Assembly (NCBI GenBank): GCA_010015805.1 | Contig: ML978142.1 | Coordinates: forward strand, 62,001 to 126,000 | Direction of reading: 5' to 3' | Origin: Rhizodiscina lignyota | Taxonomy: Eukaryota > Ascomycota > Dothideomycetes > Aulographales > Rhizodiscinaceae | Length of the DNA: 64,000 nucleotides | In this document: positions 1 to 64,000 of the stretch, piece by piece | Layout of the letters: each line of letters starts with the position of its first letter | Position numbering within the stretch: position 1 is the first letter of the stretch | The notes under the pieces: model-generated | What the model was told of the DNA's origin: nothing | Database searches by the model: none | The model's input: the letters and a program-made list of their open reading frames with translations, nothing else | Made by a program: the position numbers and the translations under genes

Positions 1-184
1 CTACCAGCCCAAGTCGTACTCGCACAATTAATATCCTCCCAAGTGTCGTCATCCAGACGTTCCACTCATGTCCCAAAGCCAAACCAAAATCAATCCCCTC
101 ATGATACTTGGCGATTCTGCCAGCCAATTCGTATCCAGTCGTCCCTATCCACGTGATCAAATCCAAACCAACAACGTCCATCCC
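1..184. other. Left edge, no confident gene
   Basis: No gene is recognised here. On the minus strand a reading frame stays open from about 182 to the window edge, in the same frame as the proposed last exon of the ArfGAP gene but separated from it by a TGA. Its translation resembles no family I know. It is most likely 3' flanking sequence of the ArfGAP gene or the edge of an unseen neighbour. Confidence 0.3.
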
Positions 185-3100
185 TCACGAAGCACTAGTA
201 CCCTCGTTACCCTCCTCGATCGTTTCATCGTCGTCCTTTTCGATCCCCTCTTCGATCCTCGACATCGACGCTGCCGGTTCCGACCTGGAGCGTCCCGGTC
301 TAAACACCTCCCTGATGCCGAGTCCGACGTTGCCCTCTCTCAAGCGATCCAGGAAGTTGGTGCCACTCGAACTCGGCCCTCTACTCAAAATATAGATCCA
401 GTAATTCTCCCACAGCAAAACATCAACACCAAAGCAAGAAATCCAAATCGGGAAGAGCAAGTATATGCAAAACTCACCCAGCCGGCCCTCCATGGCTCCT
501 GACCAACCGTCCGCCAGCACTGACTCTCTTCATCAACCGCGCCTCCCGATCCCTCATACTTCCACCGCCTGCATTCAACGACGAAATCACCCCCGGTCCC
601 GAGAGCTGCTGGGCGTTCGGCAGCGACCCCGGAAGCGCAGCGAGCGCGTCGCCACTGCCGTCCGCGGCACCGTCCATCCTCTGGCCGCTTAGGGCGCCGA
701 TGCCTCTCCGTCCACTGCGTTGTTCTGCCTTCTGATCGAGGTAGAAGCGCGCGCTTGTGCTGAGGGGAATCGGTGCCGGTTGAGTGGGAAGGTCTGCGCC
801 ATTGAGGAGGAGGAGTTCTGCGACGGGGAAGGGCTTGCGCATTGCTGGCGTTGGGGGCTGTGGCATGGGCATTTGGCTTGTGCCGGATGGGCTCCTGGCG
901 TGGCCGGGTGAGCTTGAGCCCGTTGGCGTGGCAGAGCCGGAGGGCGATGCTGGATCTGCGGCGGCGAGAGCGAGGAAGACGGAGTGTGTGTTGCGGGAGC
1001 GGTCGGCCGCGTTGGGGTTTGCGCGGAGGGCGAGGGCGTAGAGAACGTTCTGGATGTCGCTCTTCTTCACGGATGCGAGGAGCGTTTCCTCGGGTGTCGA
1101 GTAGTGGCTCAGGGTGCTGGAGATGGGCTGGACAAACGCGCGCTCCGAGTACTTCGCGGTAATGAACTTCAGCCGCTGCTCCCGTGTTGCAGTCGGCGGT
1201 GGCTTGGTTGTTTGATCGAGTTTGGCCTCCCAGATCATGTTGCTGACGCGGTTACCGATCGTGAGCAGAATTTCGACCACGTCTGGAGTGAAGGCCGTTG
1301 GATCGAGCGTGATGCTACGGACCTTGGAGATGTGCGTGCCGAGAGATCGGTGGATGCCACTGCATTCAATGCAGATGATGATGCCAAGGTTGATAGATAC
1401 CCAATCCACTTTGTCGGTTGCTCCGCAGTCGGCACAGAATGCGTTGCCAGCGTCTGCTTCGCGGATCTGTTTGAGGAGCTTTATTCCAGCCTCTGAAGAT
1501 ACTTCCGGCCTAATGTGGGGTCGGTCGCCGACCGTTGCGTGTCGAGATACGATCTTTGACGCATTTCCGGGTTTGTGATGGCTAGATAATGACGTACTCT
1601 TCCCCGTAAGGACTGAAGCAATGTCTTTTCGGGTCTGACCAGGCAATGAATCGGTGGATATGCGCTCAATCGCGCCCTTGCCCTCGACGGCGCTCTGCAA
1701 TGCGTTGTTGATTGAAGCAATCCAAGTTCTCATGTCCTCTTCAGACGTAGCCTGATACACACGTGTGAATGACGGTGTGATGACCTCGAAGCAAAATCGC
1801 CTCTCAGCATTTCGAGCTTCGCGGACGGACGCAACCCGCAGGTCGATTGGATCCATGTGCAGCTCCAGTTTCTGCTTCCAATTTTGGTATTCGGTTAATT
1901 TCCCTTGGTCAAGAACAATCCAGAACCTGCGCATATCAATTAGGGAGAACAAAAGCGTTTTACTGAGAACAACTTACTTGTGCCATGCTTGCTTGTTCAA
2001 TCCCTTGGGATCAACGTGGCTTCCAGGCCGGCTCAAAGCCCACAGCAAGCCTTCTTTTCGAAGAGGCATGCCATCGCCAGCTGAAAGGAGAGAGTGGTCC
2101 TTCTCCTCTAGATCACGGATGCCTTTGAACTTATCGGCTGGACTACTGCCCAGAACACCACTTGCTTGGCCAGCGTTTGGAGAAACGCCAACGCGTCCCG
2201 CTGGTACAGGAACGGAAGCACTGGATCCATTCGCCCTTTCGCCAGAGTTGATCTTGAAGATGGGAACAGAAGCTGATGCTTTTGGCGTCGCCTCGACCTC
2301 TGGGGCATTCCTTACTTGCGCAGGAGTTGAAGGCTGTACCGCTGGTGCTGCCTGTCCCGTTGGCTCAACGTAGGGCTTGTTGCTCTGCTCAATGGCTCTC
2401 CGCTTCTCTTCTCTTTCCGTGCGCTGAAGCTGGAACTCCTTGTCTGCTTCCTTGACTTCGGAGGATAAAGCATCGAGTTGTGGAATCATGGCCTCAATCC
2501 TCTTTGCGGTGCTAAGATAACCCCGAGCTTGCGTATCGGCATATTTAGTCAAGTGTGAGAGAACTTCTTGGTCCTTGCGGCCTCCGTGCAGATCCTGCAT
2601 GAATGACGAATAGTCGAAGCGCTTGAGCTCAAAGTTGCGACGCTTTGTTTGGTACTTCGTGTCCGTCTCAGCGCGCTTCTTCTCCTTCATTGAGTCGTGC
2701 CGTTGGCCGAGATATCGTGATACGTATGCATAGTACTCGCGACTTTCATCGTCAAAGTCCTTCTTCTTAGATTCGGCCTGTTTGATGTCAAGGTTGTAAA
2801 GCTTAGAAATGGGCTCGATGATCATCTTCTGGATATTGGTGGTGTTCTGCCTCTCGTATGCAAGAATCTCTTTGGCGATTTTGTCGAAATAATGCTCGAT
2901 CGCAGGCTGCACCGCATTGGCGCTTGACGACGAGACCTCCTTCAGCGCTAGCATGAGCGACAGCACAGCGTCATTGGAACTCGACTGGGCCTCCTGGGCC
3001 GCTTCTGCTGCTCTGAGGACCTTCTTCCAGCGCAGACGCATGCTTCCAGTTCGCTGCTCCATCGACTTCATCGTAGCGCGGAATAGAGGCCCATCTTCGG

Positions 3101-4098
3101 TGAGCGTTACGTCCTCGCCTGGACGCTGGCAATTGATGTCAAGCTTTACGGTCGGTGCGTGAGCCGCAGTCGAGCCGGTGAGCGTAGGAACGAGACCAAG
3201 GCCATATTCCGGAACGAACTCGGCTGTTGGCGACTGTGGGGCGTTCGATGCAATCTCTGTTGCGTCCGAATCACTGATTCGAGATGATATGGAGTGACCA
3301 GATGGAAGCCGCAACCTCGGAGGTACATCGACATCAAGACGTGGAGATGCCTTTGGACTGATAAAGACCCTGTTCGTGTTCGCAACCCAGAACGAAAAGC
3401 TCGCGAGTGTGTCGAGCCTGTGGGCTCGCTGGTTGTACTCTACAAAGCTGCAGCAGTTACGCCATCCACCGCCTCGACCCTCCGCTGCTGTGGGAGGTTT
3501 CCATCTCCACGTCCACTGATATTGCGCTGAAGAGTTGCCAGCCGTAGTGTACTCGCCGACTAAGTGGACGTTCGGATTCCTGTGGAGGTTTGGGTCCGCG
3601 TGGAATTCTCGCGTTATGAGGTTGTCCAAGTCTTTTGCTGAACCCGCGAAGAGGAATGTGAGGCCCGCAATCGTGATATCTGCTGGCGGGGGGCCGGCTT
3701 CTTGCCGTAGGACGAATGTGAAGTTGAAGTTGAGCTCATCGTCGTTGTTGAGGCGAACGAGGAATGACGGCTGTGACATGGAATCGGGGTCCTACAAGAA
3801 TCATCAGTTGATGGATGTCTCCTTGGCAGCAATATGACTGACCTGAACGTAGTCTACAGGGAGATCATCCCCTAGATCTCTCCTCGCGTTATAACGCGTT
3901 GCGGGGAAGGCATTCGGTGTGATGTTGAGAAGGGTACGGTTGCGTGAATTTGTTACGGTCAAGCCTGTTACAGAAACTGCACAACGTTAGTATGATGGTC
4001 GATATGTAGATGTTATTATTGGCGGCCTTACATCGATTCTGATCTCTCAAGTACAACGGCGCGCCTTCGTCGCCGGGGCGACTGCTGACAGCGCCCAT
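185..4098 (-). CDS. csx2: Csx2-type BAR-PH-ArfGAP protein
   Basis: Arf GTPase-activating protein of the fungal Csx2/Cnt5 (centaurin/ACAP-like) type, expected to stimulate GTP hydrolysis on Arf at curved membranes. Exons on the minus strand are 4098-4032, 3964-3843, 3791-1978, 1926-478 and probably 380-185. The start encodes MGAVSSRPGDEGAPLYLRDQ, a conserved N-terminus. Around residues 320-525 lies a long helical BAR region. A PH domain spans about 645-747 and is split by the third intron, whose junction restores WHKFWIVLD. The ArfGAP zinc finger (CADC then CIEC) starts near 832, with the catalytic arginine in GIHRSLG. Degenerate ankyrin-like sequence (NPNAADRSRNTHS, ELLLLNGAD) follows. Read through, the protein would stop at 474 (1151 aa), but that TGA sits inside a perfect GGGTGAGT donor, and a 97-nt intron (381-477) joins in frame to an acidic 65-residue tail, giving 1215 aa. 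The family assignment is firm; the last exon is inference. Confidence 0.88.
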
Positions 4099-5531
4099 GT
4101 TGATAAGAGGGTATGTGGTCAAGTGAAGGTGGCGAGGTTGTAGATCCAATGAAGCTGTATGTAAAGGTTACTGTTGTGCCGTTCAGCGCAAGAAAGTCGC
4201 GCTTTCGTTGCTGCTACAGCTTCCCCAGAGGGGCCCAGTTAAAGGTTGGTCGCCAGTCTCGTGAAGCTCCGCCACGCCGAGCGCGTCGTGACGTGCCGTT
4301 TGTCGATAGCTGAGGGGAAGTAGACAGATTTCAACAGTCGTACGATGCGCGAGTGTGATGTGGCCTGTATGGGTGCTGTGTCGATGAAGAATCTGTGCGT
4401 CGCGGGACGTGTGTTGGAGGTGAGTCTGTGCGGGACGCGATTGGTGGAGGGTCGAGGTGGTGGGCGGGAAGGGGTCTTAAGCTCAGTCAAGGTGCGATCT
4501 GGCGAGCAGCAGACGTCATCCGACACAGGTAGCGATGGTGCGGTTAAGCTGCATGCGACAATGGCTCGGATTCAGGTGAAGCGATGACGCCGAGTGCATC
4601 TGGCGCGCTCATGTGCTTCTCTCGTCTCAAATCCACGTGCCGGTGCCTGTGCCTTGCGCCGCGCGGAAGGCTCAACGGTCGTTCCATATCTGGCTACATT
4701 CTACCATTTGCCAAATCGCCGCAGATCTCTTAGGGATCGCATTGCTAAGCATTCTGCACACTGCCTCTCTCGTCAGATGTCGGAGAGCTTGTTCCAGCCA
4801 GCTCCCTCAGGCACCACACCAGGCGCCATCAATATCAGTTTCATATCGAGTGCGAGACGCGACCACTGAATGCGGGAGTGCCACACCATGGCATGAAATG
4901 AAATGAAACCGTGGCGCTGACCCTCTCAGCGAGCGAGTCTCGAGGGCGTCCCTCTTGGCGATCGGCGCTAGCACATCATCTTACGTCTTTTATGCCCGCA
5001 CCTCGATGACTGGGTAAGGGGAAGGAAATGGGAGTTATGGGATGGCTGGGTAAATGGAAAATGAAGGGCTGTTTTGCCGATTTATGCCTCGGGCGCGAAT
5101 GGGCTCGTCGATGATGATGATATCAAAAGCCCAAATAAGACTCTGTTCCTGAGCGTGAGCGTGACCCCACCGTGCCACCCGATCTTTCGGTAATTTGAGA
5201 TTTCTTAATAAGCCAGGCGGCGACTGTGGCTGCTGTGGCCGTGCATTCGTATCCTTTCACCGGACGTCAACCCAATGGACCTTCGGACATCTGTCCTAAA
5301 CCAACGAAGCCAGTACATGCAGACTCTGTGAAACGTACTGGTCAACATAATCAATTCCATTGCAGAAAAAAAAAGATACAGATTGCAATCTTAACCGACA
5401 ACTATCAAAGAACGATGCCCCAAGCACAAGTTCCATAATGAAGGTACATGCGGGCCGAGCAACCATCTACCATTCGAGTAATTCTTAAACCAGGCATCCA
5501 ACAACTATTCAGTCCGGACCACATATGGCCA
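4099..5531. other. Intergenic region upstream of the ArfGAP gene
   Basis: About 1.4 kb without a supportable gene. The part nearest 4099 is presumably 5' UTR and promoter of the ArfGAP gene. Short open frames occur on both strands (for example near 4345-4587 and 4594-4906) but none shows a domain, signal peptide or splice-compatible continuation. Confidence 0.5.
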
Positions 5532-6031
5532 CTAAAATTCCCAAGTAACTGAAATCGACACCTTTCCCCCTCTACGCGAGATCGTTCCTTCAGTTGCGTC
5601 TGCCTCTTTCTTGTCCAAGCTGTTGTGACCGCAGGGGTACGTAATGCAGACGATCGGACTTCTTTTCGAGTCTCTCTTCTCGATATCGGTGGTCGGGAAA
5701 ATGTCCTTCACCTGGCAGATGACATGGTTCCTGTCGTGATGGTCGTAATGGCAGATTCCGGGGTTGTTGGATACGGTATCGTGACCAATCGAGGAATCGT
5801 CGTAGGTACGGGTGCAGGTGATGGAGTGGTCACTATCGCGGTGACAGTATTCCGGCAGGGCAGCTTTCGCAGTATTAGTATGTCTGTCCAACATGCAAAT
5901 GACGATGGAAATGGAAACGTTGGGACTCAGATTGACGAACTGATAGGCCGAATCAATGGAGGACTCGGAACGGCAAGTACACCTGACGCGATGAGTGGAA
6001 GGACACTCAGAAAGCTGATGACTGAATGCAT
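5532..6031 (-). CDS. Candidate small secreted cysteine-rich protein
   Basis: Proposed two-exon gene. Exon 1 (6031-5937) starts with an ATG and encodes a clear signal peptide, MHSVISFLSVLPLIASGVLA, then a proline/serine stretch before running into a stop. A 53-nt GT-AG intron (5936-5884, weak GTCAAT donor, TTGGACAG acceptor) joins it in frame to exon 2 (5883-5532), giving 148 aa. The mature part holds six cysteines in spaced modules such as CHRDSDHSITC, GICHYDHHDRNHVIC and IVCITYPC. The first two modules resemble each other. Length, signal peptide and paired cysteines fit a secreted effector-like or antimicrobial protein. No family is recognised, so the function is unknown. Without the intron the cysteine-rich frame has no upstream ATG, which supports the spliced model, but the donor is poor and exon 2 could be a chance open frame. 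Confidence 0.42.
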
Positions 6032-7890
6032 CGTGATATTGATTGAATTGTAGATTGGCGTCGAAGAGGTTGCTTCGCTGAGTCGATGAGAGAGTCGATG
6101 CTGGTTGAATGAAAGTGAATGCCGTCAAGATAATCCCAATTTATACTTGACAATCGCTCCCAGTCGCTTTTGCCCAGGAACGCCTCGCGGCTTCTAGACT
6201 CAAACTAGTCATTCCCAAGACAGCTGAAAGGGCTTGCGAGCCTTGCAGCTGAGTGTGGTGATTGAGACTTTGGTAGCATCTCCGAGAGAATAAGTTGCAC
6301 AACGGCCAAGCTTGCTCGAAATGCACACCGGAACTTTTCAGGCTGTGGTGACGTTGCGACTTGTGTCAACGATATGGACTGATGTCGCTCAGATAGTTAG
6401 CTGGACAGAGTTCAGAAGAATGAGTTCAGAAGTATGATGCACTGCAATAGTATAGGCTACGCTTCGGGGAATAAGGACATTGCAAGAAGTTGCAAACTCC
6501 CAACCATCTCTGACTGAGTTGGCTGAAAAGAGACGACGTGAACCATATGAGATGCGACGTCTTGGCAACTGCCTAGCATATATTATGAATACAAACATTT
6601 ATGGAAGGTGAAATTGGAGTAGAACAACAGCTGCCCCTTGCGTGATTCAAAGCGGCTCGTGGGACCGCAGATACGGATATTTCAGCGCGGTGCAGAAAGA
6701 CAACGACGAACTTCCATTTCGGGAGTCTCAGCACCTTGGCCTCATACGATTGTACTTGGCTTGTGTACATGCCAAGGGTCGTACTGAACATTCCAGATCT
6801 CGTGGCAACCACAGTTCAATCGCGGAGATGTCCGAAATCTCTGTCCACCTCAGGAGCGGAGGAGTCCCTGATTTCTGAGGTTTCAGTGACTGCCCAGGCC
6901 TCCATTCGGCTCCGAGTACTTTGAGTCGCAACATCGTGAACTCTCCGGCGAGCCCGCCCATCGTTCCCCAGACGATAGCTTCTGCAGCGGGTAGTGCGCT
7001 GTATGCGACGGTAAGTTTGTGTAGCACGAGATGCTTGTGGCTTCCAACGGAGAGTTGGATTCATTTGGACAACTTGAAGGCTGATGACTTAAATGAGGCT
7101 CCCAGGCAGCATTTGTTCTGCAAGTTTAAATTCAGTGTAATGTAAGAAATTTAAGACTTGCCAAGATTGAATAATATAGTGATTAGTGAAACCAAGTACC
7201 AAGATACAATTCGATCGACTCACATAGAATGCCCCCGTGCAGGAATTGAAGAAACCGGATGGTCGATATGACTCCGCGAAATGAATTGCCCGAAGCATCG
7301 ATTTCACCTGCACCCACCACCAAGAAGACATTTCGGGCCGATACAATACGTTCTATGGTCGCTTACAATGCGGTGACGGAGGGAACTTCTCTCGCATATG
7401 CACTTGTTCGTTTGCCATCACTTCGAGTGCTACTCTTCGCATAGATGTCGTGCACCCAAACGGGTTTAGACGGTGGATCAAGTTTATATTGAGCTCTGCT
7501 GGAGTGATTGTGCCCTTGGGCCTTTGTCAATCGCATACATCTCGAAGTTGGTTCATAGCGGTGAGGCTTCTGATGGTGCGACGAGCTGGAACAAGATCCC
7601 AAGAGATGGAAGCCAAGAAGTTAAACGAGCGAGTTAGATGGAATGAAGGATTAGGGTAGATTTGGTGCCATTGGATACCCAGGGTTTCAGGGTGAGGCTA
7701 TGTTTAAAGTTGAGAACGCGAGGCTCGAACAGCAGGGAGAGATGGATACCCCTGCTCAAGAACAGATGAACAGGCGAGCCGTGCCCATACACTTCCCCAC
7801 ATGCCGAGGAATAGCCGGAAAACCTCGAACTTTTGACAGAAAAAGTCCTGTCGACTCGAAATATTATCACATCTCACCACCGTCGACACA
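6032..7890. other. Gene-poor intergenic region before RRS1
   Basis: No confident gene in about 1.9 kb. A minus-strand frame at roughly 7027-6728 reads protein-like (AEAIVWGTMGGLAGEFTMLR), which could be a relic exon of a membrane protein. It has no ATG-initiated model and no family match that I can name. The last few hundred bases should contain the RRS1 promoter. Confidence 0.4.
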
Positions 7891-8612
7891 ATGGCAGAAA
7901 TGGAGATTGTAGACAGCCCAGCTGCACCAGAACAGAATGACATGGAAGTAGATGCCGCAGAAACGTCGGGTGGAGTCTCTCTTCCTGCATCAACCTCACA
8001 GCGACAGTAAATCCCTCCTCGCTATCACGGCATGCTAAGCACGTGCTAACATCGAAGCGAAGACCCATCACTGTCGAGAAAGCAATACCATACACATTCG
8101 ACTTGGGACATCTACTCGCAAACGACGCCTCACCTTTACCACCAAACCCATCTGAGGAACTACTCACCTCCACCGCCCGCGATGCCGCACAATCTCTCAT
8201 CAACCAACTCCTCACAACCTGCGAGCTCAACTCGACATCCGACGGCATTGCCATAATGTTACCTACCACAAGCACCCCTTTACCAAGAGAGAAGTCTGTT
8301 CCCGCGGAGAAAGAGCCGACGAAATGGGAACGATTTGCTGCGAAGAAGGGCATCAAGGCGAAGCGGAATGACGAGAGGGCCAATAAGGTGTATGACGAGG
8401 AGAAGGGCGAGTGGGTAGCTAAGTGGGGCTACAAGGGCAAGAATAAGGATGGGGAGAACAATTGGCTGGTGGAAGTTGACGAGAAGAAAGAGAGAGCAAG
8501 TGGAGAAGCTGGTGATGTGCGGAAGGAGAATCGGCAGGAGAGAAAGGACAGGGTTAAGAGGAACGAGAGGCGCATGCGGGCCAATGAGAAAAGGGCTGGG
8601 AAGGCGGGTTGA
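7891..8612 (+). CDS. RRS1: Ribosome biogenesis protein RRS1
   Basis: Homologue of yeast Rrs1, the nucleolar partner of Rpf2 that recruits 5S RNP (5S rRNA, Rpl5, Rpl11) into pre-60S particles. Two exons, 7891-8006 and 8063-8612, flank a 56-nt GT-AG intron with a GCTAAC branch sequence and encode 221 aa. The junction reads TSQRQPITVEKAIPYTFDLG, followed by the family hallmark FDLGHLLANDASPLP. The conserved core KEPTKWERFAAKKGIKAKR and the motif EWVAKWGYKGKNKD are present, and the C-terminus is lysine/arginine-rich as expected for a nucleolar protein. The length fits the family. The start is the first ATG in frame and is followed by an acidic N-terminus. Confidence 0.95.
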
Positions 8613-9765
8613 TGAGGAATGAGGATGGTACTCAGTTCTATTCCAGAGTCACGAGCACTAGAGCGGTTCCTGTGAGGATCTGGCTGCGCGGAGTACGACG
8701 ATTGTGTATCTGGCGTTGCAGAAACCTCTCGATCCTGCGGCGTAACTTACATTTGTAGCGCTGTGCCGACACATAGTGTTTGCTATGGAAGCGCTCTGAA
8801 GGTGACGGATGAGCTGACTCGATAGAGGTCGAATAATCTCATTTTCGAAGACCGCGCGGCTTAGCAGTCTTACTTCAATCACATGGGCGCCGGTCTTTTC
8901 CAGTATAAACACCGCTGGTTTTCTGCTGGCTGAGCTTTCGTCTGCCCGTTCAAGACCATTGCACTGACTTGGTGATTTTCATGTCACCCATCCAAGGTTT
9001 ATACTGGATACGCCGCAAAGTGACTTGCTTATCAAGCTTGCATTCGCTTATTAACGGAATCTAATTAGCGCTGCTGCATGGATTTAGTAAATTTCACATA
9101 TTTATGCGTACAGTCGTACACCAATCGCTCGGAACGGTTCATTCGTACAAATCTTGTTCTCTGAGTTTGGCACTATACATGCCATACGGTCTGGTATTTG
9201 TTGAGCTTTCCTTCGATCATGGACGGGGTTTGGTCCCCAGTCTTGTGCTGATTTGGTAAGTTTCTTATATTGACGAACGCGCGCGGGAGTACTTTCCCGG
9301 ACACTGCGTTTGTGGGCCTGTTGATACTCGAAATAGTCTTCCCTCCTCTTTTGGCGTCTCTAATTCGTGCTATTGATGGAAATTGGAATAGACGTGCAGT
9401 GGAGGCGAAGAAAAGAATCCTTTTGTATACACCGTACATTTGGGGTGCTCGCAGAGAGCGATGTGCCTACGGGCATGTTCATCCACGCCGATCCAGGAAT
9501 GAGATTTTGGCGGCTCTGGGAGACGTGACGCTCGAACTCCCAGGTCGTCGATTAGGGATCGAAGCTTGTCGCCGAGTCTACCTGTCATAAGAAACAAGGT
9601 ATACAATTCGGCAGGTACCAGATTAAGAGCATGGTAGTTGATTGGTTCGCGATAACGCTGTTGTGTGTTGCTGTAGCGCTGAAACTACGACGACTTGGAA
9701 TCTCCTTTCGGTCACGTGAGTAGCGAGTATCTGGATACATCTCCCAGGTCAGGGGTGAGAAAATA
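8613..9765. other. Intergenic region between RRS1 and the MITE
   Basis: About 1.15 kb. Short open frames on both strands show no domain or signal peptide. No tRNA cloverleaf or other RNA gene was recognised. AT content rises toward the MITE. Confidence 0.5.
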
Positions 9766-10082
9766 GCTACGGAGGATGCTAACAAAAATCCGCCTACCTT
9801 CCGTTTTGGGACGACTGTCTTAGCAAAATTTCGGTGCTTTGATATACCTAAACTTCGGTGGGTACCCCTACCTAGAAATATATTATTTAAAAATCGAGAT
9901 TTCAACCCTTTTATAACGTAATAATTTAAAGCTTTTTTATACGTTTACGAAGCCCACGTATATAAGCAAACACAGCTAACTAATTTTTAGCAAATTCTAT
10001 GGTGATATAATGCGTATTAGCTATATTAAGATAGTCGTCCTAAAACGGAAGGTAGGCAACTTTTGTTAGCGTCCTCCGTAGC
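9766..10082. mobile_element. MITE-like element with ~50-bp terminal inverted repeats
   Basis: A non-coding element of about 310 bp. The left end (from 9770: CGGAGGATGCTAACAAAA) is repeated inverted at the right end (reverse complement from 10078: CGGAGGACGCTAACAAAA), and the match continues for roughly 50 bp through CCTACCTTCCGTTTT and GGACGACT. The arms differ by transitions and a one-base indel. The element is bounded on both sides by TA (9768-9769 and 10079-10080), consistent with a Tc1/mariner-type target duplication. The interior is very AT-rich and has no transposase frame, so this is a non-autonomous miniature element. The excess of transitions between the arms and the AT-rich core fit repeat-induced point mutation in an older copy. 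The exact ends are uncertain by a few bases because GC next to the TA is also palindromic. Confidence 0.8.
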
Positions 10083-10656
10083 AGTTCCCGGATTTGCACG
10101 TAATCGTGCTATAGAATGTAGCAGAAGAGGAGGAAGCCACCTGGAGAATCAAATAAATACCGAAGGTGCATCTACGGCGAATAGGGGTGTTCCAAAACTA
10201 ACCTAAAAAGGCAAAGTGAGTCCATAAACTAACCCCCTATTTTCATGCATTTACGCGAGCAAGGCACGAAATAGAAAGAAAGCCAGCCTATAAAAGGTTT
10301 AGAGCAAACCCATCCAACGTTCAGACACCACAGCATTCACGGCAGCGTCGATACAAGAGGCGCAGCACTGGTAACTCGCACAGATTTTGATTCACCTATC
10401 CTATCGTACACTCTCAATGATCATTTCGCATGCAGCAGAACTGGGGAAATTTTTCAAACTACTTGCAAAAGGAAACGCCGCAGGTGGCTCTCGCCCTCCG
10501 GCACGTACGGGGGTATTTGACGTCCCAAAAACTAACCAAAAAGCAGACAAAGAGCAGATCATCATCCGAACCCCATTTTCATATGCAATCATTGCAAACC
10601 GTACCAGAAAAGGAAAAGCGCGAATGTGCGCGAGTGAGTGCCTGGCTTGAAAGAGC
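10083..10656. other. Intergenic stretch with a diverged duplicated segment
   Basis: Contains two similar segments about 330 bp apart, near 10193-10257 and 10522-10590. Both read CCAAAACTAACC or CCAAAAACTAACC followed by AAAAAG, and later CCCC then ATTTTCAT and GCA. They look like two decayed copies of the same short repeat. The second copy lies just downstream of the RhoGAP stop codon and may be in its 3' UTR. No gene is seen. Confidence 0.45.
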
Positions 10657-13024
10657 CTACGGCAGGGCCATCGGGGAAAGAGGCTTGAGCGGTGACAGCT
10701 CGGGCGCGAACTGCTCGCCAGGGTCCAGGCCGCGCGTGCGCTTCGGCGTCTCCATGTCATCGCCCAGGTAGACGGCGCGGATGGACTGCGGAATGGCAGC
10801 GTTATGCGTGTCTTCCGGCGGGGTGGCGCTGCCGGTGATGGAGGGGTTGTTGCTGTCGGCAGAGGAGAGGGTGCGGCCGTCATTCGAGATCGCGTCGTGG
10901 TGGTGGTGAGGGGCGGGGCCCGTTGGACGGTAGGTAGAGACACCGGCGGCGGCAGGAGGAGCGGAGTCAGTAGGCTCGGGCGTAGCGGCCCGAGGGTCCT
11001 TGCCGGAAGACAGCCACTCGTTCTCTTTGAGAAGGAACTCCTTCTCCGTCCAGCAGCCCTGCCAGCAGTTGCGCCAGTCTTTGATGAGGATGCGGAAGAT
11101 GAAGCGCTCGAGGTTGAGCGAGGGCTGGATGCACACGCAGAGGTTTTGGAAGTCCATCTTGGTGCGGTCGTAGCAGGACGTCAGGAGGCTGAGGTGGCAG
11201 GTGATGGCGAAGAGGAGGTAGTAGTTGAAGGGAGGGAGGCGTGAGAGGGCGTCTTGAAGAGCCTTGGGACAGCGCTCGGTGTTGATGTCTTGGCAGTCGT
11301 CTTGGATGCGCTTCTGCGTGGCGCGAGGGAAGATCTCGTCCGGGATGTTGCGAAGCCAGTCCTTGAGGAGCGAGGCGACGACGTTGACGTCGTACAGGTC
11401 TTCCTCCTTGAGAAGATCAATGTCTCCCTCTATGGGTAAGAGTTTAGCATGTCAATATGAAAGGTTAAACAAAGGAACATACCCTTCTCAAAGCGTTGCT
11501 GCCACATGACCATCTCCTTCTTGCTGCCGGAGAGGCGATAGAGACCCTCGACTTCGGTGCCTTTCAGATTGAGGTAGCTACATGGGATTAGTGGGCTTCA
11601 AAGCAGACGTGAACGAGGAACTTACTCGATGCAACGCCAGGGAAGGGCAGGGAGCCAGAACTCGGTCTTGTCGCGGGAGTCTTCGAGGCGCTTCGAGATA
11701 CGCGTCAAGCGCGTCTGCTGGATGATGGTGAGGCGCATGATCTTCGGGGTGTAGTTCTCTGGAGTCTCAGTAGTCGTTTCGTCGCCGTTCTCACGGTCAT
11801 GGCTGCTGCCGCTCCTGGTGAGCTTGCCGAACAAGCCCTTACTCGCCTTGCCGAGATCAGTAGCCTTGCTCTTCGAGTTGCGGATGTTCTGGAAGAAGTG
11901 GCCGCCAGAGTGAGCTTCCTTGGAAGTGGGATCCCGTCTCTCCTTCGAAGGCGTTCGAGGGTTGTCCTCAGCCTGACTCGGCTTCATGCGCGGAGGTGCG
12001 CGGTCGGTAGAGCGGTTTCGCTTTGATGCACGCATCATCTCGCGGAAGGACTTGTCGCGGGGCCCCATGTCGAGAGGAGCTGTTCGCAGGCTTGAATCTG
12101 ATGGCAGAGGGTGGTTGTTCAGGTCGTCTTCCGACACGAGACCCTGTGGCACGGGGCTCTCGTCTCGATGGATAGACTTCGATCTTGTGAGAATCTGACC
12201 GAACTTGTTCTTGTTCGGGCGTTCTCGACGCGAGCCTCGCCCGTCGAGGTTGGTGTATGGTTGATCGGTATTCAGTCGAGGTTCACTGGAGGATTTGGAG
12301 TTTTGTGGGGCGGCCAAGTGTGCCTGGCTGGCAGATTCCGCATGAGGGGAAGACGCTATACGTGCTAGATTAGCCCCCAAAATTTTCTTTGTTGTTGTAT
12401 AGAAGTGAATGTATAACGTGTTTGCGGGGGTGGGGCTAATGCAGGTCATTGCAAATCAACAACACGTGTTTGACTAGATCTGCTCGAGTTGGGCAGGAAC
12501 GGGAAATTACAGGACATGACAGGGTCCGTGTTAGAGTATTCACAAGAGTGGCGGGGCTAAATCAGGCAATTGTGTGCTGGCAAGGAGCACACTAAGGGAT
12601 TGTTCGACTCACGATCAGACGCGCTAGAGCTCTCCGCCGCCTGCACACCTAGCTCTGGCGTTGAACCCGGACTTCTGCCATGCTGATAGATGCCTGACAT
12701 TGAAGGCATAGGCTCGTTAGGTTGCGAGCTCTCTTGAGCTAGGCGTGTTTGAGACCTCGAGAACTTGGCGCTGCCGAATATGCCTCGTGACTTCTCCATT
12801 TTTGGCGAGCCAGGTACTTTCTGTTGGGGAAGTGCAGTGATTGGTGATTGAGGTGGGTCGTAGCTATTGCCAAAGCCTCCGCTTCTGAAGTCCTTCTCTT
12901 GCTTTGGACTATGGGGGCTTTGGTATGGGGGAGAGACGGGAGGGCTACGGAGCGCCCCGGAAGACTTTGTCTTCTCCTTCGATATAGCGGGGAGATTGAT
13001 GGAGAGATTCGAAGACTTTGGCAT
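10657..13024 (-). CDS. RhoGAP-domain protein
   Basis: Putative GTPase-activating protein for a Rho-family GTPase. Four exons on the minus strand (13024-12613, 12355-11626, 11577-11483, 11429-10657) encode 669 aa. The first 360 residues are serine/proline-rich and basic, with segments such as SKSIHRDESPVPQ and LGKASKGLFGKLTRSGSS, and look disordered. The RhoGAP domain lies at about 365-545. The arginine finger is in EVEGLYRLSGS. Helical landmarks DVNVVASLLKDWLRNIPDE and KMDFQNLCVCIQPSLN follow, and the C-terminal tail is proline/histidine-rich. The first intron is 257 nt, about five times the local norm, and could hide a small exon. The ATG at 13024 encodes MPKSSNLSINLPAISK. The frame is open further upstream, so an earlier start or a 5' exon is possible. 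The exact orthologue and substrate GTPase cannot be told from this sequence. Confidence 0.85.
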
Positions 13025-14623
13025 CTTGCGAATAGGTTTGATGGGAATGAATTGATCGGTTACGTGCTGATGAAGCAGAGATGTTAGCTCCCGACTCACA
13101 GAAGCGGTCAGGTGGATGTATTAATGTCCGCCAGGGAGTTTCCTTTCCACCGAAGCCGAAGAGAGCGGCAGAGCCAAAAGTGTATGGACAGGCTACGTAC
13201 CTTGACAGCTCGGTCGCTGAAGAACCCTGACTGGTAAAGATTTGGAAGGGAGGGCTTTGGGAGAGGATAGTACGGTCCGTAGGTAGCAGGAGCTAGAGGC
13301 AACCGCACATTTGAATGTCGTCGGGGCAGAGCCCTCTCCGAGCGTTGGTATCTCTGCGAATGATCCATCATCGTCAGTCTTCGTAGCAAATGCCGATGCG
13401 TTGAAAGTGAGGCGGAGGCCGGGAACAGTAGGCCAATGTGGTAAAGGACGCACCTACTTGTCACGCCCCAGAATCTGCCTGCAGCTTGAGTTCCCTTGTT
13501 ACGTTGTCCTGTCCCGATAGAACAAGGAACTTCACATCTATGCAGGAACCCGCAGTGTCCTCCGTCGAACAATGGCCCTTGTGCGACAACGCGATGCTGG
13601 CGGGGAAGTATAGAGGGGAGGTAGGTATGCGTGGATGAGGCCGTTGGGTCGAGCGAAGGAAATTGGACTATACTGTGAGGCTGTCAGCCGCCGTTACACT
13701 CAATGAAGTTTTGGAAGAATTGTGGATGTAGGTGGGACAAGACGTGCATCGGCGACAAGGACCGAATGGGCTCCAAGCATATCGCCCACACCGCAGAGTT
13801 ACACAGGAGCTGAATGCGCCAAAGAGAAGAGGGAAGGAAGACGTACGCCACTGGCAAGCCCAATATTCCTCAGCAAGGTATGTCGGAAGTTCGCGATGAT
13901 CTTTGAAGCTGTGGTTGTCAAGGCCTGGTGCGGCTCGTGAGTCGGAGGTGGGATGTCGAGCAGCGAGCGAGTGGCCGCACGGGAGACCACGCGCAAAGTC
14001 AGCGAGCGGAATTTTTCATGCGAAACAGAGGAATCTCCTGCCTGCGGAGGCTCGAAGATGGCGATTTGGCAGGTCGTGGAAGTCCACCGACTGGTTGAGA
14101 CGGCGGTAAATAGGGGTCCTGGCTGTTGCGCGGTTGCACGAACAAAGACGCAGCGGCGCGCGCGAGCGCACAGAGCCTTTCCAACGGAGCGGCGGTTGGG
14201 ATTCCAGGAGTGGCCGACGCCTGTGTCCAAGAGCGAGGCGGGCGGAGGTGCAGTGCGAGTAGAGATGTGTCGGATATGGTGAATGTGGTGTGCCAATTGC
14301 AGGGGAATGTATAGCAGATCAGATGGTGGCCGTACCTGAGCAGGCTTGGCGCGGCGAGTCGGTTGAAGGCTGCGCTAGAAGGCGTTAACGCTAGAACGCG
14401 CAACGCTCTTGCGACGCCTGCTTCAGCTTCACCAGCTCCCCTTCAAGCACCCGGCCCAGTCACCTGCCCGCGCTGTTTCATCGGCCCCGCCAAATAGGTG
14501 CTCGGGGATACGAGCTGCTATTTTCCGCCGGTAGCTGATAGCTGTCAGACCGTCAGAGCACGTCTACCTGCTCAAATCTACGTTGCTGACGCACGCCTCT
14601 TCTCACCCACCACACTCTGCAAG
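13025..14623. other. Divergent intergenic region between RhoGAP and BET2
   Basis: About 1.6 kb serving as the shared upstream region of the RhoGAP gene (minus) and BET2 (plus). Several open frames exist on both strands (for example 13799-14403) but they overlap each other and show no domain. Additional 5' exons of the RhoGAP transcript may lie here. Confidence 0.45.
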
Positions 14624-15844
14624 ATGTCGCTTGTAGCAGGGCCGGGCCGCGGAGGCCATCATCAGCCCGCTCTCCCCGACGAGCTCGAGCTGTGCGTGGA
14701 GAAGCATGTTGCGTATATCAAGAGCCTCGACACTGTATGTGTCTGCCACGTTGACGCGTGCAGTCGCTGACAGCTGTCGCAGCGGAAAGACGAGTATGAG
14801 TACTGGTTGACGGAACATCTCAGACTGAACGGCTTGTATTGGGGCCTCACAGCACTCCACCTTCTCGGACATCCAGACGCCCTTCCTCGCTCCGAAGTAA
14901 TCGACTTCGTCATGTCGTGCATGCATGACAATGGAGGATTTAGCGCAGCTCCAGGGCACGATCCACATATGCTGTACACTTGCAGTGCGGTGCAAATACT
15001 CGCCACGCTGGATGCCTTTGGTGATCTGGAAGCGCATGTAAATGGCGGAAAAGAGAAGGTGGCACGCTGTAAGCTCGTAGTCTGTAGGTCATGACAAGCC
15101 GAGTTCTCACAGAGTGCGTAGACATAGCAAATCTTCAGGATCGAGACACTGGCACGTTCAATGGAGACGGATGGGGAGAGAAGGACACGCGCTTTCTCTT
15201 CAATGCGCTGCTGGCTCTCTCCCTCCTTGGTATGATGCACCTTGTCGACGTTCAGAAGGGGGTAGAGTATGTTCAGTCGTGCGCAAACTTTGACGGTGGC
15301 TATGGAACAGGCCCAGGCGCAGAGTCTCATGCAGGGCAAATCTATACCTGTGTCGGAGTACTCTCCATTACGAAGAGACTGGATCTTGTTGATAAGGAGA
15401 AGCTGGGTGCCTGGCTGAGCGATCGCCAGCTCCCGAATGGCGGGTTAAATGGGCGGCCAGAGAAGAAAGAAGATGTTTGCTACAGCTGGTGGGTGGGCAG
15501 CAGCCTCGCCATGATTGACAGGCTGCACTGGATCGATCAGGAGAAGCTCTCCAAGTTCATCCTGCAGTGTCAGGTACTGGTCCCGTCGTAGTCGCCAACG
15601 ACTGCCCTCTAACACTGCTAGGACTCCGAACTTGGTGGCTTTGCCGATCGGCCAGGTGACATGGTCGACGTCTTCCACACCGTATTCGGCCTGGCCGGGT
15701 TGAGCCTGATGAAGCACCCGGGAGTCCGGGAAGTTGACCCAATCTAGTGAGTCCCTTAAAGGCAGCGAGGTTTCCGAGGAATTAATTGCCGACGACTGCA
15801 GTTGCATGCCTAAAGACATCATAAATAGGGTTGTTGGCGGTTGA
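14624..15844 (+). CDS. BET2: Rab geranylgeranyltransferase beta subunit
   Basis: Beta subunit of GGTase-II, which together with the alpha subunit and escort protein prenylates Rab GTPases. Exons are about 14624-14734, 14783-15065, 15113-15573, 15622-15746 and 15802-15844 (340 aa). The prenyltransferase alpha-alpha barrel repeats are visible: [55 protein letters not shown] and [16 protein letters not shown]. These carry the expected zinc-site residues (Asp and Cys in EDVCYSWW, His in VFHT). The protein ends after a typical REVDPIYCMPKDI. The second intron is odd. The consensus donor at 15069 joined to the acceptor at 15112 creates a TAG at the junction. A GC donor at 15066 restores frame and fits the family spacing, and a GT donor near 15039 with an acceptor near 15090 is another in-frame option. 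Function is certain; that junction is not. Confidence 0.92.
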
Positions 15845-16464
15845 CGCCAAGACTCGCGATGTGCCACCATCTCGCCCAATGCGGACTACGGCGATTCAAC
15901 CAGACGAAAGCTTCTTTCCCACTCTTGCTATCTAATAGCCCGCAAGGCACACTCCATGCGCTGCGGGATACAAAGCGAGAGAAGAGCAATACGTATCAAT
16001 ATCAAATACCCAGCAGACGCCTTAAGTTCTGCTTAGGTACGTACGAGCGCGTGACATTCGATTCGATCAAGAAACCAAGATAGACTTTTGCCTCGGATTG
16101 CGCCGTCTTAGCTGCTGTGTGTTGAAGAAGGAGGCCTCTTCGTAGTTGCCATATCGAATTTCGTTTAAAAAGTGGGCTCGCGATGTGTTTGGTTCTTGCC
16201 GCTTCACTCTCCTCGACGACAACAACAAATCTACGTCGTCGACTGCGACGGCGATGGGAAGCTGCACTTAGCCATCGAGGCCTTCCGCAGACCCCGGAAG
16301 ATCTTCAATTCACAAACACTCGTCCTTCTTCCCTTACTTCACTCACTCTCGTCTCATCACACTGCCCTTCCTTCGCCCTTCAAGTCCCTCCTTACAACAC
16401 TTGACCGAGTCCTCAGTACGATCGTTGCTTTCTCCATTCTCTGCCACTCGTAACGGCCTTCAGG
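15845..16464. other. Intergenic region upstream of the zinc-finger gene
   Basis: About 620 bp of 3' flank of BET2 and promoter/5' UTR of the next gene. The stretch from about 16190 to 16460 is C/T-rich, as is common in fungal promoters just upstream of a start codon. No gene seen. Confidence 0.5.
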
Positions 16465-18079
16465 ATGGCCTCAATCCCACTGCACTGCATCGCCTGCCAA
16501 AAGAAGCCGAAATTCAGCGATGTATCCCATCTCCTCACTCACATCGCCAGCAAAGGCCATTTGTCTCAGTACTACCGGCTCAAGGTCAAGTCTGGTAGCG
16601 ACGAAACATCGCGAGTCCTGGTCGACCAGTTCGACCATTGGTACCGCCAATATGGCGTGGAGGAGCTCATGCACGAACGGATGAACATCAAGGACAAGAA
16701 GCGGCCTCGCCCTCGAACGTCGGGTAATTTTGGGTTTCGTCTGAACTCTCATCATCTTACTAAACTCAGTTGCAGCGTCGAGTAAGGTCGTCTCTCGAGC
16801 CAATGCCACTGCTCCTCGTCCCAATTCACGCACAAGCAATCGTCCCACCCTTGGTTACCTCGACCCACGTCTCAACACCGAACATAACATCAAAACCGAG
16901 GCGCGTCCCACACCTCCAATCGCATCAATGGGCTCACCGCACCCATATGCCCCTTTCGCAGGGCCAATGTCGGCTTACTATCCTGTCCCTCCGCACTTTT
17001 CCCTTCGCAGCCAGCAAATACCAAATCTTCAATATGGAAATCAGCACACTCCAATCCTTCACCATAATGATTGGGCTGGAGACGGAATGTCGGAGAGCAG
17101 CGGATTGACAAGCCTCCCTGCCACTGAGACGTCCACTGATATGACGGTCATCTCTCAAGACGGAACTGAGGGCTCAATTATCGACACTGTCGAGGATCAC
17201 GCGGTTGCTGAATGTGCGAAGCTGAAGGGAGTTCACTGGCCTGGTATGGATATTTTCGACTCCGCAACACCCGAGGCGAGGCGCAAGCGCAATCAGAAGA
17301 AAAACGCGTCCGTGCTGATGCAGCTCGAGACTAATTCCACCTTGGCAGAAGCAACAGAATTTGTGTGGTCACCACTCGGCAATCTGAAGAGGGTGCAAGT
17401 CATCACCGGCTTGCCAGAAGACGAGGACATGCTCAGCAGCCCATCAAAGTCTGCGAGGAAGAGAGCTCGCACGCGCTCCCCAACTAGAGAAGCGCTTGTT
17501 GAGATCAGCGGTAGGCAGTTCGGACGAGCCTACCCATCTCGTGGACAGACTAATGGATTTTTCGATGGATCAGAGGACGACAAGGTGGAGAATGAGCTCA
17601 CGTATAGACCGAAGCGGCAGCGCTTTCCAGTCTACCGGGGCGAGGAGGAGGCCCACTATCCGCATACACTGGCAAGTTTCAGCCACCCAGCGCCCATGAC
17701 ACTCCTTACTTCTCCCTTTGCAGACTCGCAACACTACGGCGCGGTCACCACAGCACCCATGTCCATTGGACATGCTATGGCACATCGTGCAAATGGCAAT
17801 CCGCTCTATCACCCCCCAAAGGAGAACTACCAAGGACAGGCACAGCACTCGTCTTACTCTGAGAACTACAGCATCCCTGGTTTGCAGTCTCATTATCATC
17901 ATCAGCTGTCGCAGTCGAACAACTTCCCTCCGACAATGTGGTCGTCGACCCAGGACAATATATCCTACTTCCAGCAGCCGATTGACGGCTTCGGCGAATT
18001 CAAGCTCAGCCCGCTCAAGCTTGACCGCCCAGTCTCCGATGACGATCGCACCATCACGGCGCCAAACTCTGAGATTTGA
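16465..18079 (+). CDS. U1/C2H2-like zinc-finger protein, function unknown
   Basis: Two exons (16465-16723 and 16770-18079, 46-nt GT-AG intron) encode 522 aa. The N-terminus MASIPLHCIACQKKPKFSDV carries one compact zinc-finger-like motif with C8, C11, H26 and H32 (H22 also available). The spacing resembles U1/matrin-type fingers, which bind RNA or DNA. The following helix region contains FDHWYRQYGVEELMHERMN. The remainder is low-complexity and serine/proline-rich, with short basic patches such as KRARTRSP and RPKRQRFP that may act in nuclear import. No known catalytic domain is visible. It is probably a nuclear protein conserved among related fungi, but I do not recognise a named family. Both exons are in one continuous frame and the start is the first ATG. 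Confidence 0.8.
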
Positions 18080-18947
18080 ACAACGACCGACGGATGAACT
18101 ACACCATGGCCAGCAAAATTGCGATTCACGTTGGGGAATGAGGTTTCTTTTTTTCGTTTAGCGCGAAGCCATCCCCAACGACGATGACGTTCATTACAAG
18201 ACTTTGACTCCGACTCTGATGTCGACATGGCTCTTTGGCATCCGGAATGTTCTGAGACTAGTTCTCAGGTACCAATCGCTCTATAGATTTCTCTTCCTTT
18301 CAAACACCTTTTACTCGACAGGAATTCACAGCATAAGGGGCAAGTTGACGATATCTGGTACGGATATCCTGAAGTATAGCTTTTTGAATATGGCTGAACA
18401 TGGCTCTAAGCGGGCGGTATACTATCACGGCGGAAAAGCAGGAGTGTACGGAGTGAAATGACTTTGAACAGTAGCTTGGCTTTTGATGCTATCTGTGTAG
18501 CTCAAGCCAGCAGACTGCTCTGATAGTAATGACAAGGGAAAACCCAAGTTTCTTTTGCTGATTGCTCTCCTCTCATGCCTTGCCTTGCACGTATGCCCAG
18601 GCAGCGTAGGGTTGAAGTAGCATTTCCACACTTCATGCTCCGTACGTGAACTGGACGCTGACTCGCAGAATGCTGACGTCGACAGTGAAAGCAGCTAAGA
18701 CATCCTTGCAGCACATCTTGAGGCTCTTAACCGTCTTGCAGGAACCCGCATGCCGTGCCGCTCTGACTTAACGCCGATCTTAAGGCGCCAGGCCACAGAG
18801 AGGCTTACATCATTCACACGTGTGAAACTTCGGCAGCAAGTTTTGATGCCCTCGTGCCCACCTCCCACTTTGCAGTTTGAACAACTTCTTCTTCTTGTGC
18901 TCTACGTTTGCTCTTTGCCGGTCTCTGGCATTTGAATTGAGGTCACG
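18080..18947. other. Intergenic region between two plus-strand genes
   Basis: About 870 bp. It holds the 3' flank of the zinc-finger gene and the promoter of the FAR-17a gene. No domain-bearing frame or RNA gene was recognised. Confidence 0.5.
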
Positions 18948-19938
18948 ATGGACTATACCGCACGGAAGTTGGTGCAGAGGCACCCGCTGCAATGGATGGA
19001 AAGTCCATCCCGCACTGCATCTGCGGCACTGCATGTACGCTCCCGCAACCATACCTTCCGCATTGCCTCTCCATCTCCAGCGCTAATCAGGACACCTATT
19101 CCAGGCCGGAGGCCTCGCGAGCTTCGCATACTCCTACAAATAGTACGTTTACCCGTCGTACCAAGCCTGATCACGCGACGGCTAACCAGCACCCCGACAG
19201 CCTAATCGACCACCCGAATCCAATGTATGAAGACTAGTGATACTCCCTTCCAACTGATACCTGCAAGTCGGTACTAAAGAGGCCGGACAGAAACGACTCG
19301 TACGGATGGCACATGCAGTACCTCACCATCATCGGGCTGTCGCTCGCGACCGCGACGTTCACCGTCGGGCTGGCGAGCGACATCACGCTGAGCACGCGCC
19401 TCTTCCGCGTGAAGAACTTCCTCGCGGTGACGAGCGCGCCGATGGAAGTGCTCGTTAGCATTCTGTACTGGGGGCTGAGAGCTGTTCGTCCCCTTCTTCT
19501 CCTTCAGCCTCCTCTCTTCAATTCATCCCCACCACAATAGGATGACTGACATTCTTGAACTTTCCATAGATCGACCCGAAACTCGTCCTGCCCTCCTGGG
19601 CCCCACCACTCCCCGTCCTGTATGACGTCTCCTTTCACGGCGTCCCGGCCATCGTCCTGACCCTCGACATTCTGCTGCTCTCTCCGCCGTGGACAATCTC
19701 CGTCGCCCCCGCTTGCATCATCTCTCTCATCCTCGCTTTCGGATACTGGTTCTGGGTCGAGCTGTGCTACTCGCACAACGGGTTCTATCCCTATCCAATA
19801 TTCGAGCAGCTCAACCCGCCGAGCCGCGCCGCGCTGTTTGCCTTAAGTGCTGCGGTGTTTGCGGCAAGTACGTTTGCGCTGAAGGGGGTGCAGGGGTTGG
19901 TTAATGGGGGGGAGAGACCGGGCAAGGTGAAAGGTTAG
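18948..19938 (+). CDS. FAR-17a/AIG1-like membrane protein
   Basis: Multi-pass membrane protein of the FAR-17a/AIG1 family (animal AIG1 and ADTRP are threonine hydrolases acting on fatty acid esters; fungal members are uncharacterised). Five small exons are needed: 18948-19034, 19105-19142, 19201-19224, 19291-19483 and 19570-19938, giving 236 aa. The junctions rebuild family signatures: KLVQRHPLQWMESPS, then AGGLASFAYSYKYLIDHPNP, then INDSYGWHMQYLTIIGLSLA. Several hydrophobic segments follow, and the conserved WVELCYSHNGFYPYPIFE contains the expected histidine. The last intron uses an unusual GTTCGT donor. The stop (GGT TAG) overlaps a GTTAGT donor-like sequence, so a short alternative last exon near 20020 (ending NGARGH) is possible. 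The family is confident, biological role unknown. Confidence 0.85.
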
Positions 19939-20274
19939 TTTGGTAAAAGACCAGAGCCCCTCATAAATCAAAGGAGTGTGGAACGGAGTATTGACAAGCT
20001 TAATTGATAGCAGACAATGGTGCCAGGGGGCACTGATCGGATTGGGTACTGGTCCTTCTCGGGGGCAGCATGTGATTCCGTACATAGCGGAACTTTTATA
20101 GAATATGGAACATATGCGAATATCACTTTTCTATCCGTCTACCCAAGGCTGCTGTTTGAGCATCGCAGCGCAATAACAAAGGAGATCCTGTATCCTTACA
20201 ACACGTCATGGGCCAATTCAGACGATGACTCCCAAGTCATTCCAAACTTACTCGATAACCAGAATTCTCTATCA
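19939..20274. other. Convergent intergenic region
   Basis: 336 bp between the ends of the FAR-17a gene (plus) and ADE12 (minus). It presumably contains both 3' UTRs and possibly the alternative last exon of the FAR-17a gene. Nothing else is seen. Confidence 0.5.
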
Positions 20275-21910
20275 TCACCGCACAATCAAATCCTCTCTCG
20301 CCGGCCCCGTCCCAATCCAGCGCACCTTGACTCCCGTACTTCGCTCAATCCACTCCACATACTTCCTAGCATTCTCCGGCAAATCATCCCATCTCTTGCA
20401 TCCTGCCGTCTTCCCGCCAAGCTTCCCACCCCAGCCCGGCAGCGTCTCGTACGTGCATTCTAGCGTCTCGAGCATCTTCAATCCCGCAGGGAAACTCGGC
20501 ACTTCCTCCCCGCCGACCTTGTACGCCGTGCAGACTTGTATCTCGTCAAATGCGTCTAGGACGTCGAGTTTGGTGAGGTTGAACGCAGTGTAGTGGTTGA
20601 TGTGCGTTGAGTACTTGGCTAGCACCAGGTCGAACCAGCCGCAACGACGTGGACGGCCGGATGTTACGCCCACCTCGTGTCCGACGCTTTGTAGAGTTTT
20701 GCCGATTTCGTTATCGGCCTGTTCTGTTGGGAACGGACCGGAACCGACGCGCGTGGTGTACGCTTTCACTACGCCGACGATGTCTTTCAACTTGAAAGGC
20801 GAGATGGAGAGGCCGGTGAAGCAGCCGCCCAGGCCAGTGTTGGACGATGTTACCATGGGATAGGTACCCGCATCGATGTCGAGCAACAACGCGTTTGCGC
20901 CTTCGACGAGAATGGGCTGGTTGCTTTCTTGCGCGGATGCGATCAGGGGCACTTGGTCGACTACGAAGCTCGCCAACGTCTCGCGGTACGTGTCGAAGCG
21001 CGCAATTTCCTCGTTGACAGAGTAGCCCTTTAATTGCTCCTTTCCATAGCGTTGCTCAAATGTATGGTGGATCGTGCGCAGTTTGTGCTCGAGAATCTCC
21101 TTGTCGAAGATGTCGCCGATGCGGGCGCCGCTGCGCGCTGCTTTGGTGGAGTAACATGGGCCGATGCCGCGCTTCGTGGTGCCGATGTTGCCCTTGCCGA
21201 GCTCCTCTTCTTCCAGTCGGTCGGCGAGCTGGTGCAGGTCGAAGACGACGTGCGCGCGGTCGGAGATGAAGAGGCGGCCGTCGGTGTCGAGACCGCCGTC
21301 TTGCAGCTTCTTGAGCTCGCGGAAGAACGAGGGGATGTTGACCACGGTGCCGGAACCGATCTGGAGAGGTTGTGAGTTGGGATTGGAAACGATAGTCTAG
21401 GAACTACGGACCAGGTTGATACAGTTGGGGGACAGAAGCCCACTTGGGATGATATGACTGTAAAGCTGAAGTTAGTACTTACCTGCGGGCTGCATGTTAG
21501 ACTTACAAGTCGTATGTCGTGCCTTTGACGACGACCTGCAAGGTACTTAGCATTGTATCAAAAGTAATATCGGGCTCACATACAGTATGTCCGGCATTGT
21601 CACCGCCAGCTTAATTGGCCTGTTAGCAAAACTGAAAATTGTGCTCTTTGAATATACGAGTCGGCTTACCTGCTCTGCAGCAGAGGCGGAAGTTGGAGTC
21701 GCCGGCGAGCAAAGCGTCAATGAGCTTGCCTTTGCCTGTTTCACTGTCAGAAAATGACGGTCATATTCACAGATACATCCCTCAGCATGCAGCTACAGGA
21801 TACAGGGCATAGAAACAGCTTCGAAACCTCAGCCTTGCGGACGGGAATTTTCGGGAAAAGATGAGCGTACCTTCGTCGCCCCACTGTACGCCCAGCACGA
21901 TGGTCGCCAT
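20275..21910 (-). CDS. ADE12: Adenylosuccinate synthetase
   Basis: Catalyses the GTP-dependent joining of IMP and aspartate to adenylosuccinate, the first committed step from IMP to AMP. Six exons on the minus strand (21910-21871, 21735-21670, 21609-21584, 21535-21507, 21457-21412, 21360-20275) encode 430 aa, the usual length. The first five exons are short and splice precisely through the catalytic N-terminus: MATIVLGVQWGDEGKGKLID (P-loop-like GDEGKGK with the catalytic aspartate), then AAGGDNAGHT with the catalytic histidine. Later landmarks are GTTKRGIGPCYSTKAAR, ILVEGANALLLDIDAGTYP, TSSNTGLGG and the GTP/IMP-site segment GVTSGRPRRCGWFD. The C-terminal IGTGPARED completes the enzyme. The high density of tiny introns at the 5' end contrasts with the 1.1-kb last exon. 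Confidence 0.97.
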
Positions 21911-22677
21911 GATCGTATCGATGGAGAGGAAGTGTTATAAGTCGACTTGGAGGAGCATTGAAAGTGTATAGAGGGTTGGCTTGCAGGCGCAAGAGACAAA
22001 GAAGTGATGACGCGCGTGAGTCAGCTCCAGTTCGGTTCCGCGGGGCGTAGAAATGCTCCAGGCGCGACAACTGTTGGGAGACGGCTGGCCGACGCCCAAT
22101 TGAAGACAGGAGATGCAGGCAACACTCGGACTGGTGCTTCAATGGCCCGTCACGCAGCACTACAAATTTGATGCCAAGCATCTCGAGCTTCTGGCAATGT
22201 CGCGATCATCGGCCGAAGCCGGCGCGCACCCACGCTTGCCCCTTCCAGACGGCGGGGTGAAGGTCGATCAATTCCGCCCTCGCCCACGCAGCGCCTCGTG
22301 CCGCGCGGCCAGCAGCGGAACGATGGGCAGCGAGGAGCGGTAGCGAGCACATGGGCATGGGCATGGGCGTGGACGCGGATGCAGGCCTGGCGGCGGTGTG
22401 GAGCATTCGCCTTATCGCATGTCCCCTCTCCTCCGCCTCGTCTGGCGCACCAGCGACAATCGCCGCAGCCGATGCGCCATCCCTCACTGGCTGGCCCAGC
22501 AGAAAGCCACAGGGCTGCCGGCCAAGCGATGTACATACCCAAGATACAGCGAATCGAAGCCCGCGTCCAGGCGTGTGCGCCGTGTCGCAGACACCGTGCC
22601 TACTGACACTGTATTCCTCTACTCCTCCCCACTTCGCCATCTGAAGCGGTCGTGAATGGCCCAGCATCGCCTCCGAT
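21911..22677. other. Divergent promoter region of ADE12 and the Zn2Cys6 gene
   Basis: About 770 bp between two divergently transcribed genes. Includes a short tandem run of the hexamer GGGCAT around 22350-22372. Open frames here on both strands overlap and are GC-rich chance frames. No separate gene is supported. Confidence 0.5.
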
Positions 22678-25460
22678 ATGCCGCGACCAAAGAAAGAAGG
22701 CGCACCCGAACCCAAGAAGCGGAGCCGCAACGGCTGTTGGTAAGAGACTCCAGCGTGAATTTCTACTTAGCGCCGAGGAGAGACTGATTGCTGCTTGCCA
22801 GGCCTTGCAAAGCGCGCAAGGTCAAATGGTACGCCTTCCATCCCATCCCCAACTCCTGACAAGCTCCGTCGATAACACTGTGATAGCGGCGAAGAGAAGC
22901 CCCGATGCCTGAACTGCGAGCGACAGGGCGAGACGTGCGACTACAGCATCCGTCTGAACTGGGGCGGACGCTCGAAGAAGGGCAACGACGACGCAAACGA
23001 GCCTCTTAGTCTCACAAGCAGCCCGCACTCGTCTTTCTTCCCTACTCCTGAAGCCCTTATCGGATCGCCCGCACCCTCTGCCACCTACTCCGAGCCGGGG
23101 ACGAGACCACGGGCACACACAAGGACACGCTCGAATCTGTCGCTGCCGCCAGAAGAACAGGCAATCGATCCCCACATCTTCCCCGGTGGTGCTGCACCGA
23201 CGAGCGCGCCAGCAAACAATGGAAACTTCCAGCAAGAGCAAGGAGGCTATTCGAGCAATGGAGGTCTCTCGATAGATACGCTCCGACAGCAACCACACCA
23301 ACAACATTTCCGAGACATCACGTCTGCGCCGATCGATCCTCGAATCGAGAGCTTGGGCATAAGAGCCTCTCCAAACTATCCTTCTCCTGTCACCTCTAAC
23401 CTGCAGAGTCCGAATTTCGTCGAGACTGTAGCTGGTGCCGGGTTCAGCTTTGACCGATCAGGAACCCCTTCGTCTGCTCTCCTACCGCCATTCAATGCCA
23501 TTGCAGGGTCGGAGTCGCCGATTGCTCCTTCGGCCCACACCGAGTTCTTCGATCCTGCCGAGCACCAAGCGAAACGGATGAGACTTAGCCCCACCAATGA
23601 CCACTCAGCTGTCCCACGGTTTGCTCGATTGCCGGTTGACGAGAGTTCAGCCTTTGGATATGACGCACATTCGCTACAACCGCAAACGAACGTTACTTTC
23701 AACTTTGCACCAACTCCACTGACGCCAGGGCATGGCATGGACGAGATTGGCATCACAGTTACTCAACCACCTTCAACTCAAAGTCAAGTGCCAGAAGAAC
23801 CGCGACGCTTGTCTGTCAACGATCTGCTCTCCGCGCCACCACCAGATGATATGCTCACGCCCCAAACGCCGGACTCTTGGCCAACCCACGATGTAGATAC
23901 CACAGCATACGGCTACGATCTTGGCAAACCGGATGAAGATGTCCCGAAGAACAATGACGCTGATGCAATCAGGGTGATCGGATCTCCCGAAGCGAAGAGG
24001 CTCCCATTCCCTTCTGGAGGCTTCTTCTTTGATGGACACAGCGATGAAGCGGAAGAGGAGTCGAAAGAGAGACCAATTGCTTTCAATAGAGGCGGATACT
24101 ACGCCAAGCCCGTTGGCATTCGCATTCCGAAAGCTTTGGAGCCTCTACCATCCAAGTTGATGGAGAATCCGATGAATCTTCTGTATTTTCATCACTTCCT
24201 CAATCACACAGCGCGCATCCTCGTCCCTCATGATTGCGAGCAGAACCCGTTCAGGAACATCTTACCCCAAAGTAAATCAAATCTCCCTCCATTCCGTCAA
24301 CCTTGCAATACTAACCCCAACCCAGTGGCTGTCCAAGATGACAACATCCTCAACCTCATGCTCGCCTACTCCGCCGCCCACCGCGCCCGCCTCCTCCAAC
24401 ACCCTGAGCCGCAGATCCGCATCGCAGAATACGTCCAGGACGTCTTCCCTAAGCTCCGTCATGCCCTCACCTCCACCGCCGAGCAGGTCTCTACAACCAA
24501 CCTCGCCTCCGCAATCATGCTAGCCTCCCTCGAAATCATGTCACCCAACACGTTCGCCTTGCAAATCAGCTGGCAGAACCATCTCACCATCGCGCGCGAG
24601 ATGATCTTCGCGCGCGGCGGCCCGCAGAGCGTGCACAAGAAAGACAAGGTGTCTTATTTTCTGTCGCGGTGGTTCGCGTACCTAGACGTGCTGGGGAGTT
24701 TAAGCGGGAGTAAGAACGATTGGCCGCTGAGCAGTAATTACTGGTCCACCGATGGTGGGGAGATCGAGGACGACTTCCAGATTGACTGCCTCATGGGCTT
24801 TACGAGCAGGTGTGTGAGCATCCTGGCGAGGATAGCGGAACTCGCGAAGAGCTGTGAGAAGGAGCGCATCGATGTAGATGGAAATGTTAATCACGAGTGG
24901 CGCCCGAGCGGCGACGTCGTCACGCAGGCGGAGGAGCTGAAACGACAACTGCAAGAGGGCCGTGGACACGTCTCCAAGGCGTGCACGCATCGTCGCGCGA
25001 ATATCTCCGAAAGCGAGATGGCGTGGGACTCCTTGGAAATCTACGCTACGAACGAGGCATTCCACTGGGCTGGCTTGATCCATCTTACGAGAAGAGTGTT
25101 GGGCAGACCGGCTTCCGATCCGGAGGTGCAGAATGCAGTGAGGGAAATCATCGGCGCGCTGTACAAGGTGCGCAGGGGCAGCACGGCGGAGAGTTGTCTG
25201 CTGTTTCCAATGTTCACGGCGGGATGTGATGCGCTTGATAACGGGCAGAGGGGGAAGATTATGGAGAGGTTGAGGAGTGTGGAGGCGTATGGGATGACGC
25301 ACGTGAGTCTCTCTTGCTTTCTTTGTGGTTGTGCAGATTAGTGGTAGCGAGGTTTGGCTGACGGCATTAGCAGGTCAAGAAGGCGAGGCGGTTGATGGAG
25401 AAGGTATGGGATACGGGCAAGCCGTGGGAGAGCATGGGGTCCGACGAGTTCTTTGGGTAA
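22678..25460 (+). CDS. Zn(II)2Cys6 transcription factor, Acr-2-like
   Basis: Fungal binuclear zinc-cluster regulator. Exons 22678-22739, 22802-22828, 22887-24271, 24326-25302 and 25374-25460 encode 845 aa. The cluster is spread over three exons and splices to NGCWPCKARKVKCGEEKPRC then LNCERQGETC, giving the C-x2-C-x6-C-x8-C-x2-C-x6-C pattern, followed by DYSIRLNWGGRSK. A long disordered linker runs to about residue 420. The fungal-specific regulatory domain (Fungal_trans_2 type) begins near residue 445 with PMNLLYFHHFLNHTARIL, and the fourth-exon junction gives ILPQMAVQDDNILNLMLAYS. From memory, the N-terminus closely resembles the Neurospora Acr-2 (acriflavine resistance) group, but I cannot confirm orthology or targets. 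The protein ends MGSDEFFG. Confidence 0.92.
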
Positions 25461-27153
25461 CGTGTGGAGGACTGCATCTCTTGCCCTTTACGATGCGCCA
25501 TTTACACACGACGGGAAGGAGTTTTTGCAATCTTCGGCATATCTGGCGCAAGATGATCTAGCGCATCGGATGAGGCGCCGGCGGGATTTCTGTTGGGATT
25601 GCACAGCGGGCATTGCTGTAATGACACGCACTTTTTACGATATGCTGACAGATACCCAAATGCTACAGTCTTTTCCTGAGGTCTACACTCACTCATCTCC
25701 ATCTTCCGAACTTGTCTTCCGATCGCAAGCAGTGTCTTTCTATGTTGACATTCGTCGCAGGTCCACGTCCAAGAAGTCTTCTCTTCGATTGTCATGCTCC
25801 ACGGAGCAGGCGTGTAATACACCATGGCCTGCAAAGAAGAAGGAATGTCGCATGCGAGTATTGAGACATAGACTAACAAGCCGACATCGCGCTGGTATAT
25901 TACTCTCACGTGAAACGCAGACTTGACGCAACAACACTATATGATCCATACCCCAAGGAGAAGGCGGGCCGCGGGGTGAGCCACACGCATTATGCAATAA
26001 TTTGATACCAAACAACCTGGCGAAACTTGAGGAGCTAAGCTGTCCAGAATGAACGATTTGAGGCGCTGATGATGAATATCTTAAGTCGCCAATGGTGATT
26101 GTCTACAGCTACCGATAGTAAACAGCTTAAATCACAAAATATTGCCTCGGCCTGAGGCCAAAAGATATTTCGCCGCTCCCCTGGGCTCGATGGTCGCTCC
26201 ATGCCATTCAAATTCGTCGAAAAGTTGAGGCATATAATTCACAAAACCTTTATAGCGGCTATGAATCAGACACACCTTCAGAATGACAGATATACTTTGT
26301 CGTCGGTGCTGAAAGTGATCTGCTCTGCATTTTGTGGCCGCGCTTGTGGGTGTTCATCTGTGTGGACTCTACGAAGTTCATCAATTAGAGGAGTTGGATG
26401 AAGAAACGCCTGGCTATAACCAAAGCGCTGTTCGCCAGCGGGTGGGGGGTCGGAGAGCGATGTGTCTAACTTGCGGCCGCGGGACCTCTTTAAGGATTTG
26501 TGGGAACATGATCACAGGGCTTCCGCAATAACGTGATGAATGTTTTGATGATTAGTGTCGGGAAAGGAAATAGGCTCTACACAGGGGTGGAATGCTCCCA
26601 TTGCCGGGCCTGAGGACGAGGACGCTATTTTCCTGACTTGGGCTCACACATCTCTTCCGACAGGGATGTCGCTATGCTTATGAGACTTCGAAAGAGAACA
26701 ACAGCGTAAAATTGAAGGTTGGAGCAGTTGGCTGAAGTGGCTTCTGATCATAGTCAAGGAACCTGCACTTGAGCAGGAGGAGACCGCGAGTACTGCGTCC
26801 GACTTGGCAGAGAGCGAAATTGAAGGTTTCAGTGAACAAAAATATGGGGCGTCAACCATTGACGAAATTGATGTTGAAGTGGTTCGTCCCTGAGAGAGAA
26901 ACAACTTCCACGCGCTGTGGAATGCTCCCATCGCGAAGTCGGTGAGAAGGGACGTGTATTTCTGGTTTGGATTGGAAATCATTCTCTAAAGTGCATGCCG
27001 CCACGCTCAAGTAAACTCAGAGGGGAACAACCCTGAAAATTTCAAGTCAGGCGCCGCACACTTGTGGAGACTCCAGCCATAATCGAGCCGATGGATCGCA
27101 TGCAGCATGGACACGAAGCGTTCCTCATAATTTCGCCGTTTCCAGCGCAACCC
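25461..27153. other. Intergenic region with a coding-like relic
   Basis: About 1.7 kb without an intact gene. A plus-strand frame at 26684-26893 reads convincingly as protein (WSSWLKWLLIIVKEPALEQE, then an acidic tail) but begins directly after a stop and has no ATG, so it may be a relic exon. It lies between two exact copies of the 15-mer GTGGAATGCTCCCAT at 26587-26601 and 26917-26931. No RNA gene is seen. Confidence 0.4.
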
Positions 27154-28081
27154 CTAATCCTCCGCGCAAAATGTAACAATTGAGCCCCTCCTGCCCTCAT
27201 CTAGCGCATCAAACGTGTGCATGTCCTCCTCTGAAATCTCCCAACCATATACATCTGCGTTTTCTTCAATGCGGCTCGGTGTCGCCGTTTTCGGTAGCGG
27301 CACCCAGCCCTTCTGAAGTGCGTATTTGATCAGAAGCTGCGCCTGCGTCTTGCCGGGATATTTCTTGACCAGTGCATTGAGTGTGGGGTCGTCTGCTCTT
27401 CTGTTACGGACGAGTGGACAGTATGCTTGGATGACGATGCCTTGCGAGTGGCAGTATTCGACTGTCTTTCGTTGCTGGCACCATGGATGAAGCTGTGGAG
27501 CCATTAGACGTGTCCAGTTGTAATTTAAGAAACGTATTGCTCCGGCGCAAATGTACCTCAATCTGATTCACCGCTGGGGGCCAATCCTGCGTGTACTCCT
27601 TCATCTCCTCAATGTGCGGCTTCCCATAATTACTGACCCCAATATTCCTCACATACCCCTCCTTCTTCGCCCTCTCAATCGCCTTCCACATCATCTCTCT
27701 CGCCCCCCTCCCACCATTTGGGTTATGCACGAGAAACAAGTCCACATACGGCTTCTCGTGCCCTCCATTCCCTTCGCCGCCAGCCTTCTTGACGCTTTCC
27801 ATCACCTTCTCATACGTGCTCTTCTCATCCTGTCCTGGGAACATAATCTTGGTAGTGACGAAGATTTCACTTCTCTTCAGCCCTGAATCATTTACCGCGC
27901 GTCCCACTTCCGCCTCGTTGGCGTACATCTGCGCCGAGTCGATGTGCCTGTATCCGGCTTTGAATGCTGCGAGACAGGCATTGTAACAGACGTCATCGAG
28001 CGCTTTGTAGACGCCGAATCCGAGCTGCGGGATGCGGTAGGGGGAGTCGCGGAGGGGGAGCGACTTGTCATCTGCGGCCAT
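27154..28081 (-). CDS. Aldo/keto reductase
   Basis: NAD(P)H-dependent oxidoreductase of the aldo/keto reductase superfamily, probably cytosolic. Two exons (28081-27557 and 27492-27154, 64-nt GT-AG intron) encode 287 aa. The fold landmarks are in order: IPQLGFGVYKALDD at the first strand; YRHIDSAQMYANEAEVGRAV with the catalytic Asp and Tyr; FVTTKIMFPG with the catalytic Lys; DLFLVHNPNG with the catalytic His; VRNIGVSNYGKPHIEEM; and, across the intron, PAVNQIELHPWCQQRKTVEY. The cofactor-binding end contains PLPKTATPSRIEENADVYGW. Substrate cannot be predicted from the sequence. The gene is divergent from MRI1 with 391 bp between the starts. Confidence 0.95.
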
Positions 28082-28472
28082 TTTGTCAATTGAGTGATTG
28101 GAAGGGGTTTGGAAAGCTCTTCGTGCTCAATCGGCGGGCAGAAGACCGGGGAGGAATTGGTGGATATAGAGTGAGACCCCTGGAGGGGCCCCACTGGCAA
28201 CTGAAGTCACATATCGGTGTCGTATTGAGCGGTTCGCGGGGCGGCGCTCATGATGTATAGCTAGAGGTGCTGTGGAACGTTCGATGGAGCTCCGAATTCG
28301 AGGTACACTACCGAAGTCCCGTCACGCTGATTCGGTGGATGCGGAATCTTTAAATGGCGTTATTCCAGGTTCCCGAAGATTAGCCGACTGGCCTGACTTT
28401 CGTGCGAGTAAAAGGTCAGATGCGCCACTCGTGAATACAATGTCAAGAAGTCGAGAGTAAATCTCCGCAAAG
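28082..28472. other. Divergent promoter between the AKR gene and MRI1
   Basis: 391 bp shared upstream region. No ORF of note and no recognisable operator. Confidence 0.5.
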
Positions 28473-29693
28473 ATGGTCCTGGAAGCGATCCGCTATGATC
28501 GCGGAAACCTGCAAATTCTTGATCAATTGAAGCTCCCGCATGCAGAGGTATACGATGATATCAACACCAGCGGCGACGCCTGGGAGGCGATCAAGCATAT
28601 GCGGACGAGAGGTGCACCAGCAATTGCCATCGTCGCGGCGTTATCACTTGCAGTCGAACTATTGATCGCGGACATTCCGCCGACAGCTGGTGATACGGCG
28701 GCTTTTGTTTACGACAGGCTCGATTATCTGGTCACGAGCAGACCAACGGCGGTTAATCTGGCAGATGCGGTGCGGAAGCTGAAGGCAGTGGTGGATGCCG
28801 AGGTTGCAAAAGTGAAGGCGGATGGAAATGGAGACAGCATCAGGGAGGCGTACATTGCCGCTGCTGAGAAGATGTTGGTGGACGATGTGCGCGACAATGA
28901 GGCCATTGGGAAGCATGGCGCGGAGTGGATACAGAAGAATACGGAATTTGGGCAGAACGGACAAGTTAGTGTTATCACGCATTGTAATACAGGGTATGAC
29001 AGCCCGCTCCAATGAGTTTGGAACTTGATATTGACAGGCTACAGCTCTCTCGCCACAGCCGGCTATGGTACAGCGCTAGGTGTAATACGCGCGTTACACT
29101 CTGCTGGTACCCTCAAGCATGCGTTCTGCACAGAAACCAGGCCATACAACCAAGGCTCGAGATTGACGGCATTTGAACTTGTCCACGACAAGATCCCAGC
29201 AACGCTTGTGACCGACTCAATGGCTGCGGCACTGTTGAAACTCAAAGGCCCTTCGGAACGTATAGCGGCTATTGTCGTAGGTGCGGACCGAGTTGCGGCG
29301 AATGGCGATACCGCGAATAAGATCGGAACGTACTCATTGGCGATTCTTGCCAAGTTCCATGGCGTGAAGTTCCTCGTCGCTGCGCCGAGGACGACAATCG
29401 ATCTGCAGACGAAGTCCGGTGCGGACATTGTGATCGAGGAGCGGCCAGGCAATGAAGTGACGCTAGTCAAGGGTCCCAAGTGGGTTGCTGTCTTGGACGA
29501 GGTCGACCTTAGCTCGTCGGAGACGATCAAGATTGCAGCCAGCGGCATCGACGTCTGGAATCCGGCGTTCGATGTCACGCCTGCGGAGCTCATTGACGGG
29601 ATCATCACCGAGGTTGGTGTGGTTGAGAAGGATAAGAACGGCGAGTTCCAACTGCAGAATGTCTTCCAGGGTTTGACAAATGGCAATGGCTGA
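28473..29693 (+). CDS. MRI1: Methylthioribose-1-phosphate isomerase
   Basis: Converts 5-methylthioribose-1-phosphate to the ribulose form in the methionine salvage pathway; it belongs to the eIF2B alpha/beta/delta-like fold. Two exons, 28473-28993 and 29045-29693, encode 389 aa. Joining the GTATGA donor to the CTACAG acceptor gives [20 protein letters not shown], exactly the family motif with the active-site cysteine; the nearer acceptor at 29037 does not restore frame. Other signatures are [20 protein letters not shown] near the N-terminus, [20 protein letters not shown], the catalytic aspartate in [20 protein letters not shown], and [15 protein letters not shown]. The length is typical for fungal Mri1. 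Confidence 0.97.
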
Positions 29694-29863
29694 GGTGCTG
29701 GTAATGTGGTGATGTTGAGGCTTCGAACGGATGGAATCACTCCGATATGGTACCTCATGAAGACAGCTGCCCAAGGTTGCTGAACTGGGTTGCCATTGTA
29801 TATTTTGAATACACATCCACCAGGCCCTTCACTGGGTTGCAACTGCATAGTAGTATTATCACC

Positions 29864-30170
29864 TCAGGGCTTCTTATCGCCATCTTCGGGAGCGTCGACT
29901 TGCGGTGCCGACATCGAGTTCGTGGCACCATTCCTCTGCGGCTCCTGCTTGTCAGCCTGGGCTAGCATTTCGTCAATCTTGCGCTCCAGTGCTGCCAATT
30001 GATTCTCTATCTGGGTCGCCGTTCTTTCGCCTTTCGCAAGGTCCTTGAATGCCTGCTGCCTTTGTTAGCCCAGGGACGCCGTCGTGCGCATTTCGCCTGC
30101 GCACCTGAGCGAGATCCGCCTCTGGATTCACACTCTTCTGGCTCTCGCCGTTTTGCTGTGCTGCCATCAT
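29864..30170 (-). CDS. Small conserved coiled-coil protein
   Basis: Two small exons (30170-30105 and 30052-29864, 52-nt GT-AG intron) encode 84 aa. The splice joins NPEADLAQ to [20 protein letters not shown] in phase 0. The middle is a heptad-like helix ([14 protein letters not shown]), followed by a polar tail ending [10 protein letters not shown]. The arrangement of an AFKDLAKGE-type helix and a short coiled coil looks like a conserved small fungal protein. A remote resemblance to Gon7-like KEOPS subunits is possible, but I cannot support it. The gene is head-to-head with PAN1 (about 230 bp between starts) and convergent with MRI1. Its exons are too short to stand out as ordinary open frames. 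Confidence 0.65.
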
Positions 30171-30402
30171 CGGAGCCCTGCGGTTTACGAGAATATTCGT
30201 AAGCTTGAAGGAGTGGAGGAAGCTTAGAGGTCGCCTGCGGTTTTACGTGCGGTGCTTGGCGTTACGCAAGCTCCCCGTGAACCAGCAGATCCTCGAGCTC
30301 CAACTTGGCACTCGCAATACACTCGACCATTTGCTTCCACTCTCTCATACGCCCTCTCAGGGCATTTTCGCACGTCTTGACTGTTTTGGCACGTGCTTCA
30401 AT

Positions 30403-33400
30403 ATGTATTCTCAGTCGCAGGCCTTCTTAGGCGGCGGTAATAGCGCTCGTCCTGGCCAACCTCCGTATGGGCAGCAGCAGTCTTTCCAGCAACAGCAGCC
30501 TAATGGCTTTGGACCACAGCCAACTGGCTATGGCCAGCAGCCTTTACAGTCTCAGTATACAGGCTTCCCAGGGCAGCAAGGCTTTCCTCAACAACAGACA
30601 GGCTTGCAACCCCAATTCACGGGATTTCCGGGGCAGAGCCAGCCTCAGTTTCAGCAACCGCAACAGCAGCCTCCTCAGCAGCAACCTCCGATGCCAACAG
30701 GCCAGCAAAGCGCGCCTCCAGCGCAGCCGCAACGGCCACAAGCTACCGGCCTAACCTCCTCGCAGATTGCAGATTCGTTCCGCTCGACGCCGGCGGCGCA
30801 ACCGCCTCCCCCTTCGAGCAGCGCTCCCACGGGCTCAAAGATTCCTAACATTCGACTGTCCTTCATCACCGCGACAGACCAGGCAAAGTTTGAGCAGTTG
30901 TTCAAATCTGCTGTTGGGAGCAATGGGGCATTGTCCGGAGATCAGGCCAGGGAGCTGCTGCTGCGCTCGAAGCTTCCGGGTGATGCGCTATCTCAAATTT
31001 GGTAAGGTGGTCGTGTGCACATGTCGAGTATAATTCTGACCGTATCAGGACATTGTCAGATACTACAAAGTCTGGACAGCTCCTTTTCCCCGAGTTCGCG
31101 CTTGCCATGTACCTCTGCAATCTCAAGATCGTCGGCAAAGACCTCCCTGCGAGCCTCCCGGAGCGCGTACAGAATGAGGTGTCAAGTATGGTGGATATAA
31201 TATCGTTTGGTGTGCCAGATGACAAGCCAGCGGCTGCTCCACGGACCAATGCGCCAAACTTCAGCGAATCCTCACGAAACGTAGCAAGTCCGCCTGCGGT
31301 GCAACAACCACAAGCGCAGCAGCCGAACAACGCGCAACTCCTCGCTCAATTAACAAGCCAACCGACTGGTCTCATGCCTCAAATCACTGGTTTCCCAGGA
31401 CCAGGAGGAGCGCAAGGGTTTCAGCAGCAGCAACAGGGATTGCAGCCTCAGGTTACGGGATTCTTGGGTCCGCAAGGAGGAGGATACACGGGGCCACGTC
31501 CGCCTATGCCTCCCATGCCGACCGGATTCGGTGGCCAGCCAGGAATCTCGCCTCAACAGACGGGTATGCCAATCGCGCCGTTAAATGCTCAGCCGACTGG
31601 TATACCTGGTCAATGGGGTTTGGTGAATACACCAGCTTCTGGGTTGCCCAATATTGAAGCGTTAAAGCAACAATTGCTTCCTCAACCTGGCCGAGAAGGT
31701 GGATTCTCTACTGTTGGGCTTAGTGGTAGCGCACAGGTGCCCTGGGCAGTAACGAAGGATGAGAAGAAGATCTATGACGATTTGTTCAAGGCTTGGGATG
31801 GCTTTAACAGAGGGTACATTGGCGGCGACCAGGCCATTGAGATTTTGGGCCAAAGTGGTCTGGACAAGACCGATCTTGAGCGAATCTGGACACTCTCTGA
31901 CCCGAACAACCGAGGCAGGCTCAATCTCGATGAGTTTGCTGTGGCCATGCATTTAATTTATCGCAAGCTAAATGGCTACCCCGTGCCAAACAGACTCCCA
32001 CCAGAACTGGTTCCGCCGTCTACTCGCAATTTCAACGACTCGATTGGCGCGGTCAAATCGTCTTTATCGCGAGATGCCGAGGAGCGCAAGTCCACCGGTG
32101 CTTTCCTGCAGCCGCAGAAGACGGGCGTGTCATATTTGAAAACTCACTCTTTCCGGTCCGGAAGTCCTCTTAGTAGCGCTGCACGCAAGGACGCAACTGT
32201 CTTCCGCAACAATGACGATGACGTCGGTTATAAATCCAGCGCACGGCATCGCGTCGGCGCGGGCGGTCGCACGCCCAGCCCGCAGCAGCCGTCGAGCCCT
32301 GCCAATGATGAGCTCAGTCTTGACCAGATAAGGAAAAAGATCCGGGAAAAGCAGATTCTACTCGATGCCATGGACTTCCAGGACGAGAAGGACATGGACG
32401 AGGACGAGGCACTGGATCGCAAGGACAGACGTGAAGCAGAGGACCTTTACAGGCGCATTCGTCGCATACAGGAAGATATTGACGGCCACCCCGACGCGAT
32501 TTACAAGTCCAGCGATAGCGACGCAGAGCGCCGCACGCTGAAGCGCCAGTTGCAGGGTCTGACAGATAAGCTGCCCGAGCTGGCGAGCAATGTGCGGAGG
32601 ACCGAGCGCGCTATTGCAGACGCGCAGATGGAGCTTTTCCGCTTGAAAGATGCGAAGGAGCATCCGGGCTCTGCGGCTACTATCGTTGGCACCGGACCAG
32701 GTGGTGCGGTTACGGAATCTGATCGCCTAAAGGCGCGCGCGAAGGCTATGATGCAGCAGCGCTCGGCTGCTTTGACTGGCAGACCGGCCCCTGCAGGAGG
32801 AGACGACCCTGGGGCTGCGGCGAAGAGGCTGGAAGAGGAGAGCTCGCGCGTGATAACGGAGCGGGAGAATCACGAGAGGATGGTGAGAGATGTTGAAGAG
32901 AGTGTGACGGAGTACAGCAAGTCTCTGGAGCTCAACCTCAAGGAAGGTGGTGAGAGCGCGGATAATGAGCATGAGAGGCGTAGGTGGGAGGATGCTTTGG
33001 GTGTTGAGGATGAGGTCCGGGACTTCATTTTTGACTTGCAACGAGAGAGCCGGGCGTCGAGAGTCAGGCGCGAAGACAACGTTCGAGGCTCGAACAGAGA
33101 TGGCTATTCCTCCAGAGCTGCTGAAGAGCCGAAGCCTAGCGCCCGCGTTGAGGAACCGGCTCGTAACGAATCCCCTGTGCAGAGATCCGCCAATGCAACG
33201 CCAACTGGTGGAGCATCTTACTCGTCTTTCAAGTCGGGCGAGGACCGTGCCACGTTCATCAAACAGCAGGCTGAGCAGCGCATGGCAGAACGTCTGGCGG
33301 CTCTGGGCCTCCGCGCTCCTGTTTCTAAACAAACCGGCGAGACAGCACAGCAGCGGATGGAGCGTGAGAAGAAGGAGCGCGAAGAGAAACTCCGCCAGGC

Positions 33401-34873
33401 CGAAGAGGAAGATAGACGTCGGGATGAGGAGAGACAGAAGAGGCTTATTGATGAAGGTCTCGCTCCCCCTGTGACGGGCAAGGCTCCAAGTGGAGGAAAG
33501 AAGCCACCGCCAGCTCCTCCAAGCAGAAAGAAGGCCGAAAGTGTTGGACAACATGAAGCTGCGCAAGCAGAGGCGGAGAAGAAGAGGGTTGAGCATGAGA
33601 TGGCAGAACGAGCTCTAAAGGAGCAACAGGAGGTCCAGCAAAGGGAGCGGAAGTCTATGGAGTAAGTTTATTTCTTTAGATTTATTATCATCGTAGGTAC
33701 TGACATGCTCGAAGGGATGAGGCGAGACGTGCCGAGGACGACCTCGTAAAGGAACAGGAAGAGGCACAGGCCCGCCTTCGTGCTCTGGAAGAGCAAGTCA
33801 AGCAGGGCAAGATGAAGAAACAAGAAGAGAAGCGTGCTAGACAAGCTGCTCAACGTGAAGCGAAAGACAAGGAAGAGCGCGTTGCTGCTCAGAGGAGGGA
33901 GTTGGAAGCGGCCAGGGAACGAGAACGTCAGCTGCAAATGCAACTCGAGAGTCTGGAAGATGAGGATTCCAGCGACGACGAAGGTCCGCAGGAGATCACT
34001 CCGCAAGAGACTACTCCAACGGCTAGCCAGGAGCTTCCTGCTCAACCTCCCTCGGCGCCACCGGTGCCTCAACCAGCCCATGAGCCGACTCCACCATCGT
34101 CAATCGCGACTCCTAGCACCAGCACCATAGCTAGCCCAGCAGCCCCGCCAACTGTCGATGCTGAGAACAAGAACCCCTTCCTGAAGAAGATGGCCGCAGC
34201 AACTGCAAGCGCCAACGCAACCGCAGATACCACCCCACCTCCCGCCCCGCCACCAGCGCCGCCAGCAGCTGAGTCCACCAACCCCTTCCACCGCCTCACT
34301 CAAAACGACACCGCCTCTGTACCCACCGCCCGCTCGCGTGCGCGCAACGCAGACGAGGACGACTGGTCTGTCGTTGACGACGACGCAAACTCCTCGTCCG
34401 ACGACGAGCCCGGCCCCACTGGCGGCTCCGCCAAACAGCTCGCCAGCATCCTTTTCGGCACCATGGGCCCGCCGCGCCCGCTCTCCGCCATGGATGAGAA
34501 GAAGAGCCCGACCGGCCGCGACAGCCCCTCCGTCGCTATCACGCCCGCCTCGCCTACAGCAAGTTCGGGCCCACCTCCTGCGACTGCGAGCCCATCGAAT
34601 GCGCCTCCTCCGCCGCCGTTGCCGAGTGGAAGTCCTTCAGCCCCGCCGCCGCCTCCCCCTTTGCCCGGTGCGGGCGCGCCTGGAGGCCCACCTCCACCAC
34701 CACCATTGCCCGGTGCAGGGGCTCCGCCTGCTCCGCCAATGCCGAATTTGCCGGGTGGGGGTACGGAGAAAAGAGGTGCGCTGCTGGGGCAGATTCGTTC
34801 GGGGACGGGGCTGAGGAAGGTGGAGACGAAGGATAGGAGTCAGAGCTCCGTCGCGGGGAAGGTGTTGGATTGA
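30403..34873 (+). CDS. PAN1: Actin cytoskeleton-regulatory protein PAN1
   Basis: Endocytic scaffold that with End3 and Sla1 activates Arp2/3 at cortical actin patches. Exons 30403-31001, 31049-33661 and 33715-34873 encode 1456 aa. The N-terminus has glutamine-rich repeats with [13 protein letters not shown] motifs. The first EH domain (about 150-260) spans the first intron, which restores [20 protein letters not shown]. More PQxTGF repeats follow. The second EH domain (about 460-560) contains [20 protein letters not shown] and [19 protein letters not shown], with an EF-hand-like loop. A long charged coiled coil follows (about 630-1160). The C-terminus is acidic and proline-rich ([19 protein letters not shown], then polyproline runs) and ends with a WH2-like actin-binding motif, [19 protein letters not shown]. 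Domain order and length match fungal Pan1. Confidence 0.97.
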
Positions 34874-35362
34874 TTGGGAAGTGTGGAGTATGAGGCTTTG
34901 TGGGTCTGGGTTGGGTTTTAGCGGGTTGCTATTGCGAAGAAGAATTAGAGAGGCGCTGATAGGAAGCCGGGTTTGGTAGGCTTGCGAGTCGGTATGTCTT
35001 CTTCTCCTTCCTCGAGTTGAAATTGCAGATACGGCTTGTGGTAGAGGTGGGTGAGATACAAATTGTACAAATATTCAATTGATATTAATTCACATCCACT
35101 TTACTGGACCATCAGAGACAGTAGATGATGATGGCACATTTTCCACCAAAGCTTCGGACGTGATCCTTCTGGCGGACAAATTTCGGTAGATCTGCTGCTG
35201 TCCTTAGAGTCTTCTCAGGCCACCCACCGGGACACTTGTGTGCCGGATACAGGGAACTCGAGAAAATATAGAAATGCGGCACTGAGGCTTCATATTCTAG
35301 CAGTTGCAACTCAGTCTACTCAGGTGTCCATCCTTCTTTGATTCCGTCCACCAGCAATAGTA
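34874..35362. other. Intergenic region between PAN1 and a methyltransferase gene
   Basis: About 490 bp of PAN1 3' flank and promoter of the next gene. AT-rich around 35055-35100. No gene seen. Confidence 0.5.
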
Positions 35363-36268
35363 ATGGAGCAAGGCCAGACTCCCGGCGAGAAGCCAGGCCA
35401 TCCGCCCGCTCAAGCGACCCTCCACGAGATACGGACTGCGGAAAACAGCGCTGCATATTTGCTGCCCAAGTTGCAGTCCATGAAAGAATCCAACCCCCAT
35501 TTGACGCTCTTAGACGTCGGCGCTGGCTCAGGCACCATCTCTGTGAGTTTCGCCAAGCTCATCCCCGACGGCCACGTTACCGGCGTCGACCTCAACCTTA
35601 ACGTCTTGCCACGAGCACGAGCTGTCGCTGAAATGGCTGGCGTAAAAAACATTGAGTTTCAGCAGGGCAGTATCTACAAGCTCCCTTTTGCCGACGAGAC
35701 ATTCGACGTCACCTTCTGTCATCAGGTGCTAATCCATATTGGCACCCCGTGGGATGCACTGCGCGAAATGCTCCGAGTAACAAAGCGAGGCGGTATTGTC
35801 GCGGCCCGCGAGGGCGACTACGAGACGGAGTGCATCTGGCCCGAGCTTCCTGAGCTGCGCAAGTTCCATAAGCTCATGGCAGGCCTTATGAGTGCCGGCG
35901 GTGGCACTCCAACTACAGGCCGACAGCTGCTTTCTTGGGCACTTAAGGCCGGTGCCGAGCGGAGCCAGATCACGCTCAGCTATAGTACATCGTCATACCA
36001 TACACCGAGCGGTAGGAAAGTCTGCTGTAAGTTTCGTTGTTCCACTCTGCTTCTCGTAGCTGCGATTATGGCTCTAATAGCTGTGTTTTCTCTAGCCCAG
36101 GGGCTGTGTGATCAGCTTAGAGGGGGTTCTTTGCGTGAGAAAGCCCTCAAGTTCAGCCTAGGTGCCGAGAATGATTTTGAAGAAATGGCCAAGGCTTGGG
36201 AGGAGTGGGCGAAGAGAGATGATGCGAGCTTGGCCATGCTGCATGGAGAAATTCTCGTCCAAAAGTAA
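35363..36268 (+). CDS. Class I SAM-dependent methyltransferase
   Basis: UbiE/COQ5-like small-molecule methyltransferase. Two exons (35363-36026 and 36096-36268, 69-nt intron with a GTAAGT donor) encode 278 aa. Motif I is LTLLDVGAGSGTISVSFAKL, the acidic end of strand 2 is HVTGVDLNLNVLPRAR, motif II is LPFADETFDVTFCHQVLIHI and motif III is LRVTKRGGIVAAREGDYETE. The C-terminal part (LCDQLRGGSLREKALKFSLG, then EEMAKAWEEWAKRDDASLAM) matches the lid region common in fungal members. The intron itself would encode a hydrophobic stretch if read through, which should not be mistaken for a membrane segment. Substrate unknown. It is not in a recognisable biosynthetic cluster. Confidence 0.92.
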   Translation: MEQGQTPGEKPGHPPAQATLHEIRTAENSAAYLLPKLQSMKESNPHLTLLDVGAGSGTISVSFAKLIPDGHVTGVDLNLNVLPRARAVAEMAGVKNIEFQQGSIYKLPFADETFDVTFCHQVLIHIGTPWDALREMLRVTKRGGIVAAREGDYETECIWPELPELRKFHKLMAGLMSAGGGTPTTGRQLLSWALKAGAERSQITLSYSTSSYHTPSGRKVCCKFRCSTLLLVAAIMALIAVFSLAQGLCDQLRGGSLREKALKFSLGAENDFEEMAKAWEEWAKRDDASLAMLHGEILVQK

Positions 36269-36672
36269 TTTCGAGACCCCAAGTGGCACTTTACCGCTGG
36301 TCCATGTACGGTTCAGACAACATCGCAAGCAAGTACGGCAAATGTCACAGCACAAAGATTCCAAACGCTCGCCGCTCTTTCAGAGTCCTCTTTTGTCCGG
36401 ATCAACAAGACCACTTTCCATGCTACGCTCCCGAGGCAGACGCTTGCCCCACTGAGCGTGCTCGGGTTGCAAGTAATTTCACATTCCCACCACTGGACGC
36501 TCCCCGAGTTGTCAGTGGGATTCCTCACGTCATGGCATTTATGAAGGGAATCCATCTTTTAATGTGTCGAGCTTAGCCCGGCTGAACATGGCCGTGTCGA
36601 ACTCAACAGCATTACGAACAAATAGAATGCACAAGCCGAAGCTAGGCTCGAGACAAGCGCTATTTGTCCGCC
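36269..36672. other. Short intergenic stretch before the GH55 relic
   Basis: About 400 bp. A plus frame from about 36283 to 36576 contains several cysteines (YGKCHSTKIPNARRSFRVLF) but lacks an ATG and a signal peptide. It may be decayed coding sequence. Confidence 0.35.
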
Positions 36673-36777
36673 ACACAGACCCAGATCGATGTATTCTCCG
36701 CAAGCGGAGTTCTCATTGAAACCACCAATCCGTCCTGGTTCTGGGGAACCACATCAGAGCACAGCGTGTTATATCAG
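36673..36777 (+). pseudogene. Relic of a GH55 beta-1,3-glucanase gene
   Basis: A 35-codon frame reads TQTQIDVFSASGVLIETTNP then SWFWGTTSEHSVLYQ, a strong match in style to the conserved core of fungal GH55 exo-beta-1,3-glucanases, in which a W-F/Y-G-x-x-S/A-E-H-S-x-L-Y-Q block follows an F-S-A-R/S-G-V-L-I-E block. Similarity stops abruptly on both sides. Upstream there is no pectate-lyase-like repeat and downstream the frame is soon closed. A full GH55 gene needs over 2 kb, so only a fragment remains. Confidence 0.6.
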
Positions 36778-37134
36778 GTCTCCAAGCGGACTGCAGGACC
36801 GCTGGGTCTTCTTCGACTCTACGTCTAGCGCGCAGCGTGACGGCAGCGTGACGTGTGCACGCTATCCAAGACTACGGACAGGACTTGATCTTTCCGGCAG
36901 GTGGGAAACGAAGGGAGTAAGAACCCGCTGTTTGTCAATGGGAGCCATACGTTTAATACGCGCGGCGAGTCATGCACATATACCGGTACTAGCAGTACGA
37001 TTGGGACGTTGACGTGGGGAAGTGAGACGGTGAATAGTGCGAGGGATGCGAATTTTGGGGAGACGCCGATTCAGTATGTGGATGAAGATGTAGGGGAGGA
37101 TATTTTTCAGCCGCAGATTGTTTGTGATTTCTAG
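36778..37134 (+). pseudogene. Decayed coding-like tail downstream of the GH55 relic
   Basis: The plus frame ending at 37134 encodes NPLFVNGSHTFNTRGESCTY and a threonine/serine-rich continuation ending with a second cysteine (PQIVCDF). It reads like the C-terminus of a secreted protein, but has no start, no signal peptide and no recognised family, and it lies in a different frame from the GH55 fragment. It could be an exon whose upstream part has been lost. Confidence 0.3.
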
Positions 37135-37548
37135 ACGACTCTGAACATTAGCATCACGAGAGGACGATATCGAATGTGCAATTTCGTTCTCTTGGAATGC
37201 AGCGATTTGGCCTGAGAAGCTGAAAGGAAGTGTAAAACATGGGGAGGACGAGATGTACATTCGAAGGAGATAGTTCTGCATTTCATAATTGACGAGCAAA
37301 TCTGTCAAAGCTACGGCATCCTTTCTTTTATCACGTTCAAAGTCGATATATCTGTAAGTCTTACATTCCCAGTTCTGGAAAACTCGTCCTGATTGTCTTA
37401 TCGCTAGTTATCGACAGCGATATGTGTTTAGGAGTGATTAGGAGAGAACATATCATGGACACGGAGAATTGACAACGGGGTTACGTGACAGAATGCACCT
37501 CTGGAGAATGTTTTCATTCCAAAATTAGTGATGAATAAAATATACCGC
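37135..37548. other. Intergenic region 3' of IRE1
   Basis: About 410 bp, AT-rich, presumably containing the IRE1 3' UTR. No gene seen. Confidence 0.5.
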
Positions 37549-40500
37549 TCAAGCGTCCTCTTGGCCAAAAAACTCCTCGAATCTCGGGTCTCCACCCAAC
37601 CCACACTCCTCCAGCACATCAAAACACCGCACTAACAGCACCGGAAAACGACTCGTCCAATACCTCAAATATCCGCCACTCAAACTGCCCACCTTTGCCT
37701 TCACATCCTCCGGCATATCCGCATAGTGATTCTTCTTGTTCCTCAGCGCGCGCAACAAGTCTACCATCTTGTGGCCTTGGTACTTGCGCTGCTTGCCTAG
37801 GGTGTCGGTGAACTTGCGGTCTAGGATGGCGAGGAAGTCGCCGTTGGGGATTACTTCGAAGGCTTTGGATTCGAGAATTTGCAGATGTTCGGAAGGGGGG
37901 TCGCGCGGCTCGCGTTCGAAGTGGTCGGAGACTTCGCAAAGGAAGGTGAGGCGTTTGGAGGCCGACCAGAAGAACGGGTGGTTCTTGACTTGCAGGGCGG
38001 AAGGTCTGTGTTCAATGTTAGATCAGTAATGATGAAAATTTGTGAAGATCGCTCACCTATCCCTCGGATCATACTCCAACATCCAACTAATAAGATGCTT
38101 CGGCTCTTCGCTCTCAGGCCCCAGAGCATCCAGTTTGCTAAAGTCGCTCTTCCCGGATTTGATATTGACTTCGCGCATCACTGTCCACTGCTCGGTGTTC
38201 CCACAATCGAAAGGATGCGCGCCATTCGTCAGGACGAAGAAGAAGACACATCCAAGGCTGAAGATGTCGCAAGCGCGCTTCACCGGAGCAGTAGGGTCAG
38301 CACCGCCGGAAAGACTACTCGAGTTCTCTTGGGTTTCGCTATGTTGGGAGCTGCTGGTGTTGCCATTCTGCTGCTTGCCGACCAGCTCCGGCGCTTTCCA
38401 GCCTGTGGTGCCAACATTTCCGATGGTGCCAGCGAGTGTGCTCTGTTGATCTGGGAGGGTTTTGCAGAGGCCAAAGTCGGAGATGACGAGTCGCGGGCCG
38501 CCGGTTTCGTGCTTCTTGGGAATGGCGATGAGAATGTTTTGCGGTTTGATGTCTCTGTGGACGAGCCTGAGCTTGTGCAAGTGAGCCAATCCATTTGCTA
38601 TCTGGTGAAGTGTGGCCGGGGCGTTTGAATTGATTTGATTGACAATGTTCACTCGATCATCGCTCAAGCCGTCGATGTTTCCACCTTCTCTGTACAAATC
38701 GAAGAGGCTAGCCTGGCACTTCTCGACAGCAATGTAGATGAAGTTGTTGTCTCGTTGATGATCGTAGTATCGAATCACGTTGGGATGATCGTCGCTCTGT
38801 TCCAGCAGCGCCACTTCCTGTGTCGCAAGTTCGATGTATTGTGGAAGAACACGTTTGACGGCGACGTCGCGATTGCCCTTTCGGCCTTCAAACACAGTCG
38901 TACCACCGCTGCCATAGCCCAAGATACGGTCCGTAAAGATCTCGAGGTTACTGATCACGATGGTGCCAGAAACATCGCTGGCTCCGCCGCTTGCACTGAT
39001 TTCATCTGGTTGCATTGGATGGCTCTGGTCAATCTGCTTCCCAATCTGCTCCGTGAGGCCGCCCTCGTCGTTACTGCCATTGTCTGTCTTCTTCTTCCGT
39101 TTCTTTCCGCCTCTTTGCCCGCGATGTGCCTTCTTTTTCTTTGGAGTGTCGGCGCCGGTGCCATCTGTTTGTGCGGATTCAAGGCCCTCTATATCACCAT
39201 CAGCAGGCGTTGAAGGCTCAGTGATGGGTGAAGACTCGGATTCTTCTCCATTCGCACCCTGCTCTGGGACGTCGAATCTGACGGCTTTGCGTTCTGGCTC
39301 ATCGCTTGTTGTGATCGGAGGCGGAGCTTCGACTTGCTTGACATCTGGAGCCGCCTTGACAATCTCTGACTCGAGAGGGATAATGACGCTGCTTCCGTTG
39401 ATGATGGTCTTCAACAGCTTTCCTTTGGCAATGAAGCCTAAGCATGCCAACGCAGTTACAGCACCAATCATCCAGGTACTGAACCACAATGACCCCGACT
39501 TGCTAGGAGCAGCAACTGGTACTTTCTCATTAGTGTCATTGGGCGGGTCGACTACGATTGGCTCTTTGATTGGCACCGGGCCTTGAAGGGTCAACAGATT
39601 CCGCTGGCGATGATCGTCTTCGGCATCAGCGAGGGCATGTTTCCCAACCAATTCCCATCTACGCGGCGTATACGGGAAGCGGAATCCCTGCTCGTTCCAA
39701 TTGAGCATGTTTACATAGCACTGAGCGTCTTTCGCGGAGCTCGTGACGAATGGGTACTTCTGCTCTGACATGGCATACCAGCCACCTGATTCGGTGCAAT
39801 TGACAAAGATGTGAGGGTTCTGGCTGGTCTCTTCGAAGCGCAGTGACGGTTGAGGCAGTATGACAAGCGATGCTTCGTTCGGGTCGGCCTCGACATGGCG
39901 CGCGACATCAAAGACGCGGACGACTGGCGCTGAGAGTTTGTTCTGGTTTCGAGGCCGCAGGTCATCGAGGGAGTCGACATCTTTGGCATCAACTGACAAG
40001 AAATGACCATCATGCCGAGACAGGATATAGTTATTGTCGAGCGTGGATTGGTATTGCGCCCCGAGGTCTCGGTCTCGCCCGTTCGCCGCCCACTCGGAAT
40101 AGCGGATGGTGCATATCGGCTCCAGCGTCGATTGGTTGCGAATGACGACGGTGTAGTCGGTTCGGGCAATCATGAAATGACTTCTCGATTCGCATTCCTC
40201 ATTGACACTCTCAAAATCAGCCACTGGAGGACAACTATTCTCCGCTGCATACCCAAACATTGCAGCATCTGATGAAACTTCCTTGATCAGTCTTCCCGTG
40301 GCCGCGTTCAGAGTGAAGAGTGTGGCATCCTTCTTGGCAGTATAGATGACAAACGGCTCCTCTGAACTTGCGTATGTGGACATGTCCGTTAATGTCTTCA
40401 CGGTGGCCGCAATCTTCTGCAGGCCATTGTCTTTGTAGATGTAGAGGGCACCGTCTTCGGTCGGTTCGACGATCCAGAGCCACTCGTCCGCTTCAATGGT

Positions 40501-41055
40501 GGCATCGTGTCCCGAGTAATTCTGACGGTGGTATTGGGTGTTGACGATGGGTCGTGACGGCTCTCCGGCCGGAGGAAAGGTCCACTTCTGTTTCCTGCCC
40601 GTCTTCCTGTCAACTGCATGGATCCTTCCATCAATAGTCGCCAACAGGACCAGATCCTCGACCTCCCAGTCTCGCAAGGACCGCGCAACGGCTGCTTCGG
40701 AACTGCGGCGACCGGTGAGGCCGGAGCCGGCAGCAGTGCTTGCGGAGAGTGGTGCTCGCACAGCAGGGTCATGCTCTGCTGGAGCCAAGGTCGCAATGGC
40801 GCGCTGATTGTTTCCAGATGGTAGTGATATGGATGTGTGGAGGGGGTTGGCGTCGGTGTCGCGGAACTTGCCATGGGGCACTTCGAGACGTGACGACGGC
40901 TTGGAGGTGTGCTTTATGGTGCGAGGCCGCAACACCGAGTTCTCCGGCGGAGAGCTCTGGTATCGGCTGCCATCTTGCGGTTGCTGCTGCTGAGCTACCG
41001 CAAGCGCTCCAAGGACGAAGATGATCCAGCGGAGGCCCGATTGGCCTGCTGGCAT
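37549..41055 (-). CDS. IRE1: ER stress sensor kinase/endoribonuclease IRE1
   Basis: Transmembrane sensor of the unfolded protein response that splices HAC1-type mRNA. Two exons (41055-38057 and 38005-37549; 51-nt intron) encode 1151 aa. It begins with a signal peptide (GLRWIIFVLGALAVA). The luminal beta-propeller sensor follows (LVLLATIDGRIHAVDRKTGR, and SLWFSTWMIG at its end). A single membrane segment lies at about 535-555 (MIGAVTALACLGFIAKG). A basic cytosolic linker (KKKKAHRGQRGGKKRKKK) precedes the kinase at about 705-995, with VAVKRVLPQY (lysine), LVHRDIKPQNILIA, SDFGLCKT and GTTGWKAPEL. The intron lies at the kinase/RNase border and restores LEYDPRDRPSALQVKNHPFF. The KEN RNase domain contains ALRNKKNHYADMPED, which holds the arginine, asparagine and histidine that correspond to yeast R1056, N1057 and H1061. 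The protein appears complete and active. Confidence 0.98.
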
Positions 41056-43771
41056 GTCGGAGGCCTTATGTTGAAGTCGGTTGGTTCGTCATAGGCCCCA
41101 CACTGCGCTGGCGGAGGGGCATGAATGAATGATGGAGCACGCCGGGCGACAGAGGACGGTGGTGCTCGTAACGATGGAAGAGGGAGTGGAATGTTCTGGG
41201 AGGAGGCTTGTGTGCGGTGGTGTTATTCGCACCAAGACGGCGGAGCTGACGTGCGGGCCTGGCCTTCCTGCGGCGAAACACGAGGGAGCCAACCAGCGGC
41301 CGATCCCGAAACAGGCCAATGCTGTGCTGCGCTGACGGCCAGGGGCTGCAGAAGGGACGACTCTGGCGTTTGTCGTTGTTTCTCGCTGTTTGTTTGATAT
41401 CGCTAGCTAGCAGAAGAAAGGCAGCAGGGACAGAGACGAGCTTTATAGACCTCCTTCTCTACGCCGCAGATTCTGCCCGCGCACTCTGCCCCTTGCGTGC
41501 CACCCACGCCTCACGTAACCGGCGCAGTTTCAGACGATCCGTCCCGCACTCACAGATCTGCGCCCACGGCGTGCGACTTCGAGCCTCTCACGCTCCTTGT
41601 CGCCGTCGGAGAGGCACAGAGGGCTCCTTAGGCGCTTGAGAGGTCAATATTGGCCGCCAAAGGGAGCACGCGACCGCCGAAGACAAAAGGCTCCGACTTG
41701 AGCTCCGACATGTGAGCCTATCGCCACACCCCTCGGTGGGGGCAATTCAAGGTTGCGACTCATGTCTGTGAGCAGGTGTGAGACGAAAGTTCAGCTCCAC
41801 GCGTATGCCGCTGTATGCGGAGATGCCATGTGGGACGGCGTGTCAAGTGCGACTGCAAGGCTGTCCAGTGGCACCTCAGCTAATTCTCCCAAGTAGAATC
41901 AATCTGGACGAGCATCGGAGTGAAGTGTATGACTGACGGGACTATCTAGCGACGCTATTAAGGGTATCGCATGCCAGCTCGCTATTTGTCCTGCTTGCTG
42001 CCGTCCCAGGAATGTCTTTCTGAGATGGACAGGAAGCTCAGTAATCATCCTGTGGCTCAAGTAAAATCCCCAGGCGTGCAAACCCTCCCTGTCATTCATC
42101 TCTATGTTGTCAAATCACGATTCGATTGATCCGGAGCTAAGATATCTTTTATATCTCAATGGGGTTAATCCAGAACCCGATTTTCTTCCAATCATCAGTC
42201 AATCGGCATTGCTTCGACAGTGGATAGACGTTGCAGGTCATCGGGTCCTCTTGACTTCGTTGGAAACACATTTTGCTGCATTTCACACAAACCTGGAGCT
42301 CGATATTTGCACGTCCGCGAGCAATTTGATGATGACATCGCGGTCCTGTCGGTGGCGGAATGTCCGGCGAATGACTAGCTCATTCGAAACTTTTCATCAA
42401 CGCTGGATGCAGAAAGTTGATATTATAGTGGTACTCTTACAAAGCCATGTCAGCGCCGTCCGTAGAAAATAAGTTTTTTGATATCTGCATCTTGCGTTCG
42501 CATCGCTGAACTCTCGCTGGAGTTGGGTGTGTTGCTTGAACGAAGATCCAAATCGAACCTTCGAAAACGAGATCGTGATTTTCCACTTCGCGCAGTGAAC
42601 CATTGCTGTTCAGTGCTAATGTCGAGTCAGAGTCGTGGACTTGCTTGGTAATAGAGCTTACGCTCCATTATGCGTAAGGCCTGCTTCTGTTGCTTGCACT
42701 GACTAACTCCAAATATTTACATATCAATGCCGTGGAAGTGCAGAGGACGAAGGTCGTTGAGTTTGAACTACCGAGCTGTGAGAGCATCGAAAACACTTGC
42801 TCACCAAGAGCGGAGGTTCTGTTCAAATATAAGCGGAGGCTCTTTATATCGTACGACTTTGGTGCGACTGTAGTCTGGTGCGGCATTGTGGCGGTCGGCT
42901 GTGTTAGCAGACAGCTGGATTGCATTATTGGCGGTGCTGGCATGTGTCGACTGGAATAGACAGCCAAGTATGAGTAAGAGAATGGATCAAAGAATGAGTG
43001 TGGTTTTATTGAGCGTTTTACGAGTTACATGATTCTTTTTATGTTTGAGATGTTAACGAGAAATTTGAGAAATGAGTGTAGAATAGTTGGAACGATCCTT
43101 CCGAGTACCACCCACCCCTTCAACGATTACTTCACCCTCCCTCAATTCGATAAATAAAACAGAAGCTAGCATTCTCACTGCACTATATTGTGACAGTGTG
43201 GCTGGAGCATCAGCCCTGGCTGGCTAGACGGCCTGTCCAGCGGTTGCAGAATCATCGGCCTGAGTGGCAGAATCCTGATAGCATAAATTCGTCAGAAGGC
43301 GACTTGTGGTTGTCAAATGCGAAACATTATCGCGTTGTTGGCGCTCGTGTCGTTCAAGTACAGAGAGGTAACTTCTGGGAGCACCGGGGAAGTCCATCAT
43401 AACACTACGCAGGGATGATGGCTGATGTCCGACAATAGACTTAACAGGTGCTCCCAGAAGCTGCCTCTCTATCCAAGAGCGATCCACGACTCATCAGGGC
43501 ACCGAAGGCCCGCCTCGCCACTGCCCCGAGGTCCCGCTGCATCGCTGCATACTATTCGTAAATGCAAAACCCCGTCGGCAACGGAAAGGCATTGATTGTA
43601 CACTAACCCATCATCATGCTGGAGTACATGCCTTGGCTTTGCCGAGTGAGCTTGTAAATGCGAATAGTGGACAGCAGTGTAGCGGGGCCTTGGGTCAGTC
43701 GCAAGGAGGGCCCTTGGCGCGCTCATGAATATGGACCTAGACAAAGAACCAAGTGAGTCAAATCGTAGCAT
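41056..43771. other. Long intergenic region upstream of IRE1
   Basis: About 2.7 kb. The right-hand part flanks the 3' end of the RNase III-like gene; the part near 41056 should be the IRE1 promoter and leader. An ATG-initiated plus frame at 42104-42472 (MLSNHDSIDPELRYLLYLNG, 122 codons) and a plus frame around 42690-42959 are the longest unexplained frames. Neither has a domain. An alternative minus-strand last exon of the RNase III-like gene could lie near 43700. Confidence 0.4.
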
Positions 43772-44331
43772 TCATGGCAAGACAGAGGGAGGGGAATTGA
43801 ACATTACCACTTCAAGAAGTTCGTGAGTCAAGCCAAGATGCGCCATGACCTGCCCGAGGGCAGAGTCGCCGCCATCCTTATGAACGGCACCCATAATTGC
43901 CTCGAGTGTGGTGGCCATTGTTCTGCTCGAAACGGTTGTTGTTCCAGGATTGAGATTGATGCAACGGTCAAGTCTATGAACGAAACCAACCGCGGCAAGA
44001 TTGCTGTTTGACAGGACATCTAGCCGTATAGTATCCCACTGGCCTGTGAAACTGTTAGTAAATCATGGTAACGTCCATATACAAGACAAAGCGAGTAATC
44101 ACTCTTCTGCAGACCAATATCAAGCCATTTTCGACAGAGGTAGCTCGCGGCAACCGCATCACCGTACACGGCCAAGCGGTCGTTCCGGTGGATGGCTTGA
44201 AAAGCATCTCGAACAACAATCCCTCCCTGGAACGTATGAAGCGCCGTCGCACAAAGCAGCTTGTCGCTGAATTGGTACGCAATTGCAATTTCGCAAGCAG
44301 CGATTTTGGTCACGATTGTGCCTGCCGCCAT
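43772..44331 (-). CDS. RNase III-like domain protein with altered active site
   Basis: Two exons (44331-44103 and 44043-43772; 59-nt intron, donor GTGATT, acceptor TTTCACAG) encode 166 aa, essentially one RNase III fold. The signature helix reads NDRLAVYGDAVAASYLCRKW, aligned to the usual E-R-L-E-F-L-G-D-A-V-L. The splice restores LQKSQWDTIRLDVLSNSNLA. The second signature is TMATTLEAIMGAVHKDGGDS, aligned to the usual D-T-x-E-A-x-x-G-A. Of the four metal-binding acidic residues, the Asp of GDA and the Glu of LEA remain; one Glu is Ala and the Asp of DTLEA is Thr. There is no dsRNA-binding domain. It therefore looks like a catalytically weak or non-catalytic fungal RNase III-like protein. An additional 3' exon starting near 43730 cannot be excluded because GTAATG occurs near the end of the frame. 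Confidence 0.72.
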
Positions 44332-44665
44332 GTTTTCGAGAATCCGAGTTGGAGCTGAAAGCTGTTATGGATAGTGCGAATATTGGAGAGAACAGATATA
44401 ATAGAGATCAGTTGAAGAGGTGAAGAAGAAGTTGCTGCTCTAATGGCAGAGGGCAATATTTAAATAGAAGGCACCTGCGTTGAACGCAGGGTTGGGCAGG
44501 CGGCTGGAGGAATGTCACACCATCTGCATATTTCCCAGAAGTGTTCGCTCCGCCTTGTTACGTCGTGCAAAAATTTGGTCAAAAAACAGAGAGCTCAGCC
44601 GAAGAGCTGCAGATAGACGAACAATGGAGTAAGAAGGATGAATGAAGTGCTGAAAAGGCTCCCCC
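44332..44665. other. Intergenic region between the RNase III-like gene and the tRNA gene
   Basis: About 330 bp upstream of the RNase III-like gene, with a TATA-like AT-rich patch near 44455-44466. Nothing else recognised. Confidence 0.45.
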
Positions 44666-44673
44666 AAAAAAAA
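44666..44673 (-). terminator. RNA polymerase III terminator (T8)
   Basis: Eight consecutive T residues on the minus strand, starting eight nucleotides after the tRNA 3' end. This is a strong Pol III termination signal and argues that the tRNA gene is functional. Confidence 0.9.
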
Positions 44674-44706
44674 GGAAGGTGAGGTCCTGCCCGGATTCGA
44701 ACCGGG

Positions 44707-44759
44707 CTGATGTATATGTTAGCGCATGTAATATAATTTTTAGGGTTGGCATGGCTTAC
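44707..44759 (-). other. Spliceosomal-type intron inside the tRNA variable loop
   Basis: 53 nt inserted exactly between the 4-nt variable loop (CAAC) and the T stem (CCCGG). On the minus strand it begins GTAAGCC, contains GCTAAC 11 nt before the end and ends ACATCAG, which is the donor, branch site and acceptor consensus of the protein-gene introns in this window, at the same typical length. Removing precisely GT...AG restores a normal tRNA. No bulge-helix-bulge was identified, but I could not fold the RNA. Confidence 0.75.
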
Positions 44760-44769
44760 GTTGCCGGAA

Positions 44770-44787
44770 GATCCCAACTCGCATGAA
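44770..44787 (-). other. Canonical tRNA intron next to the anticodon
   Basis: 18 nt inserted between anticodon-loop positions 37 and 38, the standard site for tRNA-splicing endonuclease. The ends are uncertain by about one base because flanking T residues are shared. Confidence 0.85.
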
Positions 44788-44824
44788 TCAGAATCCGGAG
44801 TGATGACCGCTACACTACAGAACC

Positions 44825-45672
44825 AAAAACGTTGATTTCAAAAACGGATTAATAATATATAGTTTGATTGCATACCTCGCCGAAACGCTTTCCGTCCCAT
44901 CTCACCGCCCCAGCACCTCTACACCTTTCAGATCCACAGCACATATGAACAACTCCGAATGAACTCTCCAGAGCCTAACTGCCATCACAACAGCATCATT
45001 GCCGCTTTAATCGTTCTAGAATTGAGTTGCCAGGTGTCGTCTAGCTGCTTTTCCCTCCAGTTCGAGCCTAGGCCCAGGGTAAGACCTAAAGTTTTACCCA
45101 GTTTTGGACCATACATCTCAATTCTCATGTCGCATAATCGGGCAAGCAAACTATGATTCGGGACCCTTTTTGGTGAAACCACATGTCTTTCCAGGTAGCA
45201 CTAGTTAAATCTTGCCGCTCGTAACGAGCTCTCTACAACACCTACTTGAACGGAGTTGGAATTCGGAAGAGACCGAAACGAACAGTGTTCAGTATCTGTG
45301 AGAATGTCTTTGACTATCTTGATTATTTTACATTATGTGTTTTTGGGTATTCGTAATATAGGAAAAAGAGGAATGAAATGAGTTCTGCTGGGTTTTATTT
45401 CTAATTTATCACATTGTTTTCTTTTTATAAGTTTCGGCGCGGTGCTCAGAGTATATCGTCGAGAATGCAAACCCTCTTCCTTCCAATCCGCCGACCAACT
45501 TTCCATCTGTTACCGATATCACCGTACCACTGAGGACCGGCCATTGAGCTTCGCGGCCTCTTCATGACGAAGGCGGTACCTATCCAGGTGCATGAATTCC
45601 CGCGATGCGTATGCCGGAGAGCCACTTGTGAGATGGAAGGTGGCTTGAGTGGACCTAGAACCCGACCCTTCT
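44825..45672. other. Intergenic region upstream of the tRNA gene
   Basis: About 850 bp. The stretch adjoining the tRNA 5' end is AT-rich (TAATAATATATAG near 44850), suitable as a Pol III upstream element. The remainder has no supported gene. Confidence 0.45.
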
Positions 45673-45882
45673 TTACAAAGGAGTAGGCCTGACGGGTTTT
45701 TTGGACTTGATTGAAACTGGACCCGGACCGCCGATGGAGATCGGAGTGACCGGCTCATTCGGGGAGCCAGGATGCTTCGGGACTTTGCGAGCGTCGAGAA
45801 CTACGGCGTCCGGCGCGGCGACGGGCTCGGGGAGGGCATTGAGGAAAGGAAGGAAGAACAGAGCAAGAGTGAATGATCGCAT
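45673..45882 (-). CDS. Short secreted proline-rich peptide
   Basis: Single-exon frame of 69 codons that starts with an ATG and a textbook signal peptide (MRSFTLALFFLPFLNALPEP, cleavage probably near ALPEPVAA). The mature part is about 50 residues, proline/valine-rich and without cysteine: VVLDARKVPKHPGSPNEPVT, then IGGPGPVSIKSKKPVRPTPL. Dibasic and RK sites could allow Kex2-type processing. Nothing similar is recognised. Because it is very short it could be a chance frame, but the combination of ATG, signal peptide and clean stop favours a real small secreted protein. Confidence 0.5.
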   Translation of the reverse strand: MRSFTLALFFLPFLNALPEPVAAPDAVVLDARKVPKHPGSPNEPVTPISIGGPGPVSIKSKKPVRPTPL

Positions 45883-47193
45883 GGTGACTGAGGAATTAGA
45901 AAACTGAGGAAAACAGTTCTAAGGAAAATTGACAGTCCACTGCAGAGCAAGTATTTGTGAGAGGAACGATCATCGTTTTATACTCACATCTTCGTCTAGT
46001 AAATTGCAATATACGCTTGTCTGGATCATCGTACAATTCAGGATTAACCGAATCCAGATTTGCAAAATGATTTGTATCGCGTAGGCTATTGGCGTATTCA
46101 ACAGGAGTCGCCGTTATCAACGCGGCTGAGGTTCCCGTCAAAGTCTTTGCCCTCTTGAAAGAGGGGCATCACGGACTTTCGATAATGAGCATCATCACGA
46201 CATCGCTAGTTCTGGAAGAAGGTCAGCGCTGCCTGGCGGAACATCTGCCAATATTAAGACGGATGCGGACGGCTGCGGGCCTGTTGAGACAGTCCAGCGA
46301 AGTGATTTCGCGTCACTCGACATCCGGAAGCACTCCGAATGGACGCGACGCAGATGTACGATACTAGGTGAGTTAAGGATATGACAGACATAAGATATAA
46401 GTCAAGTTTTTCAGTAGTCTGGCCCTATGCCACATTTAGATACGAAGCTGGGGAAAGGAGGCACATCCCTCCAAAGCCGCGTGGTTGTGGGGAAGACGAC
46501 AGTGAAAATAGCTCGACAATTCCAGATTCAAAGAGATTGAGCCAATGGGAGTTTTGAACGTGGAAAGCAAGAATGCAAATAAGCATTGACTGACTAAGGT
46601 CAGTCCCGCGACATACTGGTTTGCAAGGATGGGTAAATAACGGATGAGGCAGGATGGGAACTCGAGTGAGATTTCTCAGGAGGTCGCGATGTCGCGATCT
46701 CACACACGTGCAGGACAGGAACCGGGTAACCGGAAGAGTTAATCGATAGAGAAAGGGTGTTCTGGATAAATACTCTGGTTTGGGCTATTCTCGTGTTAAT
46801 GCCGATTTATGTAGGATTGCTTGCGTTGAGCAACCGCTCGAGAGTTGAAGTGTCACAGTAGGGTAGTATTTCGGTAAGAGACAGCGTAGTCTCTGTACCA
46901 GGAATGTTTCAGAGCCGACGAAATGGACAAAGTGTGAGCATGGATGCTCATAAACTACAGGAAAATGGTTGAGAGGTCTAGGACGCATTGCTCTTTTGAC
47001 GGCTCTTTGTCGTCTGGTGGAGCCGTATTTCCAGAGATTGACCGTGACAGCCAACGACAACCCAGGTCGGAGATGATGTGGAGTTCCATTATTGAACAGC
47101 ACTATACCTAAGGAGGAGGATAGTTCGGAATATTGATCATTCGCTTGAACGGATATCTAATTGCCCCGTATTCAACATAATATCATAGGCTCA
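45883..47193. other. Intergenic region with a coding-like fragment
   Basis: About 1.3 kb. On the minus strand near 46141-45970 a frame reads protein-like (EYANSLRDTNHFANLDSVNP, then ELYDDPDKRILQFTRRR), but it has no ATG and is preceded by a stop, so it may be a relic exon. No RNA gene seen. Confidence 0.4.
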
Positions 47194-47847
47194 TCATGAT
47201 GTGCTCTCATGCCCTCCTGCATCGGAGACCTTCTCCCATTCACTATCCGTCATGCCACTCATCTCCATCTCACTTCCTCTCTTCCTCATGCCTGACTCAT
47301 CTCCAGAGCTGCCTTCGACATGTACACCAGACGCCTCGCTTGCAGCACTTGAAGCCGGCCGTGGTAGCAAGTGACCGCTGCTGCCCATCGAAGGTGACTC
47401 TGCGGTATCGGAGGATCGGTCGTGCACAAGTGCTGGATCGAGCAAAGACGCCTTTGACTCCACCTCTTCTCCTTCAGTTTCCGTGTCTACGCCGTCTTCA
47501 TCCTCTGCATCGTCATCCCTCTCACTGATGGCGCGATCTGGTTCCTCTCGTCTCGCTTCATTTATGTCTTTCCCGGTATCCGCAGGCCGTGGCGTTTCCC
47601 CTTCCCTCTCATTTCGCCTTTTTAATTCCTCTGCTGCTCTCAACTCTGCAACAAACCAGTTGATAGCCCACCAAAGCGCACCACAAAGAATGCCGAGTAC
47701 AACAAAGTGCACACTGTAGGTCGCAATCAGCAAGGCGAAGAGGACGGCTTGAAGGGCCGCAAAGGACGCGTTCGTCGCGAGAAGTAGCGGTGGGGTCGGG
47801 CCAGGCGTAAAGACGGAATCCCACAGGGATTTCATGAAATCCGCCAT
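47194..47847 (-). CDS. PKR1: V-ATPase assembly factor PKR1
   Basis: ER membrane protein that helps assemble the V-ATPase Vo sector (yeast Pkr1). Single exon, 217 aa. The conserved N-terminus is MADFMKSLWDSVFTPGPTPP, followed by LLLATNASFAALQAVLFALL and two hydrophobic segments (about residues 22-45 and 47-66, ending GALWWAINWFVAELRAAEEL), as in all Pkr1 proteins. The C-terminal 140 residues are highly acidic and serine-rich (ERDDDAEDEDGVDTETEGEE) and longer than in yeast, as usual in filamentous fungi. The start is clear because it opens the family motif. Confidence 0.95.
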   Translation of the reverse strand: MADFMKSLWDSVFTPGPTPPLLLATNASFAALQAVLFALLIATYSVHFVVLGILCGALWWAINWFVAELRAAEELKRRNEREGETPRPADTGKDINEARREEPDRAISERDDDAEDEDGVDTETEGEEVESKASLLDPALVHDRSSDTAESPSMGSSGHLLPRPASSAASEASGVHVEGSSGDESGMRKRGSEMEMSGMTDSEWEKVSDAGGHESTS

Positions 47848-48510
47848 GGTCGACGGTTTGTTTGGTAGCCTTGTCCGAGGAGGACAGCGTTTGCGAAGTG
47901 ACTTGTGCGTGTATGTGTATGCGTTGTCTAGATACGAAACAGTAAAAGGTCCGGCGTATATGAATAAGAAGCTAGGACTAGATCCAGAGTCCTAGGCAGC
48001 TCGCAGTTCAGGCTGTGTCGCGTTCTCTCGTGCGCCTGTCGCGTGGGCGCTGTGCCACGAACGGAGGTCCCCTCGTGCTTCGGTGACTGGGCGAGGCAGC
48101 CCTAACAAACGCGCGAGAGAAGAGGCGCTGATAGACGGTGAAGATATTTCGAGAGACTGGGAGCAAATGACAAGGTCAAGGGCATTCCAACCCGTTTGTC
48201 GCGGGTTGGGATGGTTATGCCAGATCAGATGGACATGGAACGTACCTTGCCAGCACGTCTGCAGGCCGATAACGCCGATATCTTACACGTGACTTGGTTT
48301 TTCTTTCCCTGAGTTTTGTGTATAAGTTTCCTAATAAGGTATAGTTTGTGTATTCAGGCACTTCGCGTCAAGAAACTCCCCGACCTGCTCTACAATGACA
48401 GTATCTTTCCAGCTTTCCAGGCTTGTAGAATTCATCAACTCAAGCTCCCACTGCTGACTTTCGGGAAAACTGCTTTACACTTCAAAGGGAATACTCGGAG
48501 GCATCAACTC
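47848..48510. other. Intergenic region between PKR1 and a 2EXR-like gene
   Basis: About 660 bp between divergently transcribed genes. Contains the PKR1 promoter. The open frame from about 48316 continues into the 2EXR-like gene but no start with a good context is seen before 48511. Confidence 0.4.
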
Positions 48511-49779
48511 ATGGAGCACTCCAAGTCAGTGACGCAGCCATTGTACACATACTTCTCAACATTGTCCCGCCGTGCAAATCCGGAGGATACAATCAAACCA
48601 CCGGTTGTATCTTTGAATCAACGCGTACCGAGCGCGTTTCTCAACCTTGCTGGAGATATCCGCATGATGATCTACAAGGAGCTGTTCTAGTCGACGCGCA
48701 TTTCTTTCACGTACACCTTGAACAATAGAGGCGAGTTGGTAAAGCACGACCGGACTCTAGCTATACTTTACACGTGTCGCCGGGTCCACCACGAAGCCTG
48801 TAATCTGTGGCTCGGAAGAGTCTTGTTCCATTTCGACCATCCCATCATGATGCTTGACAAACTTCACCGACTCCGCAAGTCCACATTATCACAGGTTCGG
48901 CGCATTCGTACGCTTTCATACAAGCTCCATGTTCGCGATCCGCAAACTCACAACCTCGAAAACGGAACAGGTTGCCATTCGTTTGGGCTTGCGAGAATCC
49001 TACAATTACTGCCAGGCTTGCATCTTGACACGCTCACCGTGTTTGCAAGGGACCATGACGAAGAGATCTATGACCTGGAAGAGATGCTCCTCTTGGCAGG
49101 CGGATGGAGAGAGCTCAGGTTTATCCTCGCTGGTCCGGTGGCTCTCCACATGAGTATGGACCTTGTCGAGGACCGCCTTGAATGCTGGGACGGACACTAC
49201 ACGCTGCAAAACATGTGGGAAGAAATCTTCAGTTCAAGTGATGAATGTACTGCTCACCCTTCTGTGGATATTTACAAATGCAATAAGCCTCAACCGTACG
49301 GATGTATCCTCGGCCCTGCTCAGCGCCACAACTATGAGGTCTTGCTCCCCGATTTCGGATATTCCGCTCTCTTTGATTCTGAATCTGACGGGGAACATCT
49401 CGTCATAGCAGACGGGAGAGCGAAACAGTGGAATTGGATTAGAGACGAACGTCGACATTTGAGCAATGGACCTGTGGAAGAGCAGAAAAAGGAGGTGATG
49501 GTTGTTGCAACTCGTGGAACTGGCGATGATTACAAACAGACGGATGAACCTATGGCATATGATGACGAAGGCATGCGATCAATCTATTGCGGATTGTCTT
49601 GGTGGGAAATCAAGCATCTGTATGTTGATGACGAATTCTCAATCTCGCAAGCACATGTACACGATGCCCGACGACCAAGAATTCCACAATTGAGAAGAGC
49701 CACCTATGAGGATCCGGAAGAGTACGATTGGTCGGATGTTCTTCCTCTTGAAAAGAAGCCTTGCTTTGCTTGCGACTGA
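48511..49779 (+). pseudogene. 2EXR/F-box-like fungal gene with an in-frame stop
   Basis: From the ATG at 48511 the frame gives 59 residues containing VPSAFLNLAGDIRMMIYKEL, the typical start of fungal 2EXR/F-box-like proteins. It then meets a TAG at 48688-48690 and continues in the same frame for 363 more codons. That continuation carries the usual second block, TLAILYTCRRVHHEACNLWL, and a long C-terminal part with YCGLSWWEIKHLYVDDEF. The family normally reads straight through this position, and no GT-AG intron can remove the TAG without deleting the conserved first motif. The larger part has no ATG until about 48847. Either the gene is recently inactivated, or a shorter product is made, or the stop is a sequencing error. 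Function of such proteins is generally unknown. Confidence 0.6.
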
Positions 49780-49800
49780 ACGGGTCCAAGAAGACGTCTT

Positions 49801-50036
49801 GGTGGAAGAGCCAGCACCTGCCTCGGGAAGAATGACTAAAGGAGATGATGGATGTTACATCTCGCAGTGCTAATGTAACCATCGACCCCTTCAAGGACTC
49901 TCATGGCGATGATGGACAGGACATATGGGCAATTCACGACGGATTGCAGTGGTGGGAGATCAGGCGCGTCTTGTCCAACCAAAGTTTGAGAGGGAAGGTG
50001 GACGTGGAGCACAGTTGCTGTCTTTTGCAAATATAA
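49801..50036 (+). pseudogene. Tandem relic of the preceding gene's 3' part
   Basis: This segment resembles the 3' part of the preceding gene at DNA level. AAAGGAGATGATGGATGTTA (from 49838) matches AAAGGAGGTGATGGTTGTTG (from 49488), and GACGGATTGCAGTGGTGGGA matches TGCGGATTGTCTTGGTGGGA. The translated relic contains WAIHDGLQWWEIRRVLSNQS beside the parent's SIYCGLSWWEIKHLYVDDEF. Only the last quarter of the gene is present, so this is a partial tandem duplicate that has since diverged and lost a continuous frame at its beginning. Confidence 0.65.
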
Positions 50037-50311
50037 AGCTGGGAGTATCGCTAATGGCTAGTGACTTGAGAGGATCTCATGTTAGTTAGCGACCATTGAA
50101 TGGTCAAGCATAGATTATCGAGTATGCTTACAAATTCCAAGCCCCCAGGTAACGATAGCGACTCCTGACCATCTCAAATATAAACTCGATCAGCACGTAA
50201 AGGGGTGGGCTATGCTTCGAATCTCCTACTGAACTCACAAACATGTTGCGCACGGCGCTAGTGTGAAGACTCTTTGGACTAATCGTTCTGCTGATGCATT
50301 TTAGGATTGTT

Positions 50312-53300
50312 TCAATAAGCACCCGCCCTTGGGCTCCATCGCGGTTGCGGTGACAGTGCGGGCTTGCGGTATCCACTCAATACAGGCATCTGTGGCTCCA
50401 AACCCAAGCTCCCCAGTCTTGCTCCCTCTTTATTCAATGCCCACAATGTTAGTGCGACGGTATTCATGCCGTCGTAGTTCAGAATACCCTCCGGCACCGG
50501 ATACGTTGTTTGTGGTCCCAGATTCGATACTGTCAATGCCTGTCAGCAATTCTCAATCTCGGAGAGGTTGTCCTGCGGTGATCCGTACCGTATTTGCCAA
50601 ACTGGTACCCATTTACGTAGAACTGGACTCTGTACACTCCCGAACCAGTTGCATTCACGTCTGGCTCCGGGAATATGAAGCTCATTGGCACATCATATCC
50701 ACGTGGGACATGCAGCTCAAAGCTCGTAGTATAGAAACCCACGCCTGCTTTGCCAATTCCGGCTTTCATCGGGCTTGCGCTCTTCCATTTTCCACTTGGA
50801 GGACTGGGCTGATGGTATCCTTGCCGCTCCGCATACATCGCGCCCTCGTTGCGTGGCCCTCGTACCAAGTCATGATATTGCTCGCCGCCGAGATTGCCTG
50901 TCATTTTCCACGTCACGCCGTTCTGCTCGTGGCCGGACAGCTGGTAGTTCAGAAGTCCGCGAGGTGCTTTGATTGCGTCCGTGCCGGGAGCTTCTTCGTC
51001 CTGTCCAGTGTGGTCGATCAGCACAGTTACAATATGCTTCTTTCCCTTTTGTAGCTTTGAAGGGAAATCGAAAGTCTGGTTCCAGGTCGAATTGGCGCCG
51101 CTGCCGATCCAAGACCCGAGGAATGTGCTGTCGAGCCATGCAGAGTGTGCAAAGCCAACGCCACCGGAAACGTTGAGGTAAAGATTGGATTCCGCTCCAT
51201 TGGCAGTGAAGTGACCGCGGTAGATAAGGGAGCCTGTGTGGTATCCGTAGTCACTTGCGTAAAGGGACGTAGGGGTCAATAGCGGAAGAATTGGATTTGT
51301 CGTTGTCTTGTGATTGCAAACAGTCCACTTCGAATCATCGTAATTGGGCTGAACCTCGGGTAGTGAGTCTAGATACTTCCACGACAATTTGGACAGGTCT
51401 GGAACAGACACTGATGGATGCTTGAACTGAATGGAACCGGTTAACCGGCCAGACTTTGCCTCACAATCAACGTCTTCTCCGTTGAACGAGAGGGACTGGA
51501 CGGCACCAGTCGGTTCGTAAACAAGTTCAAAATTCGTAGTTGTGTTCAGATCGCCCGTCACCCTGAGTTCTTGGCCACTAAGAGCTGCTGTACGTAACAG
51601 ATATCCTCCCTTGATGATTACAGATGACTTTGACGGTGACGAATAGTTGCCAATCGGCGCCTCGGCAGGAAGCTCCATTATCCAGTGATTGTAAGCATCG
51701 TTCCGCCAAAGCAGATGGACCTCCAAACTGTTGCCGAAGTCGACAACTTTACGATTCGGAGTCACCCTCCATTGAACCGTCCAGCCGGAAGACGTTTGTC
51801 GCAGCTTCACGCCAGAGCCCTCTGAGACCTTTGGCTTTCCAGCCTTGCTCTCGAATGCAAACTCATGAAGCTCGCCGGCGCCTCCGTACAACAAGAGAAT
51901 GCGCTTGCCGGAGTTCCACTTCTGCCAGGAATAGATTTCTCCAGTTGAATAGACCAGGTTGAGCCCGCCGACATCGTAGTCCGTGACATGAATTTTCGAG
52001 TCCCGGCCGAGCAACGTCAAGTCGCCGCCCAGCTGTGGTATCGCAACCTTGCCTCTGCTTGTCTTGACGATCAGCTTGTAATTCGTGTTGTTCAAGGAAG
52101 TGAAGTCGGCATGGCGAATAACATAAAAGTTGGTCTTGTAATTTGTTCCCCACAACGGAGTTGTCGCTATGGCACTTGTCGACACATACGATCCGTTCGA
52201 CACGTTTCCAGGGTTCGTCGTGAAATAAGCCGGAGAGACTTTAAAGAACTCTGCTTCCAACTTCTCTTCACTATACTTCTCTCGCCAGACATGACGATCC
52301 TCTGTAATCGCCGCTCCGTAATCGTATGAGGAGTCCCCTCCTTGATATCCCAGGTTTCCCCAATTGGTGCCTCCGAACGTCATGTAGATATTCAACAGTT
52401 TGACGCCGAAGCTATAGTTATTTTTGTACATGACGCGCACTGCTTCCATGTTGACGAGAGCGTTACACATGTCTTGGTCGACGCCTCCCCACCCAGTGCC
52501 AGTGCCCCCTTGAAACTCTGGAATCGCGAACGGCGTTGAAGGACTCTGTTCTTCGTGCAAAGTCTGCCAGCCAACAGGGAATCGAATCGTTGGCCAAACT
52601 TCCGGATGTGCGCAGTCGTATCGTAATGGATAGGCATCGATGCCATACAAGTCGACCGATCCAAGGCCCGTGCCGGGCGCAAAGCTCCCTTGAACGAGGT
52701 TGTCGTTGTCAATGAATGGCACAATGATTCCGGCATCTCGATATAGCTGCTCCACAACAGCCATATACTCTTTCTGAGGCTGCTCAGGAAAGTCGGTCTG
52801 GTTCACGCTTGGCCAATCGGCATACTCGTTCTCGGGCTGCAGCATCACGACCGGCCCTCCATTGGTGATCTGTGCTTTCGCGATAATCTTGCTGATAGTG
52901 GAGACGTACTTCCTGGTTGCGTCGATGAAGCCCGGAGCATCCGATCTAAGTGTGCTGTTGATTCTCAATGTCCAACCCGGAAATCCGCCGGCCGCAGTCT
53001 CCGCGTTGATGTAGGGCCCTGGGCGTGCGATCAAATAGATACCAGCTTCCGAGGCAGCCGCGAAGAAAGGTTCATAGTCCCAGATTCCATCGGTGACCAC
53101 ATGTCCCCGGTTTCCCTCGATAAGACCCCAATAGACGTAGAATGACACGCCATTGAAGCCCATAGCCTTGATTTTCTGGAAAACATCAAGCCACAGGCCA
53201 GGAACCGGGATTCTCCATGGGTGAAATTCGCCGGAATAGAAGAAGACACGTTCACCGCGGACGAACAGAGAATGTTCATCCCAAGTTACCTGCTCAAGTT

Positions 53301-53467
53301 AGCTGCACGATCCCGCCATGATGAGCTGTGCCTCTTACCAGGTCTTGTAACGGTTCTCGCTTCTGGGCTGTTTTTGTGAGCACAACATCGCGCCCATGTA
53401 CAGCAGCATCAACGAATATCTGGGATGCAAAGAGAGTTGCCAAAAGGCAAAGGACTGAAACGCGCAT
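50312..53467 (-). CDS. lacA: Secreted GH35 beta-galactosidase (LacA type)
   Basis: Extracellular beta-galactosidase acting on lactose and on galactose side chains of plant polysaccharides. Three exons (53467-53339, 53289-50589, 50529-50312; introns of 49 and 59 nt) encode 1015 aa, the usual size of fungal LacA. A signal peptide opens the protein ([20 protein letters not shown]), followed by a Kex2-like QKREPL. The first junction restores [20 protein letters not shown]. The catalytic (beta/alpha)8 domain holds [18 protein letters not shown], the acid/base glutamate in [13 protein letters not shown] (about residue 200) and the nucleophile glutamate in [17 protein letters not shown] (about residue 300). 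The C-terminal beta-domains include [18 protein letters not shown] and the jelly-roll end [20 protein letters not shown]. Many N-glycosylation sites (NST, NYS, NGS) are present. Sits back-to-back with a P450 gene. Confidence 0.97.
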
Positions 53468-54552
53468 CTTGACTGACGAAAATAAATGGTACAAGCGCCC
53501 TACCGATACTTCACCTAGGCGGCATGAGGCTCATCTTATCCTCTCTCTATACTATCCATGATTCCCGGCAGGTGGAGAAGTGTTTAAAAATAAGCTTTAC
53601 TCAATCCAGATTGGTATGTTGATCTCCAGGAACCAAGAATCCTGCTTGCTACTGGCTAATTGATATCAAATTTTTCCACCAACAACAAAAGCATGAGGAG
53701 ATCTGATTGCGGGGAAATAGACTTCATCTCACGATGTACAAAACATGACGCGAATTTGCAGTAAATAGATCGGCTCGTTGCTTTTAGGCAAATGAACCTT
53801 CATGGAGTGACAACTGCAGGGGAGAACCGCGCGGTACCCGATGACATTTAGCCAAAATGATTCCGCTTGTGTACGTAGTACTGTCCGTCGAAGTGGTTGA
53901 AGTGTCGCAAGCCAGAGATTACCTTTATCGCTCAAAGAGGATATCAGAGGCGAGATAGGACGGACGCCAATCTTGCTTCGGGGTTCTGGAGGAGGGTGGA
54001 GATGAACAGTGGATGAAAAGCGGAGCAGAGCTCTGTGTCGTTGCAGGGAGTTTTCGTAAGTATCGTAAGCTGCGGCTCATCTGCGGTTAATTCTCGTAAT
54101 AACTGCGGTAGCTTTCCTGTATAAGAGTAGAGTGACAGCCGCAGTCCGACGAACCCTTGTGCTCATTCTTCTCCTTTCTACACCTGGTGCCAGTTGTAGC
54201 TCGCCAGCATGGCCTGCAATACTGCATGCGGTTAAGGCTCTCACTTTCCTGGCTCCTGTCGCTGACCACTTGGGGCAAATTTCAGCAGACGGTCTGGGCG
54301 CAGTCTTACTCCCGATTGCCATTCAGCTCCATCACTGAATTCCATTTCCAGCTTCGTGTACTCAGTAAGGGGTATGTCTCTCGCCAAAATGTCTCCGCAT
54401 GATAAAAGTCTCCGAGCTTCATTAGAAGAAAGCTGTGGATGTCGCCATCTGTATGGGTTTGTAAATTCTTTCAGACTGACTTCCCCACGTGCGAGTCATT
54501 TCTGGATTAAGTTTCTTTATTTTGACCACTGTTTTTTTCTACGCGTCAAGTG
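53468..54552. other. Divergent intergenic region between GH35 and P450 genes
   Basis: About 1.1 kb that must carry both promoters. Open frames around 54077-54402 on both strands lack ATG starts with domains. No gene supported. Confidence 0.45.
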
Positions 54553-56310
54553 ATGGCGTTCATCGGGTCGAGCCTCGGCAACATCGTTGCTCTGGCCTGC
54601 ACCTCGTACTTTGCGTATTGGTGCTTCATCTACATATACAGAATTACATTGCACCCCCTTGCAAAATTCCCCGGGCCAAAGCTAGCTGCGGTATCGTTCT
54701 GGTATGAATTCTATTATGACCTTTGGAAGCCGCAACAATATCTGTGGAAAATCAAAGAACTCCATGAACAATATGGTCGGTAATGCGCAGGTGCTTGCAT
54801 CAGCTTTTGGCCATTGACGTTTTGTAGGACCAATCGTTCGGATCAACCCAATACACATTCATATCATTGACTCGGACTACTGGGATGAAATCTATTCCGG
54901 GACCGTGAAGCGAGATAAATGTGGGTGGTTCATGAATGCGCGACCGGGGACGAAGAGCGTCATGAATGGCAGCACGTTCCTCACGATGGAGCACGAAGCT
55001 CACAAGCGACGCCGGGCGGCAATCAGCCCGTTCTTCAGCAAACGTTCCATTCGCAATATCGATCAGTTAGTCAGGGAGAAGGTCGAACAGGTGACGACTC
55101 GATACCATGATGACTTCAAGAATGGGAAAGTCATTAATCTCTCTGAAGCCAATACGGCTCTGACACTGGATGTGATCTCTTCGTATTGCTGGGGCGAAGG
55201 GATGCGTACTCTCGACCAACCAGAATACGGCAAGTTCTACCGTGACATGATGATGGCAGGAGTCGTGATGAACCCGTTGTCACGTCAATTTCCAAACACA
55301 TTCAATTTACTCAACAGTTTACCGCTCTGGATGGCAGAGGCTCTGAATCCCATTATGGCGCCACAGCTGCGACTGAACGAGAGGCTCTTGGAGATAATTC
55401 GTCCCGTACTGGCGGGCGACGACGACGGCAAAGACCTCAAGCATAGGACTGTCTTTCACGACATCAAGGACAGCACTCTGCCCTCGTGGGACAAAACGCC
55501 GGAGCGCCTCCTGGGTGAATGCGTCGTCTTTCTCGGTGCCGGGACCGAGACTACTGCCCGAACACTGTCGGTCACGGCGTACTACATCATCGCAACCCCA
55601 GGAGTCCAAGAAAGGCTGTATGAGGAATTGAAACAAGCAATGCCCAAGAAGCATACGTTCCAAGATGGCTTCGACGCTCTTGAGAGTTTGCAATATCTGG
55701 TAACGCAGCTTGCCAAAATACTGTCGGAGCAAGGCTGACTTTTTCGCAGTCAGCTTGTATTAATGAGGGCCTCCGGCTAGCTCACGGGGTCTCCACTAGA
55801 GAGCCGCGTATTGCTAGAGATGTGGACCTTAAATACAAGGGGTGGATCATTCCACGCGGGGTGAGCGCCGCCACACCGATGGAGCCCAAGAGCGATAAAT
55901 GGCTGATTTGCTTTGCAGACTCCGGTGATGCAGTCACTTTACATTGCCCATCTTGATCCCGAAATATTCCCGGAGCCCTTCCAGTTTAAACCGGAGAGGT
56001 GGCTGAACAGTGATGCAGAGCTCAAGCGGCACTTCATGCCGTTCGGTAAAGGTCCACGATCTTGCGTTGGCATCAAGTAGGTTTACCCTCGGCTTTGTAT
56101 CCGCACAACTGAGTAATGACAACATACAACAGCCTCGCGATTGCAGAGCTTGCCTCGATGACTGCTTACCTTTTCCGCCGGTTCCAGGTGGAACTCTATG
56201 AGACGATCGAGGAGAGGGATGTCTTGACAACGCGAGATTGCTTCATTGGCATGACCGATGCTAGCTCACCTGGAATTAGGGTTAAAATTGTTCGTGAAAG
56301 GGAAGATTGA
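54553..56310 (+). CDS. Cytochrome P450 monooxygenase
   Basis: Microsomal P450 with five exons (54553-54775, 54828-55699, 55750-55860, 55919-56076, 56133-56310) encoding 513 aa. An N-terminal membrane anchor (IVALACTSYFAYWCFIYIYR) precedes the hinge HPLAKFPGPKLAAVSFWYEF. The I-helix oxygen-binding motif is VVFLGAGTETTARTLSVTAY. The K-helix E-x-x-R spans the second intron as SACINEGLRLAHGVSTREPR. The PERF region is PFQFKPERWLNSD. The heme loop is FMPFGKGPRSCVGIN with the cysteine ligand, and the L-helix continues as LAIAELASMTAYLFRRF. The first intron needs a weak GTCGGT donor to give HEQYGPIVRINP; a stronger GTAATG four bases later would shift the frame. All catalytic elements are present. The style is that of fungal secondary-metabolism P450s near the trichodiene-oxygenase group, but no cluster surrounds it. 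Confidence 0.95.
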
Positions 56311-56982
56311 TTGATTGGACCTAGGTAGCGCTCACTTATGACGATGCGGCGCCATCCAGAGCTGGCACGATTATCAAAATAAACGGCGTTGAGGTGTTGG
56401 AGCCAAATTCGCGTGGTCTTTTTGTGTCCAGATGATCATACTTAACAAATCCTTAGCGCCGAGGCTCACTTGCGTTAGTGGCGCCCGACGCTGAGGACTG
56501 GCGTTGGAAGGTTAGTGCCAACACGAAGCGGGAGTCGTTAGGGCATCCAGAGCGTCTAAACATGTAATAGCAACAGTATACGAGCAGACTTATATCTTTG
56601 GGGAAGATGAGGCGTTTCGCCTTTGACTCCTTTTGGGGACCGTTTGCGCGCTGCATGAATCGCAAACTGGAGGGCATTGCCGTCATTCCGCCTCAACCCT
56701 GGTGCTGATCCAAGATGCCTAAAATGCTTTGTCATGGCACACGTTTAAACAGAAATAAGCCCAATGAGGTTGGAGGATAATAATAAAATTCAAATGCTAT
56801 CCGCAGAGCGATTGGGTATCTTTGGAAACGAACGTCTGCCGCGCGCCTGCAAAAATGCGAAAATATTTCGCTCAAGTGAACAAAAACGCCGTCGCTATGC
56901 ATACGCTGCTAAATGCAAACTGACTCGCTTTTTCGTCAAGTGATTTTCCCGCCAAGGCCCCCATAATGCAGTCATCCACAGT
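56311..56982. other. Convergent intergenic region
   Basis: About 670 bp between the P450 gene and the membrane-protein gene on the other strand. A short frame near 56453-56686 has no features. Nothing recognised. Confidence 0.5.
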
Positions 56983-57759
56983 TTAAGGAATAACCCCCGT
57001 TGGCCGTCTCCATGCCTGGATGAGAGGGATCAGGAAGGAAGCGAGAAGGACAATCTCTGACACGAGGGCAACGATTCCAACGCCGAATGCTGCATTCTGT
57101 GGAAGAGGTTAGCGGTGCTGCAAGAACCCGGAGCTTGTGAGGCGAACCTGTTGATCACAGACGGTGCTGTACTTGACGACCTTGTCAAAGAGAGAGTTGC
57201 TGTTGGCACACGCATACTTCATGAGACTGTCGGTGCTCGTCTCTGAGACAGCCTTGTAGATGACAACGCCGGCGAGCCAGGAGAGGATGTAAATGCCATC
57301 GAGCATGATATAGACGGGCTCTTTGACAATGGGGCTGCCGTCGAAGTCTTTGATAAAGGTAACTGGGATCAGGACGAGAGTGACGAGCGTGCTGCAAGCA
57401 GCGACGATGAGGATGATGTCGGACGGGATGAGTACAATGCCCGTGGGCCATGCACTTGTATCTCCCGTCGGCTCAGCGTCGAGAAATTGCGTGTTGGTAC
57501 CGAAGCTGTAGCTGCGAGTGTTGTTGTACGTGACGAGAGAGTTCGCTACGAGGCCAATGACTGCCGCACTGCACCCAAGGACGAGGATGCGGAGAGCAAC
57601 GCGGCCATATCGTAGGTACGCTGGATCTCGAGCAATTTGTTCTTTGGGAGCGTCTTCGAAGAGGAACGGAACTGTAGAAGGTGGTCTTGAAGGAATATCG
57701 ACTCGGCCCGTGTCGGTTTGCGTGGACTTCTCCACATGCGGTAGTAAATAATCGGCCAT
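56983..57759 (-). CDS. Four-helix membrane protein, MARVEL-like topology
   Basis: Two exons (57759-57148 and 57096-56983; 51-nt intron) encode 241 aa. Four hydrophobic segments are visible: ALRILVLGCSAAVIGLVANS (about 53-75), GIVLIPSDIILIVAACSTLV (about 108-132), IMLDGIYILSWLAGVVIYKA (about 150-170) and, in the second exon, FGVGIVALVSEIVLLASFLI. The splice joins YSTVCDQQ to NAAFGVGI. The topology and the small polar loop with conserved-looking cysteines between helices 3 and 4 resemble the MARVEL-type membrane proteins common in fungi, but I do not see a defining motif. Function unknown. Confidence 0.8.
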
Positions 57760-58111
57760 AATAATGAACTTGAAGGATCAGGATCTTCGAGACAGATGGC
57801 AGTCGTGATAGTATTATAGTGAAAGTGTGGCTGAGAATAGATGCTGTGGGGATGAGATAATACAGCCCCCCCAAGCACACAAGAAAAGTCTTGGGAATAC
57901 GAGAATAGAAACGGAAGCGGAAACCTAAGACCCAGATAAGGAAAGCTGTTGCTTCTCCGCTACCCCAGATAACGTGCAGCTCGACTGCAGCAGCTAAAGA
58001 AGGAACACCCTGAGCGAGCGATGATAAACAGTTTCAACGCGGCAACATTGCGAGCACGGTTCAATGATATACTGCTACTAGCGACGGTTCCTTCGACACC
58101 AAGAGTCGGTT
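57760..58111. other. Intergenic region upstream of the four-helix protein gene
   Basis: About 350 bp. It includes the promoter of the membrane-protein gene. Minus-strand frames from the next small gene may extend into it. Confidence 0.4.
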
Positions 58112-58348
58112 TCAAGACGACTCTGCAGGCAGACTCCGCTGCGGCTGCGACGTAGCAAGAAAGACTTGAGCGAAGTACGTGCGTGTTTCTCGCAAGCCGA
58201 TGTCGAGGCAAGAAGTTTCCAAAATGTCGCGATGGTTGCAAATGGAGTGGGCGATGATGGAGAGAGCGGATAGGCCGGCGGTTAGGTGAGCGGCTAAAAT
58301 TAGCAAGGCAGTCAGCGCTAGAGACGAGAGTGGAATGGCGCGCCGCAT
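58112..58348 (-). CDS. Hypothetical small membrane or secreted protein
   Basis: A 78-codon frame with an ATG and a hydrophobic N-terminus (MRRAIPLSSLALTALLILAA, continuing HLTAGLSALSIIAHS) that could be a signal peptide or one membrane segment, then CNHRDILETSCLDIGLRETR. A neighbouring frame downstream (to 57960) also reads plausibly and might be joined by splicing, but the only GT-AG pair that fits is 34 nt, too short for this genome. No family recognised. Confidence 0.35.
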   Translation of the reverse strand: MRRAIPLSSLALTALLILAAHLTAGLSALSIIAHSICNHRDILETSCLDIGLRETRTYFAQVFLATSQPQRSLPAESS

Positions 58349-58592
58349 GATGATTTAAGCTTAATTTGGATCTCGAAGCCTCCAAGGTTCAGGTATCTTG
58401 CCCTCTGGCGGGGACGTCACTTGATACAAGATGCTAAGCTGACAACTTCAAAATATCTAAAACACTGACTTGCCCCCGAATACTTGTCGCAGATGTTTCC
58501 GCAGACCCACGATAACTGCCTGTGCACCTCCAGAGCCCTCGTCGGGCGAATTGTCCCGCTCGACTGTACGCTTCCGAGAAAGTCCAGAAAGA

Positions 58593-59597
58593 TTATCTCG
58601 AAGCGTCTCTTTCCGAGGCTTGAAAATCGAACGGCGTGTCTTCATTCGAGTCATATGTGCTGGTAGCGGGCCCTGCATCCTCATCGCGATAACTATCCTC
58701 TGAGGACGGAGACGTCAATGGTGGAGATTCCGCTAAATCGGGATTTAGTGCTGCTCCCCAATATATTGGCGTAGCTGTATCGCCATTCATCTGGTCATCC
58801 AATTCTCCTGCATGCACGCGTTCCAAAGCCTCCTCGTCAGTAATGTCGGGCGGCGAGTCTGGGACGATAGCAGTTGTGGCCGTTGTAGGTGTATTGTGCA
58901 CACGCTGATCTGGAAAGAGATGATTTGACAAAGAGCAGTAAACACCATTCAAGCTGGAAGGAAAGCCCAAAGTTTTGACTCCGTCGAAGCGTGACCTGTC
59001 GTCTTTGGGCGTTTCAGGATTTCGTAATCTGCGCTTCATATCCGGAGTGTCAAGCATGAGCTTATTCCGGAGACTGTCAATGCGGCGGCTTATGTAGCGC
59101 CAGCGATCTGTTTCTTGATATCGGTGCCTGTAGTTCCAGCGGAACATGTAGGCATTCCATTGCAGCTCCCGCGCCGTGTCCAAATTTGGCTCCTCAGAGT
59201 TCTTTGCCAGCTCGTGCCGAGTCTCTATTTCAGCTCTGAGATCTGCACAGAAGGCTTGAAGCGGCGGGCAACCTAAGCTCTCTGTTTGAGTGGCTGCAGA
59301 CTGCATCAGCTTTATGGATTTTTTAGTCTTATACGGTAGAATAAGTAAGGCTTCGGCAATCCGGCAGGTCACGTCAAGTGTAGCGATGCTATCGCGAAGT
59401 GCAGAAACGGTTCTGGAGCATCTCTCGAGTGTTTCCCACGCTTCCTTACTGATCGGATCGTCCAACGACGAGGAAGTCGATGCAGTCTCATAATCTTCGG
59501 GCTTTAAAGATCAGCGGTGACAGACTCTATAAGATTGCTGGACGGTCCTTACCGTGGTCTCGATCTGAAGCCCTTTCGGATTTCTATTTTGGGACAT
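58593..59597 (-). CDS. Unrecognised fungal protein with uncertain C-terminus
   Basis: Two exons (59597-59553 and 59501-58593; 51-nt intron with GTAAGG donor and TTTAAAG acceptor) encode 317 aa, starting MSQNRNPKGLQIETT and continuing PEDYETASTSSSLDDPISKE. Residues 30-180 are helical and charged (LERCSRTVSALRDSIATLDV, then WRYISRRIDSLRNKLMLDTP); the rest is acidic and disordered. No known domain is seen. Near the end a second frame, one base shifted, reads RRSIFKPRKETLRDNLSGLS and continues to a stop at 58457 with VIVGLRKHLRQVFGGKSVF, which is more protein-like than the annotated end. No acceptable intron links the two frames, so a frameshift, an unusual splice, or a sequence error is possible. 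Confidence 0.6.
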
Positions 59598-60298
59598 TCT
59601 GAGCTGTGAGCAAGCAGCGCCTGCACAAATTATCCTTCAATATCGGCGACGTATACTGTTCGTACAGTGCTTGAGCAAAACAGTTGGGAAACACGGAATC
59701 TCGTGAACCCGTAGTGAAAGATGTATACATTCTTTGTTCTCGATGGCCGATCGACGCATTTGGAGGGGCCATATTTCTCTGCGTGGGCTTTGTTGTCGAA
59801 ATTTAGACTATGAAATGAACATCTTCTCTCATTCAATGTAAAACAAGCTGGAAGGGATAGACACAGCCATGCCAATCATCCAAGGGAGTTGGATTTACCA
59901 AGCCTCGAGTGCAATGGAAATTTCGTATAGACAAAAAGAAAAGCCACATTAGATTCGCGTGCTCGTTTGCGGTGACGAGATCGGATGACTAAGCGGGGGC
60001 ATTCCGAAAAGCAACTTTGATAACAGCAGACTGGCCAAGTTCCTCACCCTTTCTACCTACTTTCGTCAGGTGCAATTGAGGACGAGCTTAATGGATTAGC
60101 TCAACTGTTCAAGCAGAGTGCCTAATGTTCCAAAGGCAATCATGATCATTGTTTGCTCCTTCTTGTCCCTGTCCGCAGCTACCCGAGTGGCATCGTGCCT
60201 CTCTCCTTCTTAGAGCTTTCTCGTTTCAATCTACTTTCATCATTTCCTCTATGAGATTATTCCTGCTTTGATCGGCGGCTTGCATTGAATATTGAAAG
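59598..60298. other. Divergent intergenic region upstream of THI80
   Basis: About 700 bp between divergent genes. No frame with features. No thiamine-pyrophosphate riboswitch signature was noticed, though I could not fold the RNA. Confidence 0.45.
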
Positions 60299-61132
60299 AT
60301 GGAAGGACATTTCAACGGTACGATGCAATTCGATATCGCCGAAGCCTTGGGAGATCAAAAGCACCGACGCGAGGCACTCGTTATTCTGAATCAGCCAATC
60401 CCAAATCGTCGAAAGCTCTACAGCATATGGGATCGTTTCGTCTACCGTCTCTGCGCGGACGGCGGTGCCAATCAGCTGTTTGAAGCACGCATGCCTATTC
60501 CGGATAAACTGGTGCGTCGCATATGCTTGATAGAAGTTACTTTCCACTAATATGTATTAAAGCTTCCAGACATCATCCATGGCGACCTGGACTCGTTGGA
60601 TCTTGGTGTCCGGACCTACTACGAGAACAAGGGTGTGAAGGTATCCAAGGATCCAGACCAGTATTCGACAGATTTTGGAAAGGCCATGCGCTTGCTCCTG
60701 GACCAACGTGTCGCCGGCCAACTCACAGACGTCCTCATTCTCGGATCGATCTCTGGACGCGTCGATCAAGGCCTGGGACTACTGCACGAAATGTATCGTG
60801 AATTCACCCGACATCCCGAGATCCGGCTTTGGCTTTATTCGGAGCGCAACCTGTCGTTCGTCTTGCCAAGCACTACAAACTACATAAATCTGAGCAACTC
60901 CTGGGGATTGATCACTGGAACTATTGGCATACTGCCAATCTTTGGACCCGCTACTATCACCACGATTGGCCTTGAGTGGGACGTTGAGAACTGGGAGACC
61001 AGCATGGGGGGTCAAGTCAGCACGAGTAACCACATCATCGCCCCAACCCTGGTCAGCGTCAAGACCAGCACTCCTGTACTCTTCACCATGGAACTGAAGG
61101 TTTCTAAAGAAGATGCGAATGGTACTGCTTAA
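60299..61132 (+). CDS. THI80: Thiamine pyrophosphokinase
   Basis: Transfers pyrophosphate from ATP to thiamine to make thiamine pyrophosphate. Two exons (60299-60511 and 60563-61132; 51-nt intron) encode 260 aa. Landmarks: ALVILNQPIP and FVYRLCADGGANQLFEARMP near the N-terminus; across the intron LPDIIHGDLDSLDLGVRTYY; the catalytic DPDQYSTDFGKAMRLL; LILGSISGRVDQGLGLLHEM; and in the C-terminal beta-domain GTIGILPIFGPATITTIGLE followed by GGQVSTSNHI and PVLFTMEL. Both TPK domains are complete. The gene is convergent with BNA5, with only 172 bp between the stop codons. Confidence 0.96.
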
Positions 61133-61304
61133 TTTTCGCTAACGGAGAGGGCAGTATCAAAGAGCTTGACTCAAATCAACCGCCTATGTAGTGCGGGCAT
61201 GGGTGTACAACACAGGGAAGTTGACTAGCAGGTGTACAACGGGGGGCTTGGCTGGCATGATAGATTGTCTAGAGTTTTAGCTTCAATGCTTTAATCGCGA
61301 TGCT

Positions 61305-62895
61305 CTATTTTATCTCACTCCATCCATGGCTATCTTTTCCACCCTCTGCCAGTACACTGGATGCCACGACCTGCTCTTTACCCGACCGAGATGTTTGCGC
61401 GACGGCTTTCCCGCACGCAGCGTGGAATATCTGAACGAAGCGCCACACATCCTCGAAACTATTGTACAGAGGCGCCGGTGCCACTCTTATGACGCTTGGC
61501 CTCCTCTCGTCCACAACCGCGCACTCCTCTTCTAGGTATTCGAGTACGGGTTCTAGTAGTCCGTCTTCCAGATGTACACTAAGCTGCGCGCCCCTCTCGC
61601 CCGCATTCTTCGGCGTGATAATCTCAAAGGGCTTGCTCCTCCCATCCCAAGACAAGCTATTCAGCAAGTCTTCCAGATAACCCGTCAACTTCAAGCTCCT
61701 CTCCCTCAAAGCCTCTATACTCGTCATCTCAAACACACTCAAACTCGCAATCACAGCTGTGGCATCAATCGCGCTCGGATTGCTCAGCTGCCACCCCGCC
61801 GCACCCTCAATCGGCACGAATCGGTTCTCCATCCTGAACCTAGAGCTCTTGTCGCTGCCCCACCATCCGGCTAATCTGGGTACAAAGTCTGCCGCTGTGG
61901 GATCTGTCTTTGAGCCATGTCGGGAGTGCACAAATAGCCCCGCTATCGCGCCCGGTCCGGCGTTCATGTACTTGTAGTGGCACCATGCTGCAAAATCGAC
62001 GTTCCAGTCGTGCAGTTTTAGAGGGACATTGCCAGTAGCGTGCGCGAGGTCCCAGCCTACTGTTATGCCGCGAGCTTGTGCATAGGAGGTTATGGTGGGG
62101 ATGTCGAAGAACTGGCCCGAGTAAAATTGTACACCCGGGAGGAGGAGGAGGGCGGTGGAGGAGGCATGGGCGTCGATGAGGGAAAGAATCTGAGAGGTTG
62201 GAAGGTAGTGGTTGCGCGATTCGGTCGGATCGAGGAATATCATCGCGTCATCTATCGAGAGGTTGTGGTGCAAGATTTGTGACTCAACTGCATACTGCGG
62301 ACGTCAGAAAAACGCGGAGTAGGAGAGAGAGAGGACACATGCATGATCACTCGGGAAAGCCTTTCTCTCAAGGATAATCTTGTATCTCTCCTTCGTCGGC
62401 CGGTAAAAGCTCGCCATTAACAGATGCAAATTCGCGGTCAAGCTCGCCATCACCGCGACTTCGCTGGACTGCGCCCCGACGATCTTGCTCAGCGGTACCT
62501 TCGGATCATCTCCAATGTCTAGCCAAGGCGATGTCAATTGGTCCTCGAGCTCTGTAAAGTGTCCAAAAACGCCCTTCGAACCCCATACCCTCAGATATCT
62601 TTGTACGTATTCGGATACTCGTTTCGGCTGGAGGCCCAACGAGTTGCCGCAAAGGTAGGTGCAGGGCTCCGCTTCGTCGTTCTTCGTGGCAGCTGGAAGC
62701 GCTCAGTTGTGGAAATTGAGAGTTATGGCGCTAGTGCTAACCGTCTTTTGTAGCTGTGCGCCGTTTGATGTCTGCCTTGCTTGGGATGATGAACTCTTCG
62801 CGGAGGTGGCGGAGAGGGTCCGCGGAATCAAGAGACTGCGCATATTGGAGGGATGATCTTGTGCCGGTTTCGTTCGGAGGAGGTTGGCTAGACAT
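61305..62895 (-). CDS. BNA5: Kynureninase
   Basis: PLP-dependent hydrolase of the kynurenine pathway (tryptophan to NAD): it cleaves kynurenine or 3-hydroxykynurenine and releases alanine. Three exons (62895-62742, 62692-62343, 62294-61305) encode 497 aa. The N-terminal exon gives [20 protein letters not shown] and [20 protein letters not shown]. The first junction restores [18 protein letters not shown], a kynureninase signature. The second junction must give KAFPSDHYAVESQI, a nearly invariant motif, and does so only with a GC donor (CAT|GCATGT), so this is a GC-AG intron of 48 nt. Later landmarks are [20 protein letters not shown], the PLP lysine in [20 protein letters not shown], and [20 protein letters not shown]. 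Complete and apparently functional. Confidence 0.96.
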
Positions 62896-63426
62896 AGTCT
62901 AGTATGAGCTCGATGCTGCGATGTCAAACTAATCGTAAGTCGGTCTCTGAGTGACAGAAGGGAGGAGATGACTCTAATTTCGGCAATGATGCAACGCCAA
63001 GCCGAATGTACGGACCGAGCCGCCGCTAATGCAACTTTAATCAACTTAGCGCCAGATTAATCAGATGGATCAGATTGAGTGCTCTGAGGCCAAAGTGCAA
63101 CCGTCACCGCCTTCTAACGATGGGACACGAAGACTAGACCATGCATCTGAGGGAAAGATGTTTGGAGATATCCCAGCTTTATCGGAGCTTTAGTAGCGCA
63201 ACAATTCAAAGCCTTCCTCTGGGAACTAAAACAGCAGTGCAAGCGCGACGTCTCACATACCTTGAAGCGCAGGAGCTAATTGATCTTCGGCGTTCTAGGC
63301 TGTCGAGCGGCCAACTATCTTGTCAGCCTTGAGCCAAGCGACAGACACTGTCAGGAGGACAATGAAAGATTTGCCATTGGTAGAGGTGGCATCGTGCAAT
63401 GAATTGTGCTTTTGGTCGAGGGGGGA
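62896..63426. other. Intergenic region between BNA5 and the folate-ligase gene
   Basis: About 530 bp, containing the BNA5 promoter and the 3' flank of the folate-ligase gene. No gene seen. Confidence 0.5.
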
Positions 63427-64000
63427 TTATTTATTACTGACGTCTCTCATAAGCTTCAGAACATTAGAGACTAGGTACAAACTGCCAGCCACAATCATTG
63501 GCCCGCCGTTCGCCGCTTTCGATGCTGCGCTGATAGCATCCAATGGGTTTTGCACCGCCTTGACGGCCTCGACATGTCGGTCAACACTCTGGACCGCCTG
63601 CATAATATCTGCTGCTGGCATTGGTTTTACCCAAGGCATTCCATCCACAGGTCCAAATTCTGTAACAAAGACTCTGTCCCCCCTCCGCAAGATATTCTTG
63701 AGGATGTCGCTCACATCCTTGCCTTGCGTAAACGCCAGCACCCAAGTGACCGGATCGCCGTCAAGGAACTTTTCTCTTATGCCAATGAAGACTTTGCCAT
63801 CCTTGTCGGCATTCTTCCCTCGTCCTGTCAAGCGATAGGTATTGAAGACGTATACAGCCAAACCCTCAGCCGAGTCGGCATTATGTGCTCCATCGAGAAG
63901 AATCTCTTGGCGCTGTCCGTCCAATAGTGGCGATATGTCCAGATGCTGTAGTCGGCCTGGTAATCTCGCGTCCATGACAGCCGGAACAAGGTCCCTAGCC
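63427..64000 (-). CDS. Dihydrofolate/folylpolyglutamate synthase, C-terminal part
   Basis: The gene runs off the right edge; only the last 191 codons are present, open to the window end. The Mur-ligase C-terminal domain is clear: VMDARLPGRLQHLDISPLLD, ILLDGAHNADSAEGLAVYVF (the conserved DGAHN aspartate and histidine) and WVLAFTQGKDVSDILKNILR, then VFVTEFGPVDGMPWVKPMPA and GGPMIVAGSLYLVSNVLKLM at the end. The last segments resemble fungal Fol3-type dihydrofolate synthetase more than Met7-type folylpolyglutamate synthase, but the N-terminal half would be needed to decide. It acts in folate biosynthesis. Confidence 0.9.
   Translation of the reverse strand, partial: ARDLVPAVMDARLPGRLQHLDISPLLDGQRQEILLDGAHNADSAEGLAVYVFNTYRLTGRGKNADKDGKVFIGIREKFLDGDPVTWVLAFTQGKDVSDILKNILRRGDRVFVTEFGPVDGMPWVKPMPAADIMQAVQSVDRHVEAVKAVQNPLDAISAASKAANGGPMIVAGSLYLVSNVLKLMRDVSNK

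Follow-up and report, generated by a model that had tools for sequence, protein, structure and literature searches.

A tRNA-Gln(CUG) gene of Rhizodiscina lignyota with a canonical and a predicted spliceosomal-type intron, and similar predicted introns in other tRNA genes

Introduction

Eukaryotic tRNA introns lie at position 37/38 and are cut by a protein endonuclease, and the spliceosome is held to serve RNA polymerase II (Pol II) transcripts, with U6, U3 and rRNA as the exceptions. According to a 2017 paper, U3 and U6 are the sole small structured RNAs in which introns are known to be frequent (PMC5832005). Two reviews on tRNA introns put those of eukaryotes for the most part at 37/38 and do not contain the word stem "spliceosom". 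No earlier report of spliceosomal introns in tRNA genes was found among the titles, abstracts and passages covered by a search of the CC-licensed literature of PMC.

The tRNA-Gln(CUG) gene described here carries one intron of the canonical 37/38 kind, 18 nt in length. Its other intron, of 53 nt, differs from that kind in sitting at 48/49 and in having GT-AG borders and a branch site, with no bulge-helix-bulge seen in a rough test.

Materials and Methods

The window is the whole stretch of DNA analysed, 64,000 nt in length, and the genome searched, that of Rhizodiscina lignyota (Dothideomycetes, Aulographales), comprised 33.4 Mb in 29 contigs. Three proteins of the window match R. lignyota proteins, two at 100% identity over 98% of the query and one at 96% over 59%. 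Candidate tRNA genes came from scans for a B box followed by a T run, the places used being those of the first scans and 19 chosen from later lists. For each T arm in the retrieved sequence, tRNA scores were obtained without excision and after one or two GT..AG excisions, and the branch motif played no part in this scoring. Intron positions within the tRNAs were numbered by hand. The excision boundaries (up to the ambiguities given below), the motifs, the copy number within the searches made and the terminators can all be read directly from the letters.

Results

Layout of the Gln(CUG) gene

The gene lies on the minus strand at 44824-44682 (Rfam RF00005: 35 bits against a gathering score of 29, E 0.0013), which agrees with the coordinates given in an initial annotation of the window that had left the strand unnamed. 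The RF00005 alignment places an insert in the variable region, and the parts of the gene, with the basis for each, are as follows.

44788..44824, minus strand: exon 1, 37 nt; acceptor 5' strand, D arm, anticodon stem 5' strand and anticodon loop to A37 (RF00005 and letter-by-letter reading)
44770..44787, minus strand: canonical 37/38 intron, 18 nt (RF00005, excision scoring and letter-by-letter reading)
44760..44769, minus strand: exon 2, 10 nt; position 38, anticodon stem 3' strand and variable loop CAAC (letter-by-letter reading; TAAC at the equivalent place in Gln(UUG), L021)
44707..44759, minus strand: predicted spliceosomal-type intron at 48/49, 53 nt; GTAAGC donor, GCTAAC branch and CAG acceptor (excision scoring and letter-by-letter reading)
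44718..44723, minus strand: branch-site motif GCTAAC, its end 11 nt before the intron end (letter-by-letter reading)
44682..44706, minus strand: exon 3, 25 nt; T arm, acceptor 3' strand and discriminator (RF00005 and letter-by-letter reading)
44807..44817, minus strand: A box TAGTGTAGCGG (letter-by-letter reading)
44693..44703, minus strand: B box GGTTCGAATCC (letter-by-letter reading)
44856..44861, minus strand: upstream TATATA, first T 37 nt before position 1 (letter-by-letter reading)
44666..44673, minus strand: T8 Pol III terminator (letter-by-letter reading)

The two segments removed in the initial annotation, 18 nt at 37/38 and, after CAAC, 53 nt of the form GTAAGC..GCTAAC..CAG, were confirmed letter by letter, the latter sitting between C48 and the T stem CCCGG, and the A box, B box and T8 that it had called intact are all present. 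With any boundaries allowed, 7,791 excisions were scored, and the 11 co-optimal ones are all slides of one 52/53-nt solution, a single one of them being GT..AG. Lowering the score to 21.3 lets 169 other excisions through, 44 of which are shifted by no more than 6 nt at either end, and the score threshold alone is therefore weak for this gene. The earlier statement that a tRNA forms only after two removals is confirmed as more than chance, with the caveat that the minimum-free-energy fold of the joined 72-mer is not the cloverleaf and pairs CCGGAUUC with GAAUCCGG. The predicted cloverleaf rests on homology and pair scoring; by pair scoring it is present after excision, together with both boxes and the terminator. 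With bacterial settings ARAGORN reported no tRNA in the window, and its long-intron setting gave a false Asn call at this gene.

No other Gln(CUG) gene was found, and the other Gln gene found is a UUG paralogue, which ARAGORN mislabels as Ser. Its 4-nt variable loop TAAC is followed directly by the T stem with no insert, which supports a length of exactly 53 nt for the insert in Gln(CUG). A Gln-type D arm (18 nt, up to 2 mismatches) occurs at two places in the genome, these two genes, and a search with the mature Gln(CUG) sequence matched this locus only. The T-arm pattern with 2 mismatches gave five further places, in whose 3-kb surroundings ARAGORN sees no tRNA. Listing the tRNA-Gln(CUG) genes of the genome, as the initial annotation had proposed, therefore yields one gene, and its suggestion that the insertion is tolerated thanks to other copies is not supported, as T-arm, D-arm and mature-sequence searches revealed no such copy. 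The gene is very probably a functional, single-copy nuclear gene with two introns of different kinds, as predicted from its sequence.

Comparison with mRNA introns of the window

Matching annotated R. lignyota proteins to the window gave four mRNA introns in two genes.

53290..53338, minus strand: beta-galactosidase gene mRNA intron, 49 nt, GTAAGA..CTAAC..CAG (exact match to P0001)
50530..50588, minus strand: second mRNA intron of the beta-galactosidase gene, 59 nt, GTACGG..CTGAC..CAG (protein match)
31002..31048, plus strand: PAN1-like gene mRNA intron, 47 nt, GTAAGG..CTGAC..CAG (match to P0121)
33662..33714, plus strand: second mRNA intron of the PAN1-like gene, 53 nt, GTAAGT..CTGAC..AAG (match to P0121)

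The match of the PAN1-like gene covers P0121 up to residue 1217 of 1445, and a third window protein, P0241, showed no intron on matching. The initial annotation had likened the Gln(CUG) insert to neighbouring mRNA introns, and this set, albeit small, bears the likeness out: the four introns are 47-59 nt in length, with similar motifs and the branch A 9-13 nt from the end. The 53-nt intron has GT/AG borders, a CTNAY motif at the corresponding spacing, and a size and motifs like those of the four mRNA introns. Other intron classes were set aside for it, as a canonical endonuclease intron would sit at 37/38 rather than 48/49 (a place that the 18-nt intron does fit), whilst for a group I or II intron 53 nt is too short and the only Rfam match in the window at the gathering score is the tRNA.

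Interrupted tRNA genes across the genome

The Gln(CUG) gene is not alone, as 13 of the 39 tRNA genes seen need GT..AG excisions outside 37/38, 14 in total, to fold. The first companion was an Rfam match with a broken acceptor stem (C3:2428387, 32.6 bits), which a 50-nt GTGAGC..CTAAT..CAG excision turns into Ile(UAU). Of the 42 candidates with a T arm, 24 give a tRNA without any excision and 12 after one or two, whilst six stay at or below 14.4; these six (the second L031 site, L085, L087, L127, L145 and L146) were left out of the gene count. The 39 include L018 and the first member of the L019 pair, both detected by ARAGORN. The interrupted genes and their GT-AG introns are listed below.

Gln(CUG): intron at 48/49, 53 nt
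Arg(CCU) (L027): intron at 5/6, 51 nt
Trp(CCA): intron at 2/3, 51 nt
Ala(UGC): intron at 3/4, 51 nt
Ile(UAU): intron at 6/7, 50 nt
Thr(CGU): intron at 13/14, 51 nt
Asp(GUC): intron at 13/14, 53 nt
Gly(GCC) (L100, G000:C5:80300-80900, minus strand): introns at 9/10 and 19/20, 56 and 52 nt
Arg(ACG): intron at 14/15, 55 nt
Ser(GCU): intron in the D loop, 52 nt
Gly(CCC): intron at 29/30, in the anticodon stem, 48 nt
Glu(UUC): intron at 32/33, 53 nt
Arg(UCU) (L149, G000:C1:3379230-3379520, minus strand): intron at 54/55, in the T loop, 55 nt

These introns fall in the acceptor stem, D arm, anticodon arm, variable loop and T loop, at 13 different positions, and are of the same length, donor, branch and acceptor type. 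Canonical 37/38 introns occur in 28 of the 36 scored genes of the genome, and 11 of the 13 interrupted genes (10 of the 12 scanned, and Arg(UCU)) have one as well. In Gly(GCC) a 9-nt exon separates the two GT-AG introns and a 6-nt 37/38 intron follows, in Glu(UUC) the GT-AG and 37/38 introns are 5 nt apart, and Arg(UCU) has a 7-nt 37/38 intron. After excision, the stems of the scanned interrupted genes are intact and their terminators are in place. No other gene for Asp, Trp, Glu(UUC), Arg(ACG), Ser(GCU) or Gly(GCC) is among the 39.

The Arg(UCU) gene was reached independently, through a weak Rfam match on C1 (17.8 bits, E 8.7) that was picked neither by its T arm nor by GT-AG. Just one of 7,788 excisions in it scores above 15, a 55-nt GTAAGT..CTGAC..CAG; the unspliced sequence gives no tRNA, and ARAGORN agrees on Arg(UCU) only once the intron is excised. 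Genes of this type, with the B box split, are invisible to a gene finder based on the T arm.

The Rfam tRNA search recovers five of the 13 interrupted genes at E <=0.001 and three more at E 0.7-8.7, the matches added at E <=10 being Asp, Thr and Arg(UCU). This search scores only the best candidates and also missed at least four ordinary genes (L069, L120, L124 and L129), so part of the loss is due to the tool. The gene list is incomplete, Rfam having scored the best 63 of 934 candidates, and may conceal further copies; isotypes absent from it include His, nuclear Pro, several Leu, Ala(AGC) and Glu(CUC).

Three of the 39 genes look organelle-like, namely a tandem Met(CAU)/Ile(GAU) pair (L019, G000:C12:600025-600173) and Pro(UGG) (L029, G000:C7:652300-652370), all in large, presumably nuclear contigs. 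The Ile anticodon GAU is not usual in nuclear genomes, and both loci are possibly organelle DNA in the nucleus. At L020 (G000:C12:831000-831350, minus strand), which ARAGORN calls Ser(CGA), excision scoring gives a 31-nt intron and the anticodon CAU, in a tRNA body that we take to resemble fungal Val(CAC). Two T-arm families were set aside as repeats, one of about ten copies (GGTTCGANTCCCGCGGGGAT...; L040, L043, L051 and L114 were read) and one of four (GGTTCAAACCCGGTAATGGACAAACAC; L062, L112 and L115 were read). The larger is a dispersed element with a TATA, an A-box-like sequence, a B box and a T run, and both families are probably tRNA-derived SINE-like elements.

Tests of the excisions

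With excision, the scores of 12 genes rise from between -99 and 19.4 to 21.9-24.4. In a boundary control over 19 targets (13 introns and the six T arms left out of the gene count), GT..AG rescues all 13 introns and none of the six, whilst the other 255 dinucleotide pairs rescue a mean of 1.38 and at most seven of the same targets. At the same score 503 other excisions pass, of which 302 are slides within 6 nt at both ends and 201 are not, 125 of the latter being in Gln(CUG).

GT..AG is exactly co-optimal for seven of the 13 introns and within one point of the best for 11. The two that exceed one point are Arg(CCU), where another excision scores 25.8 against 24.2, and Ala(UGC), with 24.4 against 22.4. 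For Ala(UGC) the GT-AG boundary is settled by a paralogue, since the gene without its GT-AG intron is identical at 71 of 72 positions to Ala(CGC), which is uninterrupted at that place. Arg(CCU) is the weaker case, having three G-U pairs in its acceptor stem after GT-AG excision as well as the higher-scoring alternative. For Arg(ACG), Glu, Asp and Ser, some excision other than GT-AG scores 0.4-1.0 higher, and Arg(ACG) has two equal-scoring donors. The gain for Trp is small, at 3 points (19.4 to 22.4), and the donor adopted there is GTGAGT (21.95) and not the best-scoring GT-AG donor GTTTCT (22.45). In folding energy, the joined Asp tRNA has no advantage over shuffled sequences (z -0.74).

All 12 spliced sequences receive a tRNA call from ARAGORN, eight of them with the expected anticodon, as do seven of the 12 unspliced ones, three with the expected anticodon. 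Since 199 of 600 sequences also receive a call when stretches of equal length are removed at random, ARAGORN adds little.

The sequence CTNAY, with its A 10-13 nt from the intron end, is present in all 14 GT-AG introns of tRNA genes (13 of 13 scanned, and Arg(UCU) at 13 nt), against 86 of 1,959 further GT..AG stretches (38-90 nt) taken from the same 42 regions. When intron interiors were shuffled, with a 9-14 nt window, the mean was 1.28 of 13 and the maximum seven in 5,000 trials. The lengths, at 48-56 nt, are comparable with the 47-59 nt of the four window mRNA introns, and the tRNA introns look like the same kind as these.

The initial annotation had proposed that a bulge-helix-bulge at the insert borders would point to the endonuclease, and no such sign was seen in a rough pairing count, which separates canonical introns from random but not the GT-AG ones. 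The count is 7.61 for 18 canonical 37/38 introns against 6.20 for random (sd 1.09), and 6.38 against 6.25 (sd 1.04) for the 13 GT-AG introns of the 12 scanned genes; the Gln(CUG) intron scores 7, with two of four central pairs.

A comparison with introner-like elements, likewise proposed, revealed no abundant family, as the tRNA introns share almost no sequence and only one pair among 13 exceeds the shuffle limit. This pair, Gly(GCC) intron 1 and the Arg(CCU) intron, scores 10.0 (95th percentile of the best pair in shuffles, 7.5) and has in common the motif AATTAATAAAT..GCTAAC, which has no exact match elsewhere in the genome. The shared motif hints at one copying event between unrelated tRNA genes and not at an abundant introner. 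One U6 gene (G000:C6:1760056-1760155) was found among the best 47 of 2,072 candidates scored, and it has no intron.

Transcription signals

A TATA element lies upstream of 26 of the 37 tRNA genes tested. It is within 80 nt in 16 of 24 ordinary genes, 13 of these having it 35-42 nt before position 1, and in nine of the 12 scanned interrupted genes, seven of these having it 33-40 nt before the first exon. The distance is greater in Trp (51) and Asp (67) and is 39 in Arg(UCU), whilst Arg(CCU), Ala(UGC) and Ile(UAU) have no TATA of the searched pattern within 80 nt upstream. Eight of the 13 interrupted genes thus have a TATA 33-41 nt before the first exon and five do not, which suggests that most transcripts start before exon 1. 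The A box is split by D-loop introns in several genes, and the B box is split in Arg(UCU) and intact in the other 12, so that binding of TFIIIC should suffer where a box is split. In some plants and fungi a TATA box upstream is of importance for the transcription of tRNA genes (PMC3978253), and such a box may permit transcription here despite a split A or B box.

Discussion

The 53-nt intron of Gln(CUG) is in all likelihood a U2-type spliceosomal intron, and one of at least 14 predicted in at least 13 functional nuclear tRNA genes. The suggestion of the initial annotation that the precursor needs both the endonuclease and the spliceosome gains support from this, and more than a single locus could give, 13 genes having the same type of insert at 13 different positions. 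We infer the use of the spliceosome, the order of the steps and the function of the mature tRNAs from the gene sequences. Transcription by Pol III would be directed by the upstream TATA and the internal boxes and would end at the T run. Whilst the transcript is still in the nucleus, the spliceosome would excise the GT-AG intron as a lariat and so restore the body of the tRNA. The folded pre-tRNA would next be processed by RNase P, tRNase Z and the endonuclease, the 18-nt intron at 37/38 being handled by the tRNA-splicing endonuclease and ligase. The spliceosome should act first because the endonuclease requires a folded tRNA body and RNase P requires the acceptor stem. Six interrupted genes (Asp, Trp, Glu(UUC), Arg(ACG), Ser(GCU) and Gln(CUG)) are the sole ones found for their tRNAs. 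A large part of the nuclear tRNA set could thus probably be made only through the spliceosome acting, as the first step, on Pol III precursors, and translation would depend on the spliceosome.

The chance that suitable excisions can always be found, GT..AG pairs being common, deserves weighing because the first pass itself used GT-AG, six of the 13 introns are not exactly the best-scoring excision (two by more than one point), and 201 of the 503 other rescuing excisions are not slides, 125 of these in the Gln gene. The control over all 256 boundary pairs, the branch-site test, the Ala paralogue and the single solution in Arg(UCU) argue against such over-fitting, which we hold to be extremely improbable. 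It is very unlikely that the interrupted genes are pseudogenes or tolerated insertions, with other intact genes supplying the tRNAs. Unusual insertions in the tRNA genes of eukaryotes, as noted in PMC4090602, for the most part affect a single gene out of many synonymous ones and are taken to mark pseudogenes, and the incomplete gene list could hide copies, but no second Gln(CUG) was found, the 39 genes hold no other Asp, Trp, Glu(UUC), Arg(ACG), Ser(GCU) or Gly(GCC), and after excision the stems are intact and the terminators in place.

Two further explanations concern the machinery. The tRNA-splicing endonuclease might cut out the extra inserts by acting away from 37/38, as it does in Cyanidioschyzon merolae, in nucleomorphs and in many archaea; introns at similar positions are described for other lineages (PMC4090602), and with 37/38 introns in 28 of 36 genes the enzyme should be active. 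Yet the bulge-helix-bulge count is random-like at the 13 GT-AG introns and above random at the 18 canonical ones, the endonuclease gives no reason for the uniform 48-56 nt, GT..AG and CTNAY spacing, and the yeast enzyme is said, in a portion of PMC4033280, to cut only at 37/38, all of which renders cutting by the endonuclease highly improbable. Spliceosomes normally act on capped Pol II transcripts, and the introns, of the very kind proposed here, might be spliced from such transcripts and not from Pol III precursors. This appears very unlikely given the B boxes (intact in 12 of 13), the T runs of Pol III type and a TATA at a distance from the first exon similar to that of ordinary tRNA genes; in addition, the fission yeast U6 gene has an intron, going by a reference title in PMC5832005.

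Splicing of Pol III precursors by the spliceosome, the reading preferred here, makes three questions accessible to testing. One concerns the way in which Pol III transcripts, uncapped and very short, are recognised by the spliceosome. Another is how transcription is initiated when the A or B box is split, for which a TATA box may be enough, and the third is the route by which introns of the mRNA type come to lie in genes for structured RNAs. Standard annotation is likely to call tRNA genes of the GT-AG-interrupted kind missing.

Amongst described systems, the inserts of nucleomorphs, C. merolae and archaea resemble those reported here in occupying ectopic tRNA positions, sometimes several per gene (PMC4090602 and PMC3978253, each in part). 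They are, however, read as endonuclease substrates or, in one nucleomorph, as unexplained inserts of 3-24 nt, whereas the introns of R. lignyota are 48-56 nt in length and have splice-site and branch motifs. Finding so many short spliceosomal introns within a single gene class would be consistent with a burst of gain such as that of introners, but the tRNA introns here share almost no sequence. The spliceosomal introns of fungal nuclear rDNA, named for one fungus in PMC11782384, are likewise mRNA-type introns in an RNA gene outside Pol II, there in Pol I rRNA and here in Pol III tRNA. The introns of fungal U6 snRNA and U3 snoRNA are also mRNA-type introns in genes for small structured RNAs. 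Compared with these, the hosts here are tRNAs, many genes and positions are involved, the endonuclease would also be needed in 11 of the 13 genes, and the U6 gene found has no intron. The type of intron is already known, whilst its presence in tRNA genes, on such a scale, appears to be new.
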